Shown here: in pieces, positions 1 through 64,000 of the stretch
Numbering within the stretch: the first letter of the stretch is position 1
How the letters are laid out: every line of letters starts with the position of its first letter
DNA from: an uncultured Lachnospiraceae bacterium
Lineage (GTDB): Bacteria; Bacillota; Clostridia; Lachnospirales; Lachnospiraceae
Reading direction: 5' to 3'
DNA: 64,000 nt
Assembly: GCA_947173945.1 (NCBI GenBank)
Contig: CAMWGV010000007.1
Location: forward strand, 1-64,000
The notes under the pieces: model-generated
What the model saw: the letters and a program-made list of their open reading frames with translations, nothing else
Told to the model about the DNA's origin: nothing
The model's database searches: none
Program-made: the position numbers and the translations under genes

Positions 1-915
1 TTCCAGCATTTTAGGAGAAATCCAATTTTTTGCTGTGTTAATATACTGATTACTTACCTTATAAAATTTCTCAGGGTAAGAATACAATATGTAAATATAT
101 TCTATATCTTTTTTGGATAACGGACATATATCAGAGTATATTTTCAGTATTCTTTCTGCCACCTGAAAACTGTAATTATTTTTTTCTACCGCTTTCCTTA
201 AAAAATGATACAAATCGGCCAGTTGGTTTCCAACATGAAATTTATCAAAGCTTGTAGTAAATATTTTTTGTTCCTCACTATCATTACAGATTAAAATGCT
301 ATGCTGATTGTACATCCCATGACAATAACCAACATGCGTCTTTATATCATCCATAATACCTATGTCAAAATTCTTTTCACAAATTTCAGCCTGCCCATAA
401 AAATATTTAAAGGAGTTTAAATATAATTCCTCAAAGCTCTTTTTCTGGTGCTGTCTCATTATAAAGGAATAAACCCGTTTAAGTTCCTGATTCCGTTTCT
501 TAAAGCTGCACACATGACGCACATGTACATCCTGTTCCGTATTTCTGAAAACCTCCTGTCCTTTAATATGAAGTCTTGCAAGGTTTTGTACTGCTAAATC
601 CACTTCATCCTGATTTGTGAGATTAACTTCCTGCCCCTCGACATATTCCCGTAAAACATATGGATTATTATATCTGTCATATGTTACAAGCTCTCCCGAC
701 GAATTCAAAACACATCGGTCAATGCTGTCAAAGCCGGCATAACATAGGGCATCCTTAAATCGACGTTCTGTATTCAGGCGGCTTTCCCCCACCGTCAATT
801 TTCTAAGCTGCCTCACTCCCTTATCTGTTTTCAACACATTTGATTCTCTTCCACGCATAACCTTATACACCGTCATATCGTATGATTCAAACACCTCTGC
901 AAGCTTCTCAGACAA
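1..915 (-). CDS. CotS-like spore coat / aminoglycoside-phosphotransferase-fold protein, C-terminus truncated by window edge
   Basis: Reverse-strand open frame (SEKLAEVFESYDMTVYKVMRGRESNVLKTDKGVRQLRK...GYCHGMYNQHSIL...) continues through window start; likely TTG start with GGAGGGG 7 nt upstream; not in the ORF track because no stop lies in the window. Confidence 0.65.
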   Translation of the reverse strand, partial: MSEKLAEVFESYDMTVYKVMRGRESNVLKTDKGVRQLRKLTVGESRLNTERRFKDALCYAGFDSIDRCVLNSSGELVTYDRYNNPYVLREYVEGQEVNLTNQDEVDLAVQNLARLHIKGQEVFRNTEQDVHVRHVCSFKKRNQELKRVYSFIMRQHQKKSFEELYLNSFKYFYGQAEICEKNFDIGIMDDIKTHVGYCHGMYNQHSILICNDSEEQKIFTTSFDKFHVGNQLADLYHFLRKAVEKNNYSFQVAERILKIYSDICPLSKKDIEYIYILYSYPEKFYKVSNQYINTAKNWISPKMLE

Positions 916-977
916 AATAAATCCCCTCCACATATCAATCTTGTTAATTGTATGTCCAAAAGGGGATTTTAATGCAT

Positions 978-2339
978 CTATATTGTTTTTTTTCTATACT
1001 CACAGGCCAACTTGGCAAGCTTATCTTTTTCATTCAGTTCAGGATTATCCAGTACAAGTTCAAACAAATATTTCAAAACATCACCAAGTTCTTTTCCCGG
1101 TGACATTCCCATACTTATAAGGTCACTGCCATTCAATTTCAGATCCGCAAGCCTTATGCACTGTTTCTCTTCGACAATTGTATTGAACGTATCCCTGATT
1201 TTTGCAATCACCTGTTTTCTTTCCGCCAACCTGTAATCGCTCTGTCCTGCCATATCCGCATATCTGATATACATAAAATCTTCAAAATTCTCTGCACCAA
1301 GTTTACTTATAAAACGTCGGATACTTTTTTTGCTGACGTCTTCTGATATTCCAAAATCGTGATACTTTATAAGAAGACATGTTTTATCAACCGTATTATT
1401 GTCAAGCTTCAACCTTCGCAAAATCTGTCTCGCCATTTGCCGGCTTTCTTCCTGATGTCCGTAAAAATGATCATATCCATCTTCACCGGATTGTTTTGTA
1501 TTTGGCTTACCCACATCGTGCAAAAGTGCCGTATACCTAAGTACCGGTGTATCTGGAATATTTTTCATAACCTCTATTGTATGCATACCCACATTGTATA
1601 TATGATATGGGTTATTCTGCTTGGTTTCCATCATAGCATTAAACTCGGGCAAAATTACAGATGTAATACCAAGTTCATATGCCATAACCAGTTTTTCAGG
1701 ATTCTTTGATGTAATAAGTTTCGTGAGCTCTGTCTGAATACGTTCTGCACTTATATCCCTTAAATAGTTACAATGCCGTTTAATTGCTTCTCTTGTTTCT
1801 GATTCGATATCAAACGAAAGCTGTGCTGCAAACCTTACTGCACGTAATATCCGTAAGGCATCCTCGTCAAATCTTTCATCAGCAGCTCCTACACATCTTA
1901 TGATGCCATCTTTTAAATCATTGCATCCACCATATAAATCAACAAGTCCCTGTTCGTCATTATATGCCATAGCATTGATTGTAAAATCACGCCTTTTTAA
2001 ATCCTCAGATAAGCTGTTTGTAAAACTCACACTGTCCGGACGCCTGTGATCTAAATATTGCCCGTCCACTCTATAGGTTGTCACCTCATAGCTTGTTATC
2101 GGGGCATACTCATATGTGAGCACAGTAACAGTCCCGTGCTCGATGCCTGTATCAACTGTCCTACGGAAAATACGTTTTATATCCTGAGGTGTAGCAGAGG
2201 TTGTGATGTCCCAATCACTGGGTACCCTTCCAAGCAATGCATCCCTTACACATCCCCCTACTATATATGCCTCATAACCATTTTTATTCAGTTCTTTTAT
2301 AATATATCCTGCTCCGTCCGGGATATTTATTTTTAACAT
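978..2339 (-). CDS. cca: CCA tRNA nucleotidyltransferase with HD domain
   Basis: YIVGGCVRDALLGRVPSDWDITTSATP nucleotidyltransferase motif, RRDFTINAMAY, HD domain (YTALLHDVGKP). Confidence 0.93.
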   Translation of the reverse strand: MLKINIPDGAGYIIKELNKNGYEAYIVGGCVRDALLGRVPSDWDITTSATPQDIKRIFRRTVDTGIEHGTVTVLTYEYAPITSYEVTTYRVDGQYLDHRRPDSVSFTNSLSEDLKRRDFTINAMAYNDEQGLVDLYGGCNDLKDGIIRCVGAADERFDEDALRILRAVRFAAQLSFDIESETREAIKRHCNYLRDISAERIQTELTKLITSKNPEKLVMAYELGITSVILPEFNAMMETKQNNPYHIYNVGMHTIEVMKNIPDTPVLRYTALLHDVGKPNTKQSGEDGYDHFYGHQEESRQMARQILRRLKLDNNTVDKTCLLIKYHDFGISEDVSKKSIRRFISKLGAENFEDFMYIRYADMAGQSDYRLAERKQVIAKIRDTFNTIVEEKQCIRLADLKLNGSDLISMGMSPGKELGDVLKYLFELVLDNPELNEKDKLAKLACEYRKKTI

Positions 2340-2352
2340 AAACTACTCTCTT

Positions 2353-3441
2353 TTATTGCGGATTAAAAATCTCGACATTAATTTCCTGTTCAGCAACTCC
2401 TGTCTCATTTTCAATCTGTCTACTTATATTCTTAACCGTCTGGCTTGGATCATAGTCTTTTGTATCAAACAGAAATTCATGGAGTGCCGACACGTTTGCT
2501 TCCAGATTTGCCGGTACGAGCACTGCTCCTTTCGCATCCGTTGATATTGGTACATACACAAATGGGAAGCCAGCAGTATCTCCCATCGAATAACTAAACA
2601 GACTAGATGCAAGACTGATAATTTCCTTCCTTTCCAAACTTGTATAAACATTTGGAAAAACGTCATCTATTATATCCTCAATTGTTGACAAATCAGACTT
2701 TTTGGCTTTGGCAACCATTTTTGCAATAACCTCACGCTGTCTCTCTGTTCTGGTTATATCGCCACGATCCGTGCTTCTTATACGTGCATATGCCGTTGCC
2801 TGGGTACCATTTAACAGCAAATCGCCCGTTGTAAATACACCATCTGAATATATTCCTGTAACACCAATCTGTTCCTGTATTGAAGAATTTAAGACAGGAA
2901 GCTCACTGCTTTTTACGTTTATGACAATTCCGCCAAGATCATCTACTGCCTTTGTAAGTGCTAGGAAATTAACAGTAACAAATTCTGTTATCTCCAAATC
3001 AAGATTTGCATTCAGCGTCTTAAGTGCAAGCTCAGGTCCACCATAAGAATATGCCGCATTTACCTTTGAAGTGATAGAACTTCCATCTCTGATCTCCAGA
3101 AGGGTATCCCTATATACAGAAACAATCTTAACTTCCTTTGTGTCATTATTGATGCTGGCAATCATTATGGCATCTGTTCTGTTACCCTCAGCCATAGATG
3201 TATTGCTTCTTGCATCAATACCAAAAAGAGCTATCGTCGTATATCCTTTTTGCGCTTCATTTGCACCTTCATTTATATCAACATTCTCCACTTGTATTTC
3301 TACGTGCTGTATATTACCCAATTTTGAATTGGTCCAATATACAAAATATCCCACAACCATCGTAATAAGCACCGCAAGTTCAACAAGAAATGCTATCGCC
3401 CATTTTGCAGTTGTACTCATTTTCTTCTTTCTTTTACTCAT
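2353..3441 (-). CDS. LytR-CpsA-Psr (LCP) family cell wall protein
   Basis: N-terminal TM segment; ALFGIDARSNT...RTDAIMIASI; SVYRDTLLEI; RIRSTDRGDITRTERQREV. Confidence 0.92.
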   Translation of the reverse strand: MSKRKKKMSTTAKWAIAFLVELAVLITMVVGYFVYWTNSKLGNIQHVEIQVENVDINEGANEAQKGYTTIALFGIDARSNTSMAEGNRTDAIMIASINNDTKEVKIVSVYRDTLLEIRDGSSITSKVNAAYSYGGPELALKTLNANLDLEITEFVTVNFLALTKAVDDLGGIVINVKSSELPVLNSSIQEQIGVTGIYSDGVFTTGDLLLNGTQATAYARIRSTDRGDITRTERQREVIAKMVAKAKKSDLSTIEDIIDDVFPNVYTSLERKEIISLASSLFSYSMGDTAGFPFVYVPISTDAKGAVLVPANLEANVSALHEFLFDTKDYDPSQTVKNISRQIENETGVAEQEINVEIFNPQ

Positions 3442-3616
3442 AACCGCCTCCTACGTATCATACAATTATTAAGCAATTCCAAAATATAATACATTATTCA
3501 TCATGAAAATACAATAGAAAATTATGTTTTGTATTTATTGGATTTTTATGCTATACTTATGTGAATTTTTTAGTTTCTTCTTTATACTTTTAAAATCAGA
3601 AAGTCAGGGGTAATAC

Positions 3617-4396
3617 ATGAAAGATTTAACAATGCAAAATGAAATTATCTGCAGTAACACACTAAAATATACCTCACACAAATATTATTTGTGTGTTGTT
3701 ATGCCAGCATACAATGAAGGTGCGTTGATTAAGGAAAATCTTCTGCGTGCATCACATATTCTTTCCGGTTTTGTGAGAAACTACCAGATAATAGCTGTAA
3801 ATGACGGAAGTACAGATAACACATCTGATGCAATACATGAGGCAGCACAGGCAGACTCACATATTGCCTATATAAGCTACACTGATAACATGGGAAAGGG
3901 CTATGCAATAACAACAGGGGTTCGTCATGCCAACGCCGATTATATTGCATTTTTGGATTCTGACATGGAGCTTAATCCTAAAATGTTACGATACTTTTTG
4001 AGAGCCCTGCAGACCACGGACGCAGATATTGCCATTGGCTCCAAGCTTCATAAAAAATCCAAGCTTAACTATCCTGTCAGTCGAAAAATACTCAGTGTTG
4101 GATACTATGTTTTGCTTAAGCTGTTATTTAATCTTAAGTTAAAGGACACTCAGACAGGTATTAAACTTTTTAAATCAGATATAATAAAACCGATTTGCAG
4201 TTCTCTTCAGTCATACGGATATGCATTTGATATTGAAATTCTTGCAAAGGCGGTCAATCAGGGATATAAAATTATTGAACTTCCAATCGAGCTTAACTAC
4301 AGCAGACCAAAAAATGAAAAGACAAGATTTTCAATAAAACAGATATTCACAATATTTAAAGAAACGTTAAAAATCAGAAAGGCGATAAAAAAATAA
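3617..4396 (+). CDS. Family 2 glycosyltransferase (dolichyl-phosphate-mannose-synthase-like)
   Basis: VVMPAYNEGALIKENL, VNDGSTDNT, FLDSDMELNP; SD AGGGG before ATG. Confidence 0.9.
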   Translation: MKDLTMQNEIICSNTLKYTSHKYYLCVVMPAYNEGALIKENLLRASHILSGFVRNYQIIAVNDGSTDNTSDAIHEAAQADSHIAYISYTDNMGKGYAITTGVRHANADYIAFLDSDMELNPKMLRYFLRALQTTDADIAIGSKLHKKSKLNYPVSRKILSVGYYVLLKLLFNLKLKDTQTGIKLFKSDIIKPICSSLQSYGYAFDIEILAKAVNQGYKIIELPIELNYSRPKNEKTRFSIKQIFTIFKETLKIRKAIKK

Positions 4397-4397
4397 T

Positions 4398-5642
4398 ATG
4401 GTTTCATGTACAGTAAATCAATCAGATATTGACGCTGCAAAAAAAATTTTAAAACAGCACAATCAGGAACACATACTAAAATATGCGGATGAACTTAATC
4501 AGGCAGAATTATCAAAGCTTATTGCACAGATTAATGACATTGACTGGTCCTTCAACGACCAATCCGGCAATAAAAGACATGACATAGGAATCGTTGAGCC
4601 AATGGATGCCCATCCTCTTAATGCAATAAAAAATAATTATGAAGAATATAGAACACTCGGAATAGAAGCAATAAAGGCAGGAAAACTATGTCTGCTTCTT
4701 CTTGCAGGAGGTCAGGGAACACGTCTTGGTTATGACAAACCCAAGGGTTCCTTTAACATGGGTATAAATAAAGATTTATTTATATTTCAACTGCTTATTG
4801 AACACACACTTGATATCATCCGCATGACAGACACATGGATTCACCTGTACATTATGACAAGTGACATAAACTATAAGGATACAACAGCCTTTTTCAAGGA
4901 ACATAATTACTTCGGTTATAATTCCGACTATATACATTTCTTTGTTCAGGAGCTGAATCCTACAACTGACCTTGAAGGCAAAATCCTTATGAGCACCAAG
5001 TCCACCATCTCAATGTCTCCAAACGGTAACGGCGGATGGTTTTCTTCCATGAACAAGGCAGGGTTGCTGGATGATATATTTAATTCCAATTTGGAGTGGA
5101 TAAATGTTTTTGCTGTTGACAATGTTCTTCAGCGTATCGCTGACCCTGTATTTCTCGGTGCAACAATTTCCAACAACAAAATGTGTGGTGCCAAGGTTAT
5201 AAGAAAAAATGCACCGGACGAAAAAGTTGGTGCTATCTGCCTTGAAAATGGTAAACCCCATATAATAGAATACTATGAGCTGTCAAACAAAATGAAAAAT
5301 CAGACGAATCCGGATGGCAGCCTTGCATATGGATTTGGTGTTATATTAAACTACCTATTCCCAATTCACAGGCTCAAGGAAACCTTGAATACAAAAATGC
5401 CACTTCACATAGTAAATAAGGCTATACCGCATATTGACGAAAATGGGCATCTCGTGAATCCTGATTCACCTAATGGTTTGAAGTATGAAACACTTGCACT
5501 TGACCTTATACATGAAATGGACGACTGCCTTGTGTTTGAAGTTGATAGAAGCAGGGAATTTGCACCTGTAAAAAATAAAACCGGTGTGGATTCCGTGGAT
5601 TCCGCACGCGAAATGCTAATAAACAACGGCTACAACCTATAA
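4398..5642 (+). CDS. UDPGP-family nucleotidylyltransferase (UDP-N-acetylglucosamine pyrophosphorylase-like, eukaryotic type)
   Basis: LLLAGGQGTRLGYDKPKGSFNMG signature; nearly abuts the upstream GT gene. Confidence 0.88.
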   Translation: MVSCTVNQSDIDAAKKILKQHNQEHILKYADELNQAELSKLIAQINDIDWSFNDQSGNKRHDIGIVEPMDAHPLNAIKNNYEEYRTLGIEAIKAGKLCLLLLAGGQGTRLGYDKPKGSFNMGINKDLFIFQLLIEHTLDIIRMTDTWIHLYIMTSDINYKDTTAFFKEHNYFGYNSDYIHFFVQELNPTTDLEGKILMSTKSTISMSPNGNGGWFSSMNKAGLLDDIFNSNLEWINVFAVDNVLQRIADPVFLGATISNNKMCGAKVIRKNAPDEKVGAICLENGKPHIIEYYELSNKMKNQTNPDGSLAYGFGVILNYLFPIHRLKETLNTKMPLHIVNKAIPHIDENGHLVNPDSPNGLKYETLALDLIHEMDDCLVFEVDRSREFAPVKNKTGVDSVDSAREMLINNGYNL

Positions 5643-5802
5643 TTCAACATATATTTAAATCAATAAACATCCCAAGAAGAGACATCATGAAATTTTTAAA
5701 AAAAATTTCCATAAAAAACAAATGTTGCTTTCGTATGTTATATATGACAGGACCAAAATATACGAAAAGCAAACAATGTCTTAACGAAGGGAGTTTTAAA
5801 TT

Positions 5803-6969
5803 ATGAAAAGACTATTATTAATTACTTTAAGTATTTTGCTGATTTTCACGGGCTGTGGAAATAGCAAATCCGACTCAAAAAAGGAAGATTCAAACACATA
5901 CCTTAACCAAAGTTTTAATGGATACGACGATTACTCTATAAAGGATGAAGCCACGGAAGCCGCAGGTGACTATTATTCAGAAACTGCGGCAGACAATGGT
6001 TTGGGTTATGATTCAGATTTCTCATATGATACGACGGACGCTCCTTCCGAAGTAGGGCAGGAAGTGGCTCCTGTGGAGGGCAATCAAACCGCCAGTGAAA
6101 GTAATGCAGGCAAAATAACAAAGACAATGCTTGTATATCGCGGAAGACTGGATATTGATACACTGGACTTTGACAAATCTGTGTCAGACTTCAAGTCTCT
6201 TATAAACGAAAAGGGCGGTTTTGTGGAGACCGAATCCTATTCCGATAACTCTTCCACAAGTGGTTATTACGTTGTTGACAGTGACCGCAAACACAACATA
6301 TACAATGCTACTGTAAGAGTTCCAAGCACGGAATATGATGCCATAATGAACTCTGCAAATGTTTTAGGCGACATCAGAAACCGTTCGTCAGAAGCAACAA
6401 ATGTCACTCAGGAATACGGCACATACAAAAGCCAGCTGGAAATATACCAGGCTGAGTACAACAGATACTTAAGCTTACTGGAAAAAGCAACCGAGGATGA
6501 ATATGCACTTATGATTGAGAATGAGCTGTTTGATATCCAGCTTAAAATTGCCAGTTTAAAATCAGGCATATCCAATATTGAAAATGATGTGGCATACTCA
6601 TATATAAATATTTATATAAAGGAAGTATCAGTGTACGAGAAAAAGCCAGCTCCTACAGACACATTCTTTGACCGTTTTAAAAATACATGTTCAAAATCAT
6701 GGAGCAACTTCCTCGAATTCCTTGAAAAACTTTTATTTGGTATCATTATGAACATCTATGCGATTATCATTATATTAATAATAGTATTTATCGTATGGAG
6801 AAAGCTACGCAAAAAAATTGCTATTAAAAAGGCGGCCACGGCTGGACTAAAAAATGAAGCTGTTAATGTAACACCGCAAAACCAAGCTGTTAATGCCACC
6901 CCAAAAAAAGAAGCAGGTAATGTTAAAGATAACAACACAAACACGGATGAGCCAAAACAGTGGCAGTAA
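5803..6969 (+). CDS. DUF4349-type lipoprotein
   Basis: Lipobox LLIFTGCGN; coiled-coil region and C-terminal TM helix, as in DUF4349 proteins. Confidence 0.8.
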   Translation: MKRLLLITLSILLIFTGCGNSKSDSKKEDSNTYLNQSFNGYDDYSIKDEATEAAGDYYSETAADNGLGYDSDFSYDTTDAPSEVGQEVAPVEGNQTASESNAGKITKTMLVYRGRLDIDTLDFDKSVSDFKSLINEKGGFVETESYSDNSSTSGYYVVDSDRKHNIYNATVRVPSTEYDAIMNSANVLGDIRNRSSEATNVTQEYGTYKSQLEIYQAEYNRYLSLLEKATEDEYALMIENELFDIQLKIASLKSGISNIENDVAYSYINIYIKEVSVYEKKPAPTDTFFDRFKNTCSKSWSNFLEFLEKLLFGIIMNIYAIIIILIIVFIVWRKLRKKIAIKKAATAGLKNEAVNVTPQNQAVNATPKKEAGNVKDNNTNTDEPKQWQ

Positions 6970-6987
6970 GTGATATAAGGACTGTCA

Positions 6988-7016
6988 GAACAGCAGCGTC
7001 TTTGACGCTGCTGTTC
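6988..7016 (+). terminator. Intrinsic terminator after DUF4349 lipoprotein gene
   Basis: GAACAGCAGCGTC-ttt-GACGCTGCTGTTC perfect 13-bp stem, followed by GCATTTTAG. Confidence 0.75.
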
Positions 7017-7056
7017 GCATTTTAGCAAGCTGTTTATTTGAATTACATACAGCAGT

Positions 7057-7275
7057 CTAATATATCTTTGTTATCTCTTCCTCAATGCCATATTGCTTCT
7101 TAAATGATTTCAGGTCATTTTCATTACGAACCAACATTACATCTTCAAATTTTCCCGTATGAATATTCTGAAATCCTGCAACCTGTTCCCCTGTACATAT
7201 GCTGCATTTAAGCACCGGTTTCATAGTTTCCCTATCATATGTTTTTGTAATTTCTTTGTTTTTAAATAATTTCAT
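7057..7275 (-). CDS. Conserved small protein with CSICTGEQVAGF motif, function unknown
   Basis: 72 aa ORF with CxxC motif, downstream of the MerR gene. Confidence 0.6.
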   Translation of the reverse strand: MKLFKNKEITKTYDRETMKPVLKCSICTGEQVAGFQNIHTGKFEDVMLVRNENDLKSFKKQYGIEEEITKIY

Positions 7276-7300
7276 TCTTCTACCTTATTTCCTTATATTT

Positions 7301-8644
7301 TTAACGATTATTTATAATCCTGAGAAACCGGTCTACATATACTTTATCAAAATCACAATCCTCATAACCCGTTTCATCAGACTGTTTCGGAATCCCATAC
7401 TGCATAAGCTTCTCATCAAACTCCTCTAATTCCAAATATGTATCTTCTTCATATCGGGAAATATCTGAGTTTGCTTCCGGCTGGCAAAACACAATACGTT
7501 TTCCGTCAATGTAAATCGTATAAGAAAAGCTTCCCTGTCTCTTATACTCATGCCATGGCAGTGAAAAAAATGACGTTCCAAAAAAAGCTTCTACCTGTTC
7601 CACATCATCATATTCATAGCACTTGCCCTGTGGGCAAAAAGGACTACGGACAATTATCTTATCTTCTGTTACATAGGTTACACTTGAAAGACACACATAT
7701 TCCACCGCTATCCATACCAGAACAAAAATATACCAATATTTCCTCAGACTGCCTGCTTCAACATTATCCCTATCATCCGCTTTCTGTTCTTTATTTTCTT
7801 TTTTAAGTGGGATTTTCTTTATCATCCAAATTGCAAAAATCATTACAGGTATCACAATCCAAAGTATCAACCACCATTCCGCTGCAGGCTTAATCTGATA
7901 AAACAGCCATTCTTCTGGTGCAAACAGGAATTCCTCAAGACCTACATAGATGATAATGGTTAATATGATACTTATAATTATGGCAATTATTGCCGCCGGA
8001 ATAAGATACCAGCTTTCCTTGTTTCTCTTTTTAACCCGCTTCGGCTGATATTTCTTGCTCCGGAAATACTTAATCCACTCTCCTGTAATAAATACGGTAC
8101 CCAAAAGAGCAAGTACTGCATTAGCCGATAAGACATTCCATCTCTGTATATGAATATTATAGAACAACCATAAAATCGGTCCCAGCCAAATGAACGTCAG
8201 CGCAATTGCCTCCGTGATGGACGGACATATAAAATTCTTCAGACTTTCTACAAGCTCATCCTGCCATTTTTCTCCCAGATTGTCGAAAATCTCATTGTAT
8301 TCATCTACCACTACAGCATTTGTTATACCATCCTCACTTAATGTCTTGCAAAGCTCCTTTTTAATGTTTAAATCGTAGCTTTGACTATCCAACGCCTCAG
8401 CTTTATCCAGCAAAATCTCTTTTGCCTTTTTTTCATCTGCCTGCTGAAGCTCACTAATCTGCTCAATGCTAAAATCAAGAAATCGGAGCAGTCGGATTTT
8501 CTTCAACTCCTGCACATTTTCCTCTGTATAAGAACGGTAGTCATTTTCTTCGTCACGTTCCACCCTTAATAAACCCTTTGATTCATAGTGACGAATACTT
8601 TTTGCAGTAAGTCCCGTAAGTTGTTCAACCTCTTTTATTTTCAT
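7301..8644 (-). CDS. MerR-family regulator with C-terminal multi-TM domain
   Basis: MKIKEVEQLTGLTAKSIRHYESKGLLRVERDEENDYRSY MerR HTH; several hydrophobic segments downstream; SD GGAG before the internal ATG. Confidence 0.87.
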   Translation of the reverse strand: MKIKEVEQLTGLTAKSIRHYESKGLLRVERDEENDYRSYTEENVQELKKIRLLRFLDFSIEQISELQQADEKKAKEILLDKAEALDSQSYDLNIKKELCKTLSEDGITNAVVVDEYNEIFDNLGEKWQDELVESLKNFICPSITEAIALTFIWLGPILWLFYNIHIQRWNVLSANAVLALLGTVFITGEWIKYFRSKKYQPKRVKKRNKESWYLIPAAIIAIIISIILTIIIYVGLEEFLFAPEEWLFYQIKPAAEWWLILWIVIPVMIFAIWMIKKIPLKKENKEQKADDRDNVEAGSLRKYWYIFVLVWIAVEYVCLSSVTYVTEDKIIVRSPFCPQGKCYEYDDVEQVEAFFGTSFFSLPWHEYKRQGSFSYTIYIDGKRIVFCQPEANSDISRYEEDTYLELEEFDEKLMQYGIPKQSDETGYEDCDFDKVYVDRFLRIINNR

Positions 8645-8706
8645 ACATATCTCCATCCTTTCACTCTGAGCCTCAGCTTGAGCTTATTTTGACTACTGAC
8701 AGCATG

Positions 8707-8737
8707 AATTTACACCTTGACCTTAGGTCAAAGTCAA
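8707..8737 (-). promoter_or_regulatory. MerR-type promoter/operator with 19-bp spacer
   Basis: Minus strand TTGACT-ttgacctaaggtcaaggtg-TAAATT; spacer holds dyad TTGACC-TAA-GGTCAA directly upstream of the MerR gene. Confidence 0.75.
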
Positions 8738-8833
8738 GAAAAAGTCAAGAAAATTTATAATTCTTGACATAATTTGCGAAACAGTACACAATATATACAA
8801 TAAATTAACCCCAAACTATAACGTAGTGAGGAT

Positions 8834-10369
8834 ATGGAAATGTCAAACGAAAACCAAAGCTACATTGCCATAGATTTAAAATCATTTTACGCTTCTGTAG
8901 AATGTATGGAACGTGGTCTGAATCCGATGACGACTAACCTTGTCGTTGCCGACGAAAGCCGCACGGAAAAAACAATCTGCCTTGCTGTTTCACCTTCATT
9001 GAAAAGCTACGGCATCCCTGGGCGTCCAAGATTATTTGAGGTTATTCAAAAGGTTAATGCCGCCAATTCCCAAAGAAAACGAAATGCACCAAATCGCAAA
9101 TTCATAGGTACGTCCAGTGATGCAACAGTGCTTGATTCTTCTCCTGAATATGCAATAGACTATATCGTCGCATCCCCACGAATGGCGAAATATATGGAGG
9201 TCAGCACGCAGATTTACAATGTATACCTAAAATATATTGCACCTGAGGATATACATGTTTATTCCGTTGACGAAGTGTTTATTGATGCAACCCACTATTT
9301 AAACACGTATCAGATGACAGCACACGAGCTGGCAATGACGATGATTAAGGATGTCCTGAAAACAACGGGTATAACAGCAACATCCGGAATAGGCACCAAT
9401 CTCTATTTATGCAAGATAGCAATGGATATTGTGGCAAAGCATATGGATGCGGATAAGGATGGTGTGCGTATTGCTGAGCTTGACGAAATGTCCTACCGAA
9501 AACTTTTATGGGGACACAGACCTATAACCGACTTCTGGAGAGTTGGCAGAGGTTACGCAAAGAAGCTGGAAGCTGCAGGACTTTACACAATGGGCGACAT
9601 TGCAAAATGCTCTCTCGGCAGTGCTGAAGATTATTACAACGAAGATTTGCTCTATAAAATGTTCGGAATTAATGCAGAGCTTCTGATTGACCATGCATGG
9701 GGATGGGAGCCGTGCCGGATTTCCGATATTAAAACATATAAGCCTGATACTAACAGCATATGTTCCGGTCAGGTTCTTCAATATCCATATACATTTGACA
9801 AAGCAAAAATTGTGGTGCGTGAAATGACGGACGCTCTTGCTCTTGATTTACTGGATAAACGACTTGTAACGAACCAGCTTGTACTGACAGTAGGCTATGA
9901 CAGAGAGAACCTTTCCGACCCGGAACGAAGAAAGCAGTATCAGGGAGAAATTACAAAAGACCGCTATGGACGCAGTATTCCAAAGCATGCACACGGAACA
10001 GAAAATCTTAAAAGGCAGACCTCATCCTCCTCTATGCTTCTTGAAGCCGTCACGAAGCTGTACGACCACATTGTTGACAAAAACCTGCTTATAAGAAGAA
10101 TTACATTAACTGCAAATAAAGTGGTAGATGAAACCTCAGTCACAATAAAAGAAAGCTATGAGCAGCTTGATTTATTTACAGATTATGAAATGCTGGAAAA
10201 GAAAAAAGCACAGGAAGATGCAGAACTGGAAAAGGAGCGACATTTACAGGAAGCTCTGCTTAATATCAAGAAAAAATACGGCAAAAATGCCATTTTGAAA
10301 GGTACAAGCTACACAGAGGGTGCAACTGCCAAGGACCGAAACGCACAGATTGGAGGGCACAAGGCATGA
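8834..10369 (+). CDS. Y-family DNA polymerase (UmuC/DinB-like)
   Basis: YIAIDLKSFYASVECMERGLNP; VYSVDEVFIDAT; ATSGIGTNLYLCKIAMDIVAKH. Confidence 0.92.
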   Translation: MEMSNENQSYIAIDLKSFYASVECMERGLNPMTTNLVVADESRTEKTICLAVSPSLKSYGIPGRPRLFEVIQKVNAANSQRKRNAPNRKFIGTSSDATVLDSSPEYAIDYIVASPRMAKYMEVSTQIYNVYLKYIAPEDIHVYSVDEVFIDATHYLNTYQMTAHELAMTMIKDVLKTTGITATSGIGTNLYLCKIAMDIVAKHMDADKDGVRIAELDEMSYRKLLWGHRPITDFWRVGRGYAKKLEAAGLYTMGDIAKCSLGSAEDYYNEDLLYKMFGINAELLIDHAWGWEPCRISDIKTYKPDTNSICSGQVLQYPYTFDKAKIVVREMTDALALDLLDKRLVTNQLVLTVGYDRENLSDPERRKQYQGEITKDRYGRSIPKHAHGTENLKRQTSSSSMLLEAVTKLYDHIVDKNLLIRRITLTANKVVDETSVTIKESYEQLDLFTDYEMLEKKKAQEDAELEKERHLQEALLNIKKKYGKNAILKGTSYTEGATAKDRNAQIGGHKA

Positions 10370-10554
10370 CAAGCAAAAATAATATACACAACTATGACGA
10401 TATCATCCATCTTCCCCATCATCAATCGAAAACCAGACCTCATATGTCCATATATGACCGTGCCGCCCAATTTTCTCCGTTTTCAGCACTTACAGGGTAT
10501 GATGATGTCCTAAAGGATGCCGCAAAGCAAAACGAAGAATATATGGACAACTAA
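10366..10554 (+). CDS. YolD-like protein, probably C-terminally truncated
   Basis: SIYDRAAQFSPFSALTGYDDVLKDAAK motif; overlaps the end of the Y-polymerase gene; stops 17 bp before a large palindrome. Confidence 0.65.
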   Translation: MTSKNNIHNYDDIIHLPHHQSKTRPHMSIYDRAAQFSPFSALTGYDDVLKDAAKQNEEYMDN

Positions 10555-10570
10555 AGGGGCTTCTCACTAA

Positions 10571-10925
10571 AATTTAAGTTGTATGGCTTACCCACCGCAG
10601 TCACATACTGCTATACACATAAAACACGCTTTCGCTCGTCTCCGACGTAACGGTACTAAGAGCTTGGATTTCAGTTGCATAGACGCATGCATGTAAAACC
10701 GTTTGAAGACGTCGGTACTTAAATTGCCGGTGTAAGATTCCTTGATATGGAAATATCTTAAACCGGCAATTTTTAGTACCGCTACGTCGGAGACGAGCGA
10801 AAGCGTGTTTTTATATGCATGCGTCTATGCAACTGAAATTCAAACTCAAGTACCGACGTCTTCAAACGGTTTTTTGTGTATAGCAGCATGTGACTGCGGT
10901 GGGCAAGCCATTCAACTCAAATCTT
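10571..10925. repeat. ~355 bp nested palindrome carrying two oppositely oriented copies of a fixed junction module (A..B' outer, B..A' inner)
   Basis: Outer arms 10571-10622/10871-10925; module A 10625-10659 with B' 10848-10872; middle arms 10661-10697/10809-10849; module B 10698-10720 with A' 10773-10808; apex hairpin 10721-10772. Confidence 0.88.
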
Positions 10926-10941
10926 AATGTGACTGCCCTTT

Positions 10942-12378
10942 TTAGTATGCTTTTCCAAAGTAAACCATTTTCTTGGCAGGCTTACCACAGTGAACACAAA
11001 CCTCTGAAAGGCTTTCCTGATTAAATGGCATACATCTAGTTGTGGCTCCTGTCTCATCTTTAATAGCTGTCTCACATTCTTCTTCTTCACACCACATAGC
11101 TTTTATAAAGCCTTGTTTGTTTTCCAGTATATCAGTAAACTCTTCCCAGCTTGTTGCAGTACGGGTATTTTCGTCACGATGCTTTTTTGCACGTTCAAAC
11201 ATATCACTTTGCATCGCTTCCAGAATTTCATTTACTTTTGCAGAAAGTTCATCAAAGGAAACTACCGTTTTCTCTCTTGTATCTCTTCTTACAATAACTG
11301 CCTGTCCTGCTTCAATATCCTTAGGTCCGACTTCAACTCTTAATGGTATTCCTCTCATTTCCTGTTCAGCAAACTTAAAGCCCGGATTTTTATCTGAGGC
11401 ATCAACCTTTACACGAACAGATGCCGATAATATTTTTCTAAGCTCCTCCGCCTTTTCAAGCACACCCTCTTTTTTCTGCATAATTGGTACAATCATCACC
11501 TGCGTAGGTGCAATTTTCGGAGGAAGTACAAGCCCGCTGTCATCTCCGTGAACCATAATAATAGCCCCGATAAGCCTTGTTGTCATTCCCCACGATGTCT
11601 GGTGAACATACTGAAGCTTATTTTCCTTGTCCGTGTATTGAATATCAAATGCTTTCGCAAAGCCATCCCCAAAATTATGGCTTGTTCCTGACTGAAGTGC
11701 TTTTCCGTCATGCATAAGCGCCTCTATCGTATAGGTTGCCTCCGCTCCCGCAAATTTTTCTTTATCAGTCTTCTTTCCCTTTATTACAGGCATGGCAAGA
11801 ACCTCTTCACAGAAATCAGCATATACATTCAACATCTGTATCGTTCTCTCCTCTGCCTCATCAGCAGTAGCATGAGCCGTATGACCCTCCTGCCATAAAA
11901 ACTCTCTGGAGCGTAGAAAAGGTCTGGTCTCCTTTTCCCACCTGACAACGGAGCACCACTGGTTATAAACCTTTGGCAAATCCCTGTATGACTGGATTTC
12001 TTTACTGTAAAAATCACAGAACAATGTTTCCGATGTAGGTCTTACACACATTCTCTCCTGAAGGGGATTAAGACCTCCATGCGTTACCCATGCAACCTCC
12101 GGTGCAAACCCCTCAACATGATCCTTTTCTTTCTGAAGAAGGCTTTCCGGTATAAACATAGGAAGATATACGTTCTCAACACCAGTCGCCTTAAAACGCT
12201 CATCAAGCTGCTTTTGTATCAGCTCCCATATGGCATATCCTGCCGGTTTCAAAACCATACATCCTTTAACACTTGTATAATCTATAAGTCCCGCCTTGGT
12301 AACCACATCCGTATACCATTGTGGGAAATCCTCCTCCATGGAAGTTATTTGCTCTACTAACTTTTTTTCCTTAGCCAT
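10942..12378 (-). CDS. proS: Prolyl-tRNA synthetase (archaeal/eukaryotic-like type)
   Basis: [56 protein letters not shown]. Confidence 0.93.
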
Positions 12379-12451
12379 TATTTTTCTCCTATATTAAAAA
12401 TTCAATAAAATTTCTTTCTTATATTATCGTAATTTCTCTTTATAATCCACC

Positions 12452-13153
12452 TTAAAACTCGTCAAGCTCAATTACATCAAAGGCTCCACCCACAGGCTCA
12501 TTTTTAAAAACCATGTGCTCCCCTGTTACAGGATGCTCAAGTTCAATTCTTGAGGAGTGTAATCCTATCTCTCTATATATTCGCTTGGTTTTTGCGAACT
12601 TGGGATTATATTTTGTATCACCCCAAATGCCGCAACCTCTTGATGCAAGCTGTGCCCTTATCTGATGATGTCTGCCGGTTCCAAGCTCAATCAGCACATA
12701 TGACAAAATTCCGTCATCCGTCTCCATAACATCCAATACCTCGTAATAAAGTACAGCCTTCTTGGCACCCTTATCACCTTTATTTGCAATTACAGTTTTG
12801 TTTGTTTTGGGATCATGTGCAAGGAAGTCAACCAGTTCTCCTTCTTCATCCGGTAACTCTCCTGTTATTATTGCCTGATAAAACTTAACCATAGTACCAT
12901 CCGATACCTGAGCACTAAGCTTTGCTGCCGCCTCAGGTGTCCTTGCAAATACCATAACACCCCCTACGGGTCGGTCAAGCCTATGTACCGCAGCAAGATA
13001 TGGTTCCTCATCAGACTTACTGTTATCAAATATATAATTTTTGAGCAATGTCAGCATGTCCTCATCATTCGATTTATCTCTCTGGGCAGGTACACCACAG
13101 GGCTTTACACATACGAGCATTGCTTCATCTTCATAAAGAATATCCAGTTTCAT
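12452..13153 (-). CDS. RluA-family pseudouridine synthase
   Basis: VHRLDRPVGGVMVFARTPEAAAKLS; ELGTGRHHQIRAQLASRG. Confidence 0.92.
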   Translation of the reverse strand: MKLDILYEDEAMLVCVKPCGVPAQRDKSNDEDMLTLLKNYIFDNSKSDEEPYLAAVHRLDRPVGGVMVFARTPEAAAKLSAQVSDGTMVKFYQAIITGELPDEEGELVDFLAHDPKTNKTVIANKGDKGAKKAVLYYEVLDVMETDDGILSYVLIELGTGRHHQIRAQLASRGCGIWGDTKYNPKFAKTKRIYREIGLHSSRIELEHPVTGEHMVFKNEPVGGAFDVIELDEF

Positions 13154-13240
13154 TTTCTCAGCATCCCACTTCTAATCTAAATATTTATGTAGTATGTATC
13201 AGACACTAGTATACTCAATTCCATTTATATTTTCAACTAA

Positions 13241-13957
13241 TTAATGCCTTTTCCTTCCAAATAATCTTTTACTTTTTGTTGCTGCAACCTCCTCATTTGC
13301 CCGTTGAATCTGCCTTAAACACTCGTCCAGTTTTCTGAACCTCGCTTCCTCACGTTCCTCCTTCTCTCTCATTATGATGTCCATTTGCTTCATTACATCC
13401 TCTGTTATTTCTGACTTGATGGTATTTGTCAGGACACCTTTGTTCTCCCTGAATGCATTCGCAACCATTCTGTTCATCAACGTTTGCATCTGTGCAATTT
13501 TAAAATCTACAATATTATCCTGCGTGTCTGTAGAAAGCTCACTGCCGGTTGATATCTCCGAATTTTTTTCTTCCTTATAATTTTCCGTTTGAGCATTTTC
13601 AATGGTATTCTCTTTATCGCTATTAAGGTTACCTTTTTCCTCTGATTTATCATTTATATGTGTATCTTTACTAGTTTCAACCGTTTTATTATCATCCTCA
13701 GGTACAGTTCCCTCATTGCTGATATTTTCTGTTTTTTTTCTTGCTTTCTCAATAGATTTTTTTATATCCTTCAGAGGTACTCCATCTGCTCTGAGCCGCT
13801 TTATTTCGCTAAACATCCGCAAATCCTTTTCCTCATAATAACGATGTCCCATACTATTTCTCTTTATTTCAAGTCCAAGTTCCTCCTCCCAATATCTAAG
13901 TACATGAGCTTCAATTCCCAGCCTTTTTGTGGCGTCCTTTATCATAAAATTATCCAT
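13241..13957 (-). CDS. MerR-like HTH DNA-binding protein
   Basis: MDNFMIKDATKRLGIEAHVLRYWEEELGLEIKRNSMGHRYY; charged, low-complexity C-terminal half; SD AAGGGGG upstream. Confidence 0.8.
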   Translation of the reverse strand: MDNFMIKDATKRLGIEAHVLRYWEEELGLEIKRNSMGHRYYEEKDLRMFSEIKRLRADGVPLKDIKKSIEKARKKTENISNEGTVPEDDNKTVETSKDTHINDKSEEKGNLNSDKENTIENAQTENYKEEKNSEISTGSELSTDTQDNIVDFKIAQMQTLMNRMVANAFRENKGVLTNTIKSEITEDVMKQMDIIMREKEEREEARFRKLDECLRQIQRANEEVAATKSKRLFGRKRH

Positions 13958-14207
13958 GTACATCCCCCTTTTCAAAATTATATTGTATGCGACATATTTT
14001 ACCATAACAAGCCTTTCAGGCAGTCCTTAATCGTCCGCCAAATAAATCACATTTTCTACTTTATTAGACCATCCATCATTTGTTTTTTTCCCAAAAATGT
14101 ATATACTATATTTAAAATGGCATTTTATCAATTGACAGCCTTTCTTTCCGTGTGTATAATCACAATGACAAGAATAGTTGTCATTATGCTTTAAGAAGGA
14201 GGCTATT

Positions 14208-16094
14208 ATGTTTAGTTTTAACAAGAAAAAAATCATATCTATCTTACTTGTTTCAGCCATGATGCTGTCACTTGTTGGATGTGGAAAAAAAGACGACACG
14301 ACAGATAGCGGAGATACTACCTCTACAGTCGCTGATTCTCAGATAATTTCCACTGGTACAGATCCAGTGCCGGATGTAGAATATATCGAGGCAAAGGAAA
14401 CCCCAGATTCTGAGGAAGCTTTAGCTGAGCAGCAAAAATTTGAGGATTATCTTGCCAAAAATTTTGAAGATAGTGTAACTGAGGACACGGTAACTCTCCA
14501 TTACTCTATTGCCCATCCTGAAAAAATGAATATTGAAGCTCCTGAAGTAACATATGGAGACGTTGACATTACTGAGGAAGGGTTAGCCAAAGAGGAACAG
14601 GAAACAAAGGATACCATTGCTGAGCTCGAAGCAATTAATTATGACCTGCTCACGACTGACCAAAAGTTCACATATAATATACTTATGGAATATCTTCAAA
14701 CCTCTATGCTCTCATACAAAAATCCATATTTATACGAACCTTTTGCGTACACCAGTGGTATACAATCCAACCTTCCTATCACAATGTCTGAATATAAATT
14801 TTATGACAAAGAGGATGTGGATGACTACATTAAGCTTTTGGAAATAATGCCTGATTACATTTCGCCATTACTTGAATTTGAACAGATAAAATCTGACAAG
14901 GGATTATTTATGTCAAGCCATTCTGCCAGCGAAGTGATAAGACAGTGTAATGAGTTCATTGCCGACCCTGAAAAAAATCTTTTAATAGAAACCTTTAATG
15001 ACCGTATTGGTGATGTGGAAGGTCTCTCCGATGAAGATATAGAAAACTACAAACAGGCAAATCACGATGCAGTTATAAACAAGGTTATTCCAACATACAA
15101 GGAAATCATTTCAAAATTTGAGGAGCTCCAAAATACAGGTAAAAACGATATGGGCTTGTGCAACCTTGATGGTGGTAAAGAATATTATGAGTATCTCCTC
15201 AAATCAAAGGTAGGAACAACCCATACTGCTGATGAAATATGCACTCTACTGGATGAACGTATTGCTTCCACGATGGAAGAGTTGACAACGCTTGCTATGG
15301 GAAATTATGAAGATATCATGTCATACTATGATGAATACGAAAGCTTTTACAGCGATGTTGAACCAAAGGAAACCATTGAATTTTTTGAGGATGCATTTTC
15401 CAAAAGCTTCCCGAAAATTCCGGAAATTGACTTCACCGTAACACCTGTACACGAGTCTCTTGTAGATATGGTAAGCCCTGCATTTTACATGACTCCGCCT
15501 ATGGATGCTTACGATGAAAATGTTATCCATACCAATATGGGAAGCAAGGGTGCCGGAGCATTATGGAGCACACTTGCACACGAAGGTGTTCCGGGACATA
15601 TGTACCAGTTTGTTTATTTCCTTTCCAGCAATCCTACGCCGCTGCGTACATTACTTAACTTTAACGGCTATCAGGAGGGTTGGGCATCCTATGTTGAAAT
15701 GATGTCATTTGACTATTATGACTTCAGCAAGGATACCTATGCGGAAATAGAACGATTTAACACGAAGCTGAACCTTCTTCTTTCTGCCAGAATTGACATT
15801 GGTGTTAACTATGAAGGCTGGACCCTTGAGGAAACTGCTGATTTCTTAAACAATAATGGTTTCGACGGAAGTGCTGCACAGGACATTATAGACTATGTTG
15901 TTGCTGAGCCTTGTAATTATCAAATGTATTGTACCGGCTGGCTTGAATTCCAGTTGCTTCGTGAAATGGCAGAGACCGAATTAGGAGAAAGGTTTAATGA
16001 GAAAAACTTCCATCAGGTTGTTCTTGATGCAGGTCCATGCCAGTTTAAATATGTAAAAGAAAAAGTTCAAAAATATATAGACGCTACAAAATAA
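14208..16094 (+). CDS. DUF885-family lipoprotein (putative metallopeptidase)
   Basis: Lipobox LSLVGCGK; LAHEGVPGHMYQ motif; SD AAGGAGG before ATG. Confidence 0.88.
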   Translation: MFSFNKKKIISILLVSAMMLSLVGCGKKDDTTDSGDTTSTVADSQIISTGTDPVPDVEYIEAKETPDSEEALAEQQKFEDYLAKNFEDSVTEDTVTLHYSIAHPEKMNIEAPEVTYGDVDITEEGLAKEEQETKDTIAELEAINYDLLTTDQKFTYNILMEYLQTSMLSYKNPYLYEPFAYTSGIQSNLPITMSEYKFYDKEDVDDYIKLLEIMPDYISPLLEFEQIKSDKGLFMSSHSASEVIRQCNEFIADPEKNLLIETFNDRIGDVEGLSDEDIENYKQANHDAVINKVIPTYKEIISKFEELQNTGKNDMGLCNLDGGKEYYEYLLKSKVGTTHTADEICTLLDERIASTMEELTTLAMGNYEDIMSYYDEYESFYSDVEPKETIEFFEDAFSKSFPKIPEIDFTVTPVHESLVDMVSPAFYMTPPMDAYDENVIHTNMGSKGAGALWSTLAHEGVPGHMYQFVYFLSSNPTPLRTLLNFNGYQEGWASYVEMMSFDYYDFSKDTYAEIERFNTKLNLLLSARIDIGVNYEGWTLEETADFLNNNGFDGSAAQDIIDYVVAEPCNYQMYCTGWLEFQLLREMAETELGERFNEKNFHQVVLDAGPCQFKYVKEKVQKYIDATK

Positions 16095-16110
16095 ATATAC
16101 GGATTTTACA

Positions 16111-16160
16111 ATATATGTGCCAATTTAATTTGCTGATTTATACAAATTAAATTGGCACAA
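16111..16160. terminator. Perfect 16-bp inverted repeat between DUF885 gene and pckA
   Basis: GTGCCAATTTAATTTG-ctgatttata-CAAATTAAATTGGCAC followed by AAAAATATT. Confidence 0.5.
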
Positions 16161-16165
16161 AAATA

Positions 16166-16194
16166 TTGACTTATCCCAATCTTGCTTATATACT
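16166..16194 (+). promoter_or_regulatory. Sigma-A-type promoter for pckA
   Basis: TTGACT-17 nt-TATACT upstream of pckA, with SD AGGAGG before its ATG. Confidence 0.7.
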
Positions 16195-16255
16195 TATGTT
16201 GGTTAACTTTTTAATGTTAATAATTAAATAAAAATAAATTTTAGGAGGAAAAGTA

Positions 16256-17992
16256 ATGTCAACAAAAGCAAATTACAAACTTGATGAAATTGGTGCAGGT
16301 AAAGTTGGCTTTCCAAGAACAGGTGAAGCCGTAACAAATACTCGTGCCATCATCGAAGCAGCTTACTATGGAAATAATGTAGTAAAGGTAAACACCTTAA
16401 AGGAAGCTTACAACCTTGCAAAAAACTCACCTGGAACTATCGTAACAGATATGCCTGTATACAGAGGTGAGGAATTTGGTCTTGATGCTGATGCAAAGGT
16501 TTTATTATTTAACGATGGTGCAGTTACTGGCCGTTACGCAGCAGCCCGCCGTATAAAGGGTGAGCCTGGTGTAGATGCTGGCAAACTTGATAAGGTTGTT
16601 ATGGATGCCATATACAAATCACGCTTTAAGAAGCTTTATCATGCAACTTGTTTCGTTGGTCTTGACCCTGAATTTATGGCTAAGGCACATCTTCTTATTC
16701 CAGAAGGTGAGGAAAACCTTCTTTACAACTGGATGTTAAACTTCCAGTACATGTCAGATGAGTATGTTAAGATGTACAAAAACTCCAAGCCAATCGCTGA
16801 TGGTAAGGAGCCTGATATATACATATTCTCAGACCCACAGTGGGTACCAACTGAGAGTCCTGATGTTGATTACAGTTGCTTAAGTGACCCACTTACACTT
16901 TGTTACTTCGATACAGACCAGAACTGTGCTGCTATTCTTGGTATGAAGTACTTTGGAGAGCACAAAAAGGGAACTCTTACAATGGCATGGGCACTTGCAA
17001 ACAGAAATGGTTATGCTTCCTGTCATGGTGGACAGAAGGAATACTCACTGGAAGGCGGTAAGAAGTTCGTTGCATCTGTTTATGGTCTTTCAGGTTCAGG
17101 TAAATCAACTCTTACTCATGCTAAGCATGATGGAAAATATGATGCATTTGGTGGAATCAAGGTACTTCATGATGATGCATTTATTATTAACTCAGATACA
17201 TGTGCTTCCATAGCACTTGAGCCTACTTATTTTGACAAGACTGCTGATTATCCTACAGGATGTCCTGATAACCAGTACCTGCTTACAGTTCAGAACTGTT
17301 CAGCAACTATGGATGAGGATGGAAAAATCCAGCTTGTTACAGAAGATATCAGAAATGGTAATGGTCGTGCAATCAAGTCAAAGCTTTGGTCACCAAACCG
17401 TGTAGATAAGATTGATGCTCCTGTAAATGCAATTTTCTGGATTATGAAGGACCCAACAATCCCACCTGTAATTAAACTTAAGGGTTCCGCACTTGCATCT
17501 GTTATGGGTGCTACACTTGCAACTAAGACTTCAACAGCTGAGCGTGTTGCTGCCGGTACTGATATGAATGCACTTCGTATCGTTCCTTACGCTAACCCAT
17601 TCAGAACTTATCCACTTGTTAATGACTACGTTAAGTTCAAGAAGCTTGTTGAGGAAAAGAACGTAGATTGCTACATTGTCAATACAGGTGACTTCATGGG
17701 AACTAAGTGTAAGCCTGCTGATACTCTTGGAATTCTTGAGACAATTGTTGAAGGTAAAGCTACATTTGAGAAGTGGGGTCCATTTGAGGATATCGAGATT
17801 ATGTACGACTGGTCAGGCAAGACTGCTGACTTTAAGCCAAATCTTGATGATGCTGAGTACAGAGCTGCTCTTAAGTCAGCAATGCAGAATCGTGTAGATG
17901 CTGTAGAAGGCTTCGCAACTAAGAAGGAAGGCTATGACAAGCTTCCTGATGAAGCACTTGAGGCTCTTAAGAAGTTAGTAAATGCACTTTAA
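16256..17992 (+). CDS. pckA: Phosphoenolpyruvate carboxykinase (ATP)
   Basis: SVYGLSGSGKSTLTHAKH; GVDAGKLDKVVMDAIYKSRFKKLYHATCFVG. Confidence 0.93.
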   Translation: MSTKANYKLDEIGAGKVGFPRTGEAVTNTRAIIEAAYYGNNVVKVNTLKEAYNLAKNSPGTIVTDMPVYRGEEFGLDADAKVLLFNDGAVTGRYAAARRIKGEPGVDAGKLDKVVMDAIYKSRFKKLYHATCFVGLDPEFMAKAHLLIPEGEENLLYNWMLNFQYMSDEYVKMYKNSKPIADGKEPDIYIFSDPQWVPTESPDVDYSCLSDPLTLCYFDTDQNCAAILGMKYFGEHKKGTLTMAWALANRNGYASCHGGQKEYSLEGGKKFVASVYGLSGSGKSTLTHAKHDGKYDAFGGIKVLHDDAFIINSDTCASIALEPTYFDKTADYPTGCPDNQYLLTVQNCSATMDEDGKIQLVTEDIRNGNGRAIKSKLWSPNRVDKIDAPVNAIFWIMKDPTIPPVIKLKGSALASVMGATLATKTSTAERVAAGTDMNALRIVPYANPFRTYPLVNDYVKFKKLVEEKNVDCYIVNTGDFMGTKCKPADTLGILETIVEGKATFEKWGPFEDIEIMYDWSGKTADFKPNLDDAEYRAALKSAMQNRVDAVEGFATKKEGYDKLPDEALEALKKLVNAL

Positions 17993-18020
17993 TTAGTACA
18001 TTAACGATAATTAAATTAAA

Positions 18021-18058
18021 GAAACTGCAGTGTTATATGCACTGCAGTTTTTATTTTA
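18021..18058 (+). terminator. Intrinsic terminator after pckA
   Basis: AAACTGCAGTG-ttatatg-CACTGCAGTTTTTATTTT. Confidence 0.8.
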
Positions 18059-18080
18059 AGTTCTAATAAATAAGCACTAA

Positions 18081-18114
18081 AAATTGCCTGTACAATTCCT
18101 GTACAGGCAATTCA
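18081..18114 (-). terminator. Terminator for the hybrid histidine kinase gene
   Basis: AATTGCCTGTACA-attcc-TGTACAGGCAATT perfect stem; T-tract on minus strand. Confidence 0.75.
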
Positions 18115-18139
18115 AATACACTTCTTATAATGTTTTATA

Positions 18140-19906
18140 TTACTCTTTCTTGTCTATATACTTATTGAGTGTCTCGACAACTGTGTTAAGATTGTATGGC
18201 TTTGCAATGTAATCATCAAGTTTATTTTCAAGTATACGCTCTTTATCTCCAAACATAGCTCTTGCCGTTACTGCTATAATCGGAAGTCTGCGCTTGTGCT
18301 CCTTTTGCTCTATCTCACGAATTTCCTGAGTTGCCGTTATACCATCCATAACCGGCATCTGCACATCAAAAAGTGCAGCATCATATTCTTTCTGCTTAAA
18401 CAGCTCAATAGCCTTCTCACCGTTTTCAGCAATGTCATATGAGAAACCTGCCATACCTAACAGTTTTCCAATAACCTGCTGGTTAACCGGTTCATCCTCT
18501 GCAACAAGGATTCTAGCCTTACTATGTGCATTAATAGAGAAAAGAGCAACATCCTCTTTCTTGTCTTCATCCTTATCAGCATCAACCTCAGCCGCCTTAA
18601 CTACTTTAAGAGGTATCTCAGCTATAAAAGTTGAACCAATACCTTCCTTACTCTGTACGGTAATAGTTCCTCCCATAAGCTCCGCTATCTGCTTTGAAAT
18701 AACAAGACCTAAACCGGAACCTCCAAACTTTCTTGTATCAGAAGCATCTACCTGCGAAAATCTTATGAACAGCTTATCCATGTTCTTTTCTGATATACCA
18801 ATACCAGAATCTGCTACTGCAATTCTGATGTTTATTGAATCTGCACCTGTATCTATAGCAGCAATCTTAACTCTTACACTGCCCTCAGGTGTAAATTTGA
18901 GTGCGTTTGACAACAGGCAGTTCAGTATCTGTTGTATTCTCTGTCCATCACCCTTGACAAGCTTTGGAATATTGTTTCCAAATGCACAGTCAAGTGCAAG
19001 ACCCTTATTTGTAGCGATAGGAACCTGTGCTGCCACGGTTTCCTCAATAGCACTCTTAATATCAAATATCTCATCCTTAAGGTTATATTTACCTGCTTCA
19101 AGCTTACTTATATCAAGAATGTCATTTATTAATCTGAGGAGTGTGTCTGCACAATTCTTTGCAGTCAAAAGGTTGTCTCTGTAATCTGCCTGTAAATCTT
19201 CAGCCATAAGTGTAAGCTGAAGCATACCAAGAATTCCATTAATAGGGGTTCTTATCTCATGGCTCATGTTTGCAAGGAACTCAGCCTGAGTCTTGTATGC
19301 AGCATTTGCATCCTCAATGGCTGCGGAAAGCTTATTCTCCGTTTCCTTTTGCTCAGTGATATCTATAACAACCATATTTATGTAATCTGCCTCTGACTTG
19401 TACATAACAGTGTTGAACACTCTTCCCAGCTTCTCCATGGTAATTTCAACATCCATGAAGTCACCTTGTTTCGTTCCTGATGTATTGTATGCCATAAACC
19501 ACGCATTTATATCACGAAGAACATCTATCTTGCTTTCCCCAAGAATTTTTCCTGTATAATCTGACTCGTCAAGATTAAAATAATTTCCAAATCTTTCATT
19601 TGCATCCTCAATGCAAAATCCACTATTATTTCCAACTGAGTCAGTAATAATCTTTGCTTGGGCAAAGCCAATCGGAAGATTCATAAACAGCTTTTTATAC
19701 TTGTCACTCTTTGAATGTCCGGCTATCTCGTCACCACAAAGGGCAAATATTGCAACCCCGGCAACACCTGCTGACAATATACCTGTTATAAGACCTGCCA
19801 ATACTGAATGAAAGGCTACCCCCAAAATAATTCCCACCACAACTTGAATTGCAGCAACAATAATGAGCAGCTTCTGCCAACCCATCTTTTTCAATTTTTC
19901 CATCAA
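18140..19906 (-). CDS. Hybrid sensor histidine kinase/response regulator
   Basis: FLANMSHEIRTPINGILGML H-box; GSGLGLVISKQI G-box; receiver domain DVQMPVMDGI. Confidence 0.92.
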   Translation of the reverse strand: MMEKLKKMGWQKLLIIVAAIQVVVGIILGVAFHSVLAGLITGILSAGVAGVAIFALCGDEIAGHSKSDKYKKLFMNLPIGFAQAKIITDSVGNNSGFCIEDANERFGNYFNLDESDYTGKILGESKIDVLRDINAWFMAYNTSGTKQGDFMDVEITMEKLGRVFNTVMYKSEADYINMVVIDITEQKETENKLSAAIEDANAAYKTQAEFLANMSHEIRTPINGILGMLQLTLMAEDLQADYRDNLLTAKNCADTLLRLINDILDISKLEAGKYNLKDEIFDIKSAIEETVAAQVPIATNKGLALDCAFGNNIPKLVKGDGQRIQQILNCLLSNALKFTPEGSVRVKIAAIDTGADSINIRIAVADSGIGISEKNMDKLFIRFSQVDASDTRKFGGSGLGLVISKQIAELMGGTITVQSKEGIGSTFIAEIPLKVVKAAEVDADKDEDKKEDVALFSINAHSKARILVAEDEPVNQQVIGKLLGMAGFSYDIAENGEKAIELFKQKEYDAALFDVQMPVMDGITATQEIREIEQKEHKRRLPIIAVTARAMFGDKERILENKLDDYIAKPYNLNTVVETLNKYIDKKE

Positions 19907-20044
19907 TGAAACACCCCTATTCTATCGTTTTTCATAACTCCTCGTTGTGTAAAGTGTTAATCACTGCCACTTCACAAATATATCACAATATATTAATCAT
20001 TCTACTATATATTTAAGTTATGGTCAATCTTAATAAGGCGAATT

Positions 20045-23044
20045 TTAGTCGTTTTTTTCTTCCTTTTTGTTAGTGCCCGCAATCACAAAACCTAAAAGCA
20101 GCAGCCAACACACAACTGAGATTCCTATTCCCAGATAAAGTCCTACAGGCACATATTTCATTTCAATTGCATGTACCCCCTCAGGTACATCAAAGCCTAT
20201 AAGTGCCTCGCCTATCGCATAATATTCGACCTTTTCACCATCTACAAATACTGTCCAGCCTTTATCATATGGCACGGATGTAAACAGCACCTTATTTGCA
20301 GGCATATCAATCGTCCCCTTGACGTATCCATCATCAAACTCATCAAGTAACATCAAATTATCATCAAGGACATCATAAACCCGTTGATATGAATTTTCAT
20401 TAAACAATGCAATGTACATAGATGCCACTTCAGATCCTAATTTCATGTTATCATAGCAATATTCTACAGACACGTAATCGCCTTCCTTTAATTCCCCTAA
20501 ATGGAATATCTGAATTTGATATCTGTCATATGCAATCTCGTTACCATTAATGTAGAATCTGACCTTCGTAACATAATTCCCTCTGCAGTTAACATAATAA
20601 TCCCCATCAACCTCAGCGGTAAAAGATGCCATTATACTTGCTTTGCCTGATTCGTACGACTCATAGTTTATAACACTTCCGGATACTGTGACATCACAGT
20701 CATCACTGCTTACCGTCAGTTCCGGATATACACTGTAAAACATTCCGTCCACGTTGGTCATAGCTGTAGCCATCGCATTTTGATTTTTAAGCGGAAGTGC
20801 GGCTGCTCTATCCCAATCTTTAATATCCTTGGATACAGCAAAGCCCAGAGAAAGCGGATAAGGATTTTCGTATATCCCAACTCCATCTACATCTTCCACA
20901 TAGTCAAATGCAAAATTATTTAAATCTCCCTCTCGTTCCAGCAGATATCTTACATTAAAGATAGAATTGGTGAATGGGGTTGAACCCATGTATAAAAATT
21001 CATTTGCCCCTGTATAGAAGCCTAACTTTCCCATAAGAGTAGTCATTTCACCAAGCACTGTTGAGCAAAATATTCCTATACTAGGCATATTATGCCACGT
21101 TGCCTCATCCAACACAGTCGAGTCCATAAGCTCCCTTCTGTAAAATCCTGCATGTTGCTGCGCTCCAAGTTCATCTATTCTCTTATTTGCTGCAGTAACA
21201 GCCGGTGTTGTTTCATAATAATTCATGTATTGCGAATACCCATTATCCAAAAAGCCAAGTATAGCATTTGTACACACCTCTATAAGACAAAATCCGGTAA
21301 TTAATACATGGAACAATCTGCTCTTATATACTCCAAAGCTTCTCAAAAGGCATACCGCCAGATAAATTATAACGGCAATAAATGATGCTGCCATAATTTT
21401 AACGGAAATCTCTCCATATTTCTCACAGGAGAGAATAAATGCAGTAGAAAGCAACCCTGCAATTACAACCTGAATTGCTCTCATATATTTTGACTTCTTT
21501 AACACATCATATGCCATTACAAGAATTACAAATATATATAAAAACGAAAACCTGTTAGGTATTCCATATTGGTCATGAAATCCGTGCCATATAAAATTAA
21601 GTGTTACAGAATTAAAGCTTACCATCAAAAATGCCAAAACAGCCACATAACGTATCTTATCTAACAGCTTTATTTTATTTGCAAATAGATATAAGAAAAA
21701 TGAAAATACCGCCAGCATACTACAGTATAGGTTTACTCCACCATCAAAAACCTGATTGGTTATGGACAGAGTCATAAGAAGATGCTGCTTCAACAAGGCA
21801 AAAATGTTCCCATACCACTCCCATTTCGGAAGCTTCGCATCCGCAGACGAAGTCATCATAATTCCCTTGTATGCAGGAATCAGCAAAAATGCCGCCATGC
21901 CTCCAGATATAAGGGAGAACAGTGCAAACCGGAGACCATCCATAAAAAACTTTTTGATTCTTTTATGATTATACACCAGAAACCATATAACCAAAAACAT
22001 ACAAATAATAAACCCAATATAATAATTGCAATATAGGGCATAAAAAAGTGACAGCGTATACAACTTAGGATCCTTATCTTCCATAAGTCTGGAAAATCCT
22101 AAAATAATAAGTGGGAATATTAAAATACAATCCATCCACATTATATTCCAATAATAACCGACAACATAATTACTAAGGGCATAAGCAACAGCTATGGCAA
22201 TGATGTGTATGCTTCTTGATTTTTTCCCATCCTTCCAGCTAAGAAAGTGGGTCATTGTAACAGCGCTCAATGATATTTTTGCGATTTCAATAATACAAAA
22301 TACTGCCACAATATGTTCCTTTTTGAACAGCAGGAACAGCAGATTAAAAGGACTGGACAAATAGTATGCGGAAAGTGAAATAAAATTAGAGCCCATCGCT
22401 ACATTCCATGTATAAAAAAGACTACCCTCGTTTAAAAGCTTGTCCCTGTACTCAGCAAAAAAAGGAATATACTGGTGAAGACTATCTACCAAGGTCAGAC
22501 TATGCTGTCCAAATGGCGCTATTTTCTCCACTATCATAATAACAAGCATCACAACAAAAACTATTCCAAAAGAAATGAAATAGCAATAATTATCGACAAA
22601 CCTTTCCTTGAAGCTCATGCGCTCCTTCTTAAATATAAAAAGCTTACTGAACACATAATTCAGCACTACAACAACAAACTGAACTGCAATTTTTGATAAC
22701 AGTTCATTTATTCTGAAGCTGTCACATAAAATTGCGAAGCCTATAATCTCAACTGCCATAGATACAATACGCAATGCAATAAAGCTGACTGCCTCAGCTA
22801 TTACAGCGCCAACAGTTTTGGTCTTTACGCGAAAAACAAAATACTTGTTTATAAAATAGGCAAATGTTATAGCCATAATTATGGCTATAACATTGCATGT
22901 ATTTCTTTCTATATTTGTCAGACTTCTCAGCAAAAAGAATGATATTAAGTTTACTGCTGTCGTACACCCGCCGGCAAATAAATACCGGATTTTGTCATTT
23001 TTGAAGTATTTTTTTATGAAATTATTCATCATAATCTCCCGCAT
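20045..23044 (-). CDS. GtrA-like domain fused to YfhO-type membrane protein
   Basis: N-terminal ~140 aa is GtrA-like (IRYLFAGGCTTAVNLISFFLLRS...FAYFINKYFVF); remainder is YfhO-like with many TM segments. Confidence 0.8.
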   Translation of the reverse strand: MREIMMNNFIKKYFKNDKIRYLFAGGCTTAVNLISFFLLRSLTNIERNTCNVIAIIMAITFAYFINKYFVFRVKTKTVGAVIAEAVSFIALRIVSMAVEIIGFAILCDSFRINELLSKIAVQFVVVVLNYVFSKLFIFKKERMSFKERFVDNYCYFISFGIVFVVMLVIMIVEKIAPFGQHSLTLVDSLHQYIPFFAEYRDKLLNEGSLFYTWNVAMGSNFISLSAYYLSSPFNLLFLLFKKEHIVAVFCIIEIAKISLSAVTMTHFLSWKDGKKSRSIHIIAIAVAYALSNYVVGYYWNIMWMDCILIFPLIILGFSRLMEDKDPKLYTLSLFYALYCNYYIGFIICMFLVIWFLVYNHKRIKKFFMDGLRFALFSLISGGMAAFLLIPAYKGIMMTSSADAKLPKWEWYGNIFALLKQHLLMTLSITNQVFDGGVNLYCSMLAVFSFFLYLFANKIKLLDKIRYVAVLAFLMVSFNSVTLNFIWHGFHDQYGIPNRFSFLYIFVILVMAYDVLKKSKYMRAIQVVIAGLLSTAFILSCEKYGEISVKIMAASFIAVIIYLAVCLLRSFGVYKSRLFHVLITGFCLIEVCTNAILGFLDNGYSQYMNYYETTPAVTAANKRIDELGAQQHAGFYRRELMDSTVLDEATWHNMPSIGIFCSTVLGEMTTLMGKLGFYTGANEFLYMGSTPFTNSIFNVRYLLEREGDLNNFAFDYVEDVDGVGIYENPYPLSLGFAVSKDIKDWDRAAALPLKNQNAMATAMTNVDGMFYSVYPELTVSSDDCDVTVSGSVINYESYESGKASIMASFTAEVDGDYYVNCRGNYVTKVRFYINGNEIAYDRYQIQIFHLGELKEGDYVSVEYCYDNMKLGSEVASMYIALFNENSYQRVYDVLDDNLMLLDEFDDGYVKGTIDMPANKVLFTSVPYDKGWTVFVDGEKVEYYAIGEALIGFDVPEGVHAIEMKYVPVGLYLGIGISVVCWLLLLGFVIAGTNKKEEKND
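22863..22894. repeat. 32-bp perfect palindrome inside the GtrA-YfhO gene
   Basis: AATGTTATAGCCATAATTATGGCTATAACATT equals its own reverse complement. Confidence 0.9.
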
Positions 23045-23045
23045 A

Positions 23046-25337
23046 TTACTTTAATCCCGTCAAAAGATAAATAAGTGGTGAGTTCCAGTAAATTGTAATC
23101 TCATTACATGAAAAACTCTGATCATTGTCAACATATGCAAGTGCAGCAGGAAGCCCTGTCAAAACAGCAACTGCATATGGATCCTCAAGTCCTGAATTAG
23201 GACCACCTACAAGCATGCCAGGCATCGTTTTCCCCAGCACCTGGGATGGTCTGTGGTGTGTTCCATTTGGCGACAGAGTTCCATAACCGGTAACATAACA
23301 ATATGCTGTTCCATTTGTACCAAAAATATAATCCCTATGCTTTTGTGCATACTCTAAATATTTGTTATCACCGGTAAGCCCTGCTGTCATTAGAAGCAGC
23401 ATACCGTCATTTGCAACTGTCATATTACTTCCCCATGGGAATGAGGAATTAAGCCCTATTGAAAAAGCACTGTCTTCGCAGTTCTTAATTAACTTATCTG
23501 CTGTGGCAACTACCATATCATTTGCCTTAGACTTTATACCAGCGTCAATGCCATCTGCCTTTGCCAAATCATAAAGTGCATATGTGCCTATGCTTGCCCA
23601 TCCGAGCCCTTTCATAAAGTTTTCATCAATAACCGCATTGACTGCATTCTTATATTTATCATCGCCTGTTGCAATATAAAGCTCACTCGATGCCCACAGA
23701 AATTCATCGTCAAGCTGTGCATCCGGATATTCTCCCGTAACTATATCCTCAGGATTTTTGTATATTTTCATGTCAGGATTAGCCTCAATATAACCATAAG
23801 CCTTCACCGCAGCATCAAGGCATGATGTAGCAAAATCCGGGTCAAAATCCTTATACACAATAGATGCCTTTGCCATTACAGCAGCAAAATCTGCCGTTGC
23901 AGCATATGATATAGGTGCAAGCACCATCTGTTCCGTCTCCTCAACCGCAAGCACTGTCTCTGGGAACACAAGTCCTGTTACCTTGTGATAAACACCTCCT
24001 GTCTTCTCATCCTGCATTTTAAGCATCCAGTCAAGCTCATATCTGGCCTCGTCAAGCAAATCCGGCACTCCGTTTCCGCTTTCCGGTATTCCTATATTAT
24101 CATCTGTATTATTGTAGTCTTCATATGCAAGTATCAAGTCCTGTACTGTCTTTGCTCCCGGAACAACGTACCGTCCATAATCTCCTGCATCATGCCATCC
24201 TCCTGTTACGGAATGGGTTTCAGTTGAACCATACACAACCGCATCTCCCATATGGCATTCATCATGGGAGAATTCTCCCGCAATACTGCTGTCTAATTTA
24301 CTTCCACATCTCTGGTTGTACAGCATAAGAACTACGTCCTTATAAATGTCCTCATACAAACCATCTCCTATACTAAACTCATATGAATAACCGGAAGGAC
24401 TGGATAAAACCTTATATTTTCCAGGTGTTTTTAATTCACTAAAATCTCCGGTCTTAACGATTGAGCTTACCGATACATCATACACAAGCTGTTCATCATA
24501 TGTTCCAACATATACGGTTTCATCTGTCTCAGCATTCACAACCTTAAATTTTTCATCTGCATCTGATGTTGTTATTACTGTCTTTACATCATCAGGTCTG
24601 TATCCAATCTGATTAACCTTTACAGGTATTGGAATCGGGGCACCCTTTATCTCCTCTGCATTTGAACTGTCCGTTACAAACAGGGAAATATTGTCAAAAT
24701 GTATCTGATGTGCTCCTACATCTCCCATGCCCTCAAAAGCACCCATATTTACTACAAATCTAGGTGCAGGGTCTGAATTTTCCTCCATGACAAAGGTTTG
24801 TGTAACCGTTTGCTTTTCAGAAGTAAGATTTATCTTGTCGCTCGAATATGCATGATAATCGCCACCATTGATCTGTACTCTCCATTCAACTATACGGTCA
24901 ACCGTAGAATACACATCAAACGAAAGTGTATACACACATCCCTTTGCCATCGTAAAGCCATCGAAATAAAGCTGACATGCATGCTCGACCGATCCGTTGT
25001 TTTCTATGTTAGCAACCATTTCACCGTTTTCCGCCGTAAGCTTATATTTACCGCCATTTTCATATGTAACAAAACCATGAAGCTCATCGTCATCGAAATT
25101 GATTCCTATTACATCCTCGCCTTCAACAGTAATGAACCTTTCCTGCTCTATTACTGCTGCTTCCGTAGTAGGCCAGTCCCCATCATCCAAAACAGTATCA
25201 TTTGCATCTCCGCCAGTCTGTACCGTATTGTCATCTGTAACGGTGTTCCTTTCTTTTTCCTTTTTTCCACATCCAAATGCAGAAAGAGCTAAGGCAAATG
25301 TAGCAATAACCACTGCTGCTTTCTTAAATCGTCTCAT
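23046..25337 (-). CDS. Glycoside hydrolase family 9 (cellulase-like) lipoprotein
   Basis: Lipobox ALSAFGCGK; GGWHDAGDYGRYVVPGAKTVQDLILAYE; YVTGYGTLSPNGTHHRPSQ; Ig-like domain IPVKVNQIGYRPDDVKTV. Confidence 0.9.
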   Translation of the reverse strand: MRRFKKAAVVIATFALALSAFGCGKKEKERNTVTDDNTVQTGGDANDTVLDDGDWPTTEAAVIEQERFITVEGEDVIGINFDDDELHGFVTYENGGKYKLTAENGEMVANIENNGSVEHACQLYFDGFTMAKGCVYTLSFDVYSTVDRIVEWRVQINGGDYHAYSSDKINLTSEKQTVTQTFVMEENSDPAPRFVVNMGAFEGMGDVGAHQIHFDNISLFVTDSSNAEEIKGAPIPIPVKVNQIGYRPDDVKTVITTSDADEKFKVVNAETDETVYVGTYDEQLVYDVSVSSIVKTGDFSELKTPGKYKVLSSPSGYSYEFSIGDGLYEDIYKDVVLMLYNQRCGSKLDSSIAGEFSHDECHMGDAVVYGSTETHSVTGGWHDAGDYGRYVVPGAKTVQDLILAYEDYNNTDDNIGIPESGNGVPDLLDEARYELDWMLKMQDEKTGGVYHKVTGLVFPETVLAVEETEQMVLAPISYAATADFAAVMAKASIVYKDFDPDFATSCLDAAVKAYGYIEANPDMKIYKNPEDIVTGEYPDAQLDDEFLWASSELYIATGDDKYKNAVNAVIDENFMKGLGWASIGTYALYDLAKADGIDAGIKSKANDMVVATADKLIKNCEDSAFSIGLNSSFPWGSNMTVANDGMLLLMTAGLTGDNKYLEYAQKHRDYIFGTNGTAYCYVTGYGTLSPNGTHHRPSQVLGKTMPGMLVGGPNSGLEDPYAVAVLTGLPAALAYVDNDQSFSCNEITIYWNSPLIYLLTGLK

Positions 25338-25358
25338 TAGATCTTCTCCTCCCATCTT

Positions 25359-26138
25359 TTATTTATCATTCATATATTCCAGCACCTTTTTATAGGACAT
25401 GTTTCCGCCAAATATATCAAGTGCACTTCCTATTGTAACATCCAGCCTGCCTAACCCAAGCTCCTTAAGAAGCTTTAAATCGTCAAAGGAACCTACACCT
25501 CCTGCATAGGTTACAGGAATTTTCGCCCATGTACCAAGCATGGCAGCCAGTTTTTTTTCTATACCTGTTGCCTTACCCTCCACGTCAACGGCATGTATCA
25601 GATACTCATCACAATAACCTGACAATTCATCCAGTGTCTCTGGAGTAACCGCAACATCCGTATAATTCTGCCATCTGTCAGTCACAATATAATATTCTCC
25701 ATCTCTCATACGGCAGCTCAAATCTAGAACAAGATGTTCCCTGCCAACTTCAGACTTAAGTTTATCCAGGTTATCATAATTTATTCTTCCAGCCTTAAAC
25801 ACATAGGATGTAACTATCACATGCGTAGCACCCATGTCAAGGAACTTATATGCATTTTCAGCATTTATTCCCCCACCTATCTGCAAGCCGTCAGGATATG
25901 CATTAAGCGCCAGCTTTGCCTGCTCGACATCTGCATTATAAAAGCTGCTGCTCTCAGGATTCAGAATAATGATATGCCCTCCCCTGACATTGTCTCTCCT
26001 ATACATATCTGCATAAAAGTCCGCATTACACTCCGATACATAATTTTCTCTTGCCGTATCCGTCTCATCCCTGAGACTTCCACCTACAATCTGTTTCACA
26101 GAACCATTGTGAATATCTATACATGGTCGAAATCTCAT
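25359..26138 (-). CDS. hisA: HisA-type isomerase (ProFAR isomerase), eukaryotic-like subtype
   Basis: MRFRPCIDIHNGSVKQIVGGSLRDE; LQIGGGINAENA; VTYAGGVGSFDDL. Confidence 0.85.
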   Translation of the reverse strand: MRFRPCIDIHNGSVKQIVGGSLRDETDTARENYVSECNADFYADMYRRDNVRGGHIIILNPESSSFYNADVEQAKLALNAYPDGLQIGGGINAENAYKFLDMGATHVIVTSYVFKAGRINYDNLDKLKSEVGREHLVLDLSCRMRDGEYYIVTDRWQNYTDVAVTPETLDELSGYCDEYLIHAVDVEGKATGIEKKLAAMLGTWAKIPVTYAGGVGSFDDLKLLKELGLGRLDVTIGSALDIFGGNMSYKKVLEYMNDK

Positions 26139-26249
26139 ATCCTTTTACCTTCTACAAACTAAATCTAAACGTGCGTCTTCGTCAAGTATACCTCAAACGA
26201 GATTTTTATTCAACATAATTCATACTTTACGACTTTTGTATGTCAATGC

Positions 26250-26255
26250 TATAAT
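26250..26255 (+). promoter_or_regulatory. -10 box (TATAAT) upstream of structured leader and AAA ATPase
   Basis: TATAAT with weak TTTACG ~18 nt upstream; repeat leader begins 13 nt downstream. Confidence 0.5.
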
Positions 26256-26267
26256 GGATGCATCCGG

Positions 26268-26347
26268 TTGTGTCAAGTTTTCATAGATAACATGACATGC
26301 AGCATCAGCTCTTTGCTGAAAGCAAATTATAAATGAGCTGATGTTCA
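26268..26347 (+). ncRNA. Candidate structured cis-regulatory leader (copy 1)
   Basis: ~80 nt nearly the same as 32564-32643 (minus); CATCAGCTC/GAGCTGATG stem enclosing TTTGC-TGAAA-GCAAA hairpin and TTATAAAT bulge. Confidence 0.6.
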
Positions 26348-26365
26348 AAGGTAGGAGGTAAAAAT

Positions 26366-27781
26366 ATGAACACCAGTTTAAAAAAAGATATAGAAGATAG
26401 TTATATGTACGGAGAAATTATATCTCAACAGGGTTTTGGTCCTGAGGGAGACATAAGCATGACTGAAATGATTAAATTTGATTTAATGCAATTTCTTGCT
26501 TATCTTATTGATGATGAGAGCAGCACATTATCCTCTGAGATTACCCTTATACAAGAATATCTTAACCAATACATGACAAAGGATAAACTGATTGCTTTTA
26601 AATATGAGCGGACTGCCTCAAAATCATTTCCTACAAAAATTCCACGCTCATTCACATACCTTGCAAAGGCTGATTTATCGGGAAAATCCGCTTTTACCAC
26701 AAAGGGATATTCCAAATCCAGATTTCTGCTCAACGTATATAACCAACTCGGTCAGGAATTTATAGCCTGCGATAATGAATCAACCGATACGGAGCTTAAA
26801 AAGCTTACTGACTACTGCCTCAATATAGAAAAATTTTTACGGGAGCATAACCTGTATGAAGCAGGCAAACCAAAAGTATATGCAAATACACCCAATGCAA
26901 CATCAACCACCAATGCAACACTCGAGGCAATGAAAGGTACACTTAACAAAGAAGAACTTCCGGAGGAGGAGCTTAAGCTTGAAGACCTGCTCGAAGAGCT
27001 TAATAAGCTTACAGGTCTGGATGATGTAAAGAAAGAGATTAAGAGCCTTATTAATCTTCTCAAAGTAAAAAAGCTCAGGGAAGAACGCGGCATGAAACTT
27101 CCTGACATGTCACTTCACATGGTATTTTCCGGCAATCCGGGGACAGGAAAAACAACTGTTGCAAGACTTCTCGCAAAAATATACAAATGTCTGGGGGTTG
27201 CAAGAACAGGACAGCTTGTGGAAGTTGACCGTTCAAATCTTGTCGAAGGGTATATCGGCCAGACAGCAACTAAAACCAGAGCGGTTGTGGAAACTGCACT
27301 CGGAGGCATCCTTTTTATAGACGAAGCCTACACACTTACAGCAGGTAAGGACGGTAAGGACTTCGGACAGGAGGCTGTAGATACGCTTCTCAAGCTTATG
27401 GAAGATAACAGAAATGACCTCATTGTAATCGTAGCAGGATATACAAAGCTCATGGAAGAATTTGTTGAATCCAATCCCGGGCTTAAATCCCGTTTTAACA
27501 AATATATATTTTTTGAAGATTATACAGGTGACCAGCTCTTTGACATTTTCATGTCTATGTGTGATAAGCAGGACTATATTCCAAACGATGCCGGACAGAA
27601 ATATGTAAAAGAATATCTGGCAGCACGGGCTGTTTCCCACGATGAAAACTTTGCCAATGCACGTGAGGTACGCAACTACATAGAACGTTCCATAGCAAGA
27701 CAGGCATCACGTGTGGTAGAAATTGAAAACATATCGGACAAACAGCTTCGGACACTTACCAAATCGGATTTAGAAGAATAA
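26366..27781 (+). CDS. AAA ATPase, CbxX/CfxQ/SpoVK-like
   Basis: HMVFSGNPGTGKTTVARLLAKIYK Walker A; GGILFIDEAYTL Walker B; SD TAGGAGG. Confidence 0.88.
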   Translation: MNTSLKKDIEDSYMYGEIISQQGFGPEGDISMTEMIKFDLMQFLAYLIDDESSTLSSEITLIQEYLNQYMTKDKLIAFKYERTASKSFPTKIPRSFTYLAKADLSGKSAFTTKGYSKSRFLLNVYNQLGQEFIACDNESTDTELKKLTDYCLNIEKFLREHNLYEAGKPKVYANTPNATSTTNATLEAMKGTLNKEELPEEELKLEDLLEELNKLTGLDDVKKEIKSLINLLKVKKLREERGMKLPDMSLHMVFSGNPGTGKTTVARLLAKIYKCLGVARTGQLVEVDRSNLVEGYIGQTATKTRAVVETALGGILFIDEAYTLTAGKDGKDFGQEAVDTLLKLMEDNRNDLIVIVAGYTKLMEEFVESNPGLKSRFNKYIFFEDYTGDQLFDIFMSMCDKQDYIPNDAGQKYVKEYLAARAVSHDENFANAREVRNYIERSIARQASRVVEIENISDKQLRTLTKSDLEE

Positions 27782-27783
27782 TA

Positions 27784-29655
27784 CTATTCTTTTTTCAAGG
27801 AAAACGGATTCCCTTCCCTTACATAGTTTACATTGTAATAAGGGTCTCCGTTTTCTATTATTTCACTCCACAGATTTCTAAAAATATTTTTCTCTGATCT
27901 AAGCTTACGCTCCAGCTTATCAGCAGGCATATCTGCCAAAAAAGCAACCAAATCCTTGCCTGCAGGATGTATGTACCATGATGCATCTCCCACGCTGACA
28001 ATAAGATAGTTCGAATCCCTGCATCTGAGACAGAAATCTATATCTGCCAGATTTGATAAATACTCTGTAGAAAAACCCTTGAGCTGTTTAAATATATTTT
28101 TCTTTACCATCATACAGGACGCACTTACAGCACTACAGTTATTATTCGCCCGGTTATACATAAGATATCCCGGCTCCCCCTTCTTTGTCCCTGCATGGAT
28201 ACTGTCTGCTACTCCGTTCATCCCTATGATAAATCCTGCACTGTTTATGGTACTGTTATCATTGTATAGGGTAGCTCCCGCAATACCAACATCATCACGC
28301 ATACAAAAACCCAGCATCGCCCGTATGGAAGTCGGCTCTATAAGCTGTGTACATCCATCCAAAAAAAGTATGTAATCTCCATTTGCCAGTCCTGCTCCAT
28401 AGTTCCTGACTTCACCTAAAGTTTTAAACTCTGTCTTTGCAATGACTCTTATATTCCTACGCTTTCTTTGTATACGCTGATAAAATTTAATCATTTCCTG
28501 ATTATCACCATAGCAGTCTATTATAATAAGCTCAAAATTACTGTATCTGCTGAATTCATACAAAGGCTTTAAGCATTTCTCCATAAGTTCAGGAGAGGCC
28601 TCCCCCGGAATTACGATTGACACCAATGGATTTCCCGGTGTTTCATAGGATACCTTGTACATGCCTTCAATCTCTGTTTTCGCTACTGTGGCATAATACT
28701 GGCATCTTTTTATATGCGATGACACCGCTTTTCTTCCTGTTTCATTTATAACCTCACGCCTGTCTGCATCCTCTGTGGTTTTGCCGTCAACTCTCCAATG
28801 ATACAGTACACGCGGTATATGCTTTATACTCTTTGCCCTTTCACAACAACGCAAAATAAAATCATAAAGCCATGCGCCCTCATATCCGGTTCTGAATCCG
28901 CCACACTCCATTGCAATGACACGTTTCACAACAAAAAGATGTTGCATATAATTGAGGCTTCTGAGCAAATCTATGCTGAAATCCGGTTTAAAAATGGGGT
29001 CCTGATGCTTCGTTCCGTCCGTTGATACCCTATCCTCATCGGAATAAACCACATCATACCTTTTTTCATTTATGGCGCCTGCCACATGATACAAGGCATC
29101 CTCAGCAATTAAATCGTTTTGACCTATAACTGTCACATAATCCCCTACTGCCATTCTTATCGCCACATTGGCATTTTCACTTGTACCCATGTCATGCTCC
29201 AACAGCTTGTAGCTGATTCTGTTATCTAAATTCGCATACTGCGCTACTATCTTTTCTGTTTCCATACTGTATGTACGCTCATAGGCCGTAAACCGCATTT
29301 CATCCACACCATCATCCATATCAGCCTGACTTACATCAACAATACATAACTGCCATTTTTCGTAGGTTTGAGCCTGAACCGACTCTATCATAGAACGAAG
29401 ATAAAACTCAGGGGTCATATATACAGGTACAATAATACTTATAAATGGCTCATAAGCGAAGCTATGCTTTTTCTGAACTGCAAGTTCCTCCTCATCGGCT
29501 TCATGTACACTCTTGTACCAATTATTATACGCAGTATTAGAGCCGGACATTTTATATTTTACATTTGATATAACATTGCCCAGACCATTATTTTTCAGGA
29601 AATCAAATCCCCTTTTTATTGTACCAGAACCCTCAGGTGTAAACGGAAACTTCAT
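27784..29655 (-). CDS. Glycosyltransferase with two family-2 domains
   Basis: ISIIVPVYMTPEFYLRSMIESV and VSIVIPGEASPELMEKCL...YILFLDGCTQL. Confidence 0.87.
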   Translation of the reverse strand: MKFPFTPEGSGTIKRGFDFLKNNGLGNVISNVKYKMSGSNTAYNNWYKSVHEADEEELAVQKKHSFAYEPFISIIVPVYMTPEFYLRSMIESVQAQTYEKWQLCIVDVSQADMDDGVDEMRFTAYERTYSMETEKIVAQYANLDNRISYKLLEHDMGTSENANVAIRMAVGDYVTVIGQNDLIAEDALYHVAGAINEKRYDVVYSDEDRVSTDGTKHQDPIFKPDFSIDLLRSLNYMQHLFVVKRVIAMECGGFRTGYEGAWLYDFILRCCERAKSIKHIPRVLYHWRVDGKTTEDADRREVINETGRKAVSSHIKRCQYYATVAKTEIEGMYKVSYETPGNPLVSIVIPGEASPELMEKCLKPLYEFSRYSNFELIIIDCYGDNQEMIKFYQRIQRKRRNIRVIAKTEFKTLGEVRNYGAGLANGDYILFLDGCTQLIEPTSIRAMLGFCMRDDVGIAGATLYNDNSTINSAGFIIGMNGVADSIHAGTKKGEPGYLMYNRANNNCSAVSASCMMVKKNIFKQLKGFSTEYLSNLADIDFCLRCRDSNYLIVSVGDASWYIHPAGKDLVAFLADMPADKLERKLRSEKNIFRNLWSEIIENGDPYYNVNYVREGNPFSLKKE

Positions 29656-29680
29656 TCAACTATCCTCCGGATAATCCATT

Positions 29681-31129
29681 TTAAACATTTTTTCCCTTTA
29701 TCCAAATCGATGGACTAAATAAAAGCAACAGTGGAAATAACTCAAGCCTTCCTGCCAGCATATCAAACATCAAAACAAACTTGGAAAACACACTAAAGCC
29801 TGCAAAATTCTGTGTAGGCCCCACTGCCTCAAGTCCAGGTCCAATATTATTTATGGACGCAACAACTGCGGTAAAGTTTGTAACAAGACTCTTACCATCA
29901 AAGGAAAGTAAAAATACAGACAATGCAAAAAGCATTGTAAAGGTTATAAAGTATACATTTGTTGCACGTAAAATCTCATGTTCTACAACCTTGCCCTCCA
30001 TCTTTACCTTTTTAACACTTCTCGGATGTATATATGATACAATTTCTTTTCCAACCGTTTTACATAGAATTATAATTCTTGAAACCTTAATTCCTCCGCC
30101 TGTACTTCCTGCACATGCACCAATGAACATAATCAATATGAGAATTGTCTGTGATGTATGTGGCCATAGATCAAAATCTGCAGTACAAAATCCGGTTGTA
30201 GTCATAACCGATGCCACCTGAAATGACACGTGCCTTATTGCATCTGCCGCAGACTCCCACAAGTCCCTTACATTAACAAAAATTATAACAATTGATGTCA
30301 ACATAATAAGCAGATATGTTCTTGCCTCCTCATGCTTTATTGCCATTCCGAATTTCTTCATAAATATAAGAAAATATACACTGAAATTAACTCCGAACAG
30401 TATCATAAAAACGGTAACTACCCACTGTATATATGGACTTGCACTTATAAGGCTGTCATTCCTTATCGCAAAGCCTCCTGTTCCGGCAGTTGACATAGCT
30501 GTGGTCACAGCCTCAAAAAACCTCATTTTTCCGGCAAGTAAAAATATGACCTCAACGATTGTAAGCACAATATAAATGCCATACAGATAAATAGCGGTCT
30601 GCCTTACCTTAGGCACCAGCTTTCCCACAGATGGCCCCGGACTTTCAGCCTTCATAAGGTTCATATTGGAGCCTCCTGTAAGTGGTAAAATGGCAAGTAT
30701 AAACACAAGAACTCCCATTCCTCCAATCCAATGGGTAAAGCTGCGCCAAAACAAGCTGCATCTCGACAGACCTTCAATATTATTCAATATACTTGACCCT
30801 GTAGTTGTAAATCCTGATATTGTCTCAAAAAGTGCATCAACAAAATTTGGTATATCTCCATTTAGTACAAATGGAAGGCATCCTATAACAGACATAAGTA
30901 TCCAGCTTAATGCGACAGTCACAAACCCTTCTTTCACATAGAACGTCATATTTTTAGGCTTACGCATTACCGTAAGCCCACCGACCAGAACACAGGCAAG
31001 CATAACCCAGAGAAATGCAAGCCCCTGGGTTTCACCCTTTATTGCTGCAACGAGACATGGCATTGTCATAAATGCCGCCTCAAAATTCATTATCCATCCT
31101 AAAATATATACAACAATTGCGTAGTTCAT
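29681..31129 (-). CDS. trkH: Potassium uptake protein TrkH
   Basis: FTTTGSSIL, FRSFTHWIGGMGVLVF, STAGTGGFAIRND, GACAGSTGGGIKVSR. Confidence 0.92.
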   Translation of the reverse strand: MNYAIVVYILGWIMNFEAAFMTMPCLVAAIKGETQGLAFLWVMLACVLVGGLTVMRKPKNMTFYVKEGFVTVALSWILMSVIGCLPFVLNGDIPNFVDALFETISGFTTTGSSILNNIEGLSRCSLFWRSFTHWIGGMGVLVFILAILPLTGGSNMNLMKAESPGPSVGKLVPKVRQTAIYLYGIYIVLTIVEVIFLLAGKMRFFEAVTTAMSTAGTGGFAIRNDSLISASPYIQWVVTVFMILFGVNFSVYFLIFMKKFGMAIKHEEARTYLLIMLTSIVIIFVNVRDLWESAADAIRHVSFQVASVMTTTGFCTADFDLWPHTSQTILILIMFIGACAGSTGGGIKVSRIIILCKTVGKEIVSYIHPRSVKKVKMEGKVVEHEILRATNVYFITFTMLFALSVFLLSFDGKSLVTNFTAVVASINNIGPGLEAVGPTQNFAGFSVFSKFVLMFDMLAGRLELFPLLLLFSPSIWIKGKNV

Positions 31130-31147
31130 GTTAAACCTCTGTATATC

Positions 31148-32539
31148 TTATTTCAAAATATCTGCTATATCATAAAAGCCTGTCTGCTTTGTGATTATTA
31201 CAACCCGGTCTCCACCCTTTATGACATCGCTGCCTCGTGGAATAATTACTTTACCATTTCTGCTAAGACATGCTAATAAAAGCTCCTCTTTAAGTGGAAG
31301 GTCCATAATCTGTCTTCCAACAACAGGAGAACTGTCCTCAACCAAAAACTCCAGTGCTTCCGCCCGATTGTCGAATATATTGTAAAGGGTTTCTATGTTA
31401 CTGCTACCTATGGAATTTTTCATAGCCCTGACATAGCCCAGAATATTTTCTGACGTCATATATCTAGGATAAATAACACTTCCCATATCCAGATTTTCAA
31501 TTACATCAGTAAAGGTTGTTCTGTTTATTTTTGTAATAACCTTTGTATTGGATATCCGCTTTGCAAACAGTGTGAGAAGTATATTTTCTTCATCAATACC
31601 GGTAAGTGGTACAAAGGCTTCTGTCTTCATAATGCCTTCCTCTTTCAGAAGCTCCACATCACCACCATCACCATATATGACAAGTGCTTTGGGAAGAAGA
31701 ACTGACAGCTCCTCACATCTTTTCGGATTTGATTCTATTATCTTTACATCTATATTCATGTCAGTAAGCTGTTTTGCAAGATAATACGAAGTTTTACCAC
31801 CACCGATTATCATACAGTTCCTTACCTGATGTGTCTCGACACCAATCTGCTTAAAAAACATCTGGGTATTTTTCGGCGTAGCAATAAACGAAACTACATC
31901 CTTTTCTTCAAGTGTATAATTTCCATCCGGTATAACAAGGTTTTCTCCCCGTTCAACACCACAAATCAGTATATCACTTTTGAAATCTTTATTTATATTT
32001 GCTATTTTACGGTCATGCAAAATGCTGTTTTCCGGAATTCTGAATTTCACAAGCTCTGCATGGCCTTTTGCAAACGAGTTAATATCCAAAGCTGTAGGGA
32101 GACGCAGTAATCTTGCCATTTCTTTTGCAATCTCAAGCTCCGGATTGATAATAAGAGATATACCAAGCTGATCACGCAGATAGCTTAATTCCTCACTGTA
32201 ATCCGGATTTCTCACCCTTGCAACAGCAACACACCTGCTGACCTTTTTTGCAATTGTACAACACAAAAGATTCAACTCATCTGACTCAGTCACCGCAATA
32301 ATTAAATGTGCTTTATCAATGCCAGCTTCAAGCTGCACCTTGTAGCTGGAGCCATTCCCCGTTATACCCATGACGTCATATGTGTTTGTAACCTTCTGTA
32401 CGACCTCCGCATTCTGGTCTATTATAGTTATATCGTGGTTTGCCTGCCTCAGCTTTTCCACAAGCGTCACTCCGACCTTGCCACATCCAACTATTATAAT
32501 GTTAAATCCCTGACTTCTCTTATCAAACGGATTTTTCAT
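31148..32539 (-). CDS. trkA: Trk potassium transport regulator TrkA
   Basis: NIIIVGCGKVGVTLVEKL and second Rossmann NCMIIGGGKTSYYLAKQL; SD AAGGAGAG before MKNPFDKRSQ (ORF-track start lies within the leader stem). Confidence 0.92.
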   Translation of the reverse strand: MKNPFDKRSQGFNIIIVGCGKVGVTLVEKLRQANHDITIIDQNAEVVQKVTNTYDVMGITGNGSSYKVQLEAGIDKAHLIIAVTESDELNLLCCTIAKKVSRCVAVARVRNPDYSEELSYLRDQLGISLIINPELEIAKEMARLLRLPTALDINSFAKGHAELVKFRIPENSILHDRKIANINKDFKSDILICGVERGENLVIPDGNYTLEEKDVVSFIATPKNTQMFFKQIGVETHQVRNCMIIGGGKTSYYLAKQLTDMNIDVKIIESNPKRCEELSVLLPKALVIYGDGGDVELLKEEGIMKTEAFVPLTGIDEENILLTLFAKRISNTKVITKINRTTFTDVIENLDMGSVIYPRYMTSENILGYVRAMKNSIGSSNIETLYNIFDNRAEALEFLVEDSSPVVGRQIMDLPLKEELLLACLSRNGKVIIPRGSDVIKGGDRVVIITKQTGFYDIADILK

Positions 32540-32563
32540 AATATGTACTCTCTCCTTCATTAT

Positions 32564-32643
32564 GAACATCAGCCCATTTATAATTTACTTTCAGCAAAGA
32601 GCTGATGCTACATGTCAGATTTTCATAGAAAACTTGACACATC
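32564..32643 (-). ncRNA. Candidate structured cis-regulatory leader (copy 2, upstream of trkA)
   Basis: Minus strand TGTGTCAAGTTTTCTATGAAAATCTGACATGTAGCATCAGCTCTTTGCTGAAAGTAAATTATAAATGGGCTGATGTTC; TATTAT -10-like box at 32654-32659 just upstream. Confidence 0.6.
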
Positions 32644-32725
32644 CTTTAAAACCATAATACCTTATCTTATCAACCTATATTACTCCAAAATATATCATTT
32701 TTCAACACAAAGTAATGTTACAATT

Positions 32726-33640
32726 TTATCCTAATCTCAGCATTTCATCTATGCATATTTTTGCCTTTTCCATCACATCATCAGGCAGAGAAATCCGTTC
32801 TCCTGTGTTGTCCGTAAGACACTTATACACATCTCCCAGTGTTGTAAGCCTCATATCATTACATATTAAATCCCTGGACAACTCATAAAACTGCTTGTCA
32901 GGCTGTTCAAACTGCAAATGCTGTACTATGCTGTTTTCTGTGCCGATAATAAATTCTTTTGCTTCACTTTCCTTTGCATAGCTCATAATGCCTGTTGTGC
33001 TGCCTATATAATCTGCCCTGCCCACAACCTCCGGCTTGCACTCAGGATGTACAAGGAGAAGTGCATCGGGATGCTCATTTTTTGCTCTCTTCACATCTTC
33101 CACCGTTACTGCCGCATGTCTCGGGCAACCGCCCTGTAATACCTTTATCTCCTTTTCAGGAACCTGCTTGCTTACCCAATCCCCTAAGTTACAATCAGGT
33201 ATAAATATTATTTTGTCTGCATCCATTGCCCTTACAATTTTAACTGCCGATGCGGATGTGACACATACATCACACACGGTCTTAAGGCTTGCAGTTGTAT
33301 TGATATATGCCACAACGCTGTATCCCGGATTTTCTTCCTTGAGTCTTTCTATGTCCGCAACGCTAAACTGCTCTGCCATAGGACAGCCGGCACCACTTTT
33401 CGGCAATATCACATTTTTATCCGGTGATAACAGCTTAACTGTCTCTGCCATAAATCTCACACCGCACATAATAATATTTTTCTGCGGTGCATTTACCGCC
33501 TGCTCAGCAAGCCCAAATGAATCCCCTATGTAATCTGCAATTTCCCAAAGGTCATGACTCTGATACGCATGCACAAGTATGCACACATCCTGTTCCTTTT
33601 TTAATCGTCGTATCTCATCCTGCATTTCCTGTATTTTCAT
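32726..33640 (-). CDS. nadA: Quinolinate synthase A
   Basis: VHAYQSHDLWEIADYIGDSFGLA; MCGVRFMAETVKLLSPDKNVILP; LVHPECKPEV. Confidence 0.93.
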   Translation of the reverse strand: MKIQEMQDEIRRLKKEQDVCILVHAYQSHDLWEIADYIGDSFGLAEQAVNAPQKNIIMCGVRFMAETVKLLSPDKNVILPKSGAGCPMAEQFSVADIERLKEENPGYSVVAYINTTASLKTVCDVCVTSASAVKIVRAMDADKIIFIPDCNLGDWVSKQVPEKEIKVLQGGCPRHAAVTVEDVKRAKNEHPDALLLVHPECKPEVVGRADYIGSTTGIMSYAKESEAKEFIIGTENSIVQHLQFEQPDKQFYELSRDLICNDMRLTTLGDVYKCLTDNTGERISLPDDVMEKAKICIDEMLRLG

Positions 33641-33685
33641 TTTCTCTCTCCAAATTAATTTATGAAATATTTACCTGCCTTATAT

Positions 33686-33713
33686 GGCTGTTGCACTAAG
33701 AATATTATATCGT
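33686..33713. repeat. Half copy of GGCTGTTGCACTAAGAATATT repeat
   Basis: GGCTGTTGCACTAAGAATATTATATC, near-identical to left arm at 49584-49610. Confidence 0.7.
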
Positions 33714-33722
33714 AACAACAAA

Positions 33723-33754
33723 AAGGCCTGCGTCAATTATATGTCGCAAGCCTT
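33723..33754 (-). repeat. Hairpin, terminator-like on minus strand
   Basis: AAGGCCTGCG ... CGCAAGCCTT; minus strand runs into TTTTTG. Confidence 0.5.
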
Positions 33755-33805
33755 AAAGTGTCAACAAACCGTTTTCATTAGCGCAGCGCTCATAAAAAAC
33801 TCGAG

Positions 33806-33843
33806 CTATAGTACTTCTGATCTTACGGTCGGAAGCACTATAG
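33806..33843. repeat. 15-bp-arm hairpin
   Basis: CTATAGTACTTCTGA-tcttacgg-TCGGAAGCACTATAG. Confidence 0.75.
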
Positions 33844-33979
33844 CGTTAACTATTAACATATTGTTGTGATTGTGCTATAATTTTTAGTAAGATAAATTCC
33901 TATCTTTTAATAGATTTTTTCGTTTGCCGGAGCTATATTTTTGACTGAATACAATTTTTATCTTTTGAGGAGACAATAT

Positions 33980-35083
33980 ATGAATGTAAAAAAACTAATA
34001 GCTGTCTTAGGCTGTGTACTCATGACATTTTCACTCACTTCCTGTATCCGGGAAAGTAAAGAGCAGAAAAAATTGAATTCGCAGCATATTGAAACTGCTA
34101 AGGAAAATGCCCGAAATTATATAATGCAGAAATACGGATTTGAAGCAGAAATCACGGACGCTGAGCTTGAATATAAACAAGGTATTTTAAGTGCTTCTCC
34201 TCTGACAACTGTATTTGTGAGAATGAATCACAATGGCAGGAATTTCGGCGTTTACATTGATGGCAGTTCTTCTAATACTGATGGATATGATAACTATCAG
34301 GCAGAAGATTTACAAGCGGCAGTTTGGGAGGAATGTGAATCGCTGATTCCGGGAGTTTCTTCCATTTTCATATCTTCAAGTGAGGTTTCCACTGGATATG
34401 ACCCGATCGAGGCTGAATGCAAAAATATGCACCATGAGTATTTTGACGGCACGAATGCAGCTGATGTTTTGCTGTCGGCATCATCATGCAGTATTACCGT
34501 CTGCTATGTTAATACTGATTTTTCGGCATTGCAGGATACACATTTATTTGATAAGTTCTGCGTTGGGGATTGTGACACTGTATCGTTCATTTCTTACCGT
34601 TCGGAAGCCGATCAGACACTCGGTTCGCTGGATACCGGACCAGAAAATGCGCTTTATGTGGACTGTTGCTATACTCTGACCAATTCGGGCGGAACAATGC
34701 AGAGCTATGAAATCGGAGAATATGATTATTTTTACTACTATGTAAAGGACGGAAATCTATCGGATGTGAGTATCAGTAAAATTACTCCCGATTACCCATA
34801 CAATTGGGATGGACATGGTTCATCTAATGCGGAAATTGCATCTGATGCTTTTTCCGTAAGCTCCAATAAGGACTGCACTGTTTATATATATTTCCCGACT
34901 GACAAAATCAAAAACTACGGCTATTATACGCGTTTTGCAATATGCAGACGAAGTGAAGAAGAAACAAAATTCTCCAGTTCCTCCAGTTCTTATATACAGA
35001 CTACAACCAGACATTATCATATTGAGAATTTCAAAATCAAGTCTGATGAAGATTTTTATTTCGTGTTTCTTGATGACAGATGA
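33980..35083 (+). CDS. Lipoprotein of unknown function
   Basis: MNVKKLIAVLGCVLMTFSLTSCIRE lipobox; SD GAGGAG. Confidence 0.75.
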   Translation: MNVKKLIAVLGCVLMTFSLTSCIRESKEQKKLNSQHIETAKENARNYIMQKYGFEAEITDAELEYKQGILSASPLTTVFVRMNHNGRNFGVYIDGSSSNTDGYDNYQAEDLQAAVWEECESLIPGVSSIFISSSEVSTGYDPIEAECKNMHHEYFDGTNAADVLLSASSCSITVCYVNTDFSALQDTHLFDKFCVGDCDTVSFISYRSEADQTLGSLDTGPENALYVDCCYTLTNSGGTMQSYEIGEYDYFYYYVKDGNLSDVSISKITPDYPYNWDGHGSSNAEIASDAFSVSSNKDCTVYIYFPTDKIKNYGYYTRFAICRRSEEETKFSSSSSSYIQTTTRHYHIENFKIKSDEDFYFVFLDDR

Positions 35084-35131
35084 AGAAATACTATAAATTC
35101 TGATTTATACAAGTAATACACTATCAGAAAC

Positions 35132-35168
35132 AAGCCCGAAAACGATTCATCCAAACCGCTTTCGGGCT
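35132..35168. terminator. Terminator between convergent genes
   Basis: AGCCCGAAAaCG ... cGCTTTCGGGCT. Confidence 0.7.
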
Positions 35169-35212
35169 AAAAACTTTTAATGGGTATTCCACTATTAAAC
35201 GGTGTTTTTTAG

Positions 35213-36385
35213 CTAAACAGCCAAATCAACATGCTGCATCGTGCCAACACCGCCGCTTTCCTTAAGGTAAACGCCCGTGCTTCTGATGACTCCGTTTGTC
35301 TTGTTTGTCTCCATATCATTAAGTGAAAACTCTGTGGAGGCATTTCCCAGATATAGCGCTCCTACATCTGCAGATTTCAGATCCATCAGGATATCGTTTC
35401 CGTTTTCATCCTTGGTCCATACCCTGAGATCCTTATAAATACTGTCCGCTTCATCAATCCAGCCATTGCCGTCCTCATCATAGGCGGCAAGGTCGGCGAA
35501 GCCATCTCCGCTCTTTGTACCAAACAGCTCCGAACCATCGTTTATCTTTCCGTCGCCATTCCTGTCCAAAGCGATAAATCCGCTTCCCTTTCCTGCAAAA
35601 GACATTTCTTCTTCCTTTCCGTCTGCGTCCAGGTCAAACAGAAATTTCATGTCTGATACAGTTGCAGTGTTACTGTCAAGATTGATAACAAGAGGGTCGC
35701 AAAGAGTAAGCGTCTCCTGTGTAAGCGTTTCATAACGCTGGCAAAAGCCTCGTGACATCTCCACTGTTACACCAAAGTTTATTTCCCTGCCGTCAGCAGT
35801 TTTTGCAATGCCCTTTGCCTCATAGGCTGTATGCTCTGTCTCTGCAAAAAAGCCCGAGGTAACTGTTGTACGGGTCATTGTAGACAATTTGCTTACTGAA
35901 CGGCTTCCGCCTGTTCCGCTTCCTATGTCAACAACTTCTCCGCCATTTAATGACAGGCTTCCCATAAACTCCGATGTTCTTGATGATGCTCTCAGTGATT
36001 TCTCAAGATATTCAAAACTATTATTTTTGACGTATTTGCCACGTCCAAAGGCTTTCCGGAAGGATTCTAAAAGATTTCTGAGCAATTGAAGCTTAGGGTC
36101 CTCTCTCACTTCAAACTGACCATTTACTCCATCCGCACCGCCGACATGCCTGCGGGCGCCGTCCTTTAAATTATCAATTTGACGTTTTTGTTTCTCCTGC
36201 TCTGTTTTCTTCTGGTTTTCCTTGTAAGCCTTGATTTGTTCCATCATATTTTTGGATTCTTGGGAAATTTTGAGCGTAACAGAAGCAGCATCGTTTCTCT
36301 CCTGGACAGAGACCTGCTCCTCCTGCCTGATACTGCTGTAGCTCCTGCTTGAGGACATAGCTACAGTACTTGAATTAATAATCAT
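35213..36385 (-). CDS. Calcium-binding-like (EF-hand/VCBS-type) protein, function unknown
   Basis: ALDRNGDGKINDGSELFG and YDEDGNGWIDEADSIY; no signal peptide evident. Confidence 0.75.
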   Translation of the reverse strand: MIINSSTVAMSSSRSYSSIRQEEQVSVQERNDAASVTLKISQESKNMMEQIKAYKENQKKTEQEKQKRQIDNLKDGARRHVGGADGVNGQFEVREDPKLQLLRNLLESFRKAFGRGKYVKNNSFEYLEKSLRASSRTSEFMGSLSLNGGEVVDIGSGTGGSRSVSKLSTMTRTTVTSGFFAETEHTAYEAKGIAKTADGREINFGVTVEMSRGFCQRYETLTQETLTLCDPLVINLDSNTATVSDMKFLFDLDADGKEEEMSFAGKGSGFIALDRNGDGKINDGSELFGTKSGDGFADLAAYDEDGNGWIDEADSIYKDLRVWTKDENGNDILMDLKSADVGALYLGNASTEFSLNDMETNKTNGVIRSTGVYLKESGGVGTMQHVDLAV

Positions 36386-36389
36386 GGTA

Positions 36390-36500
36390 TCGCATCCTTT
36401 CTAACCATAATTCCCGTGCATAGCACACATCAGTTACGGGCAAATCCATTCACCCAAGGTGGTTCGCCTGCTTTCCATAGCAGGCGAGACAACACCTCAT
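36390..36500 (-). promoter_or_regulatory. Structured 5' leader with GGA-loop hairpins (possible CsrA target)
   Basis: Minus strand CGCCTGCT-ATGGAA-AGCAGGCG, GGGTGAATGGATTTGCCC, SD AAAGGA; CCCGT...ACGGG stem. Confidence 0.5.
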
Positions 36501-36545
36501 ATTCTATATCGTCATTTGATTAATATAATTTAATAGTTAAAAAAT

Positions 36546-39500
36546 TTATTTTTTCTTCCACCGTGCATATAGTGTTACTGTTCCGCCTGACTTCGCAGAC
36601 AGATTCTTTATTTTCGCCTTATTTTTGTATATTTTCTTTGCTCGTGGCTTTAAGCTCCAACCAATAAAGGTATATCCATCACGTACAAATTTATTTGCCG
36701 GCAACCGATATACTGTTCCATACTTTCTTGAAAGAAGTGAGGTCATTTTTCCGCTTGTTGCCCCATTTCCTTTAAATACAATTTTGTATTTATTTGGTCT
36801 CCATTTTGCATAAAGCTTCTTGTTTCCAGTGCTTCCTTTCTTTATGCTTTTAACCTTCTTCGTATACTTTGCATCGCTGTACCAGCCAACAAATGTATAT
36901 CCCGTTCTCGTTGGCTTTTTCAACGTCCTGGTAGCTGTTGTCACATAGTAGCTCTTAGGATTTTTGCTATTGTTTTTACCACCTCTCAGGTAATATTTAA
37001 CTGTATACTTTGTAGCCTTCCATGTTGCATAAAGCTTAACCGTTCCGTTAGCGGAGGTTGTAAGATTTTTTACCGCTGCCTTATTTTTGTAGTTTTTCCC
37101 TTTCCCGTCTGACCTTGTGTTCCAGCCTGCAAATGTATATCCTGTCCTCTTAAATGCATTACTGCTAAGGGTTTTACTCACATCATATGTGGCACTGATT
37201 TTCTTCATAGTCCCTTTGGTCGCACCATTTGGAAGAAACTGTATGGTGTACTTGTTTGCCGTCCATTTTGCATAAAGCTTAACCTCACCGGAATTTCCTT
37301 TCGGTATCTTTGTTATTTTTGTAGTAAATGCAGCATCTGTATACCAGCCTGCAAATGTATACCCTGCTCTCGACGGTGCATACAACGTAATATCACCTGT
37401 ATACCTACTGTAGGATGCCGGATTAGACGGATTGTTCTTTCCTGAATTAAGCATATAGCTTATATTATAAGGTCCTATACCTTCCCCTCTTTTTTTCTCT
37501 GCACTATCCAGTATTTCAAGAGGATTCTGACCACCCAGTCCCGCATACTCATCACCTGTAAAACCATGCTTATTTTCCTTTATTAGCTTTTCAATTACCG
37601 TCGTACTGTTCGGAATCATACCCCTGTTATCAGCCATTTTATACATAACATATGGGTCACAGCAAAGTGTGTAAAGCACAAGTCCTGCCAAAGGATTTCC
37701 CACAGCTTCGCTTGTTCCACCTATATATGTTCCACCAAAGCTGAAGCTTAACGGTCCTGTACACACCTTATATGAGCCCTCTGAATCAAGCTCAGACAGC
37801 ATAGAAATAGACCCAAAAAATCCAAAAACATTGCCTGATAAATCATCTCTCCAATCATCTGACCCCAGTAAGCTTCCTGTATCGTAACCATTTGTAATAA
37901 GCTGTCCGTAATAATCCGTCTCAGAATCAAAGCCCTTTGCCAGCTCATTGAGCCTGTCTGAGCCGGAAGTCATGTAATAGCCTGCTGATTTCATATCCGA
38001 TGCAGTCACAAGAAAGCTTTCCCAATCTGATATTTTCTTCTCAACCTCCTCGGGCTCAGATGTTCCCAAAATCTCCTCAGCTATATCAGTTCTATAAATA
38101 AAGCATCCCGGCTGTACACTTCCTGCCAGCCCCTTTAAACCTTGCGCATCACTGCCTACCAGTTCCTCGTACAAGTAAGAATTGTACATTTTTTTAGTAA
38201 TACCCAGACTGCTTACCGGCACCATAAGAGCTTTCATCTCATCCATCATAGACAAATCAGAAGCAATAATCGACGGCTTTTCACTGCCTTTGGCTGCATC
38301 ATTCAGTAGTGTCTTATATTTATCGGATTGTCCCTTTACATCCAGATTTACAAAATGAACCTTTTCCTTATACTGAGGGTATACCTCATAAAAATACTTC
38401 AGATACTCTTCAAGTTCATTATCCCAACCATAGATATAAACATCTTTAGGGTTTGATGGTACATTAAATGCTCCTGAAGCATCCTCAAAACCACCAAGCT
38501 CCATAGTCCATGTTCCACCATAGTAATCACCCTCTGCACCCGGTGTAAATATTATATATCTCGTTTCTCCATGTGGAACTACAAGGCTGTACGAGGATTT
38601 CTTATTTGACTCAAAAGTTTCAATTTCATAGCTTCCGTCCGTTGGGTTTATTATGTAAAGATGACTGTTGTTAAACTGATCATCTCTCATTCCTCCTATT
38701 TCTTCATAAGAGAAATTAAAACCATATGTACCCTCTGTAAGTGTGTACGCAAGTCCCTCTATATAATTTCCTGCGTAATTTCCCTCAACATAATTGTCCC
38801 TGTATTTGATATTGTAAACCAAATCTTCAATCTTCGTAGGCCGTAGTACATAATAAAGCGGTTCTGCACCTGTAAGTTCAACTTCCTCTACGATTTCAGC
38901 CGTCACATTATATGTGTCCGCAGTTGTTTCAATCCATATATATACTGGTATCTCGGCATCATGCCAATTACCTATGGAATATCTTCCCAACGATACTCTG
39001 CTTATATTCAGCCCCTGATATGTTCCTTTCCCCAGCGCATCTATATCATAAATATATAAGCTGTTTTTTTCTCCTACATCTATAATGAGATCTGTTCTTT
39101 CAGGAATATCAAGCCTTAACAATGCACCCGTCCCTGTTTTTACAGTACGCGAACCACTTTCCGGCGACACAACATAGCTATACACTGTATCGCTTACCAA
39201 ACCACTTACACTATCTCCGGCAATTAATGTACCATATTCCATACTCTCGACTGATAAAACCGGCTCAATATCACATACTGCTTCATTGATACCTGAATAC
39301 ATTAAATAGCAGTCCGTTATATCTTCATTGGAATTTGTAACAACACACTCACTTTGGGCACCCTCATTTGAAAGTTCACCTGCACATATATATGGCTTAG
39401 TGAGAGCATCCGCACCCTTTCCCTGATAAACACAAAGCACTGCACCTTCCGTATCCTTCGCTAATGTGGCATCCCCATAAGAAAGCTTAAGCCTATAGCT

Positions 39501-39785
39501 CTCGTTTGCCCCAAGTGTAAAATGATAAAGTCCTATATTGTCATATTCCTCCATACCCGCATCACTGCTTACAGGTACATATATGCTATCAAAGGATGCA
39601 GACATATTGACAGAAGCCGTTTTTTCGTCATCAAGCTCAATATCAACGGCTGAATCTCTTATATCCGATAGTGTTTTTGCTCCATTATCTGTCGCATGCA
39701 CCACATTTGGATTGGTAACAAACGCACTGCAAACCAGCATAGAGAAAACCAATAAATATGCAATAACCTTTTTATATTTTTTCAT
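36546..39785 (-). CDS. Large secreted/surface protein: solute-binding-like domain plus four C-terminal InlB/Listeria-Bacteroides (Flg_new) repeats
   Basis: Signal peptide MKKYKKVIAYLLVFSMLVCSAF; four GYTFxGW...LYAxW repeats; ABC-SBP-like central region (IIASDLSMMDEMK...PGCFIYRTDIAEEILG). Confidence 0.82.
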   Translation of the reverse strand: MKKYKKVIAYLLVFSMLVCSAFVTNPNVVHATDNGAKTLSDIRDSAVDIELDDEKTASVNMSASFDSIYVPVSSDAGMEEYDNIGLYHFTLGANESYRLKLSYGDATLAKDTEGAVLCVYQGKGADALTKPYICAGELSNEGAQSECVVTNSNEDITDCYLMYSGINEAVCDIEPVLSVESMEYGTLIAGDSVSGLVSDTVYSYVVSPESGSRTVKTGTGALLRLDIPERTDLIIDVGEKNSLYIYDIDALGKGTYQGLNISRVSLGRYSIGNWHDAEIPVYIWIETTADTYNVTAEIVEEVELTGAEPLYYVLRPTKIEDLVYNIKYRDNYVEGNYAGNYIEGLAYTLTEGTYGFNFSYEEIGGMRDDQFNNSHLYIINPTDGSYEIETFESNKKSSYSLVVPHGETRYIIFTPGAEGDYYGGTWTMELGGFEDASGAFNVPSNPKDVYIYGWDNELEEYLKYFYEVYPQYKEKVHFVNLDVKGQSDKYKTLLNDAAKGSEKPSIIASDLSMMDEMKALMVPVSSLGITKKMYNSYLYEELVGSDAQGLKGLAGSVQPGCFIYRTDIAEEILGTSEPEEVEKKISDWESFLVTASDMKSAGYYMTSGSDRLNELAKGFDSETDYYGQLITNGYDTGSLLGSDDWRDDLSGNVFGFFGSISMLSELDSEGSYKVCTGPLSFSFGGTYIGGTSEAVGNPLAGLVLYTLCCDPYVMYKMADNRGMIPNSTTVIEKLIKENKHGFTGDEYAGLGGQNPLEILDSAEKKRGEGIGPYNISYMLNSGKNNPSNPASYSRYTGDITLYAPSRAGYTFAGWYTDAAFTTKITKIPKGNSGEVKLYAKWTANKYTIQFLPNGATKGTMKKISATYDVSKTLSSNAFKRTGYTFAGWNTRSDGKGKNYKNKAAVKNLTTSANGTVKLYATWKATKYTVKYYLRGGKNNSKNPKSYYVTTATRTLKKPTRTGYTFVGWYSDAKYTKKVKSIKKGSTGNKKLYAKWRPNKYKIVFKGNGATSGKMTSLLSRKYGTVYRLPANKFVRDGYTFIGWSLKPRAKKIYKNKAKIKNLSAKSGGTVTLYARWKKK

Positions 39786-39846
39786 TTGTCCGCCTCCTTT
39801 CTCTTTGAACGTCAGCTCATTCAAATCAACCAAAACCCGTAAGATA

Positions 39847-41025
39847 TTAATGATGGAATAAGCGAATACCCGTAAAGCACATTACCATATCATATTTATC
39901 ACACGTCTCGATAACATTGTCGTCACGTATGGAACCACCTGGTTGTGCTATATATTTTACTCCACTCTTTGCTGCTCTTTCTATATTGTCGCCAAATGGG
40001 AAAAATGCATCTGAGCCAAGAGCAACATCCTGCATTTTGTCAAGCCACGCACGTTTCTCCTCTCTCGTAAACACATCTGGTTTTTCCGTAAAGAATTTTT
40101 CCCATGTGCCATCTGCAAGAACATCCATGTAATCGTCACTCATATACACATCGATTGTATTATCCCTGTCTGCACGTCCAATGCCCTCCTTAAACGGAAG
40201 ATTCAGCACCTTTGGTGACTGACGTAAAAACCAGTTATCAGCTTTCTGACCTGCAAGTCTTGTACAGTGAATTCTTGACTGCTGCCCTGCACCGATACCT
40301 ATAGCCTGACCTCCCTTTGCATAGCACACGGAATTTGACTGTGTGTACTTAAGGGTAATCATTGCAATTGCAAGGTCAATTCTTGCCTGCTCGGTCATGT
40401 CTTTGTTTTTTGTCACAATATTTGCAAAGAGTTCATCATTTATAACAAGCTCATTTCTTCCCTGCTCAAACGTGACACCAAATACATCCTTCGTTTCCAC
40501 TGCGGCAGGAACATATGCCTCATCTATTTTAATAACACAGTAGTTTCCCTTTTTCTTTGCAGCAAGTATGCTTAATGCCTCCGGCTCATAGCCCGGAGCA
40601 ATAACGCCATCAGACACCTCTCTCTTTATAAGCTTTGCTGTTGCCACATCACAAATATCGGAAAGGGAAATAAAATCTCCGAAAGAAGACATTCTGTCTG
40701 CACCTCTTGCTCTTGCATATGCATTTGCAAGGGGAGACAGTTCACCCATGTCATCCACCCAGTAAATTTTCTTCTCAATCTCCGTAAGGGGAAGTCCCAC
40801 TGCCGCACCTGCAGGAGACACATGCTTAAAAGATGTAGCCGCTGGAAGTCCCGTGGCCTTTTTTAGTTCCCTGACTAACTGCCATCCATTAAAAGCATCC
40901 AACAAATTTATATAGCCCGGTTTTCCGTTTAATATCTCAATAGGGAGCTGTCCGCCTTCCTTCATATAAACTCTCGATGGCTTCTGATTTGGATTACATC
41001 CATACTTTAATTCTATTTCGTTCAT
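39847..41025 (-). CDS. AICAR transformylase (PurH-like, no cyclohydrolase domain)
   Basis: ELKYGCNPNQKPSRVYM; ATSFKHVSPAGAAVG; GAGQQSRIHCTRLAGQKAD. Confidence 0.88.
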   Translation of the reverse strand: MNEIELKYGCNPNQKPSRVYMKEGGQLPIEILNGKPGYINLLDAFNGWQLVRELKKATGLPAATSFKHVSPAGAAVGLPLTEIEKKIYWVDDMGELSPLANAYARARGADRMSSFGDFISLSDICDVATAKLIKREVSDGVIAPGYEPEALSILAAKKKGNYCVIKIDEAYVPAAVETKDVFGVTFEQGRNELVINDELFANIVTKNKDMTEQARIDLAIAMITLKYTQSNSVCYAKGGQAIGIGAGQQSRIHCTRLAGQKADNWFLRQSPKVLNLPFKEGIGRADRDNTIDVYMSDDYMDVLADGTWEKFFTEKPDVFTREEKRAWLDKMQDVALGSDAFFPFGDNIERAAKSGVKYIAQPGGSIRDDNVIETCDKYDMVMCFTGIRLFHH

Positions 41026-41042
41026 TTTATTTCCTTCCTCTA

Positions 41043-41756
41043 TTATACGTTCTTATTTATTATTTTTGACTCATAAGTTCCATCTTCGATATTTATGTAC
41101 CTTACAAATAATGATACCTTATTGTCGTTATCCAGATTATTCCATACCGTATCAGCAAACTCATTCATATCATTTGGTATATCCACGAGTACAGGTTCTC
41201 CCTCAAAGCTAGGAAGTGGATTTCCGTCTCCCATGTATGTATGTATAAAATGTCCTTCTCCTGCCACAGGTTTAGAATATGCATAGGTGTATCTGTTACA
41301 TGCATCCGGATTTCCGTTGTTGCTCTTTAATATGGACATTGCATAATTGTACTCTCCGTTATCCAGATGAAGAATTCCTGAGATTCTAGGAGTATAGTTT
41401 GGCGCATCCGGCTCAAATTCCCTTGTCCTGAGTGCCTGCTCAAATGTAAACTGCTTATCCATAAGTTCATATATCGTATCTGTCTGGTCACCATTTGTAA
41501 CAATTGTCTTGTTGCCAAGTACTCTGACCGGTGCATATATAATAAGACTTGGATCCTCAAGCTTTGATGGGTCAAATGCCTCTGTCCTGATGCCCTCCCC
41601 TGATTCCACAAATACACGGTTTCTGCTGTTGGCACTTCTTCCCATAATAAAGTATGCTATAGCCGCCTTTTTTCCATCTGGAGTTCTTCCAATAACGATG
41701 CCTCGTCCCGGATAAGATGTAGCACTAAGCTCCGATGCCAAAGATTTTATTTTCAT
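41043..41756 (-). CDS. IMP cyclohydrolase, PurO-like
   Basis: YPGRGIVIGRTPDGKKAAIAYFIMGRSANSRNRVF; start at MKIKSLAS with SD AGGAGG. Confidence 0.85.
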   Translation of the reverse strand: MKIKSLASELSATSYPGRGIVIGRTPDGKKAAIAYFIMGRSANSRNRVFVESGEGIRTEAFDPSKLEDPSLIIYAPVRVLGNKTIVTNGDQTDTIYELMDKQFTFEQALRTREFEPDAPNYTPRISGILHLDNGEYNYAMSILKSNNGNPDACNRYTYAYSKPVAGEGHFIHTYMGDGNPLPSFEGEPVLVDIPNDMNEFADTVWNNLDNDNKVSLFVRYINIEDGTYESKIINKNV

Positions 41757-41948
41757 AATAGTCCTCCTAAAAGTATTAGTACAATAAACCACTTTTATTT
41801 TATTATAAGCTCCATCTTTATGCAAGAATAATTGTGCAGTTGTTTCATTTTTATCACAATATACCGCTTGTAAAAATGTGTGTCATTTTATATAATTGTT
41901 CAGGAAACAATTTCAAAACCCTTGTATCAGAAAGGCAATATTTATATT

Positions 41949-43061
41949 ATGAGCAGAGATAAATATTTAACAGAGTTTGGAAGCTATCTTTTGATTTTGC
42001 CACAGGAGCGAAAGACCAAAATTTTAGATTTTTACAGTGAGTACACAGCCCGTCTTGAAGCTGACGGCGAAGACCTTATTGCCAAGCTGGGGACACCAAA
42101 GGAGCTTGCTGAAAACCTGTTGGATTTAGAGCTTAATCAAGGTAGCTCCGCGAATTATGAATTTCCTAAAAAAAATAGAAAAAAACATTCATTTAAACCC
42201 TTTATTATAACATTAATCATTTTATGTTCTCTCGTTGCCGTTGTTATAACTGGATTTTTTATTTTCGTAAAAATTTCAGGACGTACGATTTATTGGGACA
42301 AAACCCAAAAGCATCTTGTTTTAGGTGACTCGGCAACGCATTACACGCTGGAAAAAACAAAGATTGACAGTTTTAGCAGTATTGATATCGATGTACAATA
42401 TGCTAACGTAAATTTTGTTGCGGCTGATGATTACTATATCGAATATGATATTACCGCAGATTCTTCGGAGCCTTATTTTATACACAACGATACACTTACC
42501 TTTAACGACAGCAGTCGCACATATTTTCACATAAATATTGGTTTGAATCATAATACAAATGATAAACATAAAGAGTATGTAACTATTTATTATCCGGAAG
42601 GTGCGGATTTCAAAATGCTTAAGGCAGATCTTGATATGGGAAGCATAGAAATAACCGGCGCCAATATAAAAGAATTGGATCTCGACCTTGATATGGGTAG
42701 TCTTGCCATTGATAACTGCAATATAAAAAGCATATCTTCATCTTTGGACATGGGCAGTATAACTATTATGGACTGCATCATAAATACTGCCGATTTTGAC
42801 CTTGATATGGGCAATCTTGACATCACTGACACTGCAATATATGACGGTATGGAAGCCGATTTAGATATGGGCAGTGCTGACTTAAAGCTCATGTCAAAAG
42901 GTCAAAACCGCGAAGCAATTGATTACGGCTTTGACCTTTCCTGTGACATGGGAGACGTATCATTAAATAGTGATGATAAGGGTAGAGACTACCATCAAAA
43001 AGGGGTCTCAAAAATTGAGATTTCCTGTGACATGGGCAGTATCAGTATATATACCGATTAA
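41949..43061 (+). CDS. DUF1700/DUF4097-like membrane protein with repeated DMGS beta-strand motifs
   Basis: N-terminal KYLTEFGSYLLILPQERKTKILDFYSEYTARL; TM helix; repeated LDMGS(I/L)xI motif. Confidence 0.75.
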   Translation: MSRDKYLTEFGSYLLILPQERKTKILDFYSEYTARLEADGEDLIAKLGTPKELAENLLDLELNQGSSANYEFPKKNRKKHSFKPFIITLIILCSLVAVVITGFFIFVKISGRTIYWDKTQKHLVLGDSATHYTLEKTKIDSFSSIDIDVQYANVNFVAADDYYIEYDITADSSEPYFIHNDTLTFNDSSRTYFHINIGLNHNTNDKHKEYVTIYYPEGADFKMLKADLDMGSIEITGANIKELDLDLDMGSLAIDNCNIKSISSSLDMGSITIMDCIINTADFDLDMGNLDITDTAIYDGMEADLDMGSADLKLMSKGQNREAIDYGFDLSCDMGDVSLNSDDKGRDYHQKGVSKIEISCDMGSISIYTD

Positions 43062-43091
43062 CCTCAAACCCACTACACCTTAGCTTGCATC

Positions 43092-44996
43092 CTAGAAGCT
43101 TACCTTTACGATAAACTCATTTTCTGTAGAGGTCAGCTTCATGGTATAGCCGTGTAAATCAAATATATTTTTTGCTATTGTAAGTCCGATTCCGCTGCCC
43201 GACTTGTTGCTTCTGCTTGAATCTCCCTTAACAAAAGGTTTCAGCAAGTCTGATGCATCCATATCTTTATTTTCCAAAGCTTTGCAGTTATTCTTTATAA
43301 TCAGATGATTCTTTTCACACTCTATGCTGATTGTCGTTTTATCGATAGCAAATTTCACCGCATTGGATATCAGATTATCGATTGCCTGTGTAATAAGCTG
43401 TCTGTCTGCATTAATCTTAATGTCACCCTGAACATCCACATTAAGCCCCTTTGCGTCAATTGTCATTGTGTATTTACGGATTATTTCATCTACAAGTGTT
43501 TCAAGCTCAAGTGCCTCCTTATTAAGTTTAATTTCTCTTGTTTCTGTTTTGGAGAGCTCTAGAATATGTTCTATAATATCGTTCATGTACAATACATTTT
43601 GGGCAATTGCATCAGCATAATAATCTCTTTTATCCGTGTGAACATTATCCTTAAGATTTTCAGCATACCCTGAAATTGCCATCAAAGGACTTTTGAGGTC
43701 ATGTGCCATTGCATCTGTAATGCTTTGTCTGTAACGCTCCGTATCAAGCTGTACCTTTACACGAAGCCATCTTAACCATGATATAAACAGGGCAAGTGCA
43801 GTCATTACAAATCCAATTACCCAATACACTTTAATGCAGGTTTTCATGTGACGGGCATAGAAATCATAGTAACCTTCTGTAATAACAGTATATTCTTTTC
43901 CCAAACTTTCCCAACGTATCGTGGGAATTCTAACCATATCTATCACTAACTTTGTTCTATTATCATCCTCTATATAGCCAATCCCACTCTCAATACCGGT
44001 TGTACCATTTCTATGTTTAACTACCCTGCAATAGCCAGTCTGTTGGTCAGCCCTGCTGCCTTCCTTGGTCCCCCCTGTATAAAGCGTATAAAAATGCTGC
44101 GGATACTCATACTCAGCTGAATATCTTTTTTCTTTCTCTTCTCCTTTGACTATGTGTGTCCAACCGCTTACGTTGTCAGGAGTAAGGTCATAGGTCTTTA
44201 TTGTATCAAGTATCCTAAAATTATCTTTATTTGTACGTGCTTCCCAAACAACTCCCGGTCTGAATTCGCTTCCCTTTATATAATAATCATCCATTCCCCA
44301 TATCCAGTGTGACGATTTCGAGTAAACAAAATCTATATATCTATCCGGAAGTCGTTCTATTATTCTTTGGATGTGAAAACCTTCCGCATCCTTTTGTGTA
44401 ATTTTATCTGCCAAATCACCGAATATTTCCGCTGGACAACTATGATATGTGGTAATTTTATCGGTATAGTTCATACCGTTATACTCATCCAGCACCATAA
44501 TAAATTCCTTGCGAGAGTCACATACAACATCAGGTGCATGCGGTTTTTCCCCGTTTTCTCTTGGTGTTATATCGTACATTGTAGCAGAAAAGTCATACAA
44601 GTCCGAATAATTACCATTAAGCATAGCTGCCTTCATTATGTTACGGAATATAGCCAGTTTTTCCTCATCACCCAAGTCACCTTTTTGTGTCTCTATATAC
44701 GCTATCGCTGTATTGGCACTATTTGCAATTCCCTTTACCCACAGTTCATATTCTTTTCTGGCTGCTTCATGTGCACTTCTTTCAACAACCTTAGTCCCTG
44801 TCGCACACACCAATGCACCTATAACAAGAAACACCAGCCATCTCTTCAAAAACAGTGTTATAAATGTTTCGTGCTTTGATAAGTATTTTCTTCTTCTCTT
44901 TTCCTGTCTCAAAAATTTTCTTCTTCTGCGAGCTTTTTTCCTTTGCTTGGCATTTTCTCTTTTTGCTTCCATGTCAGGCAAAATTGTAAATTTCAT
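43092..44996 (-). CDS. Sensor histidine kinase
   Basis: DAMAHDLKSPLMAISGYAENL; GSGIGLTIAKNIF; start at MKFTILPD. Confidence 0.88.
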   Translation of the reverse strand: MKFTILPDMEAKRENAKQRKKARRRRKFLRQEKRRRKYLSKHETFITLFLKRWLVFLVIGALVCATGTKVVERSAHEAARKEYELWVKGIANSANTAIAYIETQKGDLGDEEKLAIFRNIMKAAMLNGNYSDLYDFSATMYDITPRENGEKPHAPDVVCDSRKEFIMVLDEYNGMNYTDKITTYHSCPAEIFGDLADKITQKDAEGFHIQRIIERLPDRYIDFVYSKSSHWIWGMDDYYIKGSEFRPGVVWEARTNKDNFRILDTIKTYDLTPDNVSGWTHIVKGEEKEKRYSAEYEYPQHFYTLYTGGTKEGSRADQQTGYCRVVKHRNGTTGIESGIGYIEDDNRTKLVIDMVRIPTIRWESLGKEYTVITEGYYDFYARHMKTCIKVYWVIGFVMTALALFISWLRWLRVKVQLDTERYRQSITDAMAHDLKSPLMAISGYAENLKDNVHTDKRDYYADAIAQNVLYMNDIIEHILELSKTETREIKLNKEALELETLVDEIIRKYTMTIDAKGLNVDVQGDIKINADRQLITQAIDNLISNAVKFAIDKTTISIECEKNHLIIKNNCKALENKDMDASDLLKPFVKGDSSRSNKSGSGIGLTIAKNIFDLHGYTMKLTSTENEFIVKVSF

Positions 44997-45127
44997 AGAC
45001 ACATCCCCCTTTTCACTTTGTTCTGTACTTACAGTATAAACACAGTGTATATCCTCCTTGTGTCCATTTAAAACAAATATTGTCATTCCATAATTTCCAT
45101 TCTTTTTATATGTGAAAGCTTTAATTT

Positions 45128-46396
45128 TTACAATGGAAAGCTTACGGTAAATCTTGTGCCTATATCGGGACGGGACAAAACATCTATCGTGCCATCGTGA
45201 GCGTCAATAATCCATTTTGCTATAGAAAGACCCAGTCCTGAGCCTCCCGTTTCACTATTCCGTGCTTCATCCGAACGGAAGAATCTCTCAAAAATATGAA
45301 CAACGTCAGCGGAATTCATTCCCACTCCATCATCCTGAACAATATAGCTCAAGACATTTTCAGCTTTTTTAACCCCTAAGCTGACGCAGCTTCCCTTCTC
45401 GGAATACTTTGCTGCATTCTGAACAAAAATACGCACAGATTGTTTTATCATTGCCATGTCACCTGACATTTTAAGTGTGTCACCAAAATCCTGTTCACCA
45501 TCGGAGACCTCATGATCCATAACCGAAAGCTTATACTCATGCTTATTATCTATCATGCAGGACTCCTCCCACACCTCTTTCATAACCTCACTCAAATCAA
45601 ACTCTGAAACATGCAGCGAGTTTCTTCCACTGTCCCCTCTGGCAAGGAACAACAATTGCTCTATCAGCTCTTTCATGTGCTCTGACTCATTTTTCAATGC
45701 CTCAATGGATTCAGTTAAAACCTCCTCATCATCCTTGCCCCAGCGGTCAAGCATATTTACATATCCCTGAATAACAGAAATAGGTGTACGCAATTCATGG
45801 GATGCATCCGATACAAACCTTGCCTGCTGCCGTTCACTTTCCTTCATTTTCAGCAGCAGATTATTCAGTGCAATTTCTATGCTCTGCAAATCTTTATCAC
45901 CGGTAGATATATGCACATCAGGTGAATCTGCATGTGCATTTGCAATAGCCTGTTCGAGACTTTCAAACTTGGACGTATCATATGCGGCATAGCTGATCTG
46001 TTGTGCAGCAACTGCAAGGTCATTTAAAGGTCTCATCTGCTTTCTTATAATCCGGGTGTTAAACAATGCAAAAAAAAGGTGTATGCCCTCCATTGTAAGA
46101 AGTATATACGCTGGAATCCTAAGCTGTTCTGCATAGTCAAAAATACTCCACCGAAGCGTTGTTTTATCAGCAAGCGTTATTACATATTCAATGTCTCCGG
46201 AACTCTTTTCTTTTTGAATCTCTCTATGAAAAACGTTTTTATCTTTTGGAATACTCTCTTCTGCGTCATAGAAAAAAAAGCCTGTGGCAATGCAGACAAG
46301 CAGCAGATTTACTGCAAGCACATCCCCCAGACGTTTAAGCCAGAATGCCATATTAATTTTTCGGGCAATTGAGGTCATCTTCTTATTTTCATTCAT
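45128..46396 (-). CDS. Sensor histidine kinase
   Basis: FVSDASHELRTPISVIQGYVNML; GGSGLGLSIAKWI. Confidence 0.92.
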   Translation of the reverse strand: MNENKKMTSIARKINMAFWLKRLGDVLAVNLLLVCIATGFFFYDAEESIPKDKNVFHREIQKEKSSGDIEYVITLADKTTLRWSIFDYAEQLRIPAYILLTMEGIHLFFALFNTRIIRKQMRPLNDLAVAAQQISYAAYDTSKFESLEQAIANAHADSPDVHISTGDKDLQSIEIALNNLLLKMKESERQQARFVSDASHELRTPISVIQGYVNMLDRWGKDDEEVLTESIEALKNESEHMKELIEQLLFLARGDSGRNSLHVSEFDLSEVMKEVWEESCMIDNKHEYKLSVMDHEVSDGEQDFGDTLKMSGDMAMIKQSVRIFVQNAAKYSEKGSCVSLGVKKAENVLSYIVQDDGVGMNSADVVHIFERFFRSDEARNSETGGSGLGLSIAKWIIDAHDGTIDVLSRPDIGTRFTVSFPL

Positions 46397-46398
46397 AA

Positions 46399-47079
46399 TT
46401 AATTTTCCCTTATAACATATCCTACACCACGAACCGTAGTTATAAGCTTTAAACCGAATCTGTCATCTATTTTGGTTCTTATATATCTTACATATACGTC
46501 AATTATATTTGTTTCACCGACATAATCATATCCACAGACAGTGTTCATCAGTTTCTCCCTGTCCATAACTATATTTTTATTTTTCATCAGAACATAAAGC
46601 AGCTCAAATTCCCTGTGAGTAAGCTCTACCGGCTCGCCATTTACAGTCACCTCATGTCTGTCCTCGTCGAGTATTACACCATTTATCTCCATACGATTTG
46701 TTGCCGCCTGCAGGGTGCCACCATGTTTTTTCAGTGCCACCCTTATACGTGCAAGCAGTTCCTCTATGGCAAATGGTTTTGTAATATAATCATCTGCACC
46801 TGCATCGAGTCCTGATACTTTATCCATAACCGCATCTCTTGCGGTGAGCATTATAACCGGTGTGTCCTTTCTTTGGCGTAACCTTCTTAAAACCTCTAAA
46901 CCATTTAGCTGCGGCAACATAACATCTAAAAGTATAAGGTCAAAATCCTGTTCGAGAGCCATGTCAAGTCCAATTCTGCCATCCGCAGCCTTAACCACCT
47001 CATTACCCTCATGTTTAAGCTCCAGCTCCACAAATCTGGCTATTTTTGCTTCATCCTCTACGATAAGTATCCTTGCCAA
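46399..47079 (-). CDS. OmpR/PhoB-family response regulator
   Basis: LILLDVMLPQLNGLEVLRRLR; C-terminal winged helix TTVRGVGYVIR. Confidence 0.93.
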   Translation of the reverse strand: MARILIVEDEAKIARFVELELKHEGNEVVKAADGRIGLDMALEQDFDLILLDVMLPQLNGLEVLRRLRQRKDTPVIMLTARDAVMDKVSGLDAGADDYITKPFAIEELLARIRVALKKHGGTLQAATNRMEINGVILDEDRHEVTVNGEPVELTHREFELLYVLMKNKNIVMDREKLMNTVCGYDYVGETNIIDVYVRYIRTKIDDRFGLKLITTVRGVGYVIREN

Positions 47080-47081
47080 TT

Positions 47082-47630
47082 TTAGTCCTCCTGCTTATTT
47101 GTTAAATCGTTCTTTAAATCCATACATGCATCAGATGCCTTGCTGCACATTTCATTTATATCAACAGATGTTGACTCAAAGCCGATAAATGAATACCTGC
47201 AATCACAAAACATTCCTACTATAAGTAATATTGCGGTTACCGGTAATAAAAATATAAGTGCACACACAAGTACAATTACAGGCATCTTAAATACATTTTC
47301 GTCATTTCTGTCTACGACAAATGTAGTATCGCAGCCCTTCTTAACAATCTTTTTAAACCAGTTAAAAAACTTTGCACACACATCTCCAAATGTGCTTTTT
47401 TTGCATGCGCTTTCATATGTCTCCTGTGCTTTGTCAAACTCAGATGAATTAACAATACGTCCGTCTGTTTTAAAGCTATTCATATCAGGTGCAGGCACCT
47501 TGCCAAGCTTTTCTAAATAAACCATGGCATCAAGCATGTCATATCCTGTTGCCTCAAGTGCCTCCTTTGCTTCCTGATAGGAAACTCCTGTCTTCTCTCT
47601 GATTTTTTCAACCTTTTCAAAATTATCCAT
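47082..47630 (-). CDS. UBA/DUF4342-like membrane protein
   Basis: FEKVEKIREKTGVSYQEAKEALEATGYDMLDAMVYLEKLG; TM segment VIVLVCALIFLLPVTAILLIVGMF. Confidence 0.75.
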   Translation of the reverse strand: MDNFEKVEKIREKTGVSYQEAKEALEATGYDMLDAMVYLEKLGKVPAPDMNSFKTDGRIVNSSEFDKAQETYESACKKSTFGDVCAKFFNWFKKIVKKGCDTTFVVDRNDENVFKMPVIVLVCALIFLLPVTAILLIVGMFCDCRYSFIGFESTSVDINEMCSKASDACMDLKNDLTNKQED

Positions 47631-47841
47631 GTTACATACATCCTTTCTAATTTTAATCATTAACATTTGTGTTCCTTATGGTGTTTATAATACTCTGCAA
47701 GTATTAATCTAAAATGTTAGTTAGATTAAAATTAGATTAAAAATTTAATTTTCAAAAGTCTTTATTATACTAGCATTTTTATGTGATTTTGTCACTAGCT
47801 TGTCACTTGTAAATATTCTAACTGTAGCGTTACTGAAAAAT

Positions 47842-47895
47842 AAAAAAGGGTATGCCACAGGGGCTATATATCCCCTATACGGCATACCCTTTTTA
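47842..47895. terminator. Strong bidirectional terminator
   Basis: AAAAAGGGTATGCC-aca-GGGG ... CCCC-tata-CGGCATACCCTTTTT. Confidence 0.85.
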
Positions 47896-47901
47896 TTTTA
47901 A

Positions 47902-49407
47902 TTAATTTTCTGAAGTCTCATACGGCTTAAACATTTCTGCAACCTTTTCCTTATCCGGCTTTGGAGTAATAAAACTTACAACAGGAACAATGATAAGTCC
48001 TGCAATCATTGCAAATGCTCCACAGTTAATTGGTGATTGGAGAAGTGTTGGGAATGAAGCCCTGAAAAGCATATTTGCAATCATAATTCCCGAACCGAAT
48101 ATAAAGTTTACGATAACGGAAATCTTTGTAACACCCTTCCAATACAGGCTGTAAATGAACGGTGCAAGGAATGCTCCTGCAAGAGCTCCCCATGAAACGC
48201 CCATAAGCTGTGCGATAAACGTAACGTTATTCTTGTACTGAATCACGGCAATAATTGCTGATATGGCAATAAATACAACGATAAATGCCCTCATTACAAG
48301 CACCTGCTTTTTCTCCTCAAGGTTCTTGACAATTGCTCCCTTTATAAGGTCGATTGTAAGCGTTGAGCTTGAGGCAAGTACAAGTGATGAAAGGGTTGAC
48401 ATTGAAGCTGAAAGTACAAGCACAACTACCACAGCAATAAGGAATGGTGAAAGCTTTTCTATCATTGCAGGAATAATTGCATCAAAGCCAACAGAAGCAA
48501 CATCTATGTCATAAAGACGTCCAAATCCGCCTAAGAAATAACATCCTCCTGCAACAACGAACGCAAAAAATGTTGAGATAACCGTTCCCTTTTCTACTGC
48601 CTTTTCATCCTTTATTGCGTAGAATTTCTGCACCATCTGAGGAAGTCCCCATGTACCAAGCGAAGTAAGTATAACTACACAAAGCAGGCTAAATGGGTCA
48701 GGTCCAAAGAAGGAGGCAAATACACCCGGTGTTTCGGATACGGCTGCATCATTAACCTGTGCAAGGCTCTTTAACGACTCTAAAAATCCGCCGTTTGAGC
48801 TAAGTACTGACGCAATGACAGCAACAATTCCTATGAGCATAATCATACCCTGAATAAAGTCATTTATGGCGGTTGCCATATAGCCGCCGGCTATAACATA
48901 TATACCCGTAAGCACTGCCATTACAACAATACATACCGTATAGTCAAGATTAAACGCCATACCGAAAAGTCTTGAAAGACCATTGTAAAGCGATGCAGTA
49001 TATGGAATAAGGAAAATAAACACAATAATGGAAGCTACAACCTTAAGCATTGTGGAATCAAATCTTGTTCCAAAAAACTCAGGCATTGTTTTACTGTCAA
49101 GCTTCTGTGTCATAATTCTCGTTCTTCTTGCGAGTACAGCCCATGCAAGAAGCGAGCCTATAAATGCATTTCCTATACCTATCCATGTGGAAGCAATACC
49201 GAACTTCCAACCAAACTGTCCTGCATATCCGACAAATATTACGGCTGAAAAATATGATGTTCCGTAAGCAAATGCCGTAAGCCAGGGACCTACGCTTCTT
49301 CCTCCAAGAACAAAGCCGTTTACATCTGTTGCGTGTTTTCTACAGTAAATGCCTACCGCAATCATAACTGAGAAAAACACAATTAGCATTAATACTTTTA
49401 CTACCAT
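47902..49407 (-). CDS. Sodium:solute symporter (SSS/PutP-like)
   Basis: 13-14 TM architecture; GGRSVGPWLTAFAYGTSYFSAVIFVGYAGQFG; SMSTLSSLVLASSS; start MVVKVL with SD. Confidence 0.9.
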   Translation of the reverse strand: MVVKVLMLIVFFSVMIAVGIYCRKHATDVNGFVLGGRSVGPWLTAFAYGTSYFSAVIFVGYAGQFGWKFGIASTWIGIGNAFIGSLLAWAVLARRTRIMTQKLDSKTMPEFFGTRFDSTMLKVVASIIVFIFLIPYTASLYNGLSRLFGMAFNLDYTVCIVVMAVLTGIYVIAGGYMATAINDFIQGMIMLIGIVAVIASVLSSNGGFLESLKSLAQVNDAAVSETPGVFASFFGPDPFSLLCVVILTSLGTWGLPQMVQKFYAIKDEKAVEKGTVISTFFAFVVAGGCYFLGGFGRLYDIDVASVGFDAIIPAMIEKLSPFLIAVVVVLVLSASMSTLSSLVLASSSTLTIDLIKGAIVKNLEEKKQVLVMRAFIVVFIAISAIIAVIQYKNNVTFIAQLMGVSWGALAGAFLAPFIYSLYWKGVTKISVIVNFIFGSGIMIANMLFRASFPTLLQSPINCGAFAMIAGLIIVPVVSFITPKPDKEKVAEMFKPYETSEN

Positions 49408-49583
49408 TTCTCTCCTCTTTCCGCAGGTTTTCCTGCAATTATGTTCTATATAATGACATGCCATTTATAAATTTTGCCATGTCAATTTATATACGTTTTA
49501 AATGTTTCACTTTACACCGCTACGGTTTAACGCGTTAAAGCAAGGTGTGCATAGTTCCCTCTTGTTGTAACTGTATATCACAA

Positions 49584-49741
49584 GGCTGTTGCACTAAGAA
49601 TATTTATATCATAATATAAAAAAATCGTTTGAAGACGTCGGTACTTAGGTGACGTACTTTGGCACCTTAGTACCGTTACGTCGGAGACGAGCGAAAGCGT
49701 ATTTTCGTTATTATGATATAAATATTCTTAATGATAACAGT
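49584..49741. repeat. Composite palindrome: GGCTGTTGCACTAAGAATATTTATATCATAATA arms with junction module B/A' at the apex
   Basis: Arms AAGAATATTTATATCATAATA / TATTATGATATAAATATTCTT (21 bp perfect); core CGTTTGAAGACGTCGGTACTTAGGTG...CACCTTAGTACCGTTACGTCGGAGACGAGCGAAAGCG at 49626-49699. Confidence 0.88.
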
Positions 49742-49751
49742 CTCACATATA

Positions 49752-50549
49752 TTACAGCTGCAAAAGCTTCTCCGCATTAATGTGGAATATTTTTTCTTTT
49801 ACATTCTCATCAAAGTCACATGACTTTATCCAATCAATAGATGCCTTTTGTCCTGACCATGGACTATCCGTGGCAAATAGAACCCTGTCAGCTCCATGAG
49901 CCATAACGATACGTTCAAACTGGGACTTATCTATATAATCCTGTATAAATGAAGTATCAAAATATACCTTTTGTCCTACGAGAAGCTCTTCTACCTCATC
50001 CCACAGCTTCCAGCCACCAAAATGAGCAAGCACAAGCTTGTCTGCCTCTGTCTCACGAATCACCTCAAGAGACATGGCAGGTGTACAATGAACCGGATCA
50101 GGAAGTCCTATGTCAACTCCTGCATGTACCTGAATAATCATACCAAGCTCTGAAGCATAGCTTACGATTCTTTTATATCGTATATCATTAAATTCAACGC
50201 CCTGATAATCAGGGTGTAACTTTATTCCTAAGAAACCTGATTCCTTTAAAAACCTTAATTGCTCTTTGTAGTCTTCACTATCCGGATGAATCCCCCCAAA
50301 AGACGTTAGCCTGTCAGGGTATTCTTCATTAATTGATGCCGCAAATCTGTTTATTCCTGAAAACTGCTTTGGTGCGGTAACAACCGGAAGTATAACGGAA
50401 CGGTCCACTCCAGCTTCCTGCATAGATGCAAGCAAACCATCTATACATCCATTTGTATTTGCTGGAACGCCTGACTTTTTTTCCAAAGATTTGACTGCTG
50501 CTTCTACCATTTTCTCAGGAAAAACATGTGTGTGAAAATCTATTATCAT
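49752..50549 (-). CDS. Metal-dependent amidohydrolase (TIM-barrel)
   Basis: MIIDFHTHVFPEKM; GIKLHPDYQG; LFATDSPWSGQKASI. Confidence 0.87.
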   Translation of the reverse strand: MIIDFHTHVFPEKMVEAAVKSLEKKSGVPANTNGCIDGLLASMQEAGVDRSVILPVVTAPKQFSGINRFAASINEEYPDRLTSFGGIHPDSEDYKEQLRFLKESGFLGIKLHPDYQGVEFNDIRYKRIVSYASELGMIIQVHAGVDIGLPDPVHCTPAMSLEVIRETEADKLVLAHFGGWKLWDEVEELLVGQKVYFDTSFIQDYIDKSQFERIVMAHGADRVLFATDSPWSGQKASIDWIKSCDFDENVKEKIFHINAEKLLQL

Positions 50550-50582
50550 TTTTCTTACACTCCTTACAGAACATTCCATTTG

Positions 50583-51158
50583 TTAGTTATTGTCTTTATA
50601 TCCAAGTAAAAATGCTTTTTTATTTATATCCACAGTCTTGGGAGGAACTGTGTTTTCGATGACCTTAAGCCATGCCTCCTCAAGGAAATCCATATGTCTT
50701 GCCGCAAGTCCCAGTACAATAACATTAAATGCTTTTACATTTCCCAGCTTTTCAGCTTCCTCCATTGCATTTATAGAGTATACGGTATGAGACTTTTCAA
50801 GCTCACCAATGATGTTGTCGGGATATTTTGATGCACCCGTTACAACAGTTATAGGATCGATACGCCAGTCATTTACAACAATAACCCCGTCTGGTTTAAG
50901 AAAATGTGCATATCTCATAGCCTCAAGTCTTTCAAATGCAATCAGCACATCTGCCTGCCCCTCCTCAACAATAGGTTCTGCAACGGTATCTCCATATCTT
51001 ACAAATGTAACAACACTTCCACCTCTCTGTGCCATACCATGAACCTCTGAAAGCTTTACATCGTAGCCTGCATCAACAGTTATTCCACCAAGTATACGGC
51101 TGGTAAGCAAAGTACCCTGTCCACCAACACCTACTATCATTATATTCTTAGTTTCCAC
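50583..51158 (-). CDS. iorB: Indolepyruvate ferredoxin oxidoreductase beta subunit
   Basis: IMIVGVGGQGTLLTSRILGG; LSEVHGMAQRGGSVVTFVRYG. Confidence 0.9.
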   Translation of the reverse strand: METKNIMIVGVGGQGTLLTSRILGGITVDAGYDVKLSEVHGMAQRGGSVVTFVRYGDTVAEPIVEEGQADVLIAFERLEAMRYAHFLKPDGVIVVNDWRIDPITVVTGASKYPDNIIGELEKSHTVYSINAMEEAEKLGNVKAFNVIVLGLAARHMDFLEEAWLKVIENTVPPKTVDINKKAFLLGYKDNN

Positions 51159-51170
51159 CGGTACTTCCTC

Positions 51171-52910
51171 CTATCTCTCACAAGTTTCAATTGCATCAAA
51201 TTTACAAAGTGATTTGCAAAGTCCACATCCATTGCACATAGTCGTATCTATCGCTATCGTTCCGTCCTCCAGCTTAGTAAGTGCAGGACATCCCGGTTTT
51301 AAGCACATTCCGCATTTTTTACATTTCTCAGGAATAGGCTTACATACATTAGGAAATACATTTCCCTTTAAAAGTACGCATGGCGACTTGGTTATAATAA
51401 CAGATACCTCATCCTTCGCAACTTCTTCCTTAACAATCTTTTCCAAAGCTTCAAGGTCAAATGCATTTACCTCAACTACATTCTTAATTCCAAGTGACTG
51501 GCACAGCTTAAATATATTTATGGCAGGAACCGTTTCTCCCTTAAGAGTCTTTCCTGTAGCTGCGTGATCCTGATGTCCTGTCATTCCTGTAGTTGAATTG
51601 TCAAGAATAATAACCGTTCCTGTTCCCTGATTGTATACCATGTTCATCAGCGAATTAATTCCGGTGTGCATAAATGTGGAATCACCAATAACTGCAACCC
51701 AGTTTTTAATGTAGTCCTTCCCCTTCGCTTTTTCCATACCGTGGAGAGTAGAGATACTCGCACCCATACAAACTGTTGTATCTATAACATTAAGCGGTGC
51801 AACAGCTCCAAGTGTGTAGCATCCGATATCACCTGCCGCATGTATTTTCAGTTTATTTAAAACAGAAAATACACTTCTGTGTGGACATCCCGGACATAAA
51901 ATAGGCGGTCTTACAGGAACATTGTCATATCCATTTGTTGCAATGTCCTCACCCTTAAGAGCCTTTCTAAGCATGTTTGCACTGTATTCGCCTTGAACGG
52001 TGAATATTTCTTTTCCCTGTGCCTTTATGCCCCATGAAAGCACCTGTTCTTCAATCACAGGCTCAAGCTCCTCAAATATATACAATTTATCAACCTTTGA
52101 GGCAAACTCTTCTATAAGTTTTTTCGGTAACGGATGAACCATTCCCAGCTTAAGAACGGATGCCTCTGGAAATACTTCCTTTACGTACTGATATGGAATA
52201 CCACTTGTGATAAAACCAATTGATGTATCACCATAGTATACCTTGTTGACCGGCATTGTACAGCCATCCTCTGCAAGTTGTTTCATGCGTTTTTCAACGT
52301 ACACATGACGCCCCTTGGCATTGCCCGGCATCATAACAAACTTAGCCGGATTTCTCTCATATGTTTTGTCCACAACCTCTACTCTGTCGTTAAGTTCAAC
52401 AGGTCCCTGAGAATGGGATAATCTTGTGGTTGTCCTAACCATAACAGGTGTATCATATTTCTCGCTCAACTCAAATGCAAATTTAGTAAACTCTTTCGCT
52501 TCCTGACTATCTGACGGCTCCAAAACAGGAACAATTGCAGCTCTTGCTACAGCCCTGCTGTCCTGTTCATTCTGGGAGCTATATAAGCCCGGATCATCAG
52601 CAGCAACTATAACCAAACCTCCGTTTACCCCACCATACGATATGGTATAGAGTGGGTCACTTGCAACATTTACACCTACATGCTTCATTGAAGCCATAGC
52701 TCGAACTCCACTTATGGATGCCCCTATAGCTACCTCCATGGCTACCTTTTCATTTGGTGACCACTCAGCATAAATCTCAGGATATTTAACAATATTTTCA
52801 CTTATCTCTGTACTTGGTGTACCCGGATATGCTGCTGAAACCTTAACGCCTGCCTCGTAAGCGCCTCTGGCAATCGCCTCATTTCCAAGCATAATCTTTT
52901 TATCTGCCAC
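51171..52910 (-). CDS. iorA: Indolepyruvate ferredoxin oxidoreductase alpha subunit
   Basis: GNEAIARGAYEAGVKVSAAYPGTPSTEI; CPGCPHRSVF; C-terminal CKKCGMCLKPGCP and CNGCGLCKSLC clusters. Confidence 0.93.
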   Translation of the reverse strand: MADKKIMLGNEAIARGAYEAGVKVSAAYPGTPSTEISENIVKYPEIYAEWSPNEKVAMEVAIGASISGVRAMASMKHVGVNVASDPLYTISYGGVNGGLVIVAADDPGLYSSQNEQDSRAVARAAIVPVLEPSDSQEAKEFTKFAFELSEKYDTPVMVRTTTRLSHSQGPVELNDRVEVVDKTYERNPAKFVMMPGNAKGRHVYVEKRMKQLAEDGCTMPVNKVYYGDTSIGFITSGIPYQYVKEVFPEASVLKLGMVHPLPKKLIEEFASKVDKLYIFEELEPVIEEQVLSWGIKAQGKEIFTVQGEYSANMLRKALKGEDIATNGYDNVPVRPPILCPGCPHRSVFSVLNKLKIHAAGDIGCYTLGAVAPLNVIDTTVCMGASISTLHGMEKAKGKDYIKNWVAVIGDSTFMHTGINSLMNMVYNQGTGTVIILDNSTTGMTGHQDHAATGKTLKGETVPAINIFKLCQSLGIKNVVEVNAFDLEALEKIVKEEVAKDEVSVIITKSPCVLLKGNVFPNVCKPIPEKCKKCGMCLKPGCPALTKLEDGTIAIDTTMCNGCGLCKSLCKFDAIETCER

Positions 52911-52942
52911 TTTATATACGTTCCTTTCTCAATCAATTGTAA

Positions 52943-53299
52943 TTATAATATGTCCTGAATGAGTGCCATAATTTTATCGTATTCAGCTGTAACCTGTGGC
53001 ATCATGGCCGCTCCTTCTTCCATTTGTTTTGCCCTGAAACATTCAACCTGCTTGCTTACAACCTCAAAAAGTCCCTGTAAGGAAAGATTTCCACATACGC
53101 CCTTTAATGTATGTGCTGCTGCAAAAGCCTTGTCAGTATCGTTCTCCTCAACAGCACTGGCCAACTGGGCATAAATTGTTTCATTGGCAAATTTTTTAAG
53201 AAATTTCTCATACATTGCCTCGTTGTTCATAAAACGCTCCATTGCACCTTCAAGGTCAACATTTGCGTCAATCAGTTTATTTTTAAATTCCTCTGTCAT
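52943..53299 (-). CDS. Hpt (histidine phosphotransfer) domain protein
   Basis: AAAHTLKGVCGNLSLQGL. Confidence 0.85.
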   Translation of the reverse strand: MTEEFKNKLIDANVDLEGAMERFMNNEAMYEKFLKKFANETIYAQLASAVEENDTDKAFAAAHTLKGVCGNLSLQGLFEVVSKQVECFRAKQMEEGAAMMPQVTAEYDKIMALIQDIL

Positions 53300-53323
53300 G
53301 TTATGTCCTCCCTAATATATTGA

Positions 53324-54394
53324 TTAATCCTTCTGACTATCTGAAAACTCTTCCATGGCTCTTCTAGCATGCTCAAAGCATTTTAGCAGCTTTGGTGAAA
53401 ATATACCACATTCACCATTCTGAATCATGTTGTATGCTGTCTCCTTATCAAATGCCTTTTTGTACACTCTCTCACATACAAGAGCATCATAAACATCAAC
53501 AATAGATACGAGCTGTGCCGAAAGAGGAATGTCATCGCCTTTTAACTTGTCAGGGTAACCCCTTCCATCATATCTTTCATGGTGATGTCTGCATATTTCA
53601 TAGGATGCTTTCACCTGTTCATCATCCTGAACCACATCCATTAGCTTTAGTATTTCACAGCCCTTTGTTGTATGGCTCATCATAATTTCTCTTTCCTCAT
53701 CAGTAAGACGTCCCGGCTTTAAAAGTATGCTGTCCGGTATTGAAATCTTACCTATATCGTGAAGTGCAGATGCTCTTACTATGACATTTATTTTTTCCTT
53801 GGTAAGCCCTGCCTCAGGATAAAGCTTCATGTACGTCTCTGCCATAATTCTTGTAAGACCCTTGACACGTTTTACATGTGCACCCGACTCTAAATCCCGG
53901 AACTCAACAATATTGCTGACGACATCCACAAGCTTCTCGTTGAAGATTTCCATCTTACGTCGCTGTTTATCAAGCCTTTCCCTCTGCTGCTGAACCTTTT
54001 TTTCAAGCCTATCTGCGTTTCTGTGGATTTCAATTATATTATTCACTCTCTGTTTTACCGTCTGTGCAACAAACGGTTTAGCGATAAGTGCTGATGCACC
54101 CAGTGAATAGCATTCAAACTCTGTCTGCTCATCATTTTTTGCCGTAATAAGTACAACCGGTATCTCAATAAGAATTTTTCTTGTATTTAATAACTTCAAA
54201 ACCTGAAATCCATTAAACACCGGCATAATCAAATCCAAAAGAATAACCGCAATATCGTCCATGTGTTCATCCAATTGTTGAATCGCTTCTTTTCCGTCCT
54301 GAGCCATAAGTATGACAAACTCATCCTCAAACATTTGCTTTAACAATTCTCTGTTTAGTTCATCGTCATCAACAATAAGAATTGATTTTCTCAT
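53324..54394 (-). CDS. Response regulator with HD-GYP-type phosphodiesterase domain
   Basis: Receiver ILLDLIMPVFNGFQVL; HDIGKISIPDSILLKPGRL; HHERYDGRGYP. Confidence 0.92.
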   Translation of the reverse strand: MRKSILIVDDDELNRELLKQMFEDEFVILMAQDGKEAIQQLDEHMDDIAVILLDLIMPVFNGFQVLKLLNTRKILIEIPVVLITAKNDEQTEFECYSLGASALIAKPFVAQTVKQRVNNIIEIHRNADRLEKKVQQQRERLDKQRRKMEIFNEKLVDVVSNIVEFRDLESGAHVKRVKGLTRIMAETYMKLYPEAGLTKEKINVIVRASALHDIGKISIPDSILLKPGRLTDEEREIMMSHTTKGCEILKLMDVVQDDEQVKASYEICRHHHERYDGRGYPDKLKGDDIPLSAQLVSIVDVYDALVCERVYKKAFDKETAYNMIQNGECGIFSPKLLKCFEHARRAMEEFSDSQKD

Positions 54395-54585
54395 ATTATA
54401 TGTCCTCCCCTGAATAAAACTGATTATGTCTCGTCAAAAAAGCACATTATACGTTACATTATATTACATTATATCAAAAAATGAAACCTTAATTTTAGAT
54501 GCCGTAGTTCAAAGCTTTGCCGTATTCATTAGAAATACTTATACCTTTAAGTGATATGCCAATTTTAGGAAAAAAAATTAAAATA

Positions 54586-54625
54586 AAAAGGCTGTTACAT
54601 AAAATATACCAATGTAACAGCCTTT
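54586..54625 (-). terminator. Terminator for flavodoxin gene
   Basis: AAAGGCTGTTACAT-aaaatatacca-ATGTAACAGCCTTT; T-tract on minus strand. Confidence 0.8.
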
Positions 54626-54634
54626 ATGTAAATT

Positions 54635-55090
54635 TTAAATTCCCAGCCACTCCCTGATTTGATCATCTGTCAAATCATTACCATTAATACTTTCGGTAAT
54701 CTCAGCTCCCACGCTACTGTTTTTTATATCTGCGGTGCTGTTTCCACATCCGCCTCCACCATTTGTAACAAAGGAATATACTTTCTTTCCGGCCAGATTA
54801 TAGGCTTCCAAAAAGGATAATATAACCATTGGGCAGGTACTGCACCAATTTGGGAAACCAAGAACAATACTATCATATTTGCTTAAGTCATCTGGTTTTT
54901 CCATAAGCTCAGGCCTTGCACCTTCGCTAACTTCTTTTCTTGCCTCCTCAATACATTCCTGATAGTCTGTGGAATACGCCTCCTTCGGCTTAATTTCAAA
55001 CAAATCTGCCTTTGCAAGTTCTGCAACTCTTTGTGCAATCTTTTTTGCATTGCCAGAATAAGAAAAATATGCCACCAACATTTCTGCCAT
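54635..55090 (-). CDS. Flavodoxin family protein
   Basis: MLVAYFSYSGNAKKIAQRVAE; IVLGFPNWCSTCPMVILSFLE. Confidence 0.88.
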   Translation of the reverse strand: MAEMLVAYFSYSGNAKKIAQRVAELAKADLFEIKPKEAYSTDYQECIEEARKEVSEGARPELMEKPDDLSKYDSIVLGFPNWCSTCPMVILSFLEAYNLAGKKVYSFVTNGGGGCGNSTADIKNSSVGAEITESINGNDLTDDQIREWLGI

Positions 55091-55113
55091 ATAACAATCC
55101 TCCTTTATAATTT

Positions 55114-55458
55114 TTATATTTTTTTCTTTTGAAGTGCCTCACGTGTCAAGCTTTCCTCCTGCCTTATCTCCCAATGAATTAAGAATGTAAGCGCTGCCCG
55201 AAGTGCAATTATTCCTGCAACAATGGCGATTTCTTTCCACTCACGCACAACTACAGTTCTTAAAATTTCACTTCCCAGCTTGAATTCCAATCCCATGGCA
55301 AATCCCTTGGCAAGATAAATTCTTGTGTCTGGTCTTCTCCCTATGCACTTATATAAGCTTACAACACACGTTATAATAATAACGCCTACTCCCACGAACT
55401 CAAATAGAAGTATTCCTATTTCAACAATATATTCTAAAAAAATATTCAAATATTCCAA
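55114..55458 (-). CDS. DUF1622 membrane protein
   Basis: RIYLAKGFAMGLEFKLGSEILRTVVVREWKE. Confidence 0.85.
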   Translation of the reverse strand: MEYLNIFLEYIVEIGILLFEFVGVGVIIITCVVSLYKCIGRRPDTRIYLAKGFAMGLEFKLGSEILRTVVVREWKEIAIVAGIIALRAALTFLIHWEIRQEESLTREALQKKKI

Positions 55459-55570
55459 GGTATGTCAATCCTTTCAGCCTGTGGTTTAGTATTGTGGAAC
55501 CACATACTATACTATTGACATTTTTTCCTCTTTTAAATCTTTGACATTCTTTTCATTTTAAAATATATAA

Positions 55571-56014
55571 TCAGCCGAAACGTCGGAATAGCTCCCCTTT
55601 AAGGTATTCATATCTCAAACGTTTTTCTTCTTTGGCAAAATGAATTTCCCTGAACTGTTCCGGATTTTCACTATAATCAAGCACTTCATCTCCAAACTGT
55701 TCGCTTGTCAGATCAAAGACCCGATCTCCCACCACATTATAGCAATGATAATTTCCTCCCGGTCTTAGCACTCCAAACACCTTTCCGCCAAAAATATCCT
55801 GTGCCAGAAACGCAGTTATGGAACACTGTCCAAGAGTCTTATTTTCACTGCTCCAATCATCTCTCATTCTTGGTGCACACGTGTTGGCACACCATATTTC
55901 TGACAATGCATCATATAAATCTATCGGTGTTTTAATTTTATTGTAAGTTTCATTTACCGCTGGCACATCCGCCTGCTCCCATCCGTAAAAATTATACTTT
56001 TTCATTTCTGACAT
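55571..56014 (-). CDS. YunG-like conserved hypothetical protein
   Basis: GQCSITAFLAQDIFGGKVFGVLRPGGNYHCYNVVGDRVFDLTSEQF. Confidence 0.6.
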   Translation of the reverse strand: MSEMKKYNFYGWEQADVPAVNETYNKIKTPIDLYDALSEIWCANTCAPRMRDDWSSENKTLGQCSITAFLAQDIFGGKVFGVLRPGGNYHCYNVVGDRVFDLTSEQFGDEVLDYSENPEQFREIHFAKEEKRLRYEYLKGELFRRFG

Positions 56015-56066
56015 ACGATTTCCCTTATCTTTACAAATTTAAAATTGCTTATCCTCAATTAATTGG

Positions 56067-57923
56067 CTACATGTTTAACCCATATTTCTCAAGCAGTCCA
56101 TCTATCTGTTTCTGATATTCAACGTCATATGAGCTAAGCAGTCTGCTTCTGACAAATTGTTTGTTATATTGTTTGTTATATTCCTCAAAAAGTCTGTCAA
56201 GGGTTTCTATCGCTGCATCAAAATCAATATGAATATCCTTTTCGTCATTGTCGACGTTTATTTTAATATCAGGAATATAAACACGTAAATTTCTTGCACC
56301 TTTGTCAGTGATATTTTCCTCATCAATACCCTTCATGTCTGCCTCAATCGATACAACCCTGTCGTCGTCAATACCAAATGCATCAAACATTTCTTTAATT
56401 CCAAAAACAAGATTTCCATTTATAATTGTGGCAACCGTATCAAAATCAGAAAATGTTTCAAATGCCTCACTTATATCGTCTTGCTGTAAAAATTTACGAC
56501 CTTTCGAAACAATATAAAAATCTGCATAGCTTCCCACTTTAATTTCTCCAACTTTATTGGCATCGATAGCACTTGCAGGGATACTGGTTATCATGTCCAG
56601 GAAAATACTATTTATATTGTCCGGAAAAGGCTTATGGTAAAACCTTCCCATAGCAAGCTTTTGTGCAAATTTTGCCTCGTCCCATACATGCTTTGAGCCA
56701 CTAGGTGCCCAGTCAGAGCCTATACAGACAAAATCGGTTCTTAATCCGCTTAAAAGAAATCTTGGCGTGTCATCATACAAAAGCAGGTTCGATACAGGCG
56801 ACCACACAAGCCTTATTTCACAGCTATTGATAAATCTGATATTCTTTTCGTCATCCAAATCAATTCCACAGCAATGTATCAGAGTGAGCTTTGACGCTGC
56901 AACCTTATTTTTATAGTCGTCAATTTCCATTATTTTATCTCTGAAATATTCAAACTCTTTCTTTGAATAAGCATCAACACCCTTTTGTGCACCTACTTCA
57001 AACTTCACATTTCCTGATCTGCCCTCTGCAAGATGAATGATGTATCCGCCTGCATTTCTTGCTATTTCTCCAATACCTTTATATTTTAAATAATCCAGAT
57101 ATTCTTGAAAATAACTTTTTTGTGCCCCATTGGCACCAATCTCAATAACCTGCCAGTCATTCGTATCAATAGGAGGATAAAAGGATTTTTTCACTTCCTC
57201 ATTTTGTAACTGATTTTCTTTTTGATGTTCTGCTTTTAATACAGTATCAGGCTTAAAGAAATCTATTACACTGTTTATTTTCTGTGTCTCCTGCAACCCC
57301 AAATCTGACGAAACCCCTGTACTCCTAAGCAGGATATGACCGCCTTTACGATTAATTTTTTGCTGTGTCTCGGAATTATCGGAAAAATAACTTATTTCCG
57401 TAGGCTCCTGCAAAGTTGTTGTGCCACCCGCAATTGCCTGAAGCTCTGAAAAAAACTGGATTACGGCATAAGGATCCTCATTATATGATCCCTCCTTCTT
57501 GCTTTGCACAGAATATTTTTTCCAATTATTAAATATAAATTGATACAATCCCTTTACTTCATCTAAATACTCTGTACAGTTACGCCACTCGTGCCTGTTG
57601 TCCCAAGGCTCCTGAATCGGACGTTTCCATATTGGCATCATATTATAGTCGATATGGTTATGTATATCAACCAAGCCAGGGAAAATATGACATGGTTCTC
57701 CATCGTTGTCCAGCCGAATAATAAACAGATTTTCATACTTTATATTCAGCTCACGGATATGTTCGACTATGTCACCATCTTCCCTCAACCTCCTAACCTC
57801 AATAATAATACCATCCTTAAATACAATCGATGCATGTACCTGTTCATACTCATGAATAAATTTCCTTAATGTACAGATACCTCCAACCAATGCAGTCAGT
57901 CTTGAATTACCTTTTAACATCAT
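56067..57923 (-). CDS. Amidohydrolase-superfamily protein
   Basis: FPGLVDIHNHIDYN; LTLIHCCGIDLDDEKN; CIGSDWAPSGSKHVWDE. Confidence 0.83.
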   Translation of the reverse strand: MMLKGNSRLTALVGGICTLRKFIHEYEQVHASIVFKDGIIIEVRRLREDGDIVEHIRELNIKYENLFIIRLDNDGEPCHIFPGLVDIHNHIDYNMMPIWKRPIQEPWDNRHEWRNCTEYLDEVKGLYQFIFNNWKKYSVQSKKEGSYNEDPYAVIQFFSELQAIAGGTTTLQEPTEISYFSDNSETQQKINRKGGHILLRSTGVSSDLGLQETQKINSVIDFFKPDTVLKAEHQKENQLQNEEVKKSFYPPIDTNDWQVIEIGANGAQKSYFQEYLDYLKYKGIGEIARNAGGYIIHLAEGRSGNVKFEVGAQKGVDAYSKKEFEYFRDKIMEIDDYKNKVAASKLTLIHCCGIDLDDEKNIRFINSCEIRLVWSPVSNLLLYDDTPRFLLSGLRTDFVCIGSDWAPSGSKHVWDEAKFAQKLAMGRFYHKPFPDNINSIFLDMITSIPASAIDANKVGEIKVGSYADFYIVSKGRKFLQQDDISEAFETFSDFDTVATIINGNLVFGIKEMFDAFGIDDDRVVSIEADMKGIDEENITDKGARNLRVYIPDIKINVDNDEKDIHIDFDAAIETLDRLFEEYNKQYNKQFVRSRLLSSYDVEYQKQIDGLLEKYGLNM

Positions 57924-58011
57924 AAATAAACGCTCCCCCTTCTTAAGTATAATTCAAATTTTTCCCAAGATTACTATCATCTTTTTTATAATTATCATGG
58001 TACTTTCATAT

Positions 58012-58365
58012 CTATTTTTTAGAGTATCTGTTTTGATACCCTTCATGCTCAAATATCATATCATCACCATCGAATGATACATCAAAAGAATGTGAACCCC
58101 CATCATCACTTTTAAATTCAATCTTCTTTCCGTCATATTTATATGTGCCTGACGAATTTGAATTAACCGGAAAATCACCAGTCGTATACACCTGCTCCGT
58201 ATATGTTCCATCCGACTTTATTGTATATATTGTAGTCATATCACCACTGACCTTTTGCCATGTATTACATATCTTTGCCAGCTGTTCCGGACTTACCTCA
58301 TCCTTCCTTGCACCACATCCACACAACAAACACATGCATAATACAAACAAATATAATTTTTTCAT
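58012..58365 (-). CDS. Small lipoprotein, lipocalin-like
   Basis: MKKLYLFVLCMCLLCGCGAR lipobox; WQKVSGDMTTIYTIKSDGTYTE. Confidence 0.65.
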   Translation of the reverse strand: MKKLYLFVLCMCLLCGCGARKDEVSPEQLAKICNTWQKVSGDMTTIYTIKSDGTYTEQVYTTGDFPVNSNSSGTYKYDGKKIEFKSDDGGSHSFDVSFDGDDMIFEHEGYQNRYSKK

Positions 58366-58395
58366 CACTTTACCTCCCAATGTCACTATGAACCT

Positions 58396-58785
58396 TTAAT
58401 CCATCTCAATTCCTTCATACAGCTTCATTGTCTCACGATTGCGGTATTCATGCTTCTCATAATAACCAATCAGACCTTGTTCTGCATTTCTTAATGCCAC
58501 CATATACACGTCTTTATTTTCTTTTTCGTTGAAGAACGTGTACACAATATTATTATCTTTTGATTTTTGAAACCACTCTATGACTTTTTTAATACGCACC
58601 TGTGATTCAGCATTATGGCACTCCATGAGATTCCTGCCTAAAAGAGAACTGCCTCCCCATTTTGCATATCTTTCACATGCCGCAGGATTCATGTATATAA
58701 TAGAATGCTCCAAATTGCATACTACCACTGCAGCCATATCCATATCTATAATACTTTTAAAATACTCATTTAACTCAGCCATCAT
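58396..58785 (-). CDS. PAS-domain protein
   Basis: AAVVVCNLEHSIIYMNPAACERYAKWGGSSLLGRNL. Confidence 0.8.
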   Translation of the reverse strand: MMAELNEYFKSIIDMDMAAVVVCNLEHSIIYMNPAACERYAKWGGSSLLGRNLMECHNAESQVRIKKVIEWFQKSKDNNIVYTFFNEKENKDVYMVALRNAEQGLIGYYEKHEYRNRETMKLYEGIEMD

Positions 58786-59082
58786 TGCCTCCTTGTGAAA
58801 CCATTTCGTTCCACTTTATATATTATAAGTAATTGACTGGAAATGCAAGTAATTAAATATATTTTACACTCCATATCTCTACAACAGCCAATTAAGTCTG
58901 AATGAACGCATCAGAAAAAATATAGAGTGCCTGCATGTACAACAAACACTCTCTTAAAACATCCTCACTAATATATGGATAAGCATATCCAAAATACTGC
59001 TTGTTCGCAAAAGCGGATGAAGCTGCATTCGCTTCCCCTCCGTCTGAAGGCTGTGGACCATTATTCTTGGACCTGAATATAT

Positions 59083-59463
59083 CTACTCATTAACAACTGC
59101 CTTAACAGCTAAATCCAAGCCTTCAAACACTTTTATCGCCTCTTTGAACTGATTTGCCATTTTATTATCATCCCCTGAAAAAATGGCTTCACTTAATGAG
59201 CCAATTGTCTTGTTAAAGCTGTCCTTATCAACTCTTGTTTTACCGTCATTTAAAACTTCCATTGTGGAATTTACAATTTGAATTTCCCAATTCAAAGAGT
59301 CAATAACCGTCTTCAAAAGCTTGTCTGTATCCTCTAATCGGTTACCTGACAATTCATTTACAAGTGATTTCATGTTACCGACTAACTTGCTATTGAATTC
59401 CTCCAATACCTTTAAAGCCTCTACCTGCTCGTCTCTGCTGTTTTCCATAACTTCATCCTCCAT
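59083..59463 (-). CDS. Hypothetical protein, helical
   Basis: 126 aa ORF with plausible start; no recognised family. Confidence 0.5.
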   Translation of the reverse strand: MEDEVMENSRDEQVEALKVLEEFNSKLVGNMKSLVNELSGNRLEDTDKLLKTVIDSLNWEIQIVNSTMEVLNDGKTRVDKDSFNKTIGSLSEAIFSGDDNKMANQFKEAIKVFEGLDLAVKAVVNE

Positions 59464-59480
59464 TATTTTAAATTTTCATT

Positions 59481-59544
59481 GATGCGGTATCGCACTAACA
59501 ATATTTACATCTTATCCCAATATTCTTAGTACGACAACCTCATC
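59481..59544. repeat. Palindromic repeat related to the 49.6 kb arms, without inserted core module
   Basis: GATGcGGTaTCGCACTAAcAATATT ... AATATTCTTAGTACGACAACCTCATC. Confidence 0.75.
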
Positions 59545-59547
59545 AAA

Positions 59548-60756
59548 TTACATTTTACTATCCAGTGATTTTCCCGCCTCTATATGTTTAAACTCAGGAA
59601 GGTATGCTTCCAGTAATCCTACTATATCTTCCTTCGTAACTTTATCTGCGGAAAACGCATTCGTTAAATCCAAATACAGCTTTTCAATTTTCTGTTTTTC
59701 AGGAATGGCTTTTTCCATCACCACGCCAAGAGAACGGAATCTGTCCATATCAACGGTTTCCACATCTGTAAAAAACTCCTCATAAGGCTTCTCCCCTGAC
59801 GTATCTGACATGGAAAAATGTACCGGGTACATGTTACTGCCACTCTTTAAATCTACAGCTTTTTTAATTGCCTCTGCATCAGAATTGCATTTGAGTACAG
59901 CAAAGCCATGCTCCTGTAAAAGCTTTTCCGCAATAACATCAAATGTCATCATCTGTTCATCCTTAAGCTTCGGGAAGAAAATCTCCCGATTGCTTCCAAG
60001 CATGCAGGCAAGCATACATATCTGTCCGCTCTCCTCAAGCGAAACAAAATACCGCCTTACATCATAAGGTGCGCTTAGCGGCTGAAGCTTGGAAATACGT
60101 GCTAAAAATCCTGCAGGAAGGGAACCGTTCGAAAATGCTACATTTGCAAATCGTGCAGTTTTTACCGGAAACCTGTCGGAATAGCTGAAAATAACATCCT
60201 CCATAATTCTCTTGCTGGCTCCCATGATGTTTACAGGATTGGCAGCCTTATCCGTAGATACACAGAAATATTCCTCCGGCGGCAGCTCCGTCAATAAATC
60301 AAGCAGTTTTTTTGCATGCAAAACATTATTTTGAAGCATTGCCTCAATAGAGTAAATATCCTTTTCCGAACGCACATGCTTATGTGCAGAAAAATTTGCT
60401 ACTATATCAAAACCACCACGGGCCCTGAACATTTTTTCAAAGACCGCAGATGCAAAATCCATTGGGTATGGTATGTAATCATCAGGTACAAACATTTCTT
60501 CCATAGAACGTAAGTCCCTTGTCAGCTCTGCCAGACCATTTTCATTTATATCAACAACAATCAAAGTTCTTGGCTTATAAGGCAACACAGCCTTCACAAA
60601 TGAGCTTCCGATACTTCCTGCTCCTCCGATAACCAGCACGGACTTACCCTCTATTTTCTTGGTAAGCTCATCCTTATTTGCTTTCATATCATCTTCAAAT
60701 AGGCTTGCCTTACGTTTTATAACATGTTCGGAAACAAACCTGCTTAAATCAAACAT
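59548..60756 (-). CDS. Polysaccharide-biosynthesis NAD-dependent epimerase/dehydratase
   Basis: SVLVIGGAGSIGSSFVKAVL; FSAHKHVRSEKD; VSTDKAANPVNIMGASKR. Confidence 0.9.
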   Translation of the reverse strand: MFDLSRFVSEHVIKRKASLFEDDMKANKDELTKKIEGKSVLVIGGAGSIGSSFVKAVLPYKPRTLIVVDINENGLAELTRDLRSMEEMFVPDDYIPYPMDFASAVFEKMFRARGGFDIVANFSAHKHVRSEKDIYSIEAMLQNNVLHAKKLLDLLTELPPEEYFCVSTDKAANPVNIMGASKRIMEDVIFSYSDRFPVKTARFANVAFSNGSLPAGFLARISKLQPLSAPYDVRRYFVSLEESGQICMLACMLGSNREIFFPKLKDEQMMTFDVIAEKLLQEHGFAVLKCNSDAEAIKKAVDLKSGSNMYPVHFSMSDTSGEKPYEEFFTDVETVDMDRFRSLGVVMEKAIPEKQKIEKLYLDLTNAFSADKVTKEDIVGLLEAYLPEFKHIEAGKSLDSKM

Positions 60757-60908
60757 TCCTTACAGCCTCCTTATTTATCTGTTGAATACCACATGGTTAA
60801 CTCTCTGCGTCCCTCAGATGCGAAGTCATATTTGCCCATATGTCACTATATTATCATTTCCCACTTTTTTTATCAACGAAATAACACTCTTTTTAAAACC
60901 CAACCATA

Positions 60909-62078
60909 TCAAAACCCAACCATATCAAGCATCTGTTTTACGCGAATATCGTATGTATGATGTTCAAGAACCTTCTTTTGTCCATTTGCTGCAATATCCA
61001 TACGCTCATCATCATGTTTCAGATAATAATCAATTTTATTAAGCAAGTCAGGAATGCTTTCATATACGACAACATCCTTGCCCAATGTAAAATATTCCGG
61101 TATTTCGCTCTGATAATTTGCAATAACAAATCCACCGGCACTCATAATTTCAAAAATCCGGAGCGTCATACCTGACTTAAAGGTTTTACTTGCAATTTCC
61201 AGGTTTATTTTACTGCATTTATATATTTTAGGAAGCATAATGTTGGAATCTGCAATACCACGATTGTTAATATGTGAAAGCATGGATGTATCACTTGTGG
61301 TATATAAATCCATTTTAAAATTTTTGCTCACCGCATCCAGAGTTTTAATACGGTCAAGCATGGTACATCGATAGCCAAAATAATAATCTGCTATCACACT
61401 TCTGGCATCATCAAGGTAATCCGGTGGAACCTGCCAATCTATATGCTTTTTAAATTCTTCTAAAAACTGCTCGTCGAACGACTCCTCCATGAAATTGTAG
61501 CCATATACGTTTAACTGTGCGTTTATGATTCCGTCAACATATCCCATGAGATACGGCGGCAGGGTCTCACTTATCCTTTGGTGTGTCCCCCTTTCAGAAT
61601 AAAGTGAGCCAACAAACGAAACGTCACAGCCGTATGTTTCGTAATCCTCATCTGATATGATATTATTTGCAAAACGAACCGGGTCACATGCCCCCGGAAG
61701 GTAATATATATTCGTTTGTGGATATACATTTTTAAATCTTTCCGCATGCATTTTATCAAAGAAAAAAGTATGGTTATGGGTATCCGCAAACGTACCGGAA
61801 TATAAAGAATAGCATGGGCAATCACAAAGCCACGATAAATATGGAATATCAAGAAATTTACATGCCCTTGAAATTATGGGAATAAAATTTATAGACAGGA
61901 CAAAATCCATATTTTCATTTGCCTCGACAAAGCTGAAAAAATTTTTTAAGTACTTCGTGTCATAATCCTTTTCAACAAATTCCTGTTCAAAAGGTATAAC
62001 TTCATGCCCAAGACGCCTGAACGCCTCGGTAAATTTATCCTCCATCATATTGCCCCAATAACAGAATATAAGCTTCAT
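60909..62078 (-). CDS. CgeB-like glycosyltransferase
   Basis: CDVSFVGSLYSERG; KTFKSGMTLRIFEIMSAGGFVIANYQSEIPEYF. Confidence 0.85.
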   Translation of the reverse strand: MKLIFCYWGNMMEDKFTEAFRRLGHEVIPFEQEFVEKDYDTKYLKNFFSFVEANENMDFVLSINFIPIISRACKFLDIPYLSWLCDCPCYSLYSGTFADTHNHTFFFDKMHAERFKNVYPQTNIYYLPGACDPVRFANNIISDEDYETYGCDVSFVGSLYSERGTHQRISETLPPYLMGYVDGIINAQLNVYGYNFMEESFDEQFLEEFKKHIDWQVPPDYLDDARSVIADYYFGYRCTMLDRIKTLDAVSKNFKMDLYTTSDTSMLSHINNRGIADSNIMLPKIYKCSKINLEIASKTFKSGMTLRIFEIMSAGGFVIANYQSEIPEYFTLGKDVVVYESIPDLLNKIDYYLKHDDERMDIAANGQKKVLEHHTYDIRVKQMLDMVGF

Positions 62079-62099
62079 AATATTTACTCCCTATCCATC

Positions 62100-63290
62100 T
62101 CATCCCATACCACATATATTTAAAATTTCATTAATCCGATGTTGGTATGTGTGATAACTGCACACTTTTCTATAGCCATGCACCAATATTTTTATCCTCT
62201 CATCCTCATGATGCAGATAATATTCTACTTTATCAACCAAATCCTCTATAGAATCAAAGGCAACATAATCTACCCCATCAATAAACAATCCATCCATATC
62301 CTTTTGCCTGTTTGACATAAGGAATCCTCCACTGCCCATTACATCAAAAGCACGCAAAGGGATTCCCGTGAAAATACTTCTTAGAGAAATATTAAGATTG
62401 ATTTTACTATTAAAAAATACCTTTGGCATCTCTTCCATATAGTCTACTCCATTATGCACCTCAACCTCAGGAATAAGCCCTACCGGCTTCTCGTATGTAT
62501 AAATGCGGGTTTTGTATTTTGTTGCCAGGGAATTACAAATCATCGTCCTATCCATCTGGGTAATGGCTCTTCCAAAGCAAATCGATGCATAATATATATC
62601 ATCTGTTAACAGACATTTTTTCCTCTCATCAGCAGCATCCACATTTGGTATTTTAGCATAATCCAATTCCTTAAGCTCATCGAACCAATTCGTCCCCTCA
62701 CGCCAGCTTCCCGCTGTATTTTGAATAATTTCATCAATTTTATACCGTATGTTATCTTCAAGGGACATTTTCATCGCATTATATCCATTAACAGATTCGG
62801 CACAATAAAGCTTGCCTAACAGTGATATTTCACAGCTATACCTGTTATCCACATCTGACAAATCCATTTCCGAAAGTCTGTCATCGTTCACTGCCAATGG
62901 CATTAAATATACATGCTCTACGCCCATTCCCTTTATATATTTGTACTCCGTGCTGTCAAAAACAAATATTCTGTTGCAGGGAAGCATAATTGTTTCAGAG
63001 TATAATGTAGGCTGCCAGCTGTCATACATCCATGAAATATACAAAAGTCCAAACGTATTACACACATATGCCGCTGACGGAACGTAATTATATGATATAA
63101 CAAAATCATATGGTTGTTCTTTTTCTGCATTCAAAACAGCTTCTGTAATTTTGTTTCTGCACACCTCATCGTCAATGACATAAGAGCATTCATAATTATC
63201 AATCATCTCAACCTGATGCCCTGCCATAATAAGTGACATTGCCAAATCAGGTGTCATAAGTCCCCTGTTAAACAGATATAATATTTTCAT
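62100..63290 (-). CDS. CgeB-like glycosyltransferase (paralogue of the neighbouring gene)
   Basis: CEISLLGKLYCAES; RSIFTGIPLRAFDVMGSGGFLMSNRQKDMDGLF. Confidence 0.85.
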   Translation of the reverse strand: MKILYLFNRGLMTPDLAMSLIMAGHQVEMIDNYECSYVIDDEVCRNKITEAVLNAEKEQPYDFVISYNYVPSAAYVCNTFGLLYISWMYDSWQPTLYSETIMLPCNRIFVFDSTEYKYIKGMGVEHVYLMPLAVNDDRLSEMDLSDVDNRYSCEISLLGKLYCAESVNGYNAMKMSLEDNIRYKIDEIIQNTAGSWREGTNWFDELKELDYAKIPNVDAADERKKCLLTDDIYYASICFGRAITQMDRTMICNSLATKYKTRIYTYEKPVGLIPEVEVHNGVDYMEEMPKVFFNSKINLNISLRSIFTGIPLRAFDVMGSGGFLMSNRQKDMDGLFIDGVDYVAFDSIEDLVDKVEYYLHHEDERIKILVHGYRKVCSYHTYQHRINEILNICGMG

Positions 63291-63319
63291 TGGTATATTT
63301 CCTATCTATATTTATTGTA

Positions 63320-64000
63320 CTATTTCAGCATAACTAATACTGCACCCTTTTTCATAATGTCATAATCCCTGTTCATATTCAACCATTGGTATATTTTACC
63401 TCTGCCGTGCCCTGCTGCTCTTGCATAATAACAGACAATATTTAGCATATCTGTGTCCGAAAGGGTTTTCCCACAATACAGCCACCATAAAAATAATACA
63501 AATCTCATTTGTATGACTTCAAATAATAAAATCAAAATATTTTTTTGTGGCTCTCCATCTAAGCTTTGTACAAATACACTATTCACACAAAAATTCTCGA
63601 TAAACCCGCTTTCCTTTTCCCATATTTTTTCAAACTCCTTCCAATCCGGAAGCAAATCGTCAGCACATAACCCATTACAAAATTCTTTAAGCTTTACAAT
63701 GTACATATCATAACCTTGATTTTCATATTTGTAATACAGGTCGAACAGCATTCGATATAACATAAATTTTGTTCCGAAATCCGCATTAACAAAACTCAAC
63801 TGACTACATTTATCATTGAGCCATTGCACATCATTATATTTCTGTAATATTTCCGGATGATTGAAATTTTCTAGCTGCGTGGAAAAATCATATATCAGGT
63901 ACAGTCTTGCCCATAATGGCATATTCGGTATCTGCAACAAATCTATCATTTGGTTGCGGTATATAAGATGCTCTACCTTTTCATCGGAATACTTAAAATC
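63320..64000 (-). CDS. Hypothetical protein, N-terminus beyond window edge
   Basis: Frame stays open upstream of the listed Met (DFKYSDEKVEHLIYRNQMIDLLQIPN...), so the gene probably starts outside the window. Confidence 0.6.
   Translation of the reverse strand, partial: DFKYSDEKVEHLIYRNQMIDLLQIPNMPLWARLYLIYDFSTQLENFNHPEILQKYNDVQWLNDKCSQLSFVNADFGTKFMLYRMLFDLYYKYENQGYDMYIVKLKEFCNGLCADDLLPDWKEFEKIWEKESGFIENFCVNSVFVQSLDGEPQKNILILLFEVIQMRFVLFLWWLYCGKTLSDTDMLNIVCYYARAAGHGRGKIYQWLNMNRDYDIMKKGAVLVMLK

Follow-up and report, generated by a model that had tools for sequence, protein, structure and literature searches.

A doubly nested palindrome at the proS 3' end, a copy of a scattered and probably mobile repeat of Lachnospiraceae

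A near-perfect palindrome at positions 10553-10941 of a 64,000-nucleotide stretch of DNA from an uncultured Lachnospiraceae bacterium (termed here the window) contains the same module twice, in opposite orientations, with the inner copy lying within the loop of the outer copy. The palindrome is a copy of a scattered repeat, present about 40 times in this genome, that is probably both previously undescribed and a small mobile element that is not self-sufficient. The best explanation, to which a probability of roughly one half is given, is that a non-autonomous mobile palindromic element of the Lachnospiraceae is present here as a doubly nested copy, the core of the element possibly spreading into hairpin tips. 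The same module centres palindromes with unrelated ends.

The searches run matched this structured repeat to nothing that has been described, and it occurs in more than a third of the sampled species of one main gut family, often in tens of copies, and inside palindromes of a kind that genomes normally delete. A conserved centre with free ends inverts the usual logic of small mobile elements and points to a recognising factor. More generally, recursive nests constitute a natural record of the growth of long palindromes, and near-identical copies, such as those of genome G074, make mobility testable.

The palindrome at the proS 3' end

The palindrome lies between convergent genes, namely a 62-aa ORF ending at 10554 and proS ending at 10942. 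An inverted-repeat search of the window detected five inverted-repeat pairs across 10553-10941, and the two module copies were located with R1, a covariance model built from the module and comprising 24 pairs. The features of the window are:

10553-10625, plus strand: left outer arm (arm0), 85% complementary to 10869-10941 (inverted repeat I1)
10869-10941, plus strand: right outer arm (arm0'), the I1 partner, its end adjoining the proS stop codon
10621-10659 and 10773-10811: A/A' inverted repeat, 97%
10660-10699, plus strand: left second arm (arm1), inverted repeat I3 (10660-10698 with 10809-10847, 92%)
10808-10847, plus strand: right second arm (arm1'), the I3 partner
10695-10725 and 10843-10873: B/B' inverted repeat, 94%
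10721-10772, plus strand: apex hairpin P4, of the AAATTGCCGG...CCGGCAATTT type (inverted repeat I5, 10721-10738 with 10755-10772)
10613-10879, minus strand: outer module, forward on this strand, with the inner unit as its loop (R1 61.8 bits, E 6.8e-18)
10624-10659, minus strand: A' half of the outer module (A on the plus strand), from sequence and motif search
10628-10635, minus strand: mini-hairpin GCGAAAGC of the outer module, inside its A' half
10848-10868, minus strand: B half of the outer module (B' on the plus strand), an exact motif match
10689-10819, plus strand: inner module, forward on this strand (R1 80.9 bits, E 2.6e-24)
10700-10720, plus strand: B half of the inner module, CGTTTGAAGACGTCGGTACTT, from sequence and motif search
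10773-10807, plus strand: A' half of the inner module, TTAGTACC-GCT-ACGTC-linker-GAGCGAAAGCGTG, from sequence and model alignment
10797-10804, plus strand: GNRA mini-hairpin GCGAAAGC of the inner module, from sequence and model alignment
10942-12378, minus strand: proS ORF, from the ORF listing
49583-49745, plus strand: second, single-level copy of the element (R1 match at 49615-49713, 90.1 bits; end motif AGGCTGTTGCACTAAG at 49583)

The nested palindrome is thus real, and the inverted-repeat pairs reproduce the order arm0-A-arm1-B-apex-A'-arm1'-B'-arm0' that the initial annotation had proposed; its placing of the inner unit in the loop of an inverted outer unit agrees with the R1 matches, which fall on the plus strand for the inner and on the minus strand for the outer module. 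The extent given there, 10571-10925, is slightly short of the 10553-10941 defined by the inverted-repeat pairs. That these inverted repeats arose by chance has a negligible probability and was rejected: the RNA folding energy is -213.4 kcal/mol versus -97.1 +/- 5.6 for shuffles (z = -21), the window has three exact occurrences of the B motif and three of the A' motif versus 0.00 expected by chance, and the module recurs at 72 places in the genome. The third pair of B and A' motifs is the single-level copy at 49615-49713. Elsewhere in the window, matches to the GGGCTGTCGCACTAAG end motif (with 2-3 mismatches) that lack the module occur at 30906-30921, 33685-33700 and 59525-59540 and are candidate module-free hairpins.

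Distribution and fold of the core module

In this genome (2.84 Mb in 108 contigs) R1 matches 72 places, 39 of them strongly; most of the others are the mirror-image outer modules of nests. The A' motif is found at 30 places and the B motif at 50, many of them in facing pairs about 161 bp apart, which implies that the nested arrangement itself recurs. The earlier description of a repeated, structured module with variable arms, located at hairpin apices, is therefore upheld: the genome search yields many copies rather than two loci, the arms vary between copies rather than being constant, and an Rfam search at gathering and relaxed thresholds gave no match for the module, neither to a group II intron nor to any other RNA family. 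Literature searches on Lachnospiraceae palindromic repeats returned nothing relevant.

Under strict filters, R1 matches one place or more in 146 of 396 Lachnospiraceae genomes and in 119 of 280 genera. Per-genome counts are highest in G016 (at least 105), G074 (92) and G325 (80). Many near-identical copies in G074 (L274-L293) lie at contig ends, so that the repeat breaks this assembly and the true copy number is probably higher. In a class-wide sample of 392 genomes the positives were 11 Lachnospiraceae and one member of another family; about 380 genomes of other families gave a single match, at the end of a small contig. No module match was found in viral contigs (by an exact-pattern scan) or in plasmids. 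The only match in the phage collection is a genuine module (L359, 52.8 bits, loop GCGA) at 17-118 on the minus strand of MT839589.1, a record labelled Bacteriophage sp.; it lies beside NUDIX-, HAD- and XRE-like genes in a contig that resembles bacterial chromosome, and carriage by phage was dismissed because the genes of this contig look bacterial.

The module, which spans about 75-130 nt, folds on one strand only into a three-way junction. Its parts are a variable arm (P1); a helix (P2/P3), CGTCGGTAC opposite GTACCG-UU-ACG, whose halves are split by a 2-nt bulge and which is capped by a variable apex (P4); and, on the 3' side between this helix and P1', a 2-bp mini-hairpin with a GNRA loop (GC-GNRA-GC). 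Alignments of 38 and then of 59 diverse copies gave this one fold, which describes the partial pairing of B with A' better than the asymmetric internal loop that had been proposed for it.

The proposed helices show the compensatory changes of a structured RNA or single-stranded DNA (ssDNA) element: there are 213 double-change cells versus 48 in shuffled data (0 of 500 shuffles reach 213, and slid partners give at most 46), and across genera both sides change in 22 of the 24 pairs. Within the distant copies L203 and L215 nearly the whole core has been rewritten with its pairing kept, CGTCGGTAC/GTACCGTTACG having become CATCCCTAC/GTAGGGCAATG, and changes in the mini-hairpin stem are likewise compensatory (GT-GAGA-AC in L199, GT-GGGA-AC in L221 and AT-GAAA-AT in L209). 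The loop is GNRA in 133 of 134 distinct copies, with A or G always at its third position, a count towards which the search pattern leans (it allowed two mismatches to GAGCGAAAGCG). This loop preference favours RNA over ssDNA; the same sequence is also known to form stable mini-hairpins as DNA, which leaves room for an ssDNA form. Departures from pairing in the arms are G-T more often than A-C overall (161 versus 114), with a G-T excess in 14 versus 6 genomes and none in this genome, a pattern that is suggestive only of RNA. The suggestion of a non-autonomous element or a structured ssDNA or RNA module stands as to repetition and structure. Short stretches of the module may resemble 16S or 5S rRNA, and an rRNA origin was considered on that ground and then dropped.

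The GNRA loop and the covariation, together with the 161:114 ratio of G-T to A-C in the arms, would also suit a cis-acting RNA of the neighbouring genes, that is, a 3' UTR stabiliser, a terminator or a riboswitch-like element; moreover, among the listed single copies in this genus, those co-directional with the upstream gene outnumber the others 11:3, and solo A/A' hairpins end in T-runs right after stop codons. Such a role is nevertheless improbable and was set aside: among copies between co-directional genes (pooled, with genes called mechanically from long ORFs) 39 lie along and 39 against transcription, which is not the pattern of a cis-mRNA element, gene context is not shared by the dozens of copies, and presence at one site, the proS 3' end, varies between close relatives. 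Copies occupy 22 convergent versus 8 divergent gaps, and the orientation and gap counts fit an element tolerated at 3' ends.

Nesting

The distinct copies that were parsed comprise 68 single-level, 39 double-level and 5 triple-level copies (L177 is the only complete triple, the other four being without one recognisable half; L113 was read by eye). One module can lie within another, at the apex stem, and orientation alternates in every double and triple nest, there being 0 parallel nests. The second arm, arm1, varies widely in sequence, has a length of 40-43 nt in 38 of 44 nests, and at its base resembles the P4 base of single copies (agreement with AAATTGCC is 4.6 of 8 positions, versus about 1.8 further in); in L069, for example, it starts with AAATTGCCGTCTG. 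Taken together, this length and this P4-like base fit a unit with its own short P1 that would have been placed at the tip of the outer P4. As for the earlier idea that the module inserts at, or creates, hairpin apices, the base of arm1, an unrelated hairpin repeat (H2) that also lies in apices and empty orthologous hairpins all point to what may be active insertion.

Strict alternation may represent an insertion rule. It may instead represent a survival bias, in that parallel nests, with palindromic DNA lying between direct B and A' repeats, would be deleted by slippage, whereas alternating nests would persist. Or it may mirror a few founding events, given that all of the nests were found within one genus, which counts to that extent against the best explanation; the number of independent nesting events is small, since there are at least two nest types with unrelated arms (the common type and L238) and triples in four genomes.

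Palindromes might also grow through replication errors, a polymerase switching template within a hairpin and thereby duplicating the module in inverted orientation, with no discrete insertion at all. This would explain why orientation always alternates and why arms stay complementary while diverging between copies, as template-directed repair would give. It is unlikely, however, inasmuch as simple switching would centre the palindrome on the copied segment rather than produce A-arm1-B-apex-A'-arm1'-B'; arm1 and arm0 differ, the base of arm1 being similar to P4; and H2 also lies inside apices and a junction linker.

The H2 repeat (ATGTCCTGAGGTGTCTGCGAAGCAGACGGAGTCCTGAGGACA) was observed inside P4 apices or the A' linker at L104, L107, L347, L348, L349, L100 and L110, loci picked for carrying the module and from which no rate of apex preference can be read; at L100, L104 and L110 it is split by a second H2 copy in its own loop. 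At L112 (G000, contig C14, 19.1-22.3 kb) a 2.7-kb segment that carries a GH1 beta-glucosidase gene and a ROK-family gene and no transposase lies between two double-nested copies inverted relative to each other.

Ends, routes of spread and known systems

Around the same core lie the end types GGGCTGTCGCACTAAG and AATTGCGAAACTC in this genome and GTAACAGTTCAGCCGTG and CTCAAACTTCCCAC in G074; since these two genomes together have four or more unrelated end types, no terminal inverted repeats are common to all members. In G016 the outer flanks of copies are asymmetric, and one arm segment differs between copies yet stays complementary. As judged from sequence, what is conserved from genus to genus is the centre, the ends and arms being free; this is the reverse of a classical MITE, and hence something must recognise the centre.

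Some families bear target-site duplications. Near-identical G074 copies have ends of the form GTAACAG...CTGTTAC with matching 8-bp flanks (CCGTTGGA, 8/8, at L283; 7/7 at L282, the flanks of L282, L281 and L279 being elsewhere graded one base off), and family-2 copies in this genome have 8-10-bp flanking repeats (10/10 at L118, CAAATCTATC; 9/10 at L119). Four other G074 copies (L287, L288, L154 and L275) show no clear flanking repeat, and duplications are not evident for the window's GGGCTGTCGCAC family; over 166 copies, flanking direct repeats have a mean score of 2.02 versus 1.34 +/- 0.12 for shuffled pairings. The duplications imply that whole palindromes transposed, at least in some families, and their length of 8-10 bp indicates, from sequence evidence, movement in these families by what would be a transposase of the cut-and-paste type.

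Two candidate enzymes were rejected. Y1 transposase (PF01797) is absent from G000, G399, G400, G416, G417, G418, G431, G074 and G087, that is, from most high-copy genomes. GTAA..TTAC ends and 8-bp duplications are traits of the IS66 family, and this combination prompted a search with an IS66 model, which found no IS66 transposase in G000 or G074.

According to the best explanation, the folded module, as RNA or as ssDNA exposed by replication, would be recognised by a trans-acting protein and would be what spreads between palindromes, entering the tips of MITEs, of terminators and of its own P4; the carrier palindromes would then spread it through the genome. Against this stand the failure to find an enzyme with the Y1 and IS66 searches, the fact that target duplications account for movement of whole palindromes rather than for conservation of the centre, and the possibility that empty hairpins are deletion products. 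A bolder version is tentative: the core would be a mobile module of minimal size, formed by RNA or ssDNA as a strand-specific three-way junction and put into hairpin tips, including its own, by a putative Lachnospiraceae enzyme, thus giving recursive alternating palindromes and hitch-hiking on unrelated MITEs.

It is somewhat doubtful that the core is an ordinary passenger, several MITE families of DDE transposases sharing a central palindrome through descent and end exchange, with nests as MITE-in-MITE insertions. The core would then be kept because it benefits the MITE, for instance as an interruption that protects a long perfect palindrome from hairpin nucleases or slippage, and would not be self-moving. 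The 8-10-bp duplications and terminal inverted repeats of several families are as this would predict, most copies are strictly intergenic, and hairpins with the same ends and no module (N=0) are also present. Nevertheless, variable ends around a centre conserved across genera are the opposite of what MITEs show; within nests, the inner unit does not carry its own terminal repeat (arm1, at 40-43 nt, lacks GGCTGTCGCAC); the IS66 and Y1 models revealed no matching transposase; and a passive spacer needs neither a GNRA loop nor a covarying core.

Among known systems, bacterial MITEs with long inverted repeats are similarly intergenic, palindromic and gene-free, some families having 8-10-bp target duplications, but they keep their ends and leave the middle free, whereas the Lachnospiraceae element keeps its middle across genera and leaves its ends free. 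REP copies occur in alternating orientation in mosaics. The present copies, in contrast, are nested rather than side by side, and most high-copy genomes lack Y1. REP/BIME elements, which are moved by Y1 (RAYT) transposases, resemble the element as repeated extragenic hairpins (PMC3733652). REPs are 20-40 bp long (PMC3733652); here no such short hairpin with a GTAG or CGTC tag was found, the core being about 75-130 nt and the palindromes about 125-550 bp. Integron attC sites share a strand-specific folded site with a variable apex, and group IIC introns share insertion next to or into hairpins (PMC7923331, PMC2727003); the conserved letters differ, however, there is no Rfam group II intron match, and no cassette array was seen.

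The element is best classed as a clade-restricted mobile foldable repeat, to which the bcr repeats of the Bacillus cereus group come closest, the likeness being one of description rather than of compared sequences. In the portions of PMC6542083 and PMC3446304 drawn on here, bcr repeats are intergenic, 100-400 bp long and present in tens to about 130 copies per genome; bcr1 and other bcr repeats share with the element its clade restriction, intergenic position, foldability and MITE-like mobility, as well as a mobilising enzyme that is not identified. They differ in sequence, in host clade and in having a mobility tied to TTTAT repeats, and those portions describe neither a three-way-junction core across unrelated ends nor recursive alternating nests. 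No TTTAT repeat was found at element ends in the listed flanks, which were read by eye.

The proS 3' end illustrates how one site varies: where this genome has a double nest, G431 has a decayed remnant, and G407 and G401 each have a single module, the one in G401 lying in the opposite orientation and being related in its apex and arms. G413 has another double nest, the arms of which are unrelated. In G400, G416 and G417 the hairpin is module-free, and elsewhere there are other hairpins or none. Module-free hairpins could be deletion products that mimic empty sites. The copies in G407 (L227) and G401 (L233) are seemingly the same copy in opposite orientation, a flip that suggests inversion by recombination between palindrome arms. 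In G405, G426 and G425 (L240, L242 and L243) the site is occupied by a different long hairpin family, CTCGCTTCGCTCAGAC...CTGAGCGA. Finally, solo A/A' hairpins (AAACACGCTTTCGCTCGTCTNAGACGAGCGAAAGCGTG, followed by T-runs) occur directly after stop codons at L009, L016, L018, L023 and L350, and are probably deletion derivatives acting as terminators.

Follow-up and report, generated by a model that had tools for sequence, protein, structure and literature searches.

A small structured repeat of Lachnospiraceae, probably dispersing as a non-autonomous element, lies sense-oriented about 20 nt before start codons

The window (the whole stretch of 64,000 nucleotides that was analysed, from an uncultured Lachnospiraceae bacterium) contains two 82-nt sequences that align as an inverted pair with 88% identity. 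One precedes the gene of a CbxX/SpoVK-like AAA ATPase (hereafter cbxX), the other lies between nadA and trkA, and each is in the sense orientation, just upstream of its own gene (Table 1). This agrees with the original prediction, which described about 80 nt conserved between the two leaders in the same gene-relative orientation. The fold described at that time has a predicted energy of -27.1 kcal/mol (z -3.5), which none of 200 shuffled sequences equals, and the differences between the two copies do preserve pairing.

Table 1. Features of the two repeat-bearing leaders, in coordinates of the window.
Feature	Position	Strand	Basis or remark
TATAAT -10 box of cbxX	26250..26255	+	
Repeat copy 1, leader of cbxX	26266..26347	+	CM R2, 89.3 bits
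Copy 1, hairpin 1, near-perfect palindrome TGTGTCAAGTTTTC...GATAACATGACATG	26269..26299	+	helix 1 of the covariation count
Copy 1, GYAG linker (here GCAG), immediately 5' of hairpin 2	26299..26302	+	
Copy 1, hairpin 2	26303..26343	+	outer stem CATCAGCTC/GAGCTGATG; helices 2 and 3 of the covariation count
Inner hairpin TTTGCTGAAAGCAAA within copy 1 hairpin 2	26312-26326	+	
Unpaired 3'-side bulge within copy 1 hairpin 2	about 26327-26333	+	
Shine-Dalgarno AGGAGG of cbxX	26353..26358	+	sequence
CbxX/SpoVK-like AAA ATPase gene, downstream of copy 1	26366..27781	+	Pfam AAA, AAA_lid_6
trkA gene	31148..32539	-	Pfam TrkA_N, TrkA_C
Repeat copy 2, between nadA and trkA	32563..32644	-	CM R2, 89.7 bits
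Copy 2, hairpin 1	32641-32611	-	
Copy 2, GTAG	32611-32608	-	
Copy 2, hairpin 2	32607-32567	-	

The longest open reading frame of trkA starts at 32569, at the ATG of GATGTTC, that is to say inside the repeat. Judging from the orthologues, the gene probably starts at 32539 instead, and the case suggests that genes may be extended into the repeat when they are annotated automatically. A -10-like box had also been noted before both copies; it is TATAAT before the cbxX copy and a weaker TATTAT before the trkA copy. Sister genomes that lack an intact copy have the TATAAT as well, which indicates that this box is part of the gene rather than of the repeat. Across the family, 73 of 101 copies lie within 200 nt after a co-directional gene, 32 of them within 30 nt of its stop codon. 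The repeat is therefore often intercistronic, and a promoter box is neither part of it nor a general feature of its surroundings.

About 16 more full or partial copies are present in the same genome (G000): a first genome search returned about 13 copies that are nearly full and several that are partial, the covariance model R2 about 18 in all. With the same model, 9 of the 37 species of the genus carry the repeat (18–37 copies in seven of them, 3 in each of the two others), and the remaining 28 do not. Five genomes reached from named contigs contain 24–149 copies each (at least 149 in G330, 32–42 in G331, G333 and G334). At least 114 stretches came out of the scan of named genomes, and almost all of them bear titles such as Lachnospiraceae or Agathobacter; an order-wide sample of 295 genomes gave matches in three more genomes, of the same family as the source. 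Eubacterium sp. MSJ-21, a host that is in culture, has at least one copy (L256). This is a repeat family whose copy number in some gut and rumen bacteria ranges from tens to about 150 per genome, and its expansion is lineage-specific. We found no description of this hairpin repeat family in open-access papers, and as far as that literature goes it is previously undescribed. The original prediction that it is new to Rfam and distinct from ydaO is borne out: no Rfam 15 family scores above the gathering threshold in the window or in the diverged relatives, and the best matches below threshold are those of chance. We found no phage, viral contig or plasmid carrying the element.

The order of the parts is constant: a GYAG linker joins hairpin 1 to hairpin 2, which contains an inner hairpin and a bulge on its 3' side, and then come GTTC, the Shine-Dalgarno sequence and AUG. 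GYAG stands 5' of hairpin 2 in 159 of 170 copies (GTAG in 87, GCAG in 72). The short form measures about 82 nt, and in long forms of 110–210 nt additional hairpins are nested between hairpin 1 and the 3' half; at one pair of orthologous sites, a short form (L035) stands opposite a long one (L072). Diverged copies in other genera keep this architecture, including the GTAG/GCAG-like linker between the two hairpins, the 3'-side bulge of hairpin 2 and the Shine-Dalgarno sequence and ATG behind it, but have another sequence. The unpaired TTATAAAT, reported as identical in the two leaders, is not invariant in the family, where TTGGA, TTTGC and TTAGG variants occur.

Covariation across homologues, which the original prediction presupposed, is strong. 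In 42 distinct copies, 96.9% of the cells of the 30-pair structure are paired, and double changes are seen in 13 pairs (49 cells), a number that none of 500 shuffles reaches; in controls where the structure was slid along the alignment, only 26–44% of the cells are paired. Helix 1, which is that of hairpin 1, has 98.1% of its cells paired and five pairs with double changes, and the outer stem of hairpin 2 shows flips between G-C and C-G at columns 43–74 and 45–72. In 118 copies, the sense strand has 224 G-U cells against 14 A-C cells, an excess that comes mostly from conserved wobble pairs (29 against 14 once the pairs dominated by G.U are left out), and thus points to an RNA of the sense strand. 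The covariation is of the RNA type, and a covarying secondary structure on the sense strand is what is expected of a cis-regulatory RNA.

The original prediction went further, and saw in this structure a cis-regulatory RNA common to cbxX and trkA, with a link to K+ or c-di-AMP. The ydaO riboswitch, which responds to c-di-AMP, is indeed a leader RNA that sometimes precedes K+ transport genes, and a structured, conserved leader before trkA and cbxX would suit a metabolite or ion riboswitch. The leader RNA is real, but it is not specific to these two genes: the covariance-model search of Lachnospiraceae found further copies, and found them before unrelated genes, which encode an AAA ATPase, TrkA, a SpoIVB peptidase, a DUF2520 protein, ABC-2 permeases, TsaD and GNAT proteins, with no consistent functional class. 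Furthermore, the trkA and cbxX sites are not conserved in sister species, there is no long conserved aptamer core (the unpaired stretches are short and variable), and the family differs from ydaO, which it does not match in Rfam, in size, structure and target genes. We consider a riboswitch of cbxX and trkA as barely credible, and the link to K+ or c-di-AMP is unsupported for an interspersed repeat that proliferates within genomes and whose sites turn over. This is a reminder that two genes may share a covarying leader RNA without its being a riboswitch.

What the copies do have in common is their position. Counting only the last copy of each array (n = 153), 128 copies end 15–29 nt before an ATG in the sense orientation that is preceded by a Shine-Dalgarno sequence, and none is in such a register on the other strand; among random non-coding positions, 3.0% fall in the same 15–29 nt register. 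The median distance to the start codon is 20 nt (quartiles 18–21), and the same spacing, to short genes, is seen for many of the copies that fail the first register test. The region from the Shine-Dalgarno sequence to the AUG is predicted to be more open with the real element (0.589) than with a shuffled one (0.486), and this is so for 83 of 101 copies (p = 6e-13). This distance of about 20 nt before the start codon is where the 30S footprint usually has its 5' edge. Copies scattered without regard to gene starts had been named in advance as the sign of a MITE; the placement is strictly tied to gene starts, whereas the family is multi-copy and dispersed, so that the data show features of both a MITE and a regulatory leader.

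Regarding dispersal, copies are more similar within genomes (identity 0.889) than between genomes (0.791), a difference of 0.098 where shuffles never exceed 0.035, and G036 and G076 contain identical copies at different sites. Head-to-tail tandem arrays of two or three units, with a period of 83–88, are common in G330. The individual sites turn over quickly. Of the seven genomes with a trkA site, only G000 has an intact copy; GCTGATGTTCA alone is left in G021, and fragments or scars in G028, G034, G001, G014 and G036. The cbxX site holds a decayed 3' half in G028 and nothing in four other carriers. Some sites are nevertheless kept across species (L011/L083, L010/L108, L035/L072 and L018/L056), and the retention of these four locus pairs is as expected of a useful element. 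Taken together, turnover between sisters, scars and shared sites imply that copies arise, last for a while and then decay in place, mostly leaving their 3' end.

These observations bear on the possibility of a true regulon, in which a protein or an sRNA would bind a cis-regulatory RNA that controls the translation of dozens of genes, the position being selected and the spread secondary. The strict sense orientation, the 20-nt register, a distance that is no more variable to the ATG (sd 2.9) than to the Shine-Dalgarno sequence (sd 3.2), the compensatory changes across lineages and the sites common to different species are all in its favor. Yet a regulon does not account well for target genes that are unrelated to each other, for a trkA copy that is intact in one genome out of seven, for a cbxX copy that is not conserved, nor for the 28 species of the genus that have the target genes and no repeat. 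We hold it to be unlikely.

The definition of MITEs that we followed (PMC3049150) includes terminal inverted repeats, target-site duplication and multi-copy dispersal, and it is the last of these that the family exhibits. Its ends, as read from the alignment (TTGTGTCAAG... and ...GATGTTC), are not inverted repeats. The 97 non-tandem copies have 12 flanking repeats of at least 4 nt, against 12.3 in shuffles, i.e. no target-site duplication; the excess seen with all copies (28 against 10.3) is due to the tandem arrays. The direction of change could not be assigned for any insertion event: a clean empty site (L041 compared to L086), which is the best candidate, may also be explained by a deletion between tandem 3' ends. 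We also considered isolated copies of hairpin 1 as the ends of an autonomous element in G330, but none of the 44 matches stands alone, as judged by eye against the full copies listed. No autonomous partner was found. In the seven copy-rich genomes of the genus, Y1 (PF01797) and Y2 transposases are absent, and the RVT_1 reverse transcriptase was not found in six, the seventh having one weak match; outside this set, Y1 is present in G330 and G332 and absent from G331, G333 and G334. Since these enzyme searches gave no mobiliser, a target duplication is missing and the empty site is ambiguous, we claim dispersal and no mechanism of transposition.

Two known kinds of mobile repeat have to be weighed here. 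As in GTAG REPs, which are accompanied by Y1 transposases (PMC3733652), a GYAG tetranucleotide stands immediately before an imperfect hairpin, although exact GTAG is found in only about half of the copies, and like REP, BIME and REPIN sequences (PMC3733652, PMC3116915) the family has a lineage-specific sequence and a high copy number. The lack of terminal inverted repeats and of target duplication would also fit a palindromic DNA element moved by a Y1 transposase (RAYT or IS200). However, the copy-rich genomes of the genus contain no Y1 transposase (nor do G331, G333 and G334), and the conserved G.U pairs favor RNA. Moreover, REPs lie mostly near the 3' ends of genes, in head-to-head pairs (PMC3733652), whereas this family consists of two hairpins in a fixed order, placed 5' of genes in the sense orientation only and at a set distance from the start codon, with arrays that run head to tail. 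A REP-type element is improbable for these reasons. A SINE-like element, spread by reverse transcription of its RNA, would explain the structure of the sense strand and the many 5'-truncated copies that share one 3' end. Still, the truncations can be deletions, some of them at GTCA microhomology, 3'-truncated copies occur too, no target duplication is seen and a reverse transcriptase is lacking in all but perhaps one of the copy-rich genomes of the genus, which makes this origin improbable as well.

The pneumococcal BOX, RUP and SPRITE repeats (PMC3049150) are also small, structured, interspersed in high copy number, modular in length, co-transcribed with genes and probably non-autonomous. Unlike them, this family has stems that covary across genera, and it lies only in the sense orientation, about 20 nt before start codons, whereas BOX, RUP and SPRITE are over-represented between convergent genes. 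In Beggiatoaceae, many sets of TAACTGA direct repeats are found in the forward orientation just upstream of the start codons of unrelated genes, and a translational role has been proposed for them (PMC4679880); those, however, consist of short heptamers whose position overlaps that of the Shine-Dalgarno sequence, which the hairpins described here leave intact. The bacterial small repeats compared here prefer convergent regions or gene 3' ends, while this family keeps a near-fixed distance to the start codon.

We argue that the family is probably a small structured repeat of Lachnospiraceae that disperses as a non-autonomous element, in one orientation and about 20 nt upstream of start codons. 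Each copy would be transcribed within an mRNA leader and would fold into two self-contained hairpins, whose base would end where a 30S subunit that is bound at the start codon is expected to have its 5' edge. The Shine-Dalgarno site would then be left open, which may be why the element is tolerated there and how its fold would let the host gene stay translated. The repeat probably has a modest effect on translation or mRNA stability. The register would result from insertion that is targeted, from selection that removes copies at other positions, or from both. We tentatively put forward the possibility of a mobile element that directs its new copies to translation starts, about 20 nt upstream of the AUG and in the sense orientation only, with a fold that keeps the start site open; targeting could then involve recognition of the ribosome-binding region or a step at the mRNA level. 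We know of no bacterial element that targets translation start sites in this way. In bacteria that are common in gut and rumen, the repeat stands before essential genes as well as ordinary ones. It offers a natural experiment on what translation start sites tolerate, is a candidate part with which expression could be set, and lends itself to the study of targeted dispersal with no Y1, Y2 or reverse transcriptase enzyme in sight.

Last, we note several variants and neighboring repeats. Copies without hairpin 1 that begin with TTGTGTCAG occur at several unrelated sites (L064, L088, L097, L115 and L022); this 5' end is the expected product of a deletion between two GTCA tetranucleotides. In L014 and L025 (G000) and L108 (G021), the loop of the copy contains a separate insert, GGAAACTGCGTTTCC..CACGTTCCAAAAGGAAC..GCTAAG, as if a second module were nested there. 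The 82-nt element is also contained in a composite repeat of about 300–385 bp, 85–92% identical, in G333 (L330, L391, L394, L398 and L403) and G331 (L409), mostly with no long open reading frame behind it. A large nested inverted repeat lies at 10553-10941 of the window (its 73-nt arms are 85% complementary and separated by 243 nt, and it has further inverted repeats inside), and has blocks of 39–40 nt (TTAGTACCG..ACGTCGGAGACGAGCGAAAGCG) in common with 49592-49733. A second repeat, GGCTGTTGCACTAAGAATATT / AATATTCTTAGTACGACAACC, whose inverted arms resemble those of a classical MITE, has copies or ends at 49583-49733, 33686-33706 and 59519-59540, and a similar pair, TCGCACTAAG / TTGCACTAAG, is found upstream of cbxX in G036 and G034 (L138 and L141).
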